DNA from: Trogon surrucura
Taxonomy: Eukaryota > Chordata > Aves > Trogoniformes > Trogonidae
Reading direction: 5' to 3'
Length of the DNA: 64,000 nt
NCBI GenBank assembly: GCA_020746105.1
Contig: CM036618.1
Span: 93,738,122-93,802,121, forward strand
Of the stretch, positions 1 through 64,000 are shown piece after piece. Below the pieces are notes generated by a model, which was not told the DNA's origin, made no database searches, and saw only the letters and a list, made by a program, of their open reading frames with translations. Positions within the stretch are counted from its first letter, which is position 1, and every line of letters begins with the position of its first letter. A program made the translations under genes and the position numbers.

Positions 1-1151
1 TTGCTTACCCATGTCATCTTTTATATTAAACATTTTCCCCAGCAATGCAGGTATTTCGATCAGGCTGGGGCTGCTGACATTAACAGATATTAAATACACT
101 CAGGAGAAATATGATCAAATGTTTGAAGTGTCTAGTAAATGTGCTGTTAGCTGCCCTCCCAGGGAGGCTTAGTGCAAGCTATTGTGTTTTGCTGAGCGAG
201 AGAAAGGCTGGAATATTAGACAAGGAATCCAAAGGCAATTTTATCAGCAGTGTTATGCAGCTCTGGAACACATTGCTAAAGGATTGGAAGCTTTTCTATT
301 ACAGCCATCAAATTACTTGCTATTCTTAAACATTGAAATGCCATTTTGCATTTTAAACTCTCTGAGCTGGCACCTGTAAAGGATTGCTATACTCAGCAAC
401 AACACCTCCTTATTCTGTCACTGTGGCAAGGCTCTGGGCAGGGCTGGGCTTTGACAACCTATTAGACGAGACAAAGGTTTCATCCTTCCTGCTCACCCAG
501 ACAGAAGTGGGAGATACACTTGGCCAAACTCCTCTCTCATGTAACCCTGGGAGAAGACTCTCCCTCATAGTATATCTCCACATAGCAGCTATTTCTCCTG
601 TTTTTCAGCTTTTGATTTCTTGAGTTGAAGTTTGAAGCTGCTCCTTCCTCTTGGTGCATCAGTGACACCGTGCCTGAGCCTGTGAGACCTCTGTTAGGCT
701 GGACAATGTACACATTCTCTCACAGAGGTTTCCTCATTCTTAAAACAGCCTCTTAATCCTGCAGGACTCTTCCATAGGGTTATAAAAAAGAAACCAACTA
801 AAAGCAAAAGCCACTTTATTTGGTGAAAGGCCAGGTCCCTCCTAGGGAAAAATGGTTTTAGATTACAGAAGACATCCTATTTATTACTAATAAATAAGTT
901 ACATAGATTAGCGACATACGCAATATTTTTCTATCCTGAAAAGCATCCTCATTCCTTTAAAAGTTCCCAGTACATCCAAATAATTCAACTATGGCCATGT
1001 CTGAACTAGATATAGCTCCTCAAAATACTCTCCAGCCAAAAGTTCAATTCACGCAAACTAAAGGACCGGTGCTTTTTTTATTAAAGAAATAAAATGCGAG
1101 GTTTCTGGTGTACCTCCACACCTTAACTGAGGTGGTGAGTCCCAGGAGCAA
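1..1151. other. Non-coding stretch, nothing recognised
   Basis: No exon, RNA gene or recognisable repeat. Open frames here are under 80 codons, overlap one another, and lack splice context or family resemblance. The base composition is ordinary AT-rich avian intergenic sequence. Confidence 0.5.
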
Positions 1152-1803
1152 TGCCCTGGTTTGAACTAAACAGAATCAATTCTGTTCAGTGATTTCACTT
1201 TTTCAGCTCAGTCTCTTTTAAAACTTCTTCACTTTCTGAAGTTAACAGCATGTTTTTGCAGACAGTGCCTGCTTCTAGAACTGCTAACACCTGATGTTTA
1301 CAGTTACTACCAAGGACTGGGATGCAGAAAGGCTCTTGCTGATACTCGCTCCTACAGTGACCAAGGTCACTGCTGGATCTTGTGTGCTGTACACAGGCTG
1401 CTGGGAAGTAAAGGGGATTGCAAGGAAGTAAAAGTTAGCACCTCCAGTGAGGAACAGACAGGACAGGTGACCAATTCCATATATGTCATATTCAGTATAA
1501 GGCTGAGGGATCGTGCGGGTTAAGCTGGCTTCTTCAAATGGCCATCATCAGAGGAAGACTGTCTGATCTTCTGCCTTTGATCCTGATCCTGAGTTCTCGA
1601 ATCCAGCTCTGGTATCCGGTTCCCCTCTGCCGATGAGTCTGGGGTTTCCCAGTGCCTGCCTGCTCTGCAGCATCAGTGGGGACGGCTATCGGGGATGGGG
1701 AGTCAGGTTCAATATCAGTTTTGTATATACTTGTATATATTTAATTATTTTCATTATTTGCCTGTCAGTACTATTATTGTTTTATTAAAGCTGTTTTAGT
1801 TAT
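1152..1803 (+). mobile_element. Degraded LTR fragment, avian ERV type, plus strand
   Basis: The left end reads TGCCCTGGTTTGAAC, like the TG-starting ends of common bird ERV LTRs (ERVL-like, from memory of the family). Promoter-like spacing follows: a CCAAT at about 1470 and a TATA-like CAGTATAAGG at about 1493-1502. Near 1720-1797 comes an AT-rich block rich in TTATT that ends in TTTATTAAAGCTG, the expected R-region A/T stretch of these LTRs. The expected U5 end is missing: the sequence breaks at about 1800 and a second, oppositely oriented LTR-like unit begins. It is heavily diverged, so the boundaries are approximate and the family name is inferred. Confidence 0.5.
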
Positions 1804-2815
1804 TGTTGTGGTTCAAGTCGACTGGGACAAAGAACCACGCCTTCTCCAGCTTACTCCTCCCCCCACTCCCATTTCAACAGTGATGTGGAAGGAGACAATT
1901 CAACTAAAAAGGCTCAGGGGTCTTGAGATTAAGGATAGGGAGGGTAATAATCTACCATTTAAGATGATGGGTAAAGAACCAGAGTGACTTAGGGAGAAAA
2001 ACATAGATTTAACTCACCACCACCATTTATGAAGTATGATAGTGAGAGAAATCCATCAGTAAACATGACCTGATCTTAAGTACACTTTGGCCCCCTCCCC
2101 ACCCCTCCCATCTACCCGGCTACCTCCTCTCCTCCATCAGTGTGACCATTACTCGTCGTCCATGGCAGCTCCTCCTTAAGAAAGAGGGCTGCTCGCACTC
2201 CTCTTCCTCCTCCTGAGTCCCTCAGGGCCACAGTCGCTTCAGGCATGTCCCCTGCTGATGCTCAGTCTCTCTCCCCTCTCTCATGGGGCTCTGCACACAT
2301 CCTGAACGTTCTCGCTGTCGTCAATACCCCCAGCTGTCAGGCAGTCACCTTCCTGCCATCTCAGCCACCACGGGCTTCAGGGAAGGGTCCTGCTCCGGCA
2401 GCCTTCTCCCTCTCCGCCTCCTCTGGGACTCTTCTCCCCCTCTTTCTTCTCAGGGCGATGTTCCTTTGTTCTCCTCTCACTTGCCCCTCCTCCAACAGAA
2501 AAACTCCCCAACGTTAAAGACAAGACAGCTCAAAACAAGACGAAACCAAAACAGAGAGATAGAACGCTGGGGTCGTCTCTTAAATACCTCGATGGCAGAG
2601 GCGTTGATTGGCCTGGCCCTGGCCAGAGGCAGGCCCAACCCCAGCCTGGGGGTGGGAGAGGCATTTGGAGTTTCACATGAGCCTACCCCCACTTTTTTAC
2701 AAAAACCCGTCAGCCTCAAACCCATAAGAGTTATCCTTTCCAATCTCTTAAGTCATTCTGCCTCATTCTCTTTCCCTTCCCGTTTAGGGAGGGAGGGGGG
2801 TTAGAGAGCATCTGT
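1804..2815 (-). mobile_element. Degraded LTR, avian ERV type, minus strand
   Basis: Begins TGTTGTGGTTCAAG on the plus strand, so the minus strand ends ...CCACAACA, a typical LTR CA end. On the minus strand a promoter is visible: GGCCAATCAA (plus 2604-2613, a CCAAT box) and, about 20 bases further, GGTATTTAAG (plus about 2579-2588, TATA-like). The region between is C+T rich on the plus strand. The open frames within it (for example 2283-2804) have no family resemblance and follow this composition. The right boundary was judged only by the change in composition. Probably a solo LTR; no internal retroviral sequence was seen beside it. Confidence 0.5.
2579..2604 (-). promoter_or_regulatory. Fossil LTR promoter: CCAAT and TATA boxes
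   Basis: Read on the minus strand, GGCCAATCAA is followed about 20 bases later by GGTATTTAAG. The pair gives the orientation of the surrounding LTR. Whether it is still active cannot be told from sequence. Confidence 0.4.
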
Positions 2816-5189
2816 CAGTGGTTACTGGCCGGCCCAGCCCTAACTGGAGACAAGCAGCCTGAAGCCTAGGGCACTCCTGAGACCCAGGGCTACGTATTTA
2901 AAGCACCGTTGTAGGTGATTTAACTTCAGCCTGAATTCAATCTTGCCTGCCTTTCCAACAGGCAGTTTTAATGCCCTGCTAGGAAGGACTTGAGTTGTCT
3001 CATCTGTCCAATCAATTATGTGATGTTGCTACAGGGCAAACGAAATACTTGAGGACAGCAGGGCCATGTGTCACACACTAGTATCTCCAGGTCCACTCGC
3101 CCTTTAGCACCTGTACAGTGCTGTGTTCCTTTTCTCCCTCCTCCCTGTAACACTGGGCTGAACAGCTGGATTAGCCCAGAAGTACCCCAAGGCAGGGGTT
3201 CAACAAGATAAACAGTCAGTGCAGTTGGCTTCATTCAAGGCTTTGAGACTCATCATTAATCAGTTATGACAGTCAAAAAGTAATTGGCCAATGCACTGCA
3301 GAGGATTTTAACCCCTTGTTGAAGCACTGGGTACCAACAGGTTCTGGCTTTGGTAAACCAGTTGTCTCATTTAGCAAAGCAAGCCCTAGGCCCTCCTGTT
3401 TGTTAGAGTAGCATGCTTATTTTAAATTCAAACCTGCTGTCTTTTTGTACTCTTCTTTTTCTATTGCTAAAAATGGCTTTATGACAGATCTTGATGGATA
3501 TGAATTGTCTGCCATATGTTGTTTCCTTTCCTGACTGTTATCTCCATATGTCAAATGTACTTGGATCTGATGATCTCCATACAAACGATAACAAAACAAA
3601 CAGATAAGGAGAGGCCAGACTACAGGGGAAACAGAATCACAGTACTGAATACCAGCAGACAGCCTTTCTACTGGAGACTGTATGGTTTACGTGCTGTTAC
3701 TCAAAAACAGGGACTAGGAACTCCTTACAGGCACTCTCACATATTAGTTGCTCTCCGACTGCTAACAAAGGATGTGTTCAAGGGGAAATTCCCTGGGGAT
3801 CCACCATCTTCTTTAGGATATACAGAATCTAGTAAGAGACATTGTGAGTAAGGGTTGTTTTCCCTCCAACATAACTACTGCCAAGCTTTTTATAACTTGT
3901 TTTTTCCTGGTGAATTGGGTAAATTATCAGAAGTGCCTCAAGTGACTTAAATTTATCAGTGATTTGATCTCCTAATTCCCTTAGATATTTATGAAAATTG
4001 GATCTCTTTCCTCTTAGAGTTGTTGCCTTTCTCTTTCATTTTCTCCTTGTCACATTGCCATTTTTTCTGTGTCTTCGAAGTTTCTCATGTTCTTCAAAAG
4101 ATACAACAGAAAGGAGTGTTTAGAAAACAGAGGAACAAAAATACCTGACAATCTGAGATATTGTAAGGTGAGAATCCCACCATATTGTCCATTATTACTT
4201 TCTCCCTATTGGTCCCAGTTTTGATTTCCAAAACTAGATACAGGAATTCCTGCTAGTCCTTCAGGCTGTTCCACTCTGTCATGAGCATCTGTGAAAGTGG
4301 GAGCACTTGGCCTGGTCAAAGTCTCTTTTTCATGTCTGTTGTAAAGGGGACAGGCCATTCCCAGGGAAGCTGCTGACAGTGAGGACAGGTGAAATTCTAC
4401 TCCACAGCACTCTCACCTCTGGAGCCTTCTCTGAGGCAACACAGATCCAGTCACGTCATGCAGCGCCCATGACCATATTGCGTCACTGGAAAGGAAGCAT
4501 CCTTCCAATGAGGAGCTTATCTGCAGCCCTGCCCACTTGCTCCTGTGACCAAACGTTTTGTATGAGAGCAAGGCACTCACTTCCTGCCTGAATCCATGAG
4601 GAATTAGGTTCTTCCTTACAGGCCAAGGTAAATCTGTGCAATTCCTGTGAAAGAACCCACCAGCAAAGCAAAAGTTAACAAAAAATATTTTAGGTGTGGT
4701 AGTTTCTGACTTCCTCAAATTCTGCTTCTCTGAATCCTTTCCTTCTTTGTTCCCCTTGCAGTTATTCCCTGCTGAGCTGTTCAAGAAGGGAAGAGTTGGA
4801 ATAGAGATCTTTGCAAGGTTAAAGATGACACCTTTCACTTTAACAAATGATGGTCTCCATCTGTTTAGCATCCCTCTCATGTGTCTGTAACAGAAACAGG
4901 CAGAATTGATTATCTTTACTTCAGGCCTACTAATTAAAGCCCTCCTCTGATGTAATGGTAGCACTAAAATTTCCACCTGGGTCATCTGTGTTTTTCTGTG
5001 GATCCTATCTTTGTTTCAGGACAGAGAAGACAATATTTAAGGGGCACATTTTTTAAGAGAGACCAGACAGAAGAAATGAAAGGATCTGAGGAGTCATAAA
5101 ATCAACATGAAAGAGTTCTGGCATCTAGAACAATTTGGGTTATCAGGGATCTTTAGAGTTCATCAAATCGAAGCACAAGCTCAAAGTCA
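2816..5189. other. Non-coding stretch, nothing recognised
   Basis: No supported gene or repeat. The longest open frame (minus 4413-4985, 190 codons) has no recognisable domain, and its composition matches its surroundings. Confidence 0.45.
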
Positions 5190-5310
5190 GCTTCAAGAGC
5201 AGATCAGGTTGCTAAGGGCCTTGTCCAGAAGTTTTGATAATCTCCAAGGATGGTGATGGCACAGCCTCTCTGGAGACTTATTCCAGTGCTCGATCAGTCA
5301 ACTTGCAAGG
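5190..5310 (-). mobile_element. Old CR1 LINE fragment
   Basis: Carries diverged copies of CR1 3' region phrases on the minus strand: AGATCAGGTTGCTAAGGGCC, then CTCCAAGGATGGTGATGGC, then CCTCTCTGGAGACTTATTCC. More diverged than the neighbour at 5497 and lacks its own 3' tail, so it is an older, separately inserted or truncated piece. Confidence 0.65.
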
Positions 5311-5496
5311 CTAATAGAGCAACCTAATAAAGGACTTTATGGCTGGTATCTATCTTGAGCTATTCTTTCAAGGCAAAACATGGAAAGTAGGACTGAGCGT
5401 GGCCAGTATTTTCTTGGGGCTCAGCATCTACCTAAGAAAACTCTAAGGCTCACAAGAGGAGCTGGTGAACTGGTGTTTCAATCCTTTGCTGATAGA

Positions 5497-5715
5497 ACCA
5501 TAGAATCATAGAATCGTAGAATGACTTGGTTTGGAAGAGACATCAAAGATCATCTAGTTCTAATCCTCCTGCCATGGCAGGGATATCTCCCACTAGGTCA
5601 GGTTGCTCAAGACTCCATTCAGCCTGACCTTGAACACTTCCAGGGATGGAGCATCCACAACTTCCCTGGGCAACCTATTTCAGTGCCTTGCCATCTCTTT
5701 CTAGGAGGCAAGTTA
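5497..5715 (-). mobile_element. CR1 LINE 3' fragment
   Basis: Starts with the CR1 tail in reverse complement (ATAGAATCATAGAATCGTAG), then GGTTTGGAAGAGACATC, CAAAGATCATCTAGTTC, and TCCAGGGATGGAGCATCC. This is the non-coding 3' end of chicken repeat 1, inserted on the minus strand and 5' truncated as usual for CR1. The ORF at 5521-5793 lies antisense in it and is not a gene. Confidence 0.92.
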
Positions 5716-6065
5716 CCACCTGCCGGTTTGAGTGTAGTTAACAGGGATCAGAGGTTCCCCCATTATCTCCCATTTGAATCCCTCACTTTATAAAACTTGC
5801 TGTCATTTTGCTGGCTCTTGTGAATATGGTGATCCCTTGGACCTTTCCACTTCAAGGAAAGCAGAGAAACACAGGCTGCAGCAGACCTTCGAATGCCTGG
5901 GGAAATCAGAGATGTTTCTTAGAATCTGTTCATTTGTGAAATTAGTAATGCCTGAGATAAAAAAAAAGCTTGCTGCTTCTCTAATTAAGTTTTAGTTGTT
6001 GGCTCAGACCAATACTATCACAGACTGTTTGGGTTGCCTCTGTTCTGTATGATGGTTGTTACTAA

Positions 6066-6115
6066 ATGTTTAGAATAGTGTTTAGAATAAGTGTTTAGAA
6101 TAAGTGTTCAGAATA
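6066..6115. repeat. Small minisatellite, about 12-13 bp unit
   Basis: Four imperfect tandem copies of a TGTTTAGAATAAG-like unit. The first copy is one base shorter and the last carries a T to C change (GTTCAGAATA). Confidence 0.85.
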
Positions 6116-7461
6116 TTTCAAAAAATGAATGTGATTCATTCTTCTTGAGGTAGCTGAAAAAATGAGTTGATCCAGACAGAGTGAATAGACAGTACAATAT
6201 GCTAGCATACACTGGAGTTCTTCTTTGAGTACTTCTAGCACCAACCAGGCCTAAAATTTCAGTATTTAGCAGAAAAGTTTACACTTGTTAAAATTCGAGT
6301 CTTCTAGGTCACTTGATGATTAACCCCAAAAGTGCTCTGCTTGGAAGCGCAATATAGCTAAATAGAAGATAATGCATGTAGTTCAATTTCAATTCAAGAA
6401 AAATGAACCTGAAGAGTTTCTCTTAAAGACATTCAGATTTTCAAGACTCTAGTTTTCTGACTGTGCTTCAACAACCGCTGTTAAAGAAGCAAGAAATTTA
6501 GTGAGAGGTGCTGGGATTTGGGAAGGGCTAAGGACCAGGAAGGGATCAGTTTGTGTAGAGAGTGATCAACCCCAGCATTAGCACTGAAAGAAAGCAACAA
6601 TTTCAGGCCCTCTTCTGCCACAGCTCCGGATACCAGAAGTCTATCTGTAAGGATTTACACAGTAAATAACTCCTAGTTTTGTCTTTTGTACATCTCTGAC
6701 CATTAAGTACCAGTGTTATTGCCCTTGGGGAGCACTTCATGTCTCCATCTATTTTAATTTCATATAATTTTGCACTGGTTCTTTAGAAATGCAATTGCTT
6801 GCATTGCTTTGTTTCAGTCAATATCACTTAGATAGCTTGAAGTTGGTACACAAACTCCTTAAAGATAATAATGCCCTGAGATGAAAAGAAAATATTTGAC
6901 TGTTTCGTACTCTTGAATAAGAAGGAATTGAAAGGACCAATATCAACATTAGACAAGCTCACCATTTAATTGTATATTTCAAGAGTTGGATTATATTCTG
7001 TTGTAAAACTCTTGCAGTTCAATTCAGTACAGTTTTAACAACATACAGAGCACTTCAAAGCTGCTAGTGCAATTGTTCCTATTCAGATGTTGCCCTTTAA
7101 TTAACATAAGATCTAGCATTACAGACAGCATATATGTAGACCCCATAGAAAATCTTGCCACATCAGAACTCATGAACCTTCACAAGCTCTAAAAAGCAGG
7201 CATATCTGCGACAGAAAAATAATAGAAATCATGAAGCTTCCCTAATTAGTGCATTCAGTTTTGGTGCCATCTAAAGACTGAAGCACGTAAGTCTCCTTGT
7301 TTAAAATTAATTCTACGAGACAGAGAGGAATCACCGGAGTGCACAAGCAAAGCCAGGAAACATGAGAGACAAGGAACCAGAACAGCAAAACGACTGTGGC
7401 ACTAATGATTATGGCTAATAACAAGATGTTGCAAGAGCTAAATTGTCCAGAGCGAGTAAGA

Positions 7462-7479
7462 GTGTGTGTGCGTGTGTGT
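7462..7479. repeat. Short GT microsatellite
   Basis: Alternating GT interrupted once by GC: GTGTGTGTGCGTGTGTG. Confidence 0.85.
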
Positions 7480-8372
7480 TTGACTGCCTGGGGCTAGAAT
7501 CAAAAGGGTGAACTGCTTAACTTCAGTGGAGTTGAGCAAATTATTTAATAAAAATAGTTTCTTGAATTAAGTTTATCTTATAGTCTGCTTACTCTTTACA
7601 AAGCGTCTGTTCACTGATTTGAGATCTCTTCTGAAATTAATTCATCATTTAGAATTGTGTCTGGAAACCTGTTAATTAATTCACATTATCCACACTTCAT
7701 TCACAAGCTGTTTGCTGCAAAAATTCAGTACCTGAAATTGTGCTGATTTTGTCTAGATTTCTAGATGAGTTAATATGCCTCTCTGTCCCTAACTGCTGAC
7801 CTTCATTAATTGCTAATACTGGTTTTCAAAGGTAGATTGTATTACAAATTCAAGATTCCCAGTCTGAAAAATCCTCACACACCAGATAAAATTAATGGTA
7901 AACTGTAAGCAAGAAAATTCTTCCTTTTTACAAAATTTCTGTGTGCACGTATGCTCCTGGGAACTCTGGCACCCAGCTCCCCCTGGGCCAACATGGCAGG
8001 GACAATAACAACCAAGCCCCATAAGGAAAGAGGACTTGCAAACATCACAGAAGAGAACTAGAGAAATCAAAATGAAGGATATGCTTGTGGGGGGAACAGC
8101 ATTTTGGACTTAAACCTCTTAATGTGAAACACGTTTCAGATAGGTGTTCTGGGTAAGCTGAAGACATGTTGAAAGCATGGACAATAGCAGTGAGTTAATT
8201 TGAAATCACAAATACTGATGGCAAGTTGATTAAAAGAATCCCTTAAGTTGTTGATTTTGCTCTACCGTTAATGACTGAAGGTATCCTGAATTTGGATGGT
8301 ACATTTCTTTGTACAAGAGAAGGATGCTCAGTTCCCATCCCACTAATGCAGTAAATCCCTAAATGCCACAAT

Positions 8373-8482
8373 ATCATAGAATTATAGAATCGTAGAATGG
8401 CCTAGGCTGGAAGGGACCTTAGAGATCATTTAATCCAACCTTCCCGTCATGGGCAGGGACGCCTCTCAACTAGATCAGGCAA
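8373..8482 (-). mobile_element. CR1 LINE 3' terminal fragment
   Basis: The reverse CR1 tail (ATCATAGAATTATAGAATCG) is followed by GGCTGGAAGGGACCTTAGAG, ATCATTTAATCCAACC and CATGGGCAGGGA. Only about 110 bases of the 3' end survive. Confidence 0.9.
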
Positions 8483-11400
8483 CACATATGGACAAGAACG
8501 CACATATTGCAGCAAGTGGCCAAAGCTCTGCTGATGTTAAGTGACTTCTAAGGTGGACAAATAACTTCCTGCACATATTTGAAGATCATATATAACAGAG
8601 CTGAAGAAGGCCAGTGTAAATGGTACCTAAATAAAGCAACACATGTATCGTGCTAAGCTAAGTCAGCGAATCCAAATGCAACACAGTGAGGACTCATGGG
8701 TGCCATACGTTTTAACTATATTATAGGTGAGTTCCCTAATTCAGCGACTTAGATTGGCTGTAAAGACAAAGTAGTAAAATCCTACAGAAAATATCTAACA
8801 TGAAGTATCATGAAAAAAAGAGCTTGTAATAATGGGATCTACTAAGGCAAGGGACAGAATCACAATAAAAGGAGACACAGACATTCAGTTTGATAGCTGC
8901 TCTGCACAGATGTGGCTAGAGGGATGCTGTGTTGGTCTTTTCCATGTCTAACTATGATTTTCTAACAGCCAGTGCCAGAAAAATCAGAAACTTACATTTT
9001 CCTGAGGGCAAAACAATCTACCATTTCAAATTCCTTTTGTATGGCAAAATTTGTGCCATTGTTCCAGAGAATGGAGCAGCATATTCCCCACTCCTTTTCG
9101 TGTCCCTTCCTCAGACAATCCCTCCCACGTTCAATACCTCTTTCTGGAACTTTCTGCTCCCTTGTCAATGATAAACCTACATCCATCACTGTATGTTATG
9201 GCATCAGGTTGGACTCCCAAATCTGGGGAGCCAGGCCTGACAGCAGGCAAAAATTTAAATGAATTGAAATTTCCCTCTTCATTTGGAAACATCTCAGGGA
9301 AAACATAAACCTTGTCATATCTGAAGGACAGCTTAATAGTACACTCCTAAATGAGACATGACTGAGTCTTAATCCCGCTGAGTGAAACTTGACTAGTTCA
9401 TATTAATAGTTTATTATTATCTCTAATAGTTCCCCCACTCAAAATCCTTTGTGCATCATTTACACGGGATTTTTAAATGGTGAAGCAAAATCCATTTGGA
9501 GAGACATTTTCCCATTTTAATAATATTTTCACACACATCAGCTAAGTCAGTCACTGTTGCAAGCTCAGCCTCCCTTTTCTGCAGTGATCAAAATTAAATG
9601 CCAGCTGATCTCCAGGGAGGCTACAGACTAAGTCAGGCACAGCATGTTCCTGTGGTAGATACTGATGCTCTGAGTGAATCCCATCACTACTTATTCATGT
9701 GTTCAGCAGTAATTCAACACCACGTTTTTATACAACTCACAGGATCCCAGCCCAGCAATTTTTGCTGAGGGATTTTCTCTGTTCTGAGATTGATCTTCAA
9801 GTCACCTCACTCCAGTCTCTATTTCTCAATGCCAAGTTAGAACCACCACTGTTGTGTGGACAAACTCAATTATAAAGCTTCTGTTTTTCAAGGAGTGGAA
9901 TATAACTCTCTTTCTCCTTCCCACAGAACAGATCTCTCTCTGTATCTGCTGTGAGGAACTGAAAGGATAACTAGAAATACCGATGTGCAATCTCTCTAAT
10001 AGTCACTCCTGGGGTAACCACTGCTGGCCAGGGTTCATCCAAAAAAAGCACTGGGAACTCTAAGCACCAGCCGCGTGTTTTCACAGGTGAGGTCCTTTTC
10101 CCTAAATTCTGTGATCACACAGATCACACTCATTTTCCTAAGGATAATAACACACAACACTAGACAATTCAAGAAACTGTGCCACCAAGACCTCCAGATT
10201 TGGACTTACAGGCAGTGTGTACATATCCTTCTGAGGACACCAGAGGGAGATAACTTCACTTATAGAAGTGGGAAATACACTCACTTAAGGGTTTCTTCCA
10301 CAACTACTACCTCCATTCATCCCCCAAGAATATCTATCTTCTTCATAACATGAGCCTCAGCCCCTAAGTTGCTATAACAGAGCACTCACTTTCAAAGTAA
10401 TCCTTAGGGGAGGCCACACTGCTGTCAGCGTTGCCATCACCCAGAACATTTTGCAGGACTATAAGCCATTTCAAAAAAACCAAACAGCCACAAATGTGCA
10501 AGACCACTGTATAATAAAAAAACTTTTCATTGTCTTTGAGCTATGAAATGGATCAGAGGTAGCAGGTGTTTTAATTGTGAGTGCATACAGAATCCTTTGC
10601 CATCCATTCTGTGCTGCAGTTATAGGTGATCACACGACACCTAAAAAGTGTTGGGGTTACAAACTGTCATTGTTATAATTCCAATATTGGCTTAGATTTT
10701 GAAAAATTAAATTTTATTTATAGATTGCAAATGAACAAGGCGATGTGAAGTGGTGCTTTATACCTAGTAGCTTTCTAAATTTATGCCAGTTTTGTAAGGT
10801 GGAGATTGAGCTCAGTCTCAGCGATTCTGTTTTCAGACAAGAGGCAGAAGAAGTAAAGAAATGTGCTACCATGTTTTAGTATTTCCTAGTAACATTCTGT
10901 GATTGGGACTATTGTAGCATCTGAGCTAGTCTTGCTTTGCACCTTGCACAGGCATTCATGCCTGAACAAAGAACATACAAAATGCTACTCTTTGGATTTG
11001 GCAGCATGTTATAAGTATTTGGCACATTGGCATACATTTCAGTGTAAAGTGCAAGCCAACGAAGAATCCAATCCCATTCATTTCACAAAGAAAGGGGAAA
11101 AAAAAAGAAGAGTATTTTGCATTTACCTAATGACAAAATTTTCCAGGTCTGAAGAGCCTTTTTAAAAAATGTTCCTATCACCCTTGCTCTTAAAACAGGA
11201 AGAATGGTAGCTGAGGGCAACTAATAGCTTACAGGGTCAATCTCAGCATTAGGATTTGAATGAAGAGATGAAAGAGGTCTAAAGCAAATGAAATCCCTGG
11301 ACACAGAACTACGATCCTTTTGGGAATCGTTCCCATGGGGCCACTTAACAACAGGCCACCATCCAAGAACAACACCCCCGAGAGCAGAAGGAAAACTTTC

Positions 11401-13948
11401 TTCTTTGTATTTTGCCCTCTCTTGAAAATACTATTTTCAAGCATATTCCCTGGGGAGTCAGTGCCTCATCAGGAAGAAATAAAGCTGGCCAATCTGAGAG
11501 TGATTGTGTCTCACGGTCTGCAAAGGCACACATTTCTCTTATCCCCAGGAAGAAAATTGCCTCATTTTATATTCAGAATCAAATGTACTGAAATTATAAG
11601 CCGTGGAATAATTACATTCAACATGACACACTAGGTCTGACCTTAATAAGGCAGCCTGGTGGTCTTAACTGCTATGAGACTGGCTTCTTCCATTTGTAGA
11701 CCTGGCAATCATTTCCACATTCTCCCTCCAGTAAAAAATAAGTTATATGCTTCTTGCATCATGTCCATGTGCTCTGTGTGACCCTGGGGGCTAAAGCAAT
11801 AACTCATTCAGTTCTGTGGTGTCTGAGTGCTGACTTGGCCAGTGCCACTAACAGAAACAAAGAAAGCAAACATTTACTTAGAGAGAGGAATAGGACACAG
11901 CCATGGAGTTATTTTTAACCTTTAATTGTTTGATATTGAATTTCAGGAATTCTAGAAGAAACTGTGGCTCCTCTGACACAATGAATTTGCCCTGAGTGTT
12001 GATGGCTCCAGTGCAGTAAGGACATGCCTCCTCGACAAAGGTATTTGGTGTAAATATCTATCATATGTCAAAATCTGCCAGCTTCTTCACTTCTGACCCC
12101 CAGGGCACATTGGTATTCCAGTAGCAGCCTTACATATATCTGCCAGTGCTGCTCAGTCATGACCCACACCCTCTACTGTTATGGCACCAAGCACCCCACA
12201 TGATGTAGACAACACGTTCTTCTGATAGGATAAGTATCAGACAAAACCATCACACAAGTTTCAATCATTTGCCTTCGCTCTGAAGCCTCTCTGCACTTAG
12301 AGAACAGCAAGTTGCAAGATGGGAGGGAGAGGGAGGAACAGATCTGTCCAGGACATATCTTTGGGAGCCTGCAAATGTGTTTTTTAATCCCTCTTTTCCT
12401 TGGGGATCAAAAGTATGTAAGAGATGAAAATCAACATCCCACCTTTCTGCTGAGTAACAGTAGCAGCTGGAGAGAAATGTGTGGATATAGCTGAGATCTA
12501 ACAACCGTGTACAAATTCCACTCTCCAGAGAGGCATGCACATGAAAGTTTGGTTGAGAGTTTGCCCCTCCTCCCCTGGCAGAGGAAGTGTTAAGGTTTCC
12601 GCAACCGAATATAAACTCCCAAGTTATTACAGTGCTTTCTTTTAGAATTTATACAACCATTACTTACTACCAGTTCAGGTTTCTATACAAACTCAGATTT
12701 CTTCAAACCAAAGGCATGAGATACCCCGCCCTGCATTGCTATTGCTTAAGTGTAAAAGAGGCACTCTGCCTTCGCAGGTGTGCTGGAAGGATAGCACTGC
12801 AAATGCTTGGAAGGTGTTCGGCAGACATGCGGAAAGAGCTGACTCCCATCCTCACTGAGAAATTGCATGTGTTGAGGTTAGACTAGGAGACTGGGAGAAA
12901 GGATATCTGTGTTATTTTCCTAAGCTTGTCCTTGGTCCTCTAGGCGATGCTGGAAACAGCACTTTTCTTCTCAGTACATCCATTTCCTCAGTCATAGCTT
13001 GGGAACAGCATCACCTTACAACTCGGGAGATCGAGAAAGTTCTATTCACTCATGATTTGCATCACAGATTGTGGATGAGAATTAGCAGTGTTATTGTCCT
13101 GGTGCAACCCCAGCGCAGCTGATTTTGAGCCTCTCATATTGCAGTGTTAAAGCAAAGAAAGCGAAAGTCATTCTTGCTTCGACCAGTAAGCCCTGCCCGT
13201 GCTTTCTGATACACACCTTGGCAAACAATGTCATGGCACGCTGCAGCTCATGCGTCAAAGACAACTGCACAACATGATTCTGCAACAGCAACAAGCCACA
13301 GCATCTCTTGCACAAAGCCTCATCCTTGTTCAACAAGCTCTGCAACACAAGCCATAAGCAAAAACAAAGGCTGCAAGAGAATCCCAAAGTTCCATGGTAC
13401 CTTTGTTCACCAGAGCTTCCCTGGCTCACCTGGCAGAAGTTCCTCAGTGCCGATGATATGCCTCAGAGAACCTGGCAGGGACAGCACATGCCTCATGGCA
13501 GACTGTCACTCAGCACTGCAGGTCAGAGATTCATGTTCCCTCCCCTGTAGAAAGCTTCTGGCAAGAGCTTTGCAAGCTTTAATGTATCCTTTGTATCTGA
13601 GGAAGATCCATAACCTGAAGTTGAAGAGGGTCTTCTACTCAGCAGCAGTGCCCTGCTGCTTCCCAGTGACAGGGGTTTTGCTCCTTGTCTTATTTTCCAT
13701 GGCCTCAGCATTTATGGTCTGTATCCTTCTACGCAGCCTGCTCTTTGCAGTGCCACCATGGAAATGTCTGTATAAATGTGAATTTCAATAGCCATTATAC
13801 TCCCAGCAGCAGCAACCCGTGTTCGGTACCTCAGAGCCTGTTAATCTGTAGTAGTCATGAGGCTACTTATCTCCTACTCTTTTCAAATACCTCGGCAGTG
13901 GATACAAAAGGGGAATGGCAGGAGCTATTCTTCTCCACTGTCTGAGAG

Positions 13949-13990
13949 GGGGTTTTTTTCTCTTTTTCTCTCTCTTTTTTTTTAATTTTA
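13949..13990. repeat. Pyrimidine-rich low-complexity tract
   Basis: A run of T and CT (TTTTTTTCTCTTTTTCTCTC and continuing T) ending in TTTAATTTTATTTT. Low complexity, no gene. Confidence 0.7.
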
Positions 13991-14856
13991 TTTTATGCTG
14001 TACTGTTGCTAGATTACCAAATGTCTCGTTCAAAACCAACGGCAAAGTTTGCAGGAGAGATAAGAGATGACAATCTCCCAAGTTTCTGCTAGCGTAAGGC
14101 TCTTGGCCCCAGAAAGCAGCTACTTGCAGGGTGACGCTGCAATGGCCCAGAGTGCTTAGCCGTCTGCTAGCTAATTAAAGCACCGTGAGCTGAAAGCTTT
14201 GACAGATTTAGTTCAGATCTTCCTCGGGGTCATTTTTAGCTCTACTACCTATTTGCTGATGAATCCTCATCTCCAGCCTACAGGTGCTGAGCTATAAAGG
14301 AATGTTTGGAGAGGAGTACTTGTATGCCATGGACACAGGCAGTGTTAAAAGACAAAGAGAGATGTGGCTTAAGAGGGACTTCTAGTGAGGATAGAGAGAG
14401 CTAAAAATGTGCAAAGGAAATAAATTATGAAAGAAAATTATCATTTGGATTGGATTTTGGCTGCTGCTTCTAGGGCGCTTATGGTGAAAAATTTGGAATG
14501 CAGATTCACTTAACGTCTGCCACTGTAGGCACCCAAATTTGAAACCTTTCAGCAGCTAAAATCTGGTCAAGAAATTGGCCCTGAGACTCTGAGATCCCTA
14601 AGACCCAGTCCTCATCCCTTTTTATTTCCTCAGGCAAAGTACTGCTGAGCAACAGAGCACATTGCCCAGCCCTGGGAGATCTCACTGTGTGGCTAAGTGT
14701 GACTCAAACAAGGACACAAAAAGAGCATTAAGGCACAAGGTCCATGGTCAACCAGTTAGGTAAATTGAGGAACTGTTTAATGAGGGACTGAAGGAAATCT
14801 CTGCTGTGGGATGAAGCACCCCAGATGAGAGCAGAGATCTGCCAGATGCTGGCTAG

Positions 14857-14933
14857 GAAAATCCAGCTGTGGGGACAGATTAACAAAAAACAGGGAAATC
14901 CAGCTGTGGGGTTAGATTAACAAAAACACAGGG
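14857..14933. repeat. Two-copy tandem duplication, about 38-39 bp
   Basis: Two adjacent near-identical units, each holding AAATCCAGCTGTGGGG, then AGATTAACAAAAA, then CAGGG. They differ by AC versus TT after the G run and by a small change in the A run. A partly decayed local duplication. Confidence 0.85.
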
Positions 14934-16715
14934 AGATGCTGGATTTAACACAGCCAAGCACTCCGGAGCAGAGCTGAGTCCTGCAGATAGAGAATGATTG
15001 TATCAACTAAGGCAGGACACGGAGTTTTGCCGATGTGAGTGAATGAAGAGGATGCTGAAGGTGTTTAGCAAAAAGTCCCAAAAGATAGGGGTGACCTGGT
15101 CCTTGTGAGGAGGTGGTAATAATAAAACTTGATTTTCTACATATAACAATTAAGACACTTAACAGTTTTTTCAGTTCAATTTTAAAAATTTGTTAAGCAG
15201 GAGACCCTCAGTCAATGCACAAAGGCAAAGAATGAAATCTTCATATTTACTGCCCATGACACAGTCTTTGCTCTGTGTTCTGGCTTGTTTATCACAAGGT
15301 GTTGGTAAAAACAGCTGGCCTGCTGACCACAGTGGAAAAAGGTTCCGTAGCTTGTGCCAAGAACACCAGTACAAACAGGGACATTTGCAACTTTCTGTTT
15401 GGAGCTGCAGGAATACTTCAGTACTGGCATATCACGCTCCAACTTTTTCTGCTTCTCCACCTTAGAAATAAACCCTTAAGTCTTTCTGTGATTCTCCACC
15501 CACATGTTTTTTTCTGATTGTCATGAAGGTAAACAGATAACACATCACCACCAGCTAAGATGGTACTGGATGTAGAGGTTTGGAAGAGCTGGTTTTCTGA
15601 GGCAGAGAAAAAGAAGGGGCCAAGGACAGTTGTATTATAGTGCATCAGGAGGCAGCCATCCTGAACTGCCCGACATGAACAAAGCAATGCTCCTGTCTTC
15701 TATTGCTGACACATTCCCTGAAAGCTTTCTCATCCTGGAACTTTTGCTGGAAGGTTCAGTCTTAGAAATAAATCCTAGATTAGCAAAATGGGAAGCTTTT
15801 CAAATGTTGATTGCTGGCAGTTGGGGAGGTGAACCACGCAAGACACGAGTGTTCTCTTCTTACATTTACACTGAAGCATCCAGCACTGCCACTCTCAAAC
15901 AGACAGCTGGGCTGAATGGACTTTTGATCCAATGCAGTGGGTCTGTTTCCTTGGTTCCTATTTATAGAGGTGCTCAATAAGTAAATTTATGTTTTAAAAG
16001 TTAACAGCTTGAAATTTCATTCAAATTTCCCTTGCCAAGACAGCTAATGATAAACTTGGCTTTTAAGCAGGAGAACAAGCTTGTGAGCCTCTCCTAATTA
16101 GAAGAAGCTCAAGGCATTGATGTTGCTTCCAACTAATTCAGTCTGCAAATCTAACCAAGAACTCTGTCTTTCATAAGCAACAGTCGATATAGACCAGTAA
16201 ATTCATAGAGCTTTGCTGATCTTTCTTTTGTTAAAACCACCCTTCATCGCTGCCACTTCTGCAATTCCACCAATAGCAGCAACAGTGGCAGGTCTAGGAC
16301 ACACAGAGCAGCAGTGCTGCCTCTGTCACATTATCACATCATCTGGGCCCTTACAAACCGATTTTGGGTGATATCACAGTCTAAATGTCAGCAGCCAGGG
16401 CTGTTCTGTTGTGAAACAGTCATGGTCTCTGCTCAGTCAGTCTGGCGTTTCACACTGGAGATAAGGAACAAGGGGATAGCACAGGATTTTCTGCTTTCTT
16501 GCTTCCCAATGTCCAAGAAAATTCAGTAAAGGATGATGCTGAGCTCCTTGGAAGATACCTTTAATTCCTATTTGATTTCTGCAGGCACAGCCATATATAA
16601 CAATATTCAAGAAGAGACAAAATGAAAGTGAAGAGCAAGACCTAGCATGCTCAGATAAACCATACTTTTTCTGTTGATAACATTGACCCTGTGCTTTCGT
16701 TCCTCGTCAAATCTG

Positions 16716-16741
16716 ATGTTCAAGAGAGATGTTCAAGAGAG
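16716..16741. repeat. Perfect 13-bp tandem duplication
   Basis: ATGTTCAAGAGAG occurs twice in a row without mismatch, as from replication slippage. Confidence 0.85.
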
Positions 16742-19700
16742 AAACAACTGAAGGATTTCTGAGAAAATAGGCCAAATGCTGTACGTCTGAAAAAAAGAAT
16801 TTGAAAAGCCATGGGCCTGGAGTAGAGAAATGAAGTTGAATTCAAATCTGGCTTTGTTCCCCACTCCCCACTTACCTCTCTGCCACTTCCCAACCGAGCT
16901 AATGAGCTTCTACCATCATCTGCTTGTGCAAAGACAAAGGCTTCAGGCACCCTCGTTTTTCTGTGCCAGCATCATTGTAATTACATGAGCAACCACTGGT
17001 CCAGTACAGAAGCCTTGTATTTCCTTCAGTAAATCTGCCTGTTTGTCCAACTAGGAAGGAATGTACCTTTAGTGTCTTTCTTTGTGCATCCGTGTGCATG
17101 GCCCACTGTGACTTGGCTATTATTTGCTTTTCCTGCCTCAGGGGAATAGATATGCGCGAGGAAGAAAGTAAATAAGAGAGTGCCCAAGGTGCATCACAAC
17201 ACGATTTGGTTTGCCTTCTGAATTGTTGCTGCCAGAAGCTAATGAGCATTTCTCTCCAGACTTTTTCTCACAAGAACAGAAAACCCACTTGGTTTAATAA
17301 GATTTTCCACATGCCTGTTGTTTCGGGTACAGGCTATGCAAGCCAGAAATGAGAAATATTGTCTTGGTTTGAGGCAGCCACACAAAAGCAAGAAAAGCTT
17401 TTCTAGAAATCAGGAGATGCAATGAATGAGCTCAGACTTGCATTTAGACTTAACCTCAAATTCTCAAAGGCAGAGAAATTTGAAGCAATCTTTTCAGCAT
17501 TTTTCCTTGACGTCTGCTGGAGGTTCAAGTGCACAAACACAATTTTGTGGTATATGTATGGGTGTGCACGTACATGCTGATTATTTTTGTGAACTCTGGC
17601 ACGTGTGTTTACATGTATATTCAGGGCTTGCTCCAGTGCATTTGGCAGTACCAGTAAACCTATTTTCTGGTGTTTACCTAAGCAAAGTAATAATCCAGTT
17701 GTAGTTAATAGCACTTTGCAGCCAGGACACTTGGGGCACTGCAGAACAACAGAAACATTTCAGAACACAATACAAACACGGTATTAAAATCATCTTATAA
17801 TCCAAACAAAACATGCTGAGTTCCTGAGAGGCTGAGCAATGGAGATGTCAGAAAGGAATAAATATGTGGTTAAAATGGTTTTGTTTCAAAGCACACTGTG
17901 AGAAAACATAGTTTAGGTGGATTTAACAGGGAAGTGGCAGTGAGGTGAGTTCCTAGCACTGGAGCCCTCTCTGACAAAGACTCATGCTAAAAGCTGAGCT
18001 GTGCCTGGCACTGACACACAGTCAAATTAAGTTTGAAGGAAGCAAGCCTGGGGCATTGCAACAATCAGTGCCGTAAAGTTGTAAGCAGCGGTATCGTCGT
18101 GTGACAGTTGCTCCGCCCCAGAGGAGGCAGCCATCACACTGAACACAGAGCATGTGAAATTTAGTCCCTACTGTCTTCAGCTGCTAGTGAGGACTGAGGG
18201 AGGGACCTGCTAACCAACATGAGAACCATGTGAAGGGATGGGGAGTCATACCTGTGACACCAAAGCTAGATGTTGCTCCAACAAACAATAAAACCTGTGT
18301 TTTGTATCTGTGGTCCATTTCAGGTACAAAATAGACAACCCCACCCTCCTCCTTTACTGCACTTGGCCCTTACCTTCCCACAGATGTACCCAGAGGACAC
18401 AAGTGAGCCCAAAGGGAGCAACAGCTCTCCAACTTGCCTGCTGAGCCGTCAAGGGGTCCCCAGCAAATGCTGCCAGAATTGCTGTTATTCATCCCATGCG
18501 ATATCTCTGAGCACAGCACAGAGATGTAAAGCCAGCAGGAACCTCACAGACAAGAGCCTTGTGATTTGTTGAGAGCCTTCTCCAAGGGTAGCGTTACGTA
18601 AAGGGAGCTGCGTCTGCTGATAAGCGTCTAGCTCCAAGGCTACTGAAAGCTAAATAAAACGATGCTTATTTGTTGTGCAGCAAGCTGAGCTCTAAGCTGG
18701 ATGCTGCCCGATGCCTTCCCCATGTAAATTGGGAAGTTTCTCCTCAGATGCCAAATGTTAGAGCTGCCTATGAGTGCCCGACACTGGTTTCAACGGGATG
18801 CAATTGCTGGAGCTTGGTTCTCACTGAACAAAATGAAAGACTTTCAACAAAGTCATGCCTGGTAGAGCCGAATTTGGTGTAGCAAGAGGAAGGCTGAACA
18901 CTGCCCTCTGCCTTTTCAGCTCTATGCAATAGGTGTTTTTCACTCCCAGACAGACTCCTGTAGTATTCCAGGAAAAATGCCAGGAAGCTCTCGAGAAGGA
19001 GCCTGGGGTCAGCTCTGAGCCCTGCTGCTGCTGTGCAGAGTGAACTAGAAATATTGGTGGGAAGCAAGAGTATTAAAGAGGGGAAAAGAGGTAACCAGGA
19101 GAGCACCAGCACTGCAATGGAACAGAGTCATTCAGTATCAGCTTGCTAGGGAAGGTACCAGGATGCAATGGATTGTCCTGGCTGTTTTGCAGGAGTCCTA
19201 GTGCCATCACAGCAAAAGACCCCACAGCAACATGTCTGACTGTCTTGACAACTGCATGTGCAGCAGTGTGTGAGACTTGATGTAGTGTAAAAATAAACAC
19301 AATACTTTAATCCCAGTGACATAAACACAATCACAAATTTCACATGCCAATTCAATCATGAATGTGACATCCATATTTTCCCTCTAATTTATAGAACATC
19401 AGATGATCTTGGTCTAAACTTTAATTTAACGTAACCAGGTAGGGAACTGGACTTCAGTGTATAAACAAAATTACTTGTTTGCTTTATCAGAATAGAACAG
19501 AATACAAATTAGTTACCAATATTTGTACAGGACTTTGACAATGACTGAATGCTTGAGCTCTGGGAGTATCCTCTCGAGAAAAGGAGACAAAAGATACTGG
19601 GCTACCATCTTTGTGTTTCCTCCAGCAGCTGTCCCTGTGTAGGTAGGAAATGGGTCTGGCTGGCAGGGTTCATACTGGAATTTCTTCTCTTCCACAACCA

Positions 19701-22700
19701 CTCTACGGCCAAATATCTAATTGCTAAATGAAAATGTAGGGTGCTGTGTATCTCAGGTACAGTGCTCAGAATAGGTATTCCCAATGAAGTCATCAGTGGC
19801 TGAGAGGATGAGAGCTTAAAGTAGTAATGAATTAAGAACCAGAATAGCTTAAAATTTACAATATCAGAGTGATTACTGATCTTCTCCAGTCTGCTTAGCT
19901 GGAGAAGTTCCTGTGGCAATAAAAATAGCATCAATGTAAGACTCAAACAGAGACTGAGACTCCAAGCTGACTCACCCTAGTCTCAATTTATTAGGTAGAA
20001 CCATGCAAGAACAGCTAGAGCAGCTCTGTCATTTCAAGGTTAAATGTTTGAAATGATCTAATATATCAAAGAAGGTGAAACATCAGGATATATTGGGCCA
20101 GTTGGTGTAATTAACCCCCAAATGTGGACTGAATTCCACCTGTCCAGAATCCCTTAAGTGCTGCCTTTCTCTCCAAAGACCTCCCATTATGCTGCCTCAT
20201 GTATTATTAGTGACATTAGACCTGTATCTATGGCCTCTCTCCCTGTCACAGTGCCTACACATCACACACTGACATTGTCCTTTCCTCCTAGCTTTCATAA
20301 GGAATGACATTTTTGACATCACCCCATGAGCAAGAAGCAAAGAAGCAGCAAAGCAGCAAGCTGTTTCAGGATGAAAATGCACAGATCCACCTAGCTAGTG
20401 ATCTGAGAGTTTTGCAAGCAGGTGATGTCTCCTGTAGGTTTCTTCTTCAGGTGGAAGGAAAAAGGACACATGGAAGAGAGTCTTTCACCATCCAGGGCAT
20501 CTGGTAAGAAAGCAACTGAAAGTGTTCAGAAACTCCCAAAGTTTGTTTCAGTCTTTTAGAGCACACTTATACTTTTGGGTATTTGAATTAAACAACCTCC
20601 TGGGGCTTCCTTTCTCATTTTGACAAAATCCTTTCTTATGTGAAACACTTCCCTTGGCTGTTTGGGCATGAGGAACTGTAAAAATGTGCAGCCTGGAAAG
20701 GCTGGCTATTCTAGGAAGAGGTTTGAAGATGCTGAAATAGACTGCTTATGCCTCACTGTGGGCACTTCTGCCTTCCTGTTCTTTTATTCTCCTTTTCCTC
20801 CTCCATTTTTCCTGAAAAAAAACTTAAGGATAATAATTGGCAATAACAAAAATAGCACAAAATGACAGATACCTAGAAACTAATAAAGAAGATGCTCTCC
20901 TGGGATGGGTGTGGAGTCCGTAACAGTGTTGGAAGTCACTGCAGAACCTGACTGCCACATTGCTCCAATCTCTCCTTGACAGTTTCTCACTTTATTTTAT
21001 CTTGGTGTCATCGCTATATCTGTGCAGTAGTGTTACCTGTAAAGGAACAAACAAAGCATTTAGTGCTGCTCAATTTGCTGAGATTGTAGCTCACTTTTGG
21101 CTCAGTCTTCCTCAAGCTCCTTCTGGAGAAAGAGCTGAATCATGATTGAATCAGGAGCATGTAAACAGGAAACATATAAATAGAGTATGAAACGTTTCTC
21201 CTGGAATTTTGTTCTTTCTTCAGAGAGCACCCTCCATTTATGTACAAATAGGTGAAAGGATGGGTACAAATATGTTCCAGGCTAGACAAAGTAAAATTGA
21301 TGGAGTCTACAGATACCAGAGCAAATGAGATCTAGGAGGGCTTAAAAAGAAATTTGCTGACATATCCACTCAATATGCATTGAAATGAGCTCAGGGAACT
21401 TCACGCAATTAAAGTCTGGCTGTGGAGAAAGCAGGTCCAAGCTGAACTCAGAAGTGGGTTTCTGACCCATGAGATCTAGGTCAAAAGTGACATAATTGGC
21501 CAAGGGATGCAGTATATTATAATGTCATATTCTAGAATTGGTGTTTTGGAGTACTCTGGCTTAATGATGCTAATCTCTCACAGTTATACCAGTGATGCTG
21601 TGTTAAAGCCTCTATAGCTAGCTTAGTAGCGTAGCTATACCTGTAAATGCAGACTCCCACAGACAAAGGGGACTTTTGACCCTACTGGTCAGTGAATAAC
21701 AATTAGGACAGGCTCTGGTCCTAGTGACAGTAAATCTGGAATAAATCCACTGAATTCATTGAATCTTTGGCAGATTTACAGTAGCATGGACTACTTTCAC
21801 ATATTTGGTTGTGGCACTGCAGACTTACATTGATATAACCATATATCTTGTGTCCATTTCATTTGGAGAGAGGAAATTACAGACAACCAGAGTCAGCATT
21901 ACTCATCAGCTCCCTAGACTCCCCGTAAAAGCTCCAGAACAGGCATGACTTTACCAGTAAAAGTTGAGCAAACCTGCATTGTTCTTCTGGACAATGTCTC
22001 CCTGCACAGTACTGAGCTTATCAATGCAGTCAATTGCAATAACATCTTACAGTTCTGTAGTGCACTTCATCCCAAAGGTGCCAGTGAGGGATCCAGTTTA
22101 GAGGTTTCAGCGGTACACTCTGACTCTCCTTTGCTGCACAGGAGATTATTAATCAAAGATATCTTCAAAATTGGTCCTTGTAGCCTTGTTCTGCTTGCCA
22201 CTGCTGTGGAGCCCTTTCCTGTAGCCTATGCAGCTCAATCTGAAGCTCTGGACAGCATCATCACCCACTGGCCCCCCAGCAAACACCTCCAATTGAAGTT
22301 GAGAATCAATGTGAAAACCTGTCAGAGAAGAGCCACACTTTGCAGGTGAAAATCAGACCAATCTCACTGCTCGCACTTAATGTGAAGCATACAGGTGGGT
22401 CGTGAATCTGAAAACAAGGGATAAGTGGCCTGACCCATTGAATATGAAATTGAAAGAAGCATACTCAAAGTCACAGCCTAAGAGAGAATCTAGGTCAGAC
22501 GGAGGCCAAGGCAAAAGCTGTGCGTTTTCATCATGTTGCATTCTCAGATTACGCTGTGAATATAAAACATGAGGAGGACAATCTTCCATATAGGATCTGA
22601 CTCTCCTCTGCCTCTGCTTTTCATAATAGCTCTCATGACCCTGAAAGCAGAATATTGTTCAAGTGAATTTGATAACTAGCTCTGGAAATAAGGGAATTAG

Positions 22701-24966
22701 AGTCATTAGTAAATCTTTTCACCTCAGAACCTAGACAAACAGGATCAAATTGCTATCTGGTGTAATCTAATTGAATTCCATGGATTTACAACCACAGACA
22801 AATTTTAGCCAATAAAGAGAAGAATATAAATGTTTTATTCTGCCATTTGTGACATCATAAAGTTAATATAGCTGTGCAATGAAGGGAAGATTTCTGTGCA
22901 CATTTGTCTAATTTAAGTCTCATTTATAATGGAAAGTAATTAAATGCATTCCATGAAATTGGAGAAAGCAGAAGAGAATGCTGAGGAATGTCACTTCATT
23001 CACAGGACAGAGATGTACTTTGTTGTTTCCTGCTGTTTATCTTTCTCTCTGCAAGCAGGAGTTCCCATTTATGTTCAGCTATCAGCTGCCAGTCTAGAGC
23101 CCACCGGAAGATGCATGTCCTTTCCAGAAGGATCTTAATAAACATCACCAGTGGAGAGCCTTTTCACACTTGGCAGTTCATCTGTCAGAGAACGGGTAAC
23201 TTCAAATCATTTCCGTGACCACTATGCAAGCGTTTGTGGAAGGAGAATAACACCAGGAAGATAATATCCAGGGAAGACACAAGTTAAGGAGGGCCCCCTG
23301 GTTTTACTAGGGGAGACCATAGTTCAGCAAGCTCAGGGGTGATGTTCGTCTTACTATTGATTTGCTGTACCAAGTTCATCAGGCCGGTTGAAGAAAATGG
23401 AAGTAGCATTTCCTTGCAATAAATAGCACAGTGCTACTAACAGCATCCCATGGCTTTGGGGGCCACTGCCAAATCTCTCTTAACTATGTTGTAGTGGGCA
23501 GAGCATCTGCAGGTGAAGGACCCAGACAAGTTCTTTCATCGCACAGGGAAGTTAAGAGGGCACCCTTCAGCCTCTGCAGGATCCTGCCTCTGTAGTGCTG
23601 TCAGAGTGATAGTTTTCTTCTTCTCCAAGAAGCTCTGGAAGTTGAGGAAGATGTTACAGCTTAAAAAGAAGGCCATAAGGGTCATACATGAACCAAACAG
23701 GGAAATGTGGTAGTACTCATCGAAGCACTGCCCGTGTCCCTTTGGACTGCGCTCCCAGGGCCTTGTTTATCTGGTAGGGTTTCTTCCTCTCCATTTTCCC
23801 ACGTCTCCATCGCCTTCCTCCACTTCTTGGATAAAAGAGCAAATGGGATGATTAAAGTGACTTAAGAAAACAGGACACCTGTTTTACAAGCAGGTGTCAG
23901 AAACTGAGGTAAGCATGGGTGTCTTGCAGTCCCTTTGCAGCAGGGAGGCAAAGGACCAATGAAAGTGCTGCATACATGGAGTCTCAGGAAAGGCAGGCGT
24001 ATAAGCTGTGTATCTAAGAAGAGGCATGACTGAGAGTTTCTCCCTCCTGAAGCCATCTGGCAGAAGCTCCTGGCAGCTTTCCCCACGGCACAGCACTCCT
24101 TCAGCAGGTTTCCCTGCAGCGTGGCACTGCAACCCACTCTGGGTCAGGCATGGCAGCAAGGCAGCTGTGTTCACTTGGGAATGTGAACTGCAGCCCTTGG
24201 CATCTGCTCTGAATTTTAGTCCTAGTGCTGGAGAGTAGAGATGAGAACAGGGAGAGGAGCAGAGAGCTGGCCCAGCATGGGTCGTCTCCTGGAGTGGGTT
24301 TACTCCTTGCATGCGTTCCTTGCATTTGGGTTTGTTTGCACACGGAGCCCAGTGGAGCAGAGCAGAGTGTCAGCGTCAGTTTTGCCCTGGTTTTAACTAA
24401 CTCAAATGAGTAGGTCCTCTCTGACAAGGATTTTTCTTTATTTAAGAAAGATTTGATGTTGAGAATAGGACAAAGGAGTCTACTTTGATGCTCTGCAGCC
24501 ACATAGTTTTCCATGATCCCATGTAGTTTGGGGAATTTTTTCCCCCATATCTTACTCTTTGTTCACACCCTTTGCAAGTATAACTGCTCCAAGCACACCA
24601 TGTCCACTCATCCAGCCTTCTCCTCATTGCCCCTGCACCACTGCAACATGATTGCAGTTCTTGTGAAATAGCAGCTCTGTAATTCTGGACACATATCCCA
24701 GAGGGTTTATTCCTTCTCTGCTTGTGGCCACAGATGTCACTACATCATTACACTGCAAGTTCACTTCTCCCAGCTACTACCAGCTAGTAACTACTAAATA
24801 TGGGGCCACACACATAGAGAAATGTAGCTTTTCTCACTCCAGCAACACTTTGACAGCAAGGGTGCTGTGACATTTTTCTGTTCTAAGAATCAGCTTCCCC
24901 AGCTCATGAAACCTTTTTGCCTGGGCTCATTTAAAAGATTGGCTCCATTCTACACAGTAGGTCAAA

Positions 24967-25510
24967 AGAGGCAATTCTGCCCCTCTACTCTGCTCTAGTG
25001 AGAGCTCACCTGGAGTACTGTGTCCAGCTCTAGAGCCCTCAATGCAAGAAGGACATGGATTTGTTAGAGCAGGTCCAAAGGAGAGCCACAAAAATGATCA
25101 GAGGGCTGGAGCAACTGTTCCACGAGGACAGGCTGAGAAAGCTGGGGTTGTTCAGCCTGGAGAAGAAAAGGCTCCAGGGAGACCTGGAGACCTTTCAGTA
25201 CCTGAAGGGGGCCTACAGGAAAGCTGGGGAGGGACTGCTTGCAAAGGCATGTAGCAACAGGACAAGAGGCAATGGTTTTAAACTAGAGCAGGGTAGATTT
25301 ATATTAGGAAGTTCTTTACTATGAAGGTGATGAAACACTGGAACAGGTTGCCCAGAGAGGTGGTGGAGATTCCATTCCTGGAGACATTCAGGGTCAGGAC
25401 TGAGCAACCTGATCTAGTCAAAGATGTCCCTGCTCACTGCAGGGGGGCTGGGCTAGATGACCTTTAAAGGTCCTTTCCAGTACAACATGCTCTATGATTC
25501 TATGATTCTA
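24967..25510 (+). mobile_element. CR1 LINE fragment, 3' coding end plus 3' UTR
   Basis: The longest CR1 copy here, on the plus strand. It begins in the C-terminal ORF2 region (GGCAATTCTGCCCCTCTACT, CACCTGGAGTACTGTGTCC) and ends with GGGCTAGATGACC and the tail CTATGATTCTATGATTCTA. It is 5' truncated, as CR1 copies nearly always are. The reverse transcriptase core is absent, so it cannot move on its own. Confidence 0.95.
25055..25324 (+). pseudogene. CR1 ORF2 C-terminal remnant
   Basis: An 89-codon open stretch inside the CR1 copy. It holds EQVQRRATKMIRGLE and LGLFSLEKKRLQGDL, which match the conserved C-terminal tail of the CR1 ORF2 polyprotein (endonuclease plus reverse transcriptase; only the part beyond the catalytic core is present). 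It has no promoter and is not a host gene. Confidence 0.85.
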
Positions 25511-28500
25511 CCAAGAGTTAATGTGGAATGCACATAAAATACTTATTTGGAAGGCTGATGAAGGTATGACAAAGCCGGAGGCTACTGAGCAATATGTGTT
25601 CCTGGGAAATGTATTTTTTGCCCTGGAGTTAAACCTAGCCCTGAGGCTCACTGGCTGCTAGAAGGGTGAAGCATGGGATCTTTGAACATGTTAAGGACAG
25701 CAAACTGCAGCAAATCATGGCTTACAGGTGAGGTTGGTTTTGTATTCCTTCTTTAAACCTAGGTGCTAACCATGCTGAATTGTAACTTTATTATGCAGCC
25801 TGGCAAGATTTCAGCGATTTTATTGAAAGAGCATTTTGTTATGTTTATTAGATTTGTCAAAAAGCCATTTTATGGTGTTTATGAGATAGCATATAAATTT
25901 ATGAAACTTTAACATTTTTGTCCAAAATAGCCTTTACTGAAAATCAAATAATGCAAGTAGTAAAACCTTCCATCAGACAAATCCAGGCAAAATTTTCCAT
26001 CAAGCAAGGCACAGATTCATCCACCGCACAATCTGTGAAATGCTGTCAATGAAATCTTTGCTGTAAAGCAGTGGAATAGCTGCTGGAAGGCTGCGATGTT
26101 CCCAGATGGGTACAGGTGTGGCAATTCTGTCTGATGTCCTTGCCTGACTACAAATGTGGGAGTTGCAGGGCATCTGATGGTTTTGTTGCCCTGGCTTTTG
26201 CAGTAGGAAGGAAAGAGCTTTTGGTTTGGGTTTCGGCAAGTGTACTGTTGTCCATAGTAAGAACTTCAAAGCACAACTGGTTGGGGGTGATGTACTGCAC
26301 AGGAATGAGCCACAAGCACATACCCTACCAGCTCTCTGCTTCTGTCTTTGCTCTAGAAGCGCCTTCTGCAAGATTCATTCTTTGTTGCTGTAGTCACCCT
26401 TCATTTCTGTCTTTCCCCCCACTGTTTTGAGTAAAAAACCACCTTGTATTTCTGCTCAGAAAGCTCCTTTCTGCTCCTCATTTTTTTCCTTTGTTCATCC
26501 TCCACAATACCATCAAGATTATGTGAAACCCCTAATCTATCTCTTCCTTTTTCTTTCTTTCTTAGGATGTCAGTCTAGCACTCTGCGACTGATACTCTCC
26601 CCCTGACATGGTCCCCTTCTTGGAGACCATGATATGGCAGCAAGACATGCTGAGGAACTGATTAAGTCACAACTGTGTCAGCTGGGATCTCTGTAACAGC
26701 CATTACATGAAATAACATTTCCAAAATGATGGTTTTGGAATGCCATTCCCAAGCCTCTTCCCCAGGCTGGAGAAAGCTTAGGGACAATAAAATGCTTCCC
26801 ACACAGCTTTCCCTTTACAAAAGAGCCTTAAAAAGTTAGAAAGGTGGTGGGAATGAGAGGAATTGGGAGGTTAGGCAAGAGAAATCCATGTAGTAAAGAG
26901 ATGGAAGAAGAGTAGAGATCGCGAGGGAATGCAGTCGGCACTGCCTGTGTGCAGTGGCAGGCTGTTCTTAGGCTGGAGGAGTCCACCCTGGCATGAAGGG
27001 CAGAGAAGGGAGCTATTTGAAGAGCGGAGGACAGACAAGAGAGATGTGGTAACTTCATGTGGCAGAATAGTCCTCTCACAGGTGTAGCATCACTTTAACA
27101 ATAACCTCGCTGGACCTGCTTTGTCTTGCACTCTTGGTGAGAAGTTGCAGTTTCTACCTTTGCTTGCTGTTCTCCCTTATTTCACCAGGGGACCCATTCA
27201 AAGCACGATGCCAGGGAGGGTCCTGCAATAACCTTACTAGGTAAGCTCTAATGATGCCAAGTGTGACTGTGACCTGTCAAGGGGTATTTAATCCCCTTTC
27301 ATTTCCAAACATCTTGATTTGGGAAATATACCTCATAAAATGCCATGAAAGCTGAAACCTGATAGTGTCCATCAAATAGTGAGGTGCCTTGTTTATTGTA
27401 CAAACTCCCCCTAGATGAATTTGCAATAGACCTGGACGCCGCTCTTAAACATTCACCTATCTGAAAGTGCTGCATTGTCACTAGTTTGGTTGAGGTGGAG
27501 GCATGTGCTGTAGTGATTGGCCCAGACAGTTTGAAAATGCAAAAGGATGAGAGAATGGGGATGGCTAGCAAGTGACGGTGTGAAATTACTAAGCAAATTT
27601 TAGCGGGATAATTGTCACCAAACAAAACTTCTCTGGTATGGATACTGCTTTCAGTAAACATAGCACGAAAATGGGAGTTGCAAGCCAAACAGATCAGAGA
27701 AACTGCCTAACTCTTGTTGGTCTAAAATAACACAACTGCAAGGCTTGCAGAACACTTTTATGTGCCTTCCCTCATCTCTCCCTTTCTAACCTCAAGATAC
27801 ACCTGATCATAATGACTACTACCACTGTCTTGAGAACCCTCTTACTGCAGTAGTACAGCTGTGTTTAGGGAACATCTTTGTCTGGGTCTGCACCAGCTTT
27901 TTGCACAGGGAAAAGATCCTGGATTTACGGGAATTTTCTATTTTCATAGCCCTGGATAAGTTAGGACAAGTGTCGTCCTTGCCACCAGTACAGACCGTAG
28001 CCTGCACCAAATATTGGACCCAAAACCTTGGAGAAGAAATAGGTACATGGAACATTGCCAAAGACCTTGCTCACAGCCCTGAGGTTTTTTTTTCTCCCAT
28101 TTCTGCCAGAATTTCATTCTTTCCTTGTTACCATGAGTTATATTCTAAGTAGATCCTTCTCCAGTCATTCATTTTAGCATATAGTGCTACATCTCCATGT
28201 CACCCCAAGCAAGTCTGAATAGCCTGCTTTCCCTGGGTGTGTGATGACCTATGACTTCTAGATGATCCTTCACATATGAATGGTATAAGACAGTATATGA
28301 GATTTTGAGAGTATATATTCATAGGATACTTTGGGTACACATACCATTAGCTGAATCCCATTAGCTTGACCCTTGTTCAGTGAGAGCCAGCAGATAAGCA
28401 GATGAATCAACCCTGGAATGAAGCAGTATCATATGGGACATCAGCAAGATGCCAGGCATTCAAGTTCAAAGTATAGATGTGTCCACACAAAACCAAAGAT

Positions 28501-31088
28501 TTTCGCATAAGCCATTTTTTAAATTAATCCAGTCTATGAAAAGTGAACGTTGACTTGCTGTAGTTCATTGTGTGAATTCAAAGTCTTTTTCAGGGTTGTA
28601 AGAAGAGGGTAGTACAAAAGCATAAATAGAATAAGCCGGCCATTAGGAAACATTTGTCATGTGGCTGCAAAACTGAGGAAAGCATTAGAGCAGCACATAG
28701 GAGAGAGCCACAAAAGAAAGGAGGATCAGAAAGAATGTTAGAGCATTCCTCTTAAGAATTTATTTAACCCACTGACTGCCTGTGTGTTTAATTCAAAATA
28801 AGAGATTACTGAAAGGCTTCCATGGTTCTTAGACGATATATTAAGGATACCTTTACTCAGCATTTTGGGCTGGTACCCTTCGGACTGAATGTGGTCTTGG
28901 CATAATCCCAGTGCCTTCCACCAAGATGCACCCCATTGCCACAGTGCTGATTTTGACCTCTCTTTTTGAGGCCATATAACTGCAGCTGGGATTTATGAAA
29001 GAAATGAATGAAATGAATAGAAAGAAAGGTATGACTGCAGCAGCATTCATTTTACTCCAGTCGGAATGAACTTGGAAAGGTTTCTAGATGAGGTTATGAA
29101 GTGAGGGAATATTAAGCCACCAGTTTTTTTTTTTACATCTATCAACACTGACCCTGATTTAATATTTTCTATATCACTCAAACACTGGGATTCATAGTCG
29201 ATCTGAGAGGACTTTCAGAGGAGGCTGCCTGGGCACTTCGAGGTCACAAAGGTCTTGGAAACCATGTGTACTTAATATCTGAACATTGTTAACAGTTCAG
29301 AAGATTTTCTTGTCCACTCATAACTTCACTTCGTGGCAACTTGATAACAGTTACCTTACCAAAGGGAATTTGCTGCTGACATAGAGGTGGCTATTGCCAT
29401 AACTGGTGAAGACCTGAGATCCATTAACATTTGAAGCATTGTTTACTGTGGGAACTACTCTACTGCACTGTGATTTAGGGGCTTTAAAAACAAATTAACA
29501 AGAGAGGAGAAAAAGAAAGGCTCTGAGAGGGTTGATCAGCTGTCCTCAGTCCAGCTTTGCATGCCTCGTGATGGGATGGGAGCGAGTGTCTGTCAGCTCA
29601 GTCCCACTTTCCCCTTCCTTCCCTCTGTGTTCCTTTCCCTGAATCATCTACTTGTAAACCACAAAGCCCTTGATGCTCCTGTAAAATATGTGGAAGGAGT
29701 ATGTGAGAGACTGGGTGGGCTCCTAACTACTCCCTGGGCCAGCGGCTCAAAGGAAAGCAGCTTATAGCTGAACAGACGGCAGCATCAAAATATCTGGGCT
29801 TCTCGGAGCCAGGGGCTTGAGTCCCAACAGGGCCAATTCCACAGCTATTCCCAGTTCCTTAACTGCAGTCCACGTGTATTCCTGTCTCTAACACTCTAGA
29901 TGAGACCTCCACATCCAGACACTGTGCCTGGTTAGTATGCCTGCAAGACGGTTTCGAGCACCCTTGGTGAAAGCTGGGGTTTCCCCGGGTGGTTTTGAGT
30001 AATGTTTGAACGAAGAACAATCCAAATCTCTAACTGGCAGGAATCTTAGGATATCTGGGGAGTAAATTTCCTGGGGAAATATTCAATAGATAAATTATTC
30101 TGCCACATATGTATCAATATTTACAACTTCTAGGACCAAATCTGAAGTTTCCTACTGAACAATTGGAAGAACTATCACATATTTCCACAGTGAGCACTTT
30201 GAGCCTTGACTCTAATTTGCAGTGTGCTTTGGGATTAAAGGTGTCCTATAAATGTGGGATTATTATTAACAACAATATCATTGTAAGTTCCGAAACAGGG
30301 AGCTTGTAACAGATACAGGGTATTCTGCATATTTGTTAAACCAAATATGGCCACTACAGGAGACTGAGTTATTCTTGACTTCTATTAGAATGAAACAGAG
30401 AAGCAGTATGAACAAATATGATTAAAAAGACCCTCTAGATTAAATGTACCCTTTATTACTCCTGCAATCCAGATATCAAATTTTGTGCTGTTTTCTAGAG
30501 AGGCTGATTTTTACTCTACAGTCTTCATCTGATTTTACAGTTAGCATTACTTCAAGCTTATTACATTTGTAACAGGATACAAATACAGCACCATTAATTT
30601 AATTTTATTTACATTTCAGAGTTATTCAGCTGGAATAAATTGAACACAATTTGATTGAAACTCTCCTGCAGGACAGACTTTAGGCACATTCAACAAGAGT
30701 GCTTTATAAATAATGGCAGCATTTAGTACACAAAAGACACCCTCTTGGACTGGAGAATTTGCAGGAGTCATTAGCAGATGAGGGAAAAGCAAAGTTGCCA
30801 GGAATAGAGCTAAAGTGAAGGTTTTCTGCTCTGGAGTCTACATTTCACTGCATGCATCTTCAGAAGACATCTTGACTGCATGATGACCTTCTACATACAG
30901 CTCCCACGGAAAGCAGTTGCTAACTTGGGTGTTTCACTATGACAAACACATCAGGGCTCGGGTAAACAGTTTAAGTAAATCTTGACAGAAAAGGAATGTG
31001 GAAAATCAGTGCGTTTTTTTCTTGCAGTGGCTCTTAGAAATCCTTGCCAATGATGGAGTGGCTGTTGTAAAGACACTTTGAACCAAAA
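25511..31088. other. Gene-poor stretch left of the provirus
   Basis: No exon recognised. Frames here are all under 130 codons and without family resemblance. One old SINE-like tail near 30222 is listed separately. Confidence 0.45.
30222..30280 (+). repeat. Possible ancient SINE/LINE tail (MIR/L2-like)
   Basis: GTGCTTTGGGATTAAAGGTG followed by CCTATAAATGTGGGATTATT resembles the 3' end of old amniote MIR/L2-related repeats, where a GCTTTGGGAT phrase precedes a TATAAAT and ATTATT end. It is short and diverged, so the assignment is tentative. Confidence 0.35.
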
Positions 31089-31094
31089 GACCAT
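31089..31094. repeat. Target site duplication, left copy (GACCAT)
   Basis: GACCAT directly precedes the TG of the left LTR and recurs exactly after the right LTR (33642-33647). Six-base duplications are typical of betaretrovirus/lentivirus-type and alpharetrovirus-type integrases. Confidence 0.93.
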
Positions 31095-31471
31095 TGTAGA
31101 GGAATTTCTTGTGGAGCAGAGGCGCGGTATAACTTTAAAAGCGTGGACAACCCAGCTTAGGCCTAAACAGAGGCTCTGTCCTTGAAGCTGCCTTGGAACA
31201 CAGGGAGGAGGAGGTTTTATCTGTTTTGTGAAGAGCCTTGCCAGGGGGAGAAAGGGGGGGTGAGAGCCGCTTGCATAGTGGAATGGCACTACCCAATAAA
31301 ACACTGGCGCGTGTGAACCTGTAACTGACCAACTCTGTTAAGGGGCAGGCGCGGGGACACTGCTGAACTGTATATCTTGAGCTGTCCGGAGCAATAAAGG
31401 GGTAACTACTTGTAGCCATATCAGTGGGATTTGTCATTGTCTTGGCCGGCTCTCCGACGGGACCCTCTTCA
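31095..31471 (+). repeat. 5' LTR of the provirus
   Basis: Runs from TGTAGAGGAATTTC to GACCCTCTTCA. I compared it line by line with the 3' copy and found no difference over 377 bases. It contains a CCAAT-like element (ACCCAATAAA, about 31291), a TATA-like TGTATATC (about 31370) and an AATAAA at 31393-31398. The short spacing of these suggests a very short R region. Confidence 0.96.
31291..31398 (+). promoter_or_regulatory. LTR core promoter and polyadenylation signal
   Basis: ACCCAATAAA at 31291-31300, CTGTATATCTTG around 31368-31379 and AATAAA at 31393-31398, in the order expected for U3 then R. The TATA-like box is imperfect. The first AATAAA-like string could itself act as an A/T-rich core element. 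Confidence 0.55.
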
Positions 31472-31473
31472 TC

Positions 31474-31491
31474 TGGCGCCCGAACAGGGAC
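31474..31491 (+). other. Primer binding site, tRNA-Lys3
   Basis: TGGCGCCCGAACAGGGAC starts two bases after the 5' LTR. This 18-mer is complementary to the 3' end of tRNA-Lys3 (UUU anticodon), the primer used by MMTV-like betaretroviruses and by lentiviruses. Avian alpharetroviruses instead use tRNA-Trp. Confidence 0.95.
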
Positions 31492-31651
31492 CCTCTATGG
31501 ACGCTTAAATGCGGATTGCTTAAATGTGGGAAGACTCCGAAGCATCGGACGTGAGCCGATTTGGGAGCCGGAGAGCTGGAGGCAGGAGAGTTCCGGGTGT
31601 GACCAAAAGGGCACCGGAGACCAGAGCTTGAGCGGCCGATCAAGCCCCTGC

Positions 31652-31660
31652 CAAGGTAAG
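31652..31660 (+). promoter_or_regulatory. Proviral major splice donor
   Basis: CCAAG|GTAAG, a near-consensus 5' splice site in the leader, with the cut after 31655. It lies 11 bases upstream of the gag ATG, as expected for making spliced env-type mRNA. Confidence 0.75.
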
Positions 31661-31666
31661 ACCGCG

Positions 31667-32146
31667 ATGGAAATGGACGCGGCAACTCGCCTCCTTAGTA
31701 TACTCTCTAAGAGAGGAGGAAAAGTAAAGGAGCGAGACGTATTAGCCCCATGGGCTCGGAAACGGGAGAAAATGAACGACCCGTCATTAATCTTTAGTTC
31801 CACGGAATGGCGTGAAGTAGGAGATCTTTTGTGGGACTGTACTCTAGAGGGAGGAAAAGAAGGAAAGGAAGCGAAAGAACTAGGAACAGTTTGGAAAACC
31901 GTAATACGCACTCTAGAAATCATGCAAGCAGAAAAGAAAGTTGCTGTGGCAGCGATCGAAGCATTGGGGGGAGGGCAGGAAAGGAAAAAGGCAAAGGAAG
32001 AAACTCCCTGCTCGTCCCGACTGGGTGGAAGAAAAAAAAAAAAAAAAGAAAAAGAAAAAGGAGAAACTGCACTGCGTTGCAGAATTAAGACTTTCGTCCT
32101 TGAGCTGAGCTCTTTTCTAAACAAGTGCATAACTCTTGCTTGCTAA
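31667..32146 (+). pseudogene. gag: Proviral gag, N-terminal (matrix) part, truncated
   Basis: The ATG at 31667 follows the leader and splice donor and opens 159 codons. The frame is also open upstream to 31424, but the viral start is taken at 31667 because it lies after the primer site and donor. Roughly the first 100 residues are mixed and helical, with ATRLLSILSKRGGK near the start and WREVGDLLWDCT in the middle, as in retroviral matrix domains. Near residue 122 the frame enters an A16 tract (32032-32047) that gives a lysine/glutamate run, and it stops at 32144. Full Gag polyproteins are several hundred residues, so this is a broken piece. No capsid or zinc-knuckle region follows in frame. 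The call rests on position and general character. Confidence 0.7.
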
Positions 32147-32338
32147 TTATGAAAAGAGACCCTGACCAGCCAGGTACAGCTCATGTTGAGAGCTTGTCCA
32201 TGAGAATGAAGATAAGACGCTGCTTGTACACCAGATGTGCATGGGAGTGAACGGGAGAGTACGATCAAAACAGACCTGGGAAATTCTGCTCTCCCTGTGT
32301 GATAACAGCGTGACTGAAGTAATACTTGAGCTAATAAG
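32060..32338 (+). other. Unassigned proviral segment between two A-rich tracts
   Basis: About 280 bases bounded by A-rich tracts at 32032-32058 and 32339-32366. An ATG at 32149 opens 33 codons with several Arg/Lys residues (for example MRMKIRRC) and stops at 32248. Basic short leaders are known at the start of betaretroviral Env, so this could be a displaced env leader piece; that is inference only. The rest does not read like the flanking gag pieces. Confidence 0.35.
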
Positions 32339-32360
32339 AAAAAAAAAAAAAGAAAAAAAA

Positions 32361-32537
32361 AAAAAAGGAGGGGGGGGGAAGAAGGAAGATCAGGATGAAC
32401 CCCTGAAAGAGATGCTGAACAAACTCGCTGAATTATCAACTAGACAGCAAGAAATAGAAGAAACCCTTAAACCAGTTCAGCTCCCCCATTACCATCAGCT
32501 CCCTCACTCAAGCCTGATTTTCAAGCTTGAACCATAA
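32361..32537 (+). pseudogene. gag: Proviral gag, charged middle segment
   Basis: After the second A-rich tract and a G run, a charged open stretch includes EPLKEMLNKLAEL and RQQEIEETLKP, predicted helical with leucine spacing, then a proline/histidine-rich part. This fits the linker between matrix and capsid in betaretrovirus-like Gag. It is out of register with the first gag piece because of the inserted segment, and it stops at 32535-32537. Confidence 0.5.
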
Positions 32538-32554
32538 AGGATCCTTTGCAATAG

Positions 32555-32677
32555 GGATGGAGCGGTGTCATCAGAGACGCTATAACAGAGGGAGATTGGG
32601 AAGCAGCCAGTTCGATTGCGTGTCCTGTTATTATTAATAATGGACAAGGGACCTGGGAACCGCATGATCCCGCATGA
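32555..32677 (+). pseudogene. gag: Proviral gag, start of capsid region, truncated
   Basis: Forty open codons, in a different frame from the preceding gag piece and ending at TGA 32675-32677. They include ITEGDWEAAS and GQGTWEPHD; a Trp-Glu-Pro-type motif near the capsid start is familiar from betaretrovirus-like Gag (inference from general family knowledge). The remainder of capsid, nucleocapsid and all of pol are missing after this point. Confidence 0.5.
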
Positions 32678-32775
32678 TGTGGCTGTGCAGCATCCTGTCA
32701 CTTCAGCAGCGTAGCAGCAACACGACCGTGCACTGGGCCTGCCCGTTGAATCCCTTTGTTTGCCCAGTGACGTGA

Positions 32776-32961
32776 TGGGACCCTGAGGTACCGATTACCA
32801 ACGATGATATGGACTGGACTGGCAGAAGATGCTTACAGCTGATGGTAGAGCAATTGTGGGAAAATGTGACTGTTCTCAATGTTACCTGTTGTATTAATAT
32901 GTATCCTCTTTGTGTGACTAACAATGAAGCTTATATTGGTTGTGTAATCAAAGCCACATAG
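32776..32961 (+). pseudogene. env: Proviral env, surface-subunit remnant
   Basis: Sixty-one open codons ending at TAG 32959-32961. They hold two N-glycosylation sequons (NVT twice) and clustered cysteines (NVTCC, YPLCV, IGCV), which fits a secreted viral envelope surface subunit. An in-frame TGA at 32773 precedes it, and no signal peptide is attached. The junction with the gag piece, around 32677-32775, is where the pol-containing deletion must lie. Confidence 0.6.
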
Positions 32962-33115
32962 TAGGTGTTAAGGTTTATGTACTAACCAGCAGAGTCATCT
33001 TTCTTTAGCTAAAAGCAAGGCAGGGAAACCAGCTGCCTTTTGCTTTGTTAGAAGTGTGTGATTAAGGATCAAAGTATGATTTAGGGCGATGGGTGTGAGA
33101 ACTTTGACAGGATGA

Positions 33116-33355
33116 ATTAAGAGTTTAGTTAAGGCATTTTTGGTTATTGCAGTTTTAATTGTTATAGGCTTACTTATGTTTAGTTGTTTGATAAGTATAA
33201 TCAAGAAAATTATAAGCAAGCTAGCAGATGAAGCCTGGGTTGTCCAAAAAGAAAAAGGGGGATATGTAGAGGAATTTCTTGTGGAGCAGAGGCGCGGTAT
33301 AACTTTAAAAGCGTGGACAACCCAGCTTAGGCCTAAACAGAGGCTCTGTCCTTGA
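33116..33355 (+). pseudogene. env: Proviral env, transmembrane-subunit C-terminus
   Basis: Opens just after an in-frame TGA (33113-33115). It encodes about 20 residues of mostly Leu, Ile and Val (from about 33140), a Cys, then IIKKII and a short tail (KLADEAWVV). This is the layout of a retroviral Env membrane anchor plus cytoplasmic tail. The frame crosses the polypurine tract and runs about 30 codons into the 3' LTR before stopping at 33353. The fusion peptide and ectodomain are absent, so it could not mediate entry. Confidence 0.65.
33246..33262 (+). other. Polypurine tract
   Basis: AAAAAGAAAAAGGGGGA sits two bases before the TG of the 3' LTR. It is the plus-strand primer site of retroviral reverse transcription. 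Confidence 0.93.
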
Positions 33356-33641
33356 AGCTGCCTTGGAACACAGGGAGGAGGAGGTTTTATCTGTTTTGTG
33401 AAGAGCCTTGCCAGGGGGAGAAAGGGGGGGTGAGAGCCGCTTGCATAGTGGAATGGCACTACCCAATAAAACACTGGCGCGTGTGAACCTGTAACTGACC
33501 AACTCTGTTAAGGGGCAGGCGCGGGGACACTGCTGAACTGTATATCTTGAGCTGTCCGGAGCAATAAAGGGGTAACTACTTGTAGCCATATCAGTGGGAT
33601 TTGTCATTGTCTTGGCCGGCTCTCCGACGGGACCCTCTTCA
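33265..33641 (+). repeat. 3' LTR of the provirus
   Basis: Same 377 bases as the 5' LTR by eye, ending CTCTTCA. No polymorphic position between the two copies was found, so they have had little time to diverge, unless gene conversion has kept them alike. Confidence 0.96.
33563..33568 (+). terminator. Polyadenylation signal in the 3' LTR
   Basis: AATAAA in the context GCAATAAAGG; the functional copy for 3' end formation of proviral transcripts. Confidence 0.7.
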
Positions 33642-33647
33642 GACCAT
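33642..33647. repeat. Target site duplication, right copy (GACCAT)
   Basis: Exact repeat of 31089-31094, directly after the CA of the 3' LTR. The match shows the element is one intact insertion event and not a product of recombination between two proviruses. Confidence 0.93.
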
Positions 33648-33968
33648 CTCTACCTTCTAGATGTATCTAAAAGGCAGTGGGTGTTATCTGGGTAGACAGG
33701 GCAGTGGATCGGATGAAGGGACTCCCGTTTGCCAGTACAATGGGGAGTGGCCAAACCATTGACAAGCTCTTCATAGACATCATAGTAAAGGAGGGTTTTC
33801 AGCAGAGATTTTGAGAGATAATGAGGACCTTTCACTGCTTTTTACCAAGATTCCTCCCAATAACAGTAAGGAAAAAAGCACAGAAGTGTTTCTATAAAAA
33901 CAAGTGAGACATAGAGACTGACAGAATGATGAGAAGGGAAACGACATTGTCATAGCAAAGGAGTGGTT

Positions 33969-33984
33969 AAAAAAAAAAAAAAAA
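33969..33984. repeat. A16 homopolymer
   Basis: Uninterrupted A run directly left of the old LINE-like segment. Confidence 0.85.
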
Positions 33985-33989
33985 GTTGG

Positions 33990-34320
33990 CAGGGTGGGAA
34001 GGGCCTTGACAAGAAAGATAAATAGCTTGTGTTTGATGGGGTAAAGAAGAGGAATGTAGTAGAGAGGAGCAAGGAATGTGTAAAATCCTCAAACTGATGG
34101 ATTAGGAGGATGATCTTTACAGCAGTATTTTGCAGGGATGTGCACAGACTGAAATTACACTTGGCAAGACCGAAGAGAAGAGTGTTTCAGTAATCAAAAT
34201 TCAAGACAATTGAATTTTAGCCAGGTTAGATAAGGCCTACTGATGCTTTTAAATGGGAAGGCTGGGCTACTACCAGAATCTTTCCTATTTTGCCTGGAAG
34301 TGAAAGAAAGAGTTTTTCCT
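33990..34320 (-). mobile_element. Possible ancient L2/L3-type LINE fragment
   Basis: On the plus strand, GGGCCTTGACAAGAAAGATA, TTTACAGCAGTATTTTGCAG and GTTTCAGTAATCAAAATTCA resemble the antisense of the C-terminal reverse transcriptase region of old L2/CR1-type LINEs found across amniotes. It is very diverged, with no open frame left; orientation and limits are approximate. Confidence 0.4.
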
Positions 34321-36669
34321 CCTAATTATGATTGTTTCATTTTTACCTGAATGTGTTCTGTTCCAACTTCTGACAGCCTGCAGCATCCATGGGACATCCC
34401 ATTCACACATGTGAGAGAAGCATATGGTCTCAAAAGCGGTAGGTTGTGAGGTCTTTCAGTGTCCTGCCACCTCTCTAACTGATCTCATGTAAGGCCAGAA
34501 GGAGAGATTGAAGATGTCACTGTTAGGACAGGTAAGTGAGATATGTTAGTGTTGATTTGGTGGTCCCTAACAGGTGGGCACTTCAGGTCAACTTCTTATG
34601 GAATTAGGAGAAAAAAATGGATTCTGTTTCAGACTGCTGGGATTTTTGTGATCTGTCATAGTGAGACATCTGATTATGAAGAAACGGAATTGCCATGCTG
34701 TACCAAACAAATGGACTGTATAATTTAATAATCCCACTGTGATAGTACCTGGTAAAATGCTTCAGATCAAGTACAGGGAACCTAGCAGAAGACAAGTAGG
34801 GAATGACTTGCCAACAGAGGACGGTTCTTTTTAATTCTTATCAGTTACCAACTAGCTTAGGCCCTGAAGCAAGAAGGTTTATATCCTTTCCTAACAAAAG
34901 AAAACATGTATTCTATTTAATGAGAACATCCCCAATTACATTATCCATATAAATGTCTAATCCTTTTTAAAAATCCTACTAATCTCTTAGGCTTAATATT
35001 ATCTTATGGGAATGAGCTAATTAGGCATTGTATAAAATGTATTCCCTTTTAACAGTTTTATATTTGCTGCCTTTTACTTCCATTGAATGTCCCTTTATCC
35101 TTGTATTCTGGGAGGATGAATAGGAGCATCTATTTTTCCTTCTTTCTACCACCCGCATCTCAATCAGGAATCTCCTCTCTGACATACAACTTTCAGAGTT
35201 CCCAGATCTTCCCCATTTGAACACCATATTCACAGCATTTTGCAATTTCTCCCACTTGTATCTGAGAGCCCGATTCGGTATGTTTACCAAAACGGGAAAA
35301 CAGCGCAGGGCAAGAAGACTGTGCCGTTGACTTAAACAAGGGCATTACTATGACGGCAGACTGACTTTACTTACATATTCGATCAACTAGTTATGCTGTG
35401 AGCAAGAGAATCCTCTGCGCTCTCCCTTGTGGCACCTCAGTTTCCTTCTCAAGGAGCTACAGCTCAAGCAAAACCCATGAGGTGTGGTGGTGCTTTCCAA
35501 CACTCCTTCTGGAGCCATTGCCTGTGCCTGACAATGTGGGATGGCCCCACTGCCTCCTCCTGCTTCTGCTGGTTGCCTGTGCCATTTGCTCCGTATCTTC
35601 TAGGTGTGAGGAGACTGCAGCAGTGTCAGATCCACCTCTTACACCTCACTTTCCACTTCCTCTTCCAAATGGTTAAACAGTGGCCATAGTAGGGATTAAG
35701 GAGATATCTTGCTGCATCATCTTAAAAACTGATTGCTTATTCCTAAATGTTGTTTCCAATCCTTTCTGCAGGTGTTGGATGGCTCCTCCTTTCACCTTTT
35801 ACCCACCTTGCCTTTTTAAGAGTACTTTGGTAGGGGGTTTTGATATGTGATTTTAAGCGACCAAATAAAATTTGACAATTTGTTCACATCCTATAAAACC
35901 CTGCAGTGGTACTGGAGTCATGATAGTAAAGCTTAGTTCTTGCTAGAATATAAAGAGCCTGTATGGAGCAGAATATAAAAATTGTGAAGGATTTCTATGT
36001 TCTGGATTCAGTACAGCATTTCTTCTGGCTCTCATCCAAGCTTCTCCACATTGATTTTTTTTTTTCCCGAGCTTATACAGGAAGCCAAACAACCTTTTCA
36101 TTGAACCCAGAAGTAAACTGATCACAAGCCAGAGATGAGTCCTCTCTCTGCAGCTATCTGAACCATTACAGCAGCATTTGTTGAGTGTGCTTTTATTTTT
36201 CTGTTTTTAATCTGCAGTGTGCTGACAGGCCCAGAAAGATCTCTCTTAATGGACTTTAATAGCAATGCAGCACTAAATTTATATAGCACCTGCCACACCA
36301 AGGCATCCCGGTAGACTTCCCAAATAATAGAGTTTAAAACTTCTGATTTCACGAGCCAAAGGCAAGGCTCAAGAGAACCAAATTAAGTTTGAGATTTAAA
36401 ATATTGACAAGCTTGACATTATTAATTTCAAGAGGTGAATTCCTCACCACTGGAATGGATTGCAGGGAAGAGACCAGGGGAGGATCAGCAGAGACACTAC
36501 TGATTGACTTTTACAACCACACACCTGGATGGGAACCCAGGAACGAAAACCTTTGTTCCACACGCAACAATTGCATGTTTACAGCTGCTTAACCCACTGT
36601 AATTAAAATAAGTCATCCATAAAAGCAACAGGAAGTCTGAAGTCAGGCTTGCTGTATGTAATTTTGAGC

Positions 36670-36860
36670 TTTCATGCAGTGCCTTCTATACGGCAGTCTC
36701 ACAGCACTCTACAACTATTAACGGGTTACGCCTCCCTGGTAGCAAAAGCATTACAGCTATTGCAAACGGAGACACATAAAGATCAAATGATCTGTGGAAA
36801 TGAATTCATAGTAGTACTAATAGCAGAAACCCAGGAGCTCTGGTCCTCAGATTCCTCATC
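36670..36860 (+). repeat. Possible ancient MIR/L3-like repeat
   Basis: CAGTGCCTTCTATACGGCAG, CTCACAGCACTCTACAACTA and, further on, GAAACCCAGGAGCTCTGGTC follow the order of phrases in old amniote repeats of the MIR/L3 kind. Strongly decayed. Confidence 0.4.
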
Positions 36861-39800
36861 CATCCCTTAGACTATGAAGCTTTCTGAAACTCCAAGGGGA
36901 CAATGTGTCATATGCATGAATTCACTTTGGTCCTAATCCTAAGAATGATTGGATATGTGCTATTAAGGCTACTATAATGTTAATAATTGTAGCCTCTAAC
37001 TGGTGTAAAGCAGGTGTCACTTCCCTTCATCAATAGGATTTCATGATTTTAAAGCCAAGGAAGCAGAAGAACCAACCCTACTCATCTTTCAGCAATAAAT
37101 GAAATAAGTTGGAAACATCTCGTGGACCACCTGAAACAGGAACACAAGGAAATGCTGAAATGTTAAAACATTTATGAACACAGTGGACAGATCCTGGTAA
37201 GAGATCTTTTCAATGGAATAGGAAACCTGTTTCTTAGCTATCTACGCAAGCTGATGAAAGCTGCTTCTGAACTGTGTCTGCAAAATTCAACATAGGTCAC
37301 ACTTTCCAGTAGGAAACAGGGCACATGCTGTCTGAACACTACAACCAATACATACTTTTTAGTTCCATATCTTTAAGACTTAAAGGCATCTTCAATGACT
37401 ACAGCTATCTTCTTATTCGCAAGCTACTTATCACATGTCTAGTAAATCTGTGAGCACCAATCAGTGCATCAAGCTACAAGTTCCTATTTGAAACTCCTAA
37501 AATATTTTTTTATAATGGCAATAAATGATTTTGATTCAAATGGTATAAGTAACTGCAGCTTATAGATATTATGCAGAACTGATCTTTGAAATAAGGCATT
37601 TTTATTTCTCTGCTGTAAGATTGCCCTCCTTGATTTGCAAACCATTCTCAGACATTTTGCTGCCAGGCAAAAGGTGACATGTAAAATAAGCTGTTGGAAG
37701 GAAAGGGTATGACTGATCAAAAAGTATGCACAAAAAAAGGCAAAAAGAGCTTTTCTCTGAAAGAAAAAGTTTATAACCAACTCAAGCGGAAAAAAACTGA
37801 TCTGGAAATTCAGACTATTCTTATCATCCAATATATGAACTCCACCCTTCGCTAATGTCACTCTCTCCTTCTACCTCCCAAGAAGACCTTTTACAATTCT
37901 TTTTTTTTGAGTGACTTCTGAAGGTCTGAGGAGGAGCATAGCTCTGGCTGGCTGGGAACCAATTAGTGCCCTGCACCTAATCCACAAATTTGCAGCATGT
38001 CTCTGGAAACCAAAATGCTGAACCAGTGCCCTTGGGCTCCCCTACAAACATTTGGTGTCAGCAGAATCCAGCTGGGTAAATCAGATAACAGGTATCAAAG
38101 GCCCAGTTCTGTCACTTCAAGAAAACATAGGACCACTGTCAGTACTACCCAAGTGAAGAAGATATTTCTTTGGGTTAAACAGTCCCAGAATAAGAAGGAT
38201 TAGTTCTAGTTCCTTGCAGCATTCAGATGGGAAAATGATGAAGAGATGTGTTATTTTAAATGTCTAAGCACCACAGAGGCACAGCATAAAACATGAGGCA
38301 TGCTGCGTGGCAGAGCTCCCCTTGGTTCATGCACCAGCCTGCATAAGCTGGGAAACAGGCAGTAAAAAATGTTACTTCCTATCTTTTCTGCCATTGCATT
38401 CAAAGCTGGAGTGAACAGTCATCAAGAAGAAGCTGATGCTGGTACTCGATAAAGGAGGAAATCAGCCTAGCGTGGGTCGTGGACAGGCAAAAGGATCAGA
38501 CACAAGAAGGGACAAAAAAAAACCTCATGGGTATTTAATATGACTGACATGTTTAATTGGGTGCCCTTCCTGAGAGTTGCTGTCACCTGGGCAGGGGATT
38601 TGGTGGGGAGCTGAAAAGCAGCTTTAGCATCTCGCAGCTTGAAGGAGGAGAAGGGAGGCTCACAGATTCTCTGGGGAAGAGCTGAGCTTTTTGTTAGGTT
38701 TTATCCAGGGTTGGCACAGCACGGGAGGGCGAGAGAGCAGAGAGGGAGTTTAGTAAGTGGGTACTTTACCCTGGGTTTTTCAGTGGTTTTATACATGTAG
38801 AGAATTCTACTCAAGAGCCCAGTACTGCTGGGTGCTGTCAGCACATAAACCATCAAGGCAGTTCTCCCTTGATAGAGTTACCAGCCAGGAGCAGGGAGCA
38901 GAACAGATCAATATATAATGTGGGAGTCGCCAGCAAACCACCTGCTTAACCAACGTCTAACAGCCTGTCTCCAGAAATAGACTACATGAGACAAACATGG
39001 GTATAAGATATTCTGCAGCAAATAATTATGGATTAAGCTACAGCTAACTGCTGATAGTTTGTCTCTCATGCGTTTTTATACCACCTTAACTGTGACTGCA
39101 GTCTTCATGCATTTTACTTCAAATTCTTTTTCATCCTCCTGAAAAGAAGCTAGCCATAGACCTCTTGCGGGGGCATAAATTAGAGTCTAGCTTTCAGTGT
39201 AAGCTGAACCCAAACTGGACACAGCTGAAATCTCAACAGCAGAGTTTAATTTTAGTAGTTCTTCAATGCCACCACGTCTCCTAAGCCTGTATTTTCCAGC
39301 CTTTCTATTGCTTCTCCTTTCCCTTCAGCTTACTAGAAGCCACCTGCTTGTTTCTAGCAAAGCTGAAACCCAAAATATCACAACACGCTCCATTTCTTCA
39401 CCACTCAGCTCTTTTCAACAGTCTGAGAAGATACTACCTGAATGGTCTGTGCACTGGGATGAGTGTTCGGCCCTGGGGGCTCACTAGTGAGAGGAGGGGA
39501 AAGAACATGGTTTGGGATGACATGCTGATACTCGCATGAAAATAGCCATGGGAGGTTGGCAAATGAAAGGTTCAGGCAGATGAACGTCGTGCACAGTTGC
39601 AGATTAAATACTTTTAGGCCGTCTTGCTATCTGTGACAGATTAAATACATCTCACATCAGGGCAGACTGACTACAATTAGATCATCTCACTATGAAGAGA
39701 AGCCATGAGGTTGTCCCACAGCAAGGTGACTGATGAGGCACACGGTCAAGTGTTGATATGGGATCAAAGTCAAGAGAGAACAGAGTATCTTGGGAAAGAC

Positions 39801-40777
39801 CTTGGCAACAGGAGGACCAAAAAAAAAAAGCAGGAACAGACCTTGGGACAGATTGTGTGATTAAGTGGAGCTGGAGATAATTGTATTTTAAAGATCTCCT
39901 GGGGAATGGGCTCAGAATAGAAGCAGCAGCAGGGCTGGATCTGTAGTTATGTAGATAGCTATTGCTGCATTTGTTAGCATGGAGAAGGAAACAGAGAACT
40001 GTGGTCTACATGAATAAGTTTCTTTTTCACAGGTCAGTACGCTGTTAACACAGATGTACCAATACTAGTGGCATAACACTGTCCCGCACAGGCTCTTCTA
40101 AGTCCCAGGGCTATACTAAATGAAACTGTGGGCAGAAGTAATAGTCTCTTGAGGTTATTTGTTCACAGCGTGCTATTCAAGAATACTGCAGGAAGCTGAA
40201 AAAGAGATATTTTTTTAACCATCTTCTGGTATCTCAGTTCACCACCACCTGGACAATCACCCCAGTTATTCCTTATTCCTGATGGATGCTTCCAATTTTT
40301 TACAGAGGTGAGATTTGCTGAAAGCTGTGATATTCCTAAGCAAAATAAATGTCCAACAGCTGCCTATGCATTCATTTGAATATCAGTCAACAGGTGCTGA
40401 AAGCTCCCCTCTGAGTAAGTAGATGGTTTTCTATCAAAAGCCCAAGAAAAGTTATCCACTCTCCTGTTTGGGGGTCTACAGGAAAATGCCATCCTTGCAG
40501 AGTTTCCCTAGGCTGGAGAAGCAGTAGAACAGCCATGACAATGGCTAATGCATCTCATTGCCTTAACATTTCAAGCTACTCACCTTGCTTTTTTTTTCCT
40601 AGATTAGTTTAATGAAACCATTTGAAAACATGACAATAGCATAGGTGTGGCTGTCGCTGGTAATCAGGCTACTCATATCTTTTGAAGAGGCTAAGCAATT
40701 AAATGTAGGCATGCCTAGCAAGCAGAAATACTAACTTGTGGCCATGCTGTGCTGTAGGACTTAAAATAGAATTTTCT

Positions 40778-40790
40778 TTCTTTCTTTCTC
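40778..40790. repeat. Short TTTC microsatellite
   Basis: Three to four tandem TTTC units (TTTCTTTCTTTC) inside AT-rich sequence. Confidence 0.7.
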
Positions 40791-43700
40791 TGTTCAAGAA
40801 GTAACATGCTCTTTCATTCTTTTGATAGGACCTGCCACCTCAGTCTGGCTATGGCAGCTGTTCTGACCTTTCAGCAAGAGACGTGTGATGCAGGAATAGG
40901 GCTGCAAATGAACTCAAAGGGAACAAGGTGCAAGGAAAGTCCAGTGGCTTCATACACGTGCCTGGGTACTAGGAGGGTGAGAGAGACAGGGAGAAAGGAG
41001 ACAGGAGCAGGGAGCTACGCAGTACATAGAGTGTGAGTAGGGGGCACAGGACAAAAAGCAGCAGGAGCTCGAGCAGCTCATCATTTAAATAGCCATCAAG
41101 TGAAAACCCCAGCTACAGCACTTGTGACAGTACCATCTCCCACTGTAGCACCTCAGTACATCCTCTGAACCGCCTGGGTGATGCTGGTGATGAATCCCCT
41201 TCAAACTTTGTTATGTCTACATAAATTGGTTAGATTGACAGTAGATCTGTACATCTATGCTGGAGAAGGAAGCAAAAATAAAGAAGTTGTATTCAAAGCT
41301 TGCAATAAAACATCAAAATCTTTTGCGAGTATAAAAGGAAGGGTAATGTCTTCCTCTGCCCTTGACAGCTGTATGCAGCATCACATCCCCCATCACAGCA
41401 TCACAGAGGCCATCCTGAGATGTTGATCGTGAGGACACAGGTCACCTCTGACACTTTGGTCCAGCCACAGCATGGATGAGTGCCTTTGCTGGCTGTCCAT
41501 GCATGGGTGCAAACTAGCATGGCTTTGAAGCCCTTGCTGGAGAACTCTCCTGATCTTCTCACAGATCTTGTGCAGGTGCACTGTGCTGCAGTAAATAGGA
41601 ACTGCATCCAGTGGACTTTGCAGGCCACACAAACATGCCTTCAGTGTACCAGATGTGTGTGCCAGTGTCAACTCAGCATGTATGAATTGCCTGCTCCCAG
41701 GTGCTTTGATTTCATCATTTAACTTCTCAATCCAGAGCAGTGCAGTCTGCTTTTCTTTGAGAAGGGATACTCAGCTGGCAGGATATGCAGTGCAGGGTCC
41801 CTTGCCTAATTGCTGTAGTCCTTTAAGCTGGCATGGCCAAGGGCCAGGTGAAAGACCCTGTGTGTGAGAGCAGCTGTCTCCTTCTCTGCAGTAAATCGGC
41901 ATAGACAGAAAGTGCTGGGATAGAAGCAAGAGGATCACAATGTGTGGCCTTCCCTTGGAACCCAAAGCAGGGAGGCAATGTGCCCATCCCAGAAACGCAG
42001 GGTGCCACTGCTGAGAATGAATAAAGGCTATCAACACTTGCTCCCAATCATGCTGTCTGGAGGACTTGCATCACCTCCTGGTCACACATGCAAATAAGCT
42101 TGCATTAAGGAGTCTCTCCTACTAATTACAGGTAACAACTGTACTAAGAAGTGCAGTCAGCTCACACCTCAGACCTATTGTCTATAAATTGCTTTCAAAA
42201 GCCGGCAGAAATTCCTGGATGGGGTTTTAAAGCTTTTCTTTGAAACCAAGAAAGCAGAAAGCTTTCTTCCCTGGAGAACTGATTAGAAATTGGCCTACAC
42301 TGACGCAGTCTAAATCCAGCCTTAACTATGAATAACAGAATAGGAAAACAAAGCAGCTTGTCCCAGATCCCATTCTGAGGTGTTAAAGAGAAACTGTCAT
42401 AGCACTTCAGAAATAGATGCTATTACAGACAAAGCCACTGTGCCAGCTTTTCCCTTGGCCTCCTTAAACCTATCACGTCCCTTTTAACCACTGCTGGGGG
42501 GGTTAATAAAGGAATGAGTAAACTCAGCAGGCAAAACAAGCGACAGTCCCAGCAACGCTGACCAGCTTCAGGAGGCTAATTGCGACAGTAAGGGCTTGAG
42601 GATCCCTGCTCAGAAGTCTCTCAGGTTTTGTATTGCTTCTCAAGAGCCCACTGATATCTTCTCTCTTCCTATTCTCCTGTTACTCTTTTCTCCATTGCTA
42701 TGGCTTCCACCTGTGGTATTTCACTGAACTATTTTCAGCTTGTTAACCATTGACCTGTCCCCATGTTCTGTCTCCTCCTGTCTTCTCCTGTCAGCAGCCT
42801 TCAAGATGTACTCTGTAACCTGTCCCTCTGTTGAAAAGTTGTCCGTAAAATGTAATAATCCTCCTGAAAGCCATTTGCAAATCAAAATAGTGACTCATCC
42901 TCTCTCTCCTACATGGGATAGAGGTGGTTAAATAGACATCATCATCCCGTGTTTCATTCCTATGGGCAGCATTGTGCTACAAACCCTAATGTGGGCATTA
43001 GTACTGGTCTTCTGGCCAGACTCTTACTCCACTTGGATCTCATTTGTCCTACAAATCCACACATTTGTAGCTCGTATAGACCAGACTCATTGCTGAAGTC
43101 AAAGATGGGTTTGGGAAGATGGAGGGGTGAGTTCAACTTCAGAAGATGAACTTAAGCTACAATGAGTCTGTTTCTATCTCCTCTCCCTGCCCCAGTACCT
43201 TTACATCCCCCACCCACATACAAACACTGATAACCACTTTCTCTCCCACCTGCTCATAAGTCCTCCTTCTCACAGGAGCTGACTGCAACTCCAGGGACAG
43301 CTGTGTATTTGGAGAGGGTGTTACATGCTATGCAACCTGGGATGGAGTCCCAAAGACTGAGACAAGGCTTGCCATGCCTTCTGCTGCAGGAAAGAAAAGG
43401 AGAGCTGTTCCTTGTGCTATGGGAAATATCACTCCCCCAGCAGTGGCCCCACACTGTACAGTCCGTCCGTCTTTCTGCACCACAGGTAGCATCAACAGCT
43501 GTGCAGGAACAAAATAAGGACCAAGAGCTGAAGTCTGATGGCCACTCATGTAGAAGGCTGTGGTCATACAGCTCAGGTGCTTTCACTCAGTCTGCTTTCC
43601 ACTTTCTGTCTTGTCTACAACGTTGTGCGCAATTCTTTCTCTTGCAGCTGTGCCAAGGTTTCTCCCCATGGCTAGTATCTCGTCAGAAGCCTCTCCTTAA

Positions 43701-45794
43701 ACGCTGCTTCACGTCCAGATTCCCTGTCCTAACTGGCCCAGTTTCCTGGAAACCATTCTTTCACAGCTTACTGCTCTGGTTTCTTACCTGCTGCTTTGCT
43801 CTCTAGGTTCTCCTCAAATTTCTTGCCTGACTGTGAAACAAAATGGAGCATCCTGGCTTCAGCAGCAGTGTTAAAGTGAAATGCTTTGCAGCTTGACAGG
43901 AGGAGATGCAGAGATCCCCTGCTGTGCTTCTAAGGAAAATTCAAAACTTCAGCATTCTCCTTACTCACCTTCAAAGAGCACCATCTCCTCACCCTATGGC
44001 ATATGCCTTAGCTCTTCCAAGCTGGAGTTGCAGCTCTGCCCTCGGAGTGAAAGACTCCTTCAGATCTCACCATTTGCAGCCTGGGGAGAGGAGAGCAGAG
44101 CACACCACTACTGGTGGGTTACTGCAGGGGGCACAGCAGGACTCTCCAGCAGCCCCTCACCAATTCACCTCCTCCTCCCTCTTCAGCCTCTGTCCAAAGC
44201 CAATGGCTGCTGCCCTGGCCTGGGGAGGACCAAGCTGCTCAGGGCCACTACATCATCCAACCTTTCATGCTTGTATTCTGCGATTGCATCAATGCAATGG
44301 GCAAAGTGGGACACATTGGGGCTCCCTGGCAAGCTAGAGGAGTGGTTCCTGGGAGCAGAAGGGGACACGGATTTACAAGGCGGGGCTGCAGGTTTGAGGA
44401 CCAGCATGAGCACTGAGCAGCTCACCAGATGCTTCTGCATGATGTGACAGCTTTGCCTGGCTGCCTGCAATTCCACCCAGAGACTGCCCAGCCATTCGCA
44501 GCCAACAGCTGGGGAAATGCTTCTCGAAGTCGATCTGAAAGGCGAGGGGACTGAGCACAAAATGTGGCAGCTCAGTCATATGACATAAAGGAAAGTCGTC
44601 AGTGTACACACAGCAGAGGAAACTGCTATGGGTACAACTGTTAACACTTTAAACTTGTTTTATAACAGCATCAGACAAATTTGAAACAGCTGCTCTGTAT
44701 GCTCTTCATTTCCAGCAGCAATGTCTTTTTTTTTTTTTCTTGTAGAAGAAATTGGTGCTGCTGCTGTTTACAAAATTACCCAAGCTGCACTTATGACTTC
44801 TAAGTTCTGATCTTGCTGTGATCACATGGATACCATAAATGGCAAGATCAGGGTTTGCTCTGCTAAGTTGATGCCACTGCCCTGAAAGAACTAAATGTTG
44901 GATACATTATGGAAAGGAGCAGGCAGGGGCAGCAAGGGAGATCTGGCGGCTCCCATTTCACATTCTCTAAGACCTTTTGTCATTGAACTACAGAACACTT
45001 TCTCATGCCGCCGAGCAATTAAGCCTCCCTGACACTGGAGCATTTATGAGAGAATTACTGCTCATCTCAGCTATGCTCAGAAACACCAGGCCAAAAGTCA
45101 GAGAATTGATAAACCTTTTGAGGTGCCTGGAAATATGTTCCGATGCCAAATCCTTGGTCTGACATCTTCAGAGCAGCAGAGGAAAGAGCAGAAATAGCTT
45201 ATATTTAAATAGATTGCCTGGGGCAGGCAACTTCCAGTCTAATGAAGGCTGGACTGCTTTATATTTATACAAGATGGAAATTTTATTACGCTTGTTTATC
45301 TGTGCTGCAGTACGACCCAGAAGACCTGGGCGCAGATAACGTCCCTTTGCGCTAGGCATTATGAAAATGCTTAAGAGAAGCCAGGCAGAGAAAATAGAGG
45401 AAATATATAACTATCACTGATCTTCTACCCTTCCATTTACCCATATTCTTTTGGCCCAAGTCCCATTTCAAATGGAAGAACACGTATAGTGCTTTATTTA
45501 TTTTTATCCATTTAATTTATAAACCAAGTAGTTGCAGCAAAGATGAGTCAGGACACAGTTGTGAAGTGAATCTGGACCCTGTGCAGAGGATGCAGGTCTT
45601 TGGGGCTGCTCAAGGAGGACCCAAGGCAGGAGGTCTGCAAGAGGCCACAGACTGCATCGGTTGCTATATTGGGAGTCGAGCGACATGAATGCTATAACTA
45701 GACCTGCAGGTGCCTTCTTGTGTGACGCTGAGCAGCTTGTTTCACTTTCCAAGGCTGCTTTCCTCCTGGCAAAACTGCTGTAACAATCCTTATC

Positions 45795-45822
45795 TTTTTT
45801 TTTTTTTTTTTTTAAAAAAAAA
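45795..45822. repeat. T19-A9 homopolymer pair
   Basis: Nineteen T followed directly by nine A. This can fold on itself and is a likely site of length error in any assembly. Confidence 0.85.
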
Positions 45823-46473
45823 TAGTGCTGGAAATAACTTACTAAAAAGAGCTTTCAAAGGCAAAGAATGGTCTTTGCTGAGTCTGCGATCCAGCATCAA
45901 GAAATGCCTAGCGCAATGTGACCATCATTACACATTCATAAGTCTCATGGTTTATAATAACAATAAAAGCCTTGGCTTGTCTAGAATACCTGCAGGTTTG
46001 TTTCTCTACGTGTGATTTCAGTATTAGTCACTGTCACATCTGTGTGGGGCCACTACCCATTTTTGCTTTCTAGGCATCCTCTCTCCTTTTATTACATCAT
46101 GCCTAATGTTTTGATTTTTAAATTTTATTTTAAATATTTTACCTGCCATTTTTAGACTAGTCTAGAATGTTTAATTGCTCTCCATTTTCTGTATCTGTGC
46201 TTTTCTCAAAGTGCCCTGGATTACATAAGTGGCAGGAAGGGGAAGTAATACATATGTGAAATAAATAAAAGCATTATTAATAATTGCCTCTGGGTTAGTC
46301 ATATCCATGCAAATTGCAGCTGGCTGTGTTAAGAACTTTCTCTTTCACCTTGGACCCTCCATCCAGCCATTAATTGCAAAGAAATGGCACCCAGTCACAA
46401 TAATAACAACAACAGTACTTCCTCATTTCTAAAAATGCAATCCAATATTTTTTTTACCAAACTGTTCATCGGA

Positions 46474-46550
46474 TTATTGTTGTTTCCATTTCAGAAAACA
46501 AAACTGAAGCATTGAGAGACTTAAAATAGAAGAATATCAAAGTCCCAATT
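46474..46550 (+). repeat. Possible MIR-like fragment
   Basis: GATTATTGTTGTTTCCATTT, then CAGAAAACAAAACTGAAGCA and TTGAGAGACTTAAA follow the MIR core order (ATTATTATCCCATTTTACAG, then AAACTGAGGCA and a GAGA-TTAA end). Low conservation. Confidence 0.4.
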
Positions 46551-49500
46551 CCTAATTGTGTGCTGTAACTATTTGAACTTGTCCTTTACTTTTCAAATTT
46601 AATGTTTTTATGTTCTAAAAAGACACAGCTATGAACACCTTCTAATCTACGTGACTCATAACCTGATAATTCATGGCTAGTTGATTTTTCTTCCTTTGTC
46701 AACACAACCAATGTCGAGAGCCAAGACGAACTCAGCTTGCCTTCCTTCATCTGGAGACTTCCTTCAAGCAGCAAAGATTGGTTGGATTCACCGAGGCCCA
46801 AGCCAGAGGCGAAGGTGCGGGCATTTCTCTCTTCAGACTGCTTGCACTGACACCCGACGTAATCTCAATGAATAAACAAATCTCGAGGCATTCAGCTGGA
46901 TCACACCCGGCTATGCCAGGTGTGTACAAAACCCAAACCATGCTTTTCAAATGTAGAAGATGAGATGAGCTATGCATCGAAGAGCAGGTGTTTGAAAGCC
47001 TGGCACCCCCGGTCCTGATTCACTCGGTCTTTGGTGCGGTTTAGTTGCTTTTTCCAGGGTCACACCTGTGTTGCTGACTTACTGCAGGTTACTGTCTTCA
47101 TGGTCTGCAGCCTATGGTCTTGGCTCTAGCGAGTCACTGTAATTGCTCGCCTTTATGGTTAGCTATGACTATAGCTCAGACAAGTCCTCTCCACTGCCCT
47201 TTCTCACATGCTCATTTTATTTTTCAGCCTCAATAAGGGCTTTAACAAGAATGATCTTCCAAAAGAAAAGATTTCACTAAGAATATCTGCCTACTGGAGA
47301 GGAATAAAAAGTGATTATTTCAATCAGTTCAAGAGTCTCTCTAACAGATTGGCACCACATGAGTCACTTTTGTCATTTTATGGTAATTAAGATGTCAAGA
47401 TGAGAAGGAAGATGTACAATACTTGTGACATTCTCCACCTGCTCCACTTTACGGTTGTGCACATGTATCTCAACCAGGCAATCATGTTTATACTACAATA
47501 AACAACCTCCAAATGTTCTGATTATACCCAGGTACAATCTTTTCTATTAAATTTGGAAAAAATAGAACACTTGAGAAACAACGGTATTTAATTACTGCTT
47601 CTAAATCTGGTGGAGTTTTGCCTCCTGATTCTGTGAGGTCTGTCACCTCATCTAATCCTGCAACAGGGCCCTGCTGAGAACAAGTCAGAAGCGTATCAGT
47701 GAGACGTAAAAATCAGACTTCACTATGAGAACATTTTCCATATATGCTCTAAGCATTTCTCCCCTTACGGATATCTCTTTTACATCTTAGACCAAACTCC
47801 ATGTGTCCTGCTGGCAAATACCTTCTATTTTTGTTTATAATTTTAAGCATCAATGTATGGTTATGATCCCTCCCCAAATGCAATCGTTCTCTGGCCAAAC
47901 CGCAAACATTAGATTTTCAAAGTATTTCAGTGTCTGCAGGCTGTAATTTGGTTCCTCTTCTCTGCATTCACTCTGATTTGTCTGCAAAAAGATGACCAGA
48001 GAAGAGCTGCAGGGCCACTAGAGCCCGGTTAGAAGGATAACCACCTTCCTCATCTATTTCATGCATTTGGATATGCAGAACTAAAATTACATCATCTGTT
48101 TCTGTTGTCATATAGTTAAACTGTTGCTTGCTGGTCCTCTTCTGGCATCACTGTTTTTCAAGTTCCTTTTCTATCACTAAGTATGTTTCCCCCCCACTTA
48201 ATGTACATTTACAATGCATATTTGCTTCCTAAGGTCAAGACATGCTTTGCTATAGCTGGACCATGTGAAGACTTTCCAAGTATGAATATTCTCACCTAAT
48301 ACCCTGCATATGCTTCCAAAGTGCTCTTTATCCATTTGTCTCTGGATGCTTATACATTAGTTGAGAAACCATCTAGGACTCTTTTGATGGAAAAAAAAAA
48401 TGAGAGAAAAATGTCAGTTAGTGCCAAAACTCCTCAGGGAGCCAGAGGTCTGGTTCAGCAGGAGATCTGTTGGAGGAAGTGCTCACACACTGAAAGGAGA
48501 CTGTGATGCTTTGTTCATGACTGTGTTGGTTTCAGGTCAGGTGAAACATTTTTCTCCCTGCCAACCTCCAAAGAAGCACCACACACCAGTACTTCCCCTT
48601 GCTGCCATGTCTGCACTCCAGAAAACAAGCTTTCTGGTGGTTGCAAATGGAGGGATGCGATTAGAGGAACACGACACAAATCAAAACATTAAAAGGTTTA
48701 GAAAAGTGGGTATAGATTAAAATCAATGCACTAGATTTTCAGGAAACAATGCTGAATGTAATTTAAATTTTGTGTTGTTTAAACAAAGTCGGAAATACTA
48801 CAATTATATGGTGTTGCAAAAGTGGTACTTTAAAAAAAAAAGACCAAATATATTACTGTAAACACACGGCATGACAATGTCAAAGCATACATGTTCCCTC
48901 TTCTCTGACCCACAGCATTCAATTGTCTTTTACTCCTAAAATTTTTTCTCCCCACAGATTATTCCTCTTTAGGGCATTTGTAGTAGGCAAAGTTACAGTT
49001 GTTCAGGTGTATTTATCATCATTGTGCTTAAAAATGTGTTTGCTTTGTATAACAACATTATCCCTAAACTCATGTTTTTCTTGTTTAACTTTGGAGCAAA
49101 TTACCACGTCTGTAAGGTTTTTGTTTGGAAAACTAGAAATTCTACATTATCCCAACATAACTTTACAAAATCAAGAAAAGTTTATTTGAAATAACACAAG
49201 AGTACTGAGCAAGAAAACCAGAGAGAATGCTTCTCCATGACATTTGTAATACTTGAAAGCTAACTCAATGTGAGCTCACTTAAATAGCAAATAAGGACAT
49301 ACAAACTATCAGATCAGCTTTAAAAAGCCAGCAGGTACCACTTATCTGAGAGGTGTTTATAGCCTTCAGTAGCCAGCATGTAAGAGGCAATTTTAATTTT
49401 CGGATGACTTACTCGCTTAAAGGGCCGAGTTAATGAAGCTGGGGCTATTCTGTTCAAGTACTCACTTCTCTTAGTGCACTCAGCAGTGCTGCCTCAGCAT

Positions 49501-50041
49501 CGAGGCTCCTCAGAAACCCACGCCAAGAAAGAGCTCTCATGCTTTGATACACAGGGTGGTATAGAGCCACAGACACTTTAAAGAGGGTTGGCAGTTGGAT
49601 CAGTTTAATGTGTCAATGAAAACTCTCAACACATACCCTGTCTCCGTCTGTCTCACATTCAATAAAATTATCACATTCTAAGTTGCTACTGAGCAAGAGC
49701 AGCGACTGGTTGAGCTACTGAAGCATTAATGGCTTCTTTAATGCATCAACAGGGAGTCAGGTAAGCCAAGACTTAACACTTTTATAAAACAACTCTTATT
49801 AGTAAACCTGGTCACAAATACATGACTTCAATTAAATTTCAACCTACACATTCCTGGTTTTGGTAAAGATGTGTTTTATTTTCAATGTTAACCGACCTTG
49901 GCTTCAAGTGTAAGATGAGTAACAGCACCTGAAGAACGTATCAGAATTCCACTTTCGTTATTCCCATCCCAGTACTTTCCCACATAGCATTTTACACTCA
50001 GAGCAAAAAAGCAATTTCTAGCAGCGGGTTAGCAGTATTTC

Positions 50042-50120
50042 CACTTCACAGGCAAAACCAAGGGACAGGGAGTGAAAGACTGTAACTTGCTCAAGGCCAT
50101 TTGCTAAACCCAAACCAACT
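50042..50120 (+). repeat. Possible MIR-like fragment
   Basis: CTTCACAGGCAAAACCAAGG, then ACAGGGAGTGAAAGACTGTA and ACTTGCTCAAGGCCATTTGC match the MIR phrase order ending in TTGCCCAAGGTCA. Lies just outside the CpG island. Confidence 0.45.
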
Positions 50121-50791
50121 GATAAACCCCATTACTCAGCCCTCAAGTCCAGATGCTGGAAACTCCCCTCTCCTTTCCTTTCCTTCTCCTCAAAAGGTGG
50201 CGGCTGGTTATCGTCTATGCACCGTGCCAGCTGCACGCCTCCTGCTCTGCCACAGCTTACCTCCTGCTGGTCCCTTTCTCTGGGGCCAAAACACAAGGGA
50301 CGCGGTGACCTGCGCTCTCCCGCCTTCAGCTCGGTGTCTTCAGGCAGCGAGTGTGGTTCACCCCCCCCACACCCCTAACCGATTTTATTTCGTACTAACA
50401 AAAAACGACGACGAACACCTACAGAATAAGCAGGAAAAAGAAGACAAAGCCTCCCCGGCCTCCAGGCCTCCATCCTAGCCCGCAGCAGAGGTGTGGTACG
50501 GAAGCAAATGGAGACTACGCGGAACACGGCCTAGTCCGTCGCCCTCCCCTCCGCCCGCCGCCGGGGTCCCCCAGAGGCAGCCGCCCGTCACCGAGAGGCG
50601 CACAGGCCGCCCGCCCCGCGACACACCGGGCTGGCAGCGACCAGTCCCGCTCAGCTCCGGGCGAGAGCTTGGCCTGGGCACCAGCAGCTCACGCAGGTCC
50701 CAGCCCAGGAGGGAGCGGTGCGGGGCGGTGCGGCCCCCCCGGCCCCGGGCAGCGCGGGGGAGGTCCCCGAGGACCCGCTCGCCACCAACCA

Positions 50792-50799
50792 ACTTCCGC
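50792..50799 (-). promoter_or_regulatory. ETS/GABPA-type site
   Basis: ACTTCCGC on the plus strand, GCGGAAGT on the minus strand: the GGAA core with a favourable flank. It is 15 bases from the NRF1 site, a pairing common in housekeeping promoters. Confidence 0.5.
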
Positions 50800-50813
50800 G
50801 TAGAAGGCCCTGC

Positions 50814-50823
50814 GCGCATGCGC
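50814..50823. promoter_or_regulatory. NRF1-type site
   Basis: GCGCATGCGC, the full palindromic NRF1 consensus, about 640 bases upstream of the ZFAND3 start codon. NRF1 drives many CpG-island promoters, including bidirectional ones. Confidence 0.65.
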
Positions 50824-51321
50824 GGCCAACGCCGGCACCGCCACCCCTCTGGCCTTCCTTGGCTGTACCACTGTGTGTCTGATGTGTGGGTAGAGGCAAA
50901 GGAGGGCGGCGGTTCCAGGTAGCTCTGTAAGCCTTCGCCGCCGCCCCGCAAGCTTCCGCACGGGGAAGTTCAGTCCCTTCTCGGACCTGTGCGTAGTTTC
51001 CAAACTCGCTTCTTTCCTAGTTTCCGCCCCCGATCTAACCCAACTCCCCCACAGGCTGGGCTATGGTATATGCCACTCCCAGCTGATCCGGTGGCTTGGC
51101 GAAACCATCCCTCTCAGGACAGGGGGAGGCCAGGTGCTGGAGGAGGGGGACACACGCGCATTGTTGAGTCAGGGGCCGAGCGGCAGGGGAGGCCGTGCGC
51201 GCCCCGCTGCGGCAGCGGGGTCGTCACAGAAACCGGCGGGCGGGAGAGGCCGTCGCAGAGAACTCCGTGCTGCGGCCCCGCTCCCCTGCGGGCCTGGCCT
51301 GTAGGGCGCGGCCACCTCCCG

Positions 51322-51336
51322 CCCCCCCCCCCCCCC
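51322..51336. repeat. C15 homopolymer in the promoter
   Basis: Fifteen consecutive C bases, 126 to 140 bases before the start codon, probably in the 5' UTR or core promoter. Its length may be unreliable in assemblies. Confidence 0.85.
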
Positions 51337-51461
51337 TCCCCTTCACCGCCTCCCCAGTGGTCGCGTCCGGCTCCAGCTGACCGGCCCGGAATCCCGGCTG
51401 GGAGCCCCGCGTCCCCCCCCCCCTGCTCGCCGCTGCCGCCGCCCCGCGCCCCGGCCCCGCC

Positions 51462-51532
51462 ATGGGAGACGCCGGCAGCGAGCGCAGCAAGGCGCCCAGC
51501 TTGCCACCGCGCTGCCCCTGCGGCTTTTGGGG
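51462..51532 (+). CDS. ZFAND3: ZFAND3 first coding exon
   Basis: Encodes 23 residues plus two bases of a glycine codon: MGDAGSERSKAPSLPPRCPC, then GFW. I recognise this as the conserved N-terminus of ZFAND3 (TEX27), a protein of about 227 residues with an N-terminal A20-type and a C-terminal AN1-type zinc finger. Cys18 and Cys20 are the first two zinc ligands of the A20 finger, so the intron splits that finger. The start lies in a strong Kozak context (CCGCCATGG). It is the first ATG after an in-frame TGA at 51378-51380, so the start is firm. The exon ends in GG|GTAAGC, a good donor, leaving phase 2. The remaining exons are beyond the window. ZFAND3 is reported as a nuclear, DNA-associated regulator in glioblastoma invasion, and its human locus is linked to type 2 diabetes; its biochemical role is poorly known. 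Confidence 0.93.
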
Positions 51533-51538
51533 GTAAGC
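51533..51538 (+). other. ZFAND3: ZFAND3 intron 1 splice donor
   Basis: GTAAGC follows the exon directly (TTTTGGGG|GTAAGC). An in-frame TAA lies at 51534, so without splicing translation would end after 24 residues. Confidence 0.9.
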
Positions 51539-51666
51539 GAGGCTCGAGGGCGAGGAGGGGGCTGGGCCAGAGCCGGGCCTTGCCTGGCCCGGCGCGGGGA
51601 GGGGGGCGGGCGGCGAGGCGAAGGGCGAGGCGGCGGGGGACCGCGGCCGGGTGGGGGCAGGGCCCG

Positions 51667-51699
51667 GGCCGGGCCTGGCCTGGCCTGGCCTGGTCTGGC
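51667..51699. repeat. Short GGCCT pentamer repeat
   Basis: GGGCCTGGCCTGGCCTGGCC and continuing, imperfect 5-base tandem units in the CpG island, intron side. Confidence 0.75.
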
Positions 51700-51943
51700 G
51701 GGTAGACTGGTCGGTTGGGGCGCCGGGCCAGGTCGTAGCCCTGAACTCGGGCCTGTCACGGGGGCCGAGCCGGTAGCTCGACCCGGGGGCGGGGGCGGCC
51801 GCTGGACCCTGCCGGGCCAGCCGCGAGGGGTGCCCCGTGGGGAAGAGGGGTGTCTCCCCCCCGCCGGCTTGTGGCGGGGTGTGCCGCGTCCTGGGGGGGG
51901 AGCCGGGCGGGGGTGGCTCCAGGCTTAGAGACAGCGGGTGGCC

Positions 51944-51967
51944 GGGGGGTGGGGGTTGGGAGGGGGG
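51944..51967 (+). other. Predicted G-quadruplex-forming block
   Basis: Four G runs of 6, 5, 3 and 6 bases separated by loops of one or two bases (GGGGGGTGGGGGTTGGG, then AGGGGGG). This meets the usual quadruplex rule with very short loops, on the non-template strand about 410 bases after the exon. Confidence 0.7.
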
Positions 51968-54900
51968 AGGTGGCGGCGTTGTTTCCCGGCGCGGGGGGGG
52001 GGCAGCCTGGCCGTGTGCGGGGGCCCCGCGGCCTCCCCCGCCGCTCGGGCACCTCGGCCGGCTCCCTTCGTGGCAGCTCGGCGAGGGGAGGCCTGCTCGC
52101 TTCCCCAGACACGCAGGTTTCCTGGAGCGGCTGCCCCTCCTTTGGGGCTGCGGGCTGCGCTCCGGGGCCTGCCTTTAGCTCCTCATAGGCGCAGATGAGC
52201 GATGTGGGCCCTCGGCTGCCCGGCTTGGTGTCCTGGAGCCCGGTGCCCCAACACATCCCTGCCCTGCGCTGGAAACGGGGAGCTCTTGCTGCTGTTCACG
52301 CAGGTCAACGCAAGGCAGCATAACTAATGATGGAAAAAGGCTAAGGACAGAAATAGGCTTCTTTTTCCACCTTATGAAGGCAGGGAGGTTCATAATAGGT
52401 AAGGTCCTTGTTAGCTGTTGGCCGAACCCGTTTTAAAAAGAAGGATGTAGGGCCACTCCTGTTTGCCTAAGGTGAAAAAAAAAAAGTAAGCCAATTCCTT
52501 GCTAAACTCCTTTCACCTCGAGGATCATGTTGCTGGAGATGTTTCCATTATTGATTTTTATTTTTTTTTGAATGCGATGTGTCATGGCAGATGGCATACT
52601 GGCAGAGACACATGATCATAAAGTGCCTTTAATGTACATCACAGAAATATTAGTCCCTAATGTTCTTATTTGTGAAAAGTTCAAAGAATGTGTGACTAAA
52701 TAGACTTTTGAGGGCCCACCTGAGATATATGCTTGGCTGTGATTGCACCTTCTTGGGATTTATGTCATACAATTTAAGGTACTCTGGGGAGGTGGAGGCT
52801 GAGAGAAAAGAGATGCAATAAAAGTGATTTAGTGATGTCACTGTACATTTAGTTCTTTTTTTTGGCGTGGCAGGATTTTAAATGAAATCCCATTTTTGAG
52901 TTATAACACAAGCCTGAACTGCAACAAATGCCATGGCACTGGTGGGAACGATCTTGTGAGATTATAAATATGCAGTAAATTATTTTGTTTATTTTTGTTT
53001 AGTTAGGCTCCCGTATTTGGTCCTGATGTTTTCTGTAATGTAGGGGAAAGCAAGTTGCTGCTATGTCTAATGTAGTATACTGGCTTCTGTAACATGATAC
53101 TGATGTGAAAAGAGAGTTGCAGGAAGTTGAATGCAAACTTTTTCTTGGGGCTGAACTTCTTGGCTAGTTCAGCATGCTGTGATAGTGGAAGAAAATCTGG
53201 TGCTTAGTGTTCAGGGATCTGCTTAATGATGACAGGATGCTCTCAAGAAAACTTAATGCCTTTAAAGCTGATACTTTTTTTTTTTTAAGAGAAGCATCCC
53301 TTTCACAAGCAGCTATCCAAATCGTATTTTTTTGCTTCCCCCCCTAGAGTGTCACCCATGTAGTAGTGTTTCTTCTAAGATGCTTTTTCACAGCACTGTG
53401 AAAAAAGCCTCACTTTTGTCGACCAATACAGTGAAGAAATTAATCCATTTTTCAGTTTCTTTAAGTGTCTGCCAGGTATGTTTCAATACACAGTGGCACA
53501 CTACATGTTTATTTTTTCACTTAAAAACAAAACCAACAAAACCCAGAACAATGCTTTCAGCTTTCAGAGTTTGATGATTTGTTATACTTCTCAGTCCTGA
53601 AGAAACTGAAGTGTCTTCTTGTCCTCATTTACCTAGGCCTTGCTAGTGCTGGAAAATATTGGTTGGTAAATCTATGTAGGCATGAACTTCTAGTGAATTT
53701 GCATTGGCAAGAGAATTTAAGGGGTCAGAGTTCTATACCAGCTTTCTGAAGAAATTAAAGCATGATAACAAAAAGACTTGTACACTTCTAAAGTTGGAAC
53801 TCTGCTGCTCTTTATGTCAGCTCAGGTTATTACCAGCAATGTGTCTTATGATAGACTCTTACCTGCGACTTTTATGTCACTGTTATGTGTCTGTCAAATC
53901 ACATTTTGGAGTAACAAGGCCATATTTGCTCTTTATCTGCAGTACATCTAAGACTATGAAGTTCTGAAACTTGTAGTTTAATGTAGTAATTTCCATGGAA
54001 TTTGTAAATAAAGTCACATAGAGGAATAGTGTTATTTTTATGTTTCCTACTCCGCAGTGGTTGATAATCCTTTGATGATTGTTCTTGGGTGAGCCCAAAC
54101 CATGCAGGTAGCTGAACAGCTTGGGGTCAATGGGTCAAATGATAATGTCTAGATTTTGCCAGCATAAAAGATTGTAATTGGTTTGGTTTTGGTTTTGATT
54201 GATGTTATATAAAGCTTATTCATGACTATTTACAGTAAGATGCAAACTTTCTGCAGTAATCCACAAAGAGAGAAACATTAAGGAAAACATGGAAAGAAGT
54301 ATTAATATTGAAGCAAGATGTGAGTTTCTGGGCTGAAATTCTGGGCTGAAACCTCTTTCTGAGCAGTGATAATAATAGCAGCTCCTGAGATGCTCACTGA
54401 TAGTGGTGGAATGCAAAAAGATTACAGGATAAGTCTAGTATGTACTATTGCATTAAGGTTGGAGGGTTTCTTTTAAAATGCTTGGGTTTATATTAGAAAT
54501 TCACATCCTGTAGGTTTCAAGAATCTCTAGTGAATGGAAAACTACTAAACTCTTAATGTTTAAAGATCTAAGAGAATGGAAAATGAACACCTGAAAGAAG
54601 GGACTTGAGTGAGGCTGTTCAGAACTTCTGAAACATCCGCTTAAGGTCAACAGCTAACATTTGCTTACCTTTTGTTGAAGATCATGGAATTCATCCTTAA
54701 ATCTTCTGCAGACTTGCCCTTCTCTTTAGAATGTCCAGTCTGTCATTTCTCCTCAGAATAAAGTTCAAATGAAGCACTGAGATGATCTTTATATTTTACA
54801 AAATCTTTTCAGTTACTCAGATAATCTCAATTGGGTAGCCTCATCTGCAGTTATGTTGTTTATGACAAATCCACACAACTTATTGTTTAGAAGTATTTTG

Positions 54901-56039
54901 CTCCCATTTCTTCCTGTATTTATACCTTAAACGTCAGTCAGTTGCAACTGTCTTGCTTTTTATTGGAATAGTCTTGGTGTACAAAGATTGGAAAGGGTGC
55001 AGTACGCAAGTTGTTATCTTAGGTTTCTTCATCTAGAGTTTATGCTGTGCCTAACTTCTCAGTCTTTTGATCTGGAAAAATTCTTTCTCTTTCTGATTAA
55101 CAGACCATGTAATGTTGTTGTTTTTTTCTTAGACTAGGGGATTTCAGGAACGTACTTCACTTCATGGCATATATAAAATTTTCAACTCTTAAGTTAATAA
55201 ATACATGAAAATATTACTATATGTATATATTCCAGTTAAGCCATTTTGCTTATTAAAGATGAGGTGTGATCCTTTAATGAACTACATGTTGGCAGCTCCT
55301 TGTTGGCTTCTAAAGGACTCCACGAAAGTTTCACCTGTATATAGCTCATCAAAGGGCTGGAACTTTTACTATTAAATGGTTATACACATAGATGAGACTT
55401 GTAAGCTAAAATACTCCTTGGCCAGTAGAAGCATATACTGTGGAGGAGTATGTCAGAGAGGGTAATACTTTTGCAATTCTGTTTGTGCTGTAATGACTGC
55501 TGCTTATTTTTCTTATGATCCAGTTGGATACCATACCATTGCCTTCAGTGCTTTAGAACCAGAAAAGAAGGAAATATGTTAATGGACGTAAAACAAATAA
55601 ATTCCGTTCTTGAAATGGTGGCAGCCAGCAGGAAGTTGATTGAAAACACAGTATGATTAGTTTAATCTCGTCTTATTTCTGGCAACTATAAGGTACTGTA
55701 GTCAGCTAAAACTGATGGCAATATTGTTTGAGAATATGCCAGCAGGGGTTTCACAGGATGTTACCATTTATTCTCTTTCTTTGACACTGTGTGCCTCATG
55801 TATGATGAGACATTGTGCCCCAAGCATTCTGTGCAGGCCCAATCCAGAGTTTATTTCTGAGTCTGGATTTTCCAGTCCCTTATGTATCATCATGTCCCTT
55901 CCATGCCAATCTGGCTCTTTTCTCAATTTTGTTTACTCAAATTAAACACTTGATCAAATGGTGAATCATTTAACATAAGCATTGTTAGTTTGTGACTGTA
56001 TATCACCAAAGCTTGCTTTTGCCTTCTAAACAAATACTG

Positions 56040-56043
<4 letters not shown>

Positions 56044-56078
<35 letters not shown>
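56044..56078. repeat. TA dinucleotide microsatellite
   Basis: About 17 uninterrupted TA units in intron 1; likely length-variable. Confidence 0.92.
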
Positions 56079-56081
<3 letters not shown>

Positions 56082-56870
56082 ATTAAGAAGCCTCTTCTCT
56101 GGCTAGTCTTTTCCTTCCTATTTTTGGTGATTACAGCTGTTCATTTTATATGAACTCTCAGTGACTGTCCTTTAATAAATACTTTCTCATCTCATAGGCT
56201 GCATAGGTCGTCATGAAAGCATAATGCCTTCATAAACCTAATTTTGCTTTAATGACTGTTGAAGCCTTACATAGATGTTCTTAAATGAGGCCCGAGTAAA
56301 TGGTTGAAATATGTACCTTTCCATCTCAGAATTAGTTTTCATTGAGCTGGTACCTTATCCAGGCTTTCACTTGCTGGAGCTTTGGATCAGATGCAATGAA
56401 TTTGTCAGTTTATGCAAGACAACATATGTGCCAACAAATAGGTTATTGTTTATTAGACCTCAGCATTAACTGGGGTCTTTGAGTGAATAGTGAGCAGTGA
56501 GGATCAAGTAAGGTGCTTCGGGATGGCTGTGTGTGGGTAGTGCTGTCTGAGGGGCAGGGTTTCTCTGCAGTTTTTTTTTGATGGTCAGAAATGCCAGTTT
56601 TTTCCTCTGAAGTGATTAATTGATTTAAGTCAATAAATTAATGACACTTATGTTTTAGGAAGGGTAATTCTTATTACTTTGTACAAGACCTAAACAATTT
56701 GTGAGTAAGATAAGATCTTGTTTACTTTTATTTAGTACAAATGTCTGTAGGCCATCTATCACAGGAAACTGTGGTTGGTTGGAGTCAAGTAATTCATTTG
56801 CTTGCTGTGGTCCTTGTACTCTGTTTTGATCTTATGTCAAGACTAAAAATACTTGAATATTGTGGGGTTT

Positions 56871-56926
56871 TCACAGAATCACAGAGTGTTAGAGGTTGGA
56901 AGGGACCTCAAAGATCATCTAGTCCA
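56871..56926 (-). mobile_element. Short CR1 3' end fragment
   Basis: TCACAGAATCACAGAGTGTT, then GGTTGGAAGGGACCTCAAAG and ATCATCTAGTCCA: the last 55 or so bases of a CR1 element in reverse orientation. One of the shortest copies here. Confidence 0.88.
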
Positions 56927-57351
56927 TGTGAACTTATTTACTACTCGGTTAAATCCCTAGGTAAAAGAATGTGAAGCAGTTTGTATTTGAGCCATCATTA
57001 ACTGCTGTGACACATCTACTGGTGTGTTGCACAAATAGAAATGACAAATTATTTAACTGATAGAAACAAAGAGTCTGAGGAATTGATTTATTTACAGATT
57101 TTCCTAGGAAGTACTACAGAGGATGATGACATGCATTGCAGAGACACTGAAATTCTTTGCTTGGATCTTAAGTTTAGAAGATACTGAGAATTATGAGACA
57201 TAGAGAAACTTCTATCTGAGGAGAAAGGTGCTGAATTGAACTTTGTCATGTCCCCTGCTTGAATAAGAATATGTAGAATGAAGAATGATAAATAGTGAGG
57301 TTTTTGTGTTTTTCCTCAGTCATAATACAACTAGAAGAGGATCTCAACTGA

Positions 57352-57680
57352 AATCATAGAATCGTAGAATCATAGAATTGTCAGGGTTGGAAGGGACCTT
57401 AAAGATCATCTAGTTCCAACTCCCCTGCCATGGGCAGGGCCATTTCCCACTAGATCAGGTTGCCCAAAGCCCCATCCAGCCTGACCTTAAAAACTTCCAG
57501 GGATGGGGCTTCCACCACCTCTCTGGGCAACCTGTTCCAGTGTCTCACCACCCTCATGGTGAAGAACTTCTTCCTAATGTCCAATCTGAATCGACCCATC
57601 TCTAGTTTTAATCCATTCTTTCTAGTCCCACCACTACCCGACATCCTAAAAAGTCTCTCACCAGCTTTCTTGTAGATAAA
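57352..57680 (-). mobile_element. CR1 LINE fragment
   Basis: Reverse orientation: AATCATAGAATCGTAGAATC tail, then GGGTTGGAAGGGACCTTAAA, CTCTCTGGGCAACCTGTTCC and a piece of the ORF2 end. It is well preserved. The minus-strand frame 57450-57740 (for example [20 protein letters not shown]) is the C-terminal tail of CR1 ORF2 and not a host gene. Sequence beyond about 57680 diverges from the CR1 pattern I know. Confidence 0.93.
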
Positions 57681-59023
57681 AATTTTTCTCACTTGTATGG
57701 TGAGCCATCGCCTCTTGCAACTGCTGTTGAAAGGTACCACGTTTTGGATCAGGGCTTAAGTTTTCTGTTTTCTGCAGAAGCTTACCTTTAGGAATGAAGG
57801 TTTTTGGCACTCGAAGTAAAAGCAGATGAACTGGATTTAATACTTTAACTGTAATAAGCTCCTTTCTAGGAATGTGAAAACAATGCTTTCTTTTGCAGGA
57901 CTTAATATAATAGACAAAACAGAAAGGAGATTTTGTTGTTTAATGAAAAACAGCTGTTCTGGATCAGATCAACAATGCATCCAGCCCTGTTTCTGATTTG
58001 AGTGATAAGTGATGCCTCGAGAATAAGCGTAAGGACAGAGCGAGCATGCAGTGATGCTTATCTTGGTGTACCTCCTTTGCTTCTGGCAGTGTGACATAAG
58101 GGTGTCCTCTATTTTACAGATTTATGGCTTAGTAGGTCTTACCTATTTTTTATGAATTTGCGTAATGACTTGGTGAATCCATATGTACTGTTGAAGCTCA
58201 CAACAGCCAGTAGTTCTGTAATTTAGCCATTCTCTTTATGAAAGAAAAAAAAAAGAATGATTTTGTTTCCTTTAATTGTGCTGTGTGATAATTCTAAGGA
58301 GTGAATAAATTCCAACAGCTGGTGCATGAGGGTGTTTGGTTTAAGGAGATCCAAAAATAGGTCTGCTTGATTAAAAATGTCTGTTCATTTCTTCAGTGAA
58401 GCCAGAATTTGAGAAAACAAACATTTGCTTAAACCATGAATTTATTCAAAATCTTATATAAAAGGTTTTAGAAATAGTTTCTAATTGTAGATGGATGCTG
58501 TGCTAATTATAGACAGGCATATCCAGCACCTTTTAATCTAACTGTAACTTCCTCATCAGTCAGAATAAAATTTTGTGTCATAGCTGCTGCTCCTACAAGC
58601 TTGGAGGAGTTAAAAGTTACTGTGTCTAGGTCACCTCCCAGGTTTCTTTCTATTTTCCTGTCAGTACCTTCTTCATGTCTTTCAGTTGAAGGTACTAGTT
58701 GCAGGCAATAGTTGCAGCATGCATTGACTTCTCTGGATATCAGGTTTGTGAAGGAACTTAGGTCAGAGTAGCTGCAGCTGCTAGAAAGGCAGCTCCTCAG
58801 GACACTAGGAAGGCCACATTAGAAAATACTGTTGAGGACACTATATGTAGCAAGTACAAAATTATTCTGAAAACCACTTTCTGAATATGAAACTGTTGCA
58901 TGGATGATCATAATCAGTGGTTTCAGAGTGTAGAGATGATGTTAACATATTGCAGAAGTGGGTTGGTGTTTTTAGGTTCTGCAAAAATGCCCAACCATTA
59001 TCTTCTAGGCTTTGATGTACCAC

Positions 59024-59039
59024 TTTTTTTTTTTTTTTT
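59024..59039. repeat. T16 homopolymer
   Basis: Uninterrupted T run in intron 1. Confidence 0.85.
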
Positions 59040-59673
59040 GATAATAGGGACGGAACTTTTATTTGAATGGCTGAGAATTTTATACTCTTAAGGAGTATGG
59101 GATTTAATTGTCTCGTTTTTTAACATTTTTTGAAATCTTGTAACTCGGAAGTCAAACAATGTATTGTAATACATAGCTGCATTCACTCAAAATTATTTTT
59201 TACCTGTACTCAGGAAAATGTATTAACTGAAGAGTGTAGTATTCCATGGGTTGGAGAAGGAAGGCATTTGTAGTTTTGTGTTCAATTTCTCTGTAAATAG
59301 CATCTGAATAGTAGCATCGTGTAAGTGCAGCACTTACCTTTACAGAGAAGTTGTATAGGAAATTGTTGATGGATTTTTACATATAGTCAGGCCTCTGGGG
59401 TCGTCCCTGTAGCAGGGAATGCTACCCTTCTTTATGTCTGAAAGAGTTGTAGATATCCTGTTCGATTCCTGCTGTTTAATCAGGCAACATGGCTACCATA
59501 TGCAAGCTCTGAACAGGTCTATGTGAAGAAGATAAATTCCAGTTTCTAAATGATGTAGTGTTTTTTATTAGCGTTTTAAGGTATTTTTTTTAAAATTACT
59601 TTAATTGGCATTATATCCTTTAGTAAATATACTTTTATGTTGATTTGATGTAAATTAAAGGGACTAATTTAAA

Positions 59674-60068
59674 GGCTGAAGGAGCTGGGTCTCTTTAGCT
59701 TGGAGGAGGCTGAGGGGTGACCTCATTAATGTTTATAAATATGTCAAGGGGGAATGTCAGGAAGATGGAGCCAGGCTCTTTTCAGCAGCATCCACTGACA
59801 AGACAAGGGGCAATGGATGTAAGCTGGAACACAGGAGGTTCCATAAAAATATTAGAAGAAACTTTTTCACTGTGAGGGTGACAGAGCACTGGCACAGGCT
59901 GCCCAGGGAGGTTGTGGAGTCTCCTTCTCTGGAGACATTCAAAACCCGCCTGGACGCGTTCCTGTGCGCTCTACTGTAGGTGATCCTGCTCTAGCAGGGG
60001 GGTTGGACTAGATGATCTTTAACATCCCTTCCAACCTCTAACAATTCTGTGATTCTGTGATTCTGTAA
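59674..60068 (+). mobile_element. CR1 LINE fragment, distinct subfamily
   Basis: Plus strand, from the ORF2 end (GCTGAAGGAGCTGGGTCTCT, GAGGGGTGACCTCATTAATG) to the tail CTGTGATTCTGTGATTCTGT. The tail uses TTCTGTGA in place of the TTCTATGA seen in the copies at 25510 and 57352. The stretch before it (CTGGACGCGTTCCTGTGCG) also differs, so it belongs to another CR1 subfamily. The ORF2 frame is broken. Confidence 0.93.
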
Positions 60069-61798
60069 TTGGAAGTAATGAAAATTTTGAATGGAGGTAA
60101 AAACTGGTTTTCCTAAGATAATTTTAATAAGCAGTCAGACAATCTGAGAGATTGTTGGATGATTACTGTCTTTGTTTCTAGCTTTTTAGCCTGTGTAGTA
60201 TCTGGTGCTGGGTGAGTTTAATTTGAGGGCCTGTTTTAGTACTATGTACGTTTAACTTCCGCTTGTCTGCATGTAGAAGTCATATATAATTCCGAAGAGC
60301 CTAGGGAAGGGGGCAGAAGGGAGCACAACAGTAGATTGGAAGCAGTGTGCTGGTTTTTGTTTAAAAAAAAATCAAGCTGGTTCCATGATAACCCCCCATA
60401 ATTGTGTGCTTAGAAAAGCAGAATCCCAAGTCATGTCCTCGCTCACTTAATTGCTAAAACACAACCGGTCTTCACGATGTGACTGTTACTGAGATCAGCC
60501 CTGTCGCCATAACAGCAGCATTTTGATCTCTAATTATATGTTGTTAGAGGTGTCTCAGAGGAAGTTGCATGTATAAAGTAGGCAAAATGCTGTCGTTTAG
60601 CAAGAGTCCCTCCTTACTGGAAATTGTATTGCTCTTCCAACTGTTGATTAGATGTTATTTTGGTCCAAGATAATGTCAATATAAGGAGTCTTGCTTTTTT
60701 GATAAATCAATTAACTGCCTGAAACTTTTCCTTAACAAGTGTCCAATATTACTCAATGAAATGCATTTTTAGCTAGAGAAAGGTGAGTCTTAAGTCAGGT
60801 ATTACTGACAGTAGTTTGCGAGACAGAGGATTGGTGTCAGATGCAGTATTGCTTGTTCATTGCTTAATGCCCTAGGGTTTCCTTTTTTTAGTAATCTCCT
60901 TCAGTGAACTAATGGACAGTGGTGGTTTCTAAAATTGTCTGTGTGTTAACAAATGCTTGCTTATTCATGCAGATAGGTTTCAAGTGTTCCCCTGAATTGT
61001 TAACGTGTTCATCAATTTAAAATCTAATAATTTCTATTTTTAGAATCAGCTTTTGACTGTACTTTTTTGAAAGAGTGAAAGCATTTTTAATATGGTATGT
61101 TTACATAATAAAGGTTCACTCCAATTTTAATTTGCAAGCATGTTAATCTAATTATTCAGCTTTTTAATAAGAAAAAATATCTGGAAAGCATCATGATTTA
61201 ACTTTTAAAAATGCTCAGAATTTGAGAAGATTTAAAATACAGCTGAAATCTTCTTTCTTCAGGTTTACTTACACATGTGGATGAGCTATCAGTTGTACTA
61301 TAATGATAAAGGGCTTTTAGGATTAATCATATATATTAACTTCCCTGGGTGTTAACTCATTTTTGAGCTTTCAGAAGAAAGCAATTAACAATGGCATTTG
61401 AACACTTCAAATATCTTTTTTTCTTGGCATTGGGGCTTTGTGATTAATACTTCACGGCAAAGTAATTGAAATTAAACTTGCTTTGGAAATAACAATTAAC
61501 TTATGATGGAGAAAATTGACTCTTCATTTAAGAAAATGGACTAATTTCACTGCTTGTAACTCCTGGTGTTGTTAAATACATACAGTGTTTATAATACCTC
61601 TAGTATGCCTATTTGAGAGTATATTTGTTTTCCAGAATTGTCGGATGTCCCTATGTATTATTCTGTATTTTATAGTAGTATTTATTTGTGTGTAGTTTGT
61701 TAGCATTGGTTTTATTTTGGACACTGGGCACATTGCTGTTTTAGCTTCTTTTGGAGTACTGAGATTCCAAATATATAGACATTGTGCTCTAATGTTGA

Positions 61799-61816
61799 TT
61801 TTTTTTTTTTTTTTTT
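61799..61816. repeat. T18 homopolymer
   Basis: Uninterrupted T run followed by AAATAC in intron 1. Confidence 0.85.
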
Positions 61817-64000
61817 AAATACATTTGACATTTAGTACAAGAGTTTAGAGGTATAAACCTGTAAAGATAAGGGCGGTAGAATATTCCTGTTTTAAATAGA
61901 AGCTCGCCTCTTGGCATTTAAGATTGGGAAAGATTTATTACTACTTCTGCCGCTGATGCACTGTGTGGCAGTGGGTCCATGCTTTTCCCTTTGCAAGTTT
62001 TTCTTTATTAGTGAATCATATATGACTCTTCATTTCATTCCATAGTGCTTTAGGAGCCTTGAATGAAAGACTTGGAAGCAAGGAGTATTTATTTATAGCT
62101 TCTCCAGCTCTGTCCTTTAGAGAGAGGTGTTTGTTTTAAATCAGAACTTGCTCTAGGACAATATTGACCCATTGATGTTTTTTCCAAGGTTATTCATGTA
62201 AGAGGAAGTGTTTGTGGTGGGTGGAGGAAGTCTCTTTCAATCACAAGAGTTGCTATGCAATTAGAAGAGTGAGAACCACCTGCATTACACATCTGCAAGT
62301 CTCAGGTGGTTTTGCAGCACTCTCTTGATTAAGATAGGACCCCATTATTATCCATTATTCTGTGATGCAGTCTCTCCTTTGGCTGTTAATGTTCTCCTGT
62401 GACTAATTCAGGAAAGACCAGAAATCTTTCTGGTGAATAATTAACACTTCCTGTCCTGCTCAAGTGGCTTGGAAGGACAGATTCAAAAGGTAAAAGAAAA
62501 ACACAGTGGTGTATATCATTATATGGTAAACTTTACTGATGTGTTATATCATTATTTAAAAGTAAACTAAAATACTGGAAATTCTATCAGTTGCTGTCAT
62601 AGAATTCAGTGGCCTGAGAGCTGACATGTCTTCTCATGTGCATGTGAAATTCAGGTAACTGAAATTATTGGTTGCTTTTGAAACTGCTGTAATTGGACAC
62701 CCAAACTAAACAGAGCTAGGCCAGGGCTTTGAGAAACTTAAGCCTACAATTTTAGAGATTGCTGTAATTTTCAGTTTCTTTTTTTTGGTTTTGTTTCGTT
62801 TTTCACTTGTGTTCTCAGCACACTCCTAGATGCCACTGAGACCTGCTTTCTTATTAGTATTCTTTCTGTCCTTATTATTTCAGTTTGCTGATGTAGCAGT
62901 GGGTTTCTGACTTCCTCTAGCAATGTGCTTAACTTCCGTACAGAAGTGCTTTTAAGTAGTCTTTATGTTGTGGTTGGAAATGTTGAAATAGAGTGGGGAT
63001 TTTTTTTCTATATATACACAATTTATTTGCAGCTTTTGATGCAAGCTTTAATTGCTTCTTCTGCAACATTCATGTTAGATGGATTGTGTAGCTAGTGACG
63101 TACTGTAACACAGAAGAATGCTTGTATTTTTATAAATTTTCAGGATGAAAACAACTGTAAGAAACGTCTTCTGTTTGAACAAACAATTCTAATAATCTGT
63201 TTGATGAACTATTCTAATATTTTTCTTGATATGAATGCCATAAAGATGAAATTAGAAATTATTATTATTAAAGACTAATTAAGGCCACTCAACCAGTAAA
63301 TACTTATGTCAATTTATGGTCCAAATGGATTTGTACTCTTTACAAGGTTGTGTACTAAGATTGTGACACAAGTGTGAACTTCAAGGACTTACATTCTTTG
63401 GGTGACCATAAAGGCAGTTGGAGAAGAGGGTAAGGGAAATGGTGAGTGTGGTCCTCGTATTGGGTTTTATTATTAGCTGGTTAATCAAGGGTGTTTTTGT
63501 TTCTTCTGCTTAGCTTTTTGTTCTCATCGTCTTTGCAGGACAGATTCTGAAGGTAGATGATTTTTAGTAGCACAACTGAGTACCTAGTTTGGAAAAAGTA
63601 GATCAGCTTTTGAAGGCACAGTATAGGAGGAAGCTGGTCTACTTTTTTTCCAAGGTTACACCTAGATGTTACCTCTGTCCCCAAAATCAGTCCTGCTTAT
63701 ACCATTAGGTCATCATGGCTGCAGCAAAATGACTACTAGGACATGAAAGACAAAGTTTGCTGCCAGCTAGCTGGATAGACAGCCTTAGTTAACATTTCTG
63801 TATGTATGTTTGTTTTCTGCTCTTTACTTGTAGATGATGTTCAGAAGTGACTGTTTCTGCTAAAATCATGTGGCCCAATATGTAGCAAACACTGAATGTG
63901 GTATTATCCTTGCCACAAAAGATATAAACTGCTAGTTCAGTTTATGCCATCTAAAGATAGCTACAGATATATAGCTTTGATTCTAGCTAAATTAGTCAAG

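What the first reader, a model, noticed from the sequence alone, without database searches (positions are those of the whole stretch)
31095..33641. Very young, internally deleted provirus with identical LTRs
Both 377-bp LTRs read the same base for base and the 6-bp target duplication is perfect, yet the 1.8-kb interior lacks all of pol. A fresh insertion of a defective genome implies that it was copied by enzymes supplied in trans by a related replication-competent element that is, or recently was, active in this bird. It may differ between individuals.
Basis: partly seen in the sequence, partly recalled or inferred. Interest (0 to 1): 0.8.

Follow-up and report, generated by a model that had tools for sequence, protein, structure and literature searches.

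The report
Mass-copied defective bird retrovirus, recent insertion
This is one recent copy of a stripped-down bird retrovirus remnant that carries no copying enzymes of its own, yet its tell-tale internal join occurs about 750 times in this genome, so it has probably lived off related elements for a long time, much like virus-parasite elements known from mice and cattle.

Summary
In detail: both LTRs are 377 bp and identical, the 6-bp duplication GACCAT is perfect, and the 1793-bp interior shows no pol. The reading needs changing. The internal deletion is not private to this copy: its gag-to-3' junction occurs 752 times in the genome at up to 3 mismatches, reversed control 0. Of 30 loci fetched with an interior segment, 29 (window included) have the same layout. 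So this is one young insertion of an amplified, non-autonomous, class II (ERVK-like) lineage, here called S. Related ~5-kb proviruses (L) keep gag, dUTPase and protease but lack most of pol. S and L share LTR variants and separate mainly beside an S-specific segment; S interiors carry three LTR types. That fits co-packaging and recombination, so copying in trans is well supported. Gag shows coding constraint in L, not in S. Relatives with a reverse-transcriptase domain in frames of 886-895 codons exist, but their LTRs were not read. Identical LTRs only bound the age (about 1.6-2.1 My). Polymorphism is untested. New member of a known kind.

The parts
31089..31094 (.). target-site duplication GACCAT, left copy
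31095..31471 (+). 5' LTR, 377 bp, of the LTR type shared with the 5-kb (L) class
31474..31491 (+). primer-binding site TGGCGCCCGAACAGGGAC (tRNA-Lys3 type; the label is recalled)
   Evidence: U5-PBS junction found 152 times in the genome at up to 1 mismatch
31472..31666 (+). leader, shared with L class, no fixed S/L difference (5 S, 10 L copies)
31667..32024 (+). 5' part of gag (matrix region), frame open but evolving without detectable coding constraint in the S class
32025..32382 (+). S-specific segment f1, A-rich at both ends; stands in place of 309 bp of L gag; a similar stretch (86.9%) lies in the 3' half of a relative (L069)
32383..32668 (+). later part of gag up to the start of the capsid region, with 91 bp missing at 32476/32477 relative to L
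32669..32965 (+). S-specific segment f2 (follows the integrase piece in relative L069); begins at the gag deletion junction found 752 times in the genome
32966..33264 (+). 3' internal block including a short membrane-anchor-like frame (33116 on; by eye), with about 258 bp missing near 33076 relative to L
33246..33261 (+). polypurine tract AAAAAGAAAAAGGGGG
33265..33641 (+). 3' LTR, identical to the 5' LTR
33642..33647 (.). target-site duplication GACCAT, right copy

Best explanation
The element is one recent insertion of an amplified non-autonomous ERVK-like lineage (S). It keeps the signals an RNA genome needs (LTRs, primer-binding site, leader, polypurine tract) and no working gene. Its transcript is packaged by Gag of related proviruses, reverse-transcribed by their polymerase, and integrated with a 6-bp duplication. 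Inside the particles S RNA pairs with related RNAs, and template switching lets S pick up their LTRs. Shown: structure, junction count, private target duplications, S/L sequence sharing, coding constraint in L and none detected in S, and relatives with a reverse-transcriptase domain in long open frames. Inferred: co-packaging, the identity of the enzyme donor, and present-day activity.
For: The S junction occurs 752 times (357 + 395; reversed control 0), against 176 (84 + 92; control 0) for the uninterrupted gag sequence at the same place. It is found at the same length in 33 of 33 copies read, window included. Of 30 f2 loci 29, window included, have the S layout. Five S copies with the 377-type LTR sit at different places: 4 of 5 have perfect 6-bp duplications; in the fifth, L032, they differ by one base if the last LTR base is read as changed. 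Mean LTR distance is S-S 0.0249, L-L 0.0252, S-L 0.0249 (42 LTRs). Fixed S/L differences: 0 in both LTRs and in element 378-653, 13 columns at element 654-935 next to the S-specific segment; the 5' LTR tree rejects S as one clade (AU p 0.014) while the region beside the segment gives S 100/100 support. The 377-type S copies are not one clade by interior either (AU p 0.034). Distinct changes in gag: L capsid 24 synonymous versus 14.9 expected, P 0.004; L matrix 17 versus 9.6, P 0.004; S matrix 28 versus 28.9, P 0.62. RVT_1 domains over the Pfam cut-off lie in open frames of 895 and 886 codons at relatives' pol starts. Of 29 S loci, 8 (window included) have no difference over the comparable LTR stretch.
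Against: Gene conversion between integrated copies could also mix LTRs. In the shared 3' internal block one search counts 1 fixed column (none). Twelve of the 36 columns counted as shared polymorphism in the leader region lie in one short stretch (397-408) and may be one event or an alignment effect. Interior trees are weakly supported (3 of 30 inner branches starred). The S gag frame has fewer stop-making changes than expected (2 versus 5.2, P 0.09), so a weak constraint is not excluded. No expression data.
Confidence: 0.86

Rival explanations
1. A one-off internally deleted provirus: the deletion arose during the reverse transcription that made this insertion, from a full-length parent.
For: Identical LTRs and a perfect duplication are what one event would leave.
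Against: The same junction occurs 752 times and in 33 of 33 copies read; older relatives carry the junction or the interior.
Confidence: 0.03
2. S copies multiplied by segmental duplication or ectopic exchange of DNA, not by reverse transcription.
For: By eye, matches crowd on some contigs (C60-C63), and one L copy has LTRs that differ at 8 of 377 positions with an intact duplication (L040), as conversion could cause.
Against: 4 of 5 S copies and 8 of 8 L copies (L035-L042) have perfect private 6-bp duplications; 10 of 11 solo LTRs also do; the window's left flank has one match. The duplications of the other S copies were not examined, because their left flanks were not fetched.
Confidence: 0.04
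3. LTR sharing between S and L comes from gene conversion between integrated copies, not from recombination in particles; mobilisation in trans still holds.
For: Some proviruses have 5' and 3' LTRs in different parts of the tree (L032, L040, L044; FastTree without tested support).
Against: Exchange stops near the boundary of the class-specific segment, a pattern that the cattle ERVK study attributes to recombination between co-packaged RNAs (PMC10924933, passages read).
Confidence: 0.2

Closest known systems
Bovine ERVK[2-1-LTR] D-type elements (PMC10924933; abstract and passages read)
   Same: ERVK; a defective form outnumbers the competent one; central segment exchanged, flanks and LTRs shared; recombination between forms with differences kept near the boundary; authors infer trans-complementation.
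   Different: Here 2.5 kb against about 6.8 kb, a bird host, a second defective class (L) that keeps gag-dUTPase-protease, and several LTR types on one interior. No mobilisation was measured here.
ETn/MusD in mouse and nonautonomous mysTR-related ERVKs in deer mouse (PMC10089650; passages read)
   Same: Abundant ERVK-derived elements without coding capacity that depend on related coding elements.
   Different: Different retroviral lineage and host; the enzyme donor is not pinned down here.
EAV-HP and ART-CH of chicken (PMC4607243; passages and background section read)
   Same: Bird elements: EAV-HP is inactivated, still spreading and believed to use a helper; ART-CH shares R-U5 but not U3 with it.
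   Different: EAV belongs to the alpharetroviruses (for ART-CH recalled); relatives of the present element have a betaretrovirus-like capsid and dUTPase-protease.
Avian ERVK-like Gag proteins (search hits)
   Same: Same Gag family; 25 of the 26 named hits are birds (zebra finch, a crow, a white-eye, pigeons and others), 1 is a bat.
   Different: Best hit is 62% identical over 51% of the query; only 7995 candidates were scored.

Membership tests
Non-autonomous LTR retroelement / defective ERV lineage | two LTRs, primer site, polypurine tract, target duplication | tested here: met
Non-autonomous LTR retroelement / defective ERV lineage | many copies sharing one internal structure | tested here: met
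   752 junctions; 29 of 30 loci
Non-autonomous LTR retroelement / defective ERV lineage | no own protease, polymerase or integrase | tested here: met
   no retroviral family in 4 frames of the window copy; same layout in the copies compared
Non-autonomous LTR retroelement / defective ERV lineage | mobilised by an identified autonomous partner | tested here: inconclusive
   RVT_1 domains in long open frames among relatives; LTR and leader of those not read
Class II ERV (ERVK, betaretrovirus-like) | capsid closest to betaretroviruses | tested here: met
   on the L relative L036: Gag_p24 6.1e-34; the two best solved structures are HERV-K Gag. The S element itself lacks capsid
Class II ERV (ERVK, betaretrovirus-like) | dUTPase fused before protease | tested here: met
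   on relatives L036 and L069, not in S; that this order marks the class is recalled
Class II ERV (ERVK, betaretrovirus-like) | 6-bp target duplication | tested here: met
   that this fits the class is recalled
Insertionally polymorphic, currently active ERV | presence/absence between individuals | not testable with these tools
   one assembly, left flank found once

The most novel reading that the evidence does not exclude
A three-layer retroelement community in one bird genome: a few pol-bearing relatives, an L class that has lost most of pol but still evolves a constrained gag (a possible shared Gag donor), and an S class that codes for nothing and keeps pace by taking over the LTRs of whichever lineage is active.
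Probability: 0.3. Interest if true: 0.68.

Novelty: new member of a known kind. Interest (0 to 1): 0.47.

Why it matters
It turns a single 'young defective provirus' into a measurable system in one bird: about 750 junction copies of one parasite RNA, a gag-bearing partly defective class, and relatives with open reverse-transcriptase frames. In the papers read here such systems are described for mouse, deer mouse, cattle and koala. Bird genomes are commonly held to have few active mobile elements (recalled), so a defective lineage of this size that exchanges LTRs with its relatives would let one test whether parasites of retroviruses dampen or prolong retroviral activity in birds.

Tried and rejected
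Lentivirus-like envelope: the frame 32776-32958 looked, from memory, like a gp120 motif; phmmer against solved structures gave nothing meaningful (3 matches, best E 0.41), so rejected. Pfam on four frames of the window element gave no retroviral family. Rfam at gathering scores: no match in the window. IMG/VR: none of 6 pattern matches encoded a relative of the capsid. The guess that one pol-bearing copy's 5' LTR lay at a fixed distance upstream failed: the 801 fetched bases (L082) match neither LTR nor leader. Searches were pauses only; searches also held a pause. Nine literature searches (listings capped at 8-15) listed no title that describes an amplified non-autonomous ERVK-like lineage in a bird; I did not open most of the listed papers and the library lacks most subscription papers, so this does not show it is unpublished.

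Drops before counts: L052 is the window copy; it was counted as the window and replaced by the window's own letters (33 S copies: 28 + window + L031-L034). The label '34 copies' printed is wrong; the set has 33. L069 was left out of S counts because it has another layout. In one search columns with too many gaps were skipped. LTR hits under 94% were left out of the tree. LTR differences of L032, L041 and L042 were not counted because the two LTRs differ in length. L046 is one-sided and was not used in the class comparisons. Of the 40 f2 matches, 10 came without a locus and were not read; of the 40 LTR matches, 10 came without a locus and all ten were reached through fetched regions.
Full report
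1. The observation. The two LTRs (31095-31471, 33265-33641) are identical over 377 bases, begin TG and end CA, and are flanked by GACCAT on both sides. A primer-binding site and a polypurine tract sit where a provirus needs them. The interior is 1793 bp. Pfam gave no retroviral family in the four frames tried.

2. How young. Zero differences in 377 gives a 95% upper age of 2.09 My at 1.9e-9 and 1.59 My at 2.5e-9 substitutions per site per year (rates recalled; 3.32 to 0.86 My over the four rates tried). A chicken study used 0.2-0.26% per site per My (PMC5260121, passages). 'Very young' is therefore allowed but not shown. The left flank has one match in the assembly, so no second allele is on hand.

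3. The genome holds the family. The window lies in a 1.17-Gb assembly. The LTR search scored 40 of 2511 candidates, all 97-100% identical. By structure these 40 LTRs are: 10 in five 2.54-2.59-kb proviruses, 19 in or beside proviruses of about 5 kb, and 11 solo LTRs. Of the five short ones, four have a perfect private 6-bp duplication; the fifth (L032) differs by one base if its last LTR base is read as changed. Eight of eight 5-kb copies (L035-L042) have perfect duplications, as do 10 of 11 solo LTRs.

4. The deletion is shared. The five short copies have one interior: L031-L034 against the window are 97.7, 97.0, 96.5 and 93.6% identical. A search with the segment f2 (32669-32965) scored 40 of 995 candidates, all 98-100%. 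Of the 30 loci fetched, 29 including the window have the full S layout; apart from the window itself, the interior segments are 93-99% identical to it. The stretch across the gag-f2 junction has the same 51-base length in 33 of 33 S copies, window included. As a 37-base pattern with up to 3 mismatches, the junction occurs 752 times in the genome (357 forward, 395 reverse; reversed control 0). The uninterrupted gag sequence at that point occurs 176 times (84 + 92; control 0). The pattern counts include diverged or partial copies, so 752 counts junctions, not proven complete proviruses.

5. The L class. Eight copies were 4845-5045 bp, and two more of 4971 and 4849 bp were found. L036 encodes capsid (Gag_p24, E 6.1e-34), a zinc knuckle, dUTPase fused to retroviral protease, and an RNase H fragment under its cut-off; no reverse transcriptase or integrase family was reported in the eight frames tried. 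Four of ten L copies hold a piece of 56-64 residues resembling the start of reverse transcriptase. The capsid is closest in the PDB to HERV-K. Of 26 named Gag relatives among 29 hits, 25 are from birds.

6. Where S came from. Relative to L, S keeps the leader and 5' gag, has f1 in place of 309 bp of gag, lacks 91 and about 258 bp, and joins gag to f2. A relative, L069, carries zinc knuckle, dUTPase-protease, then a frame whose first part matches retroviral reverse transcriptase (E 1.3e-27) and whose next part matches integrase (E 1.7e-10 in the PDB; Pfam rve under its cut-off), then f2 and a transmembrane envelope frame, with an f1-like stretch (86.9%) in its 3' half. So f1 and f2 occur in a retroviral setting, and capture of host sequence is not needed to explain them. 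Two older relatives give a partial order of events. One on C60 has the gag-f2 join but still holds the 91- and 258-bp pieces and the L-type gag stretch (74%). One on C61 has the S interior (91-97%) under an LTR only 82% identical and still holds the 258-bp piece, interrupted by about 470 bp. The two ends of the C60 relative have unlike LTRs and no clear duplication, so it may be two elements.

7. S and L share sequence outside the S-specific segments. Mean LTR distances are S-S 0.0249, L-L 0.0252, S-L 0.0249 (42 LTRs). With 5 S and 10 L copies, columns polymorphic in both classes number 12 in the 5' LTR, 14 in the 3' LTR and 36 in element 378-653 (about a third of these 36 in one short stretch, 397-408). 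Fixed differences are 0 in those regions and 13 at element 654-935, next to the S-specific segment, where 4 columns are still shared. The 5' LTR tree rejects S as one clade (AU p 0.0137), while the region beside the segment gives S 100/100 support. In the 3' internal block one search reports no fixed column and one. Among 29 S loci, 1 (the window) has the 377-type LTR, 4 a 374-377-nt type at about 92-95%, and 24 a 400-402-nt type at about 84-87% over the whole 3' LTR. By interior sequence the five 377-type copies are not one clade (AU p 0.034), though most branches are weak. The simplest reading is template switching between co-packaged RNAs. Conversion between DNA copies is the rival.

8. Who supplies proteins. 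In S the gag remnant evolves like non-coding sequence: 28 synonymous of 101 distinct changes against 28.9 expected; 2 stop-making changes against 5.2 expected, P 0.09 (33 copies). In L, capsid (24 versus 14.9, P 0.004) and matrix (17 versus 9.6, P 0.004) show coding constraint, while the region between them does not clearly (22 versus 18.3, P 0.18; 10 copies). Of 150 capsid matches scored (706 candidates), 27 lie in frames of 770-791 codons with no stop in the matched stretch (my count). Of 150 matches to the L069 frame scored (1607 candidates), four reverse-transcriptase starts at 95-98% identity lie in open frames of 418, 612, 895 and 895 codons. Among 150 matches to the L-type start scored (450 candidates), one lies in an open frame of 886 codons and a few more in frames of 302-562, some with a stop in the match; by its coordinates the 886-codon case follows an L-type capsid match of 96%. 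A search with RVT_1 (150 of 24741 candidates scored) found this domain, over the Pfam cut-off and nearly full length, in the two 895-codon frames and the 886-codon frame, and in many frames of other retroviral lineages. Open frame is not proof of function, and the LTRs and leaders of these copies were not read. Which copy, if any, served as donor is unknown.

9. Compared with what is known. Bovine ERVK[2-1-LTR] has a defective D-type that makes up 85% of catalogued full-length elements, shares LTRs and flanks with the competent form, recombines with it except near the boundary, and dominates new insertions (PMC10924933, abstract and passages). Deer mouse ERVKs amplified mainly as nonautonomous forms (PMC10089650, passages). 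In chicken, EAV-HP is believed to need a helper, and ART-CH shares R-U5 with it (PMC4607243, background section). The present element works like these and meets the structural tests for a non-autonomous ERVK-like lineage. The partner remains unproven.

10. Verdict. Observation confirmed. Interpretation partly supported: the copying in trans is very likely right, the fresh-deletion picture is wrong, and extreme youth and polymorphism are open.

Noticed in passing
L033 with L050/L051 (C61): An S provirus with 377-type LTR is inserted, opposite strand, near the gag start of an older S-interior provirus with a different LTR type.
   Followed up: yes
L040 with L048/L049 (C60): A 5-kb copy is inserted inside an older relative whose 5' and 3' LTRs belong to different subgroups and which lies in CATTC-like repeat sequence.
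   Followed up: partly
L069:2-250 (-): Transmembrane envelope frame matches both TLV_coat (1.8e-5, over its cut-off) and GP41 (0.0013, under its cut-off) in Pfam.
   Followed up: no
contigs C60-C63: By eye, retroviral gag and pol matches are crowded on a few small contigs; these could be W-chromosome pieces, described as an ERV refuge in birds (PMC8310711, passages). Not tested.
   Followed up: no
genome-wide: Other retroviral lineages have reverse-transcriptase frames of one repeated length (875, 904 and 1191 codons) in several copies each, which suggests further recently active ERV families in this bird.
   Followed up: no
window 50001-52000: G+C rises to 0.696 against 0.39-0.43 on either side, possibly a CpG island of a host gene.
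   Followed up: no
window 32025-32066 and 32336-32389: A-rich and G-rich runs bound f1; alignments of S copies show gaps there.
   Followed up: partly
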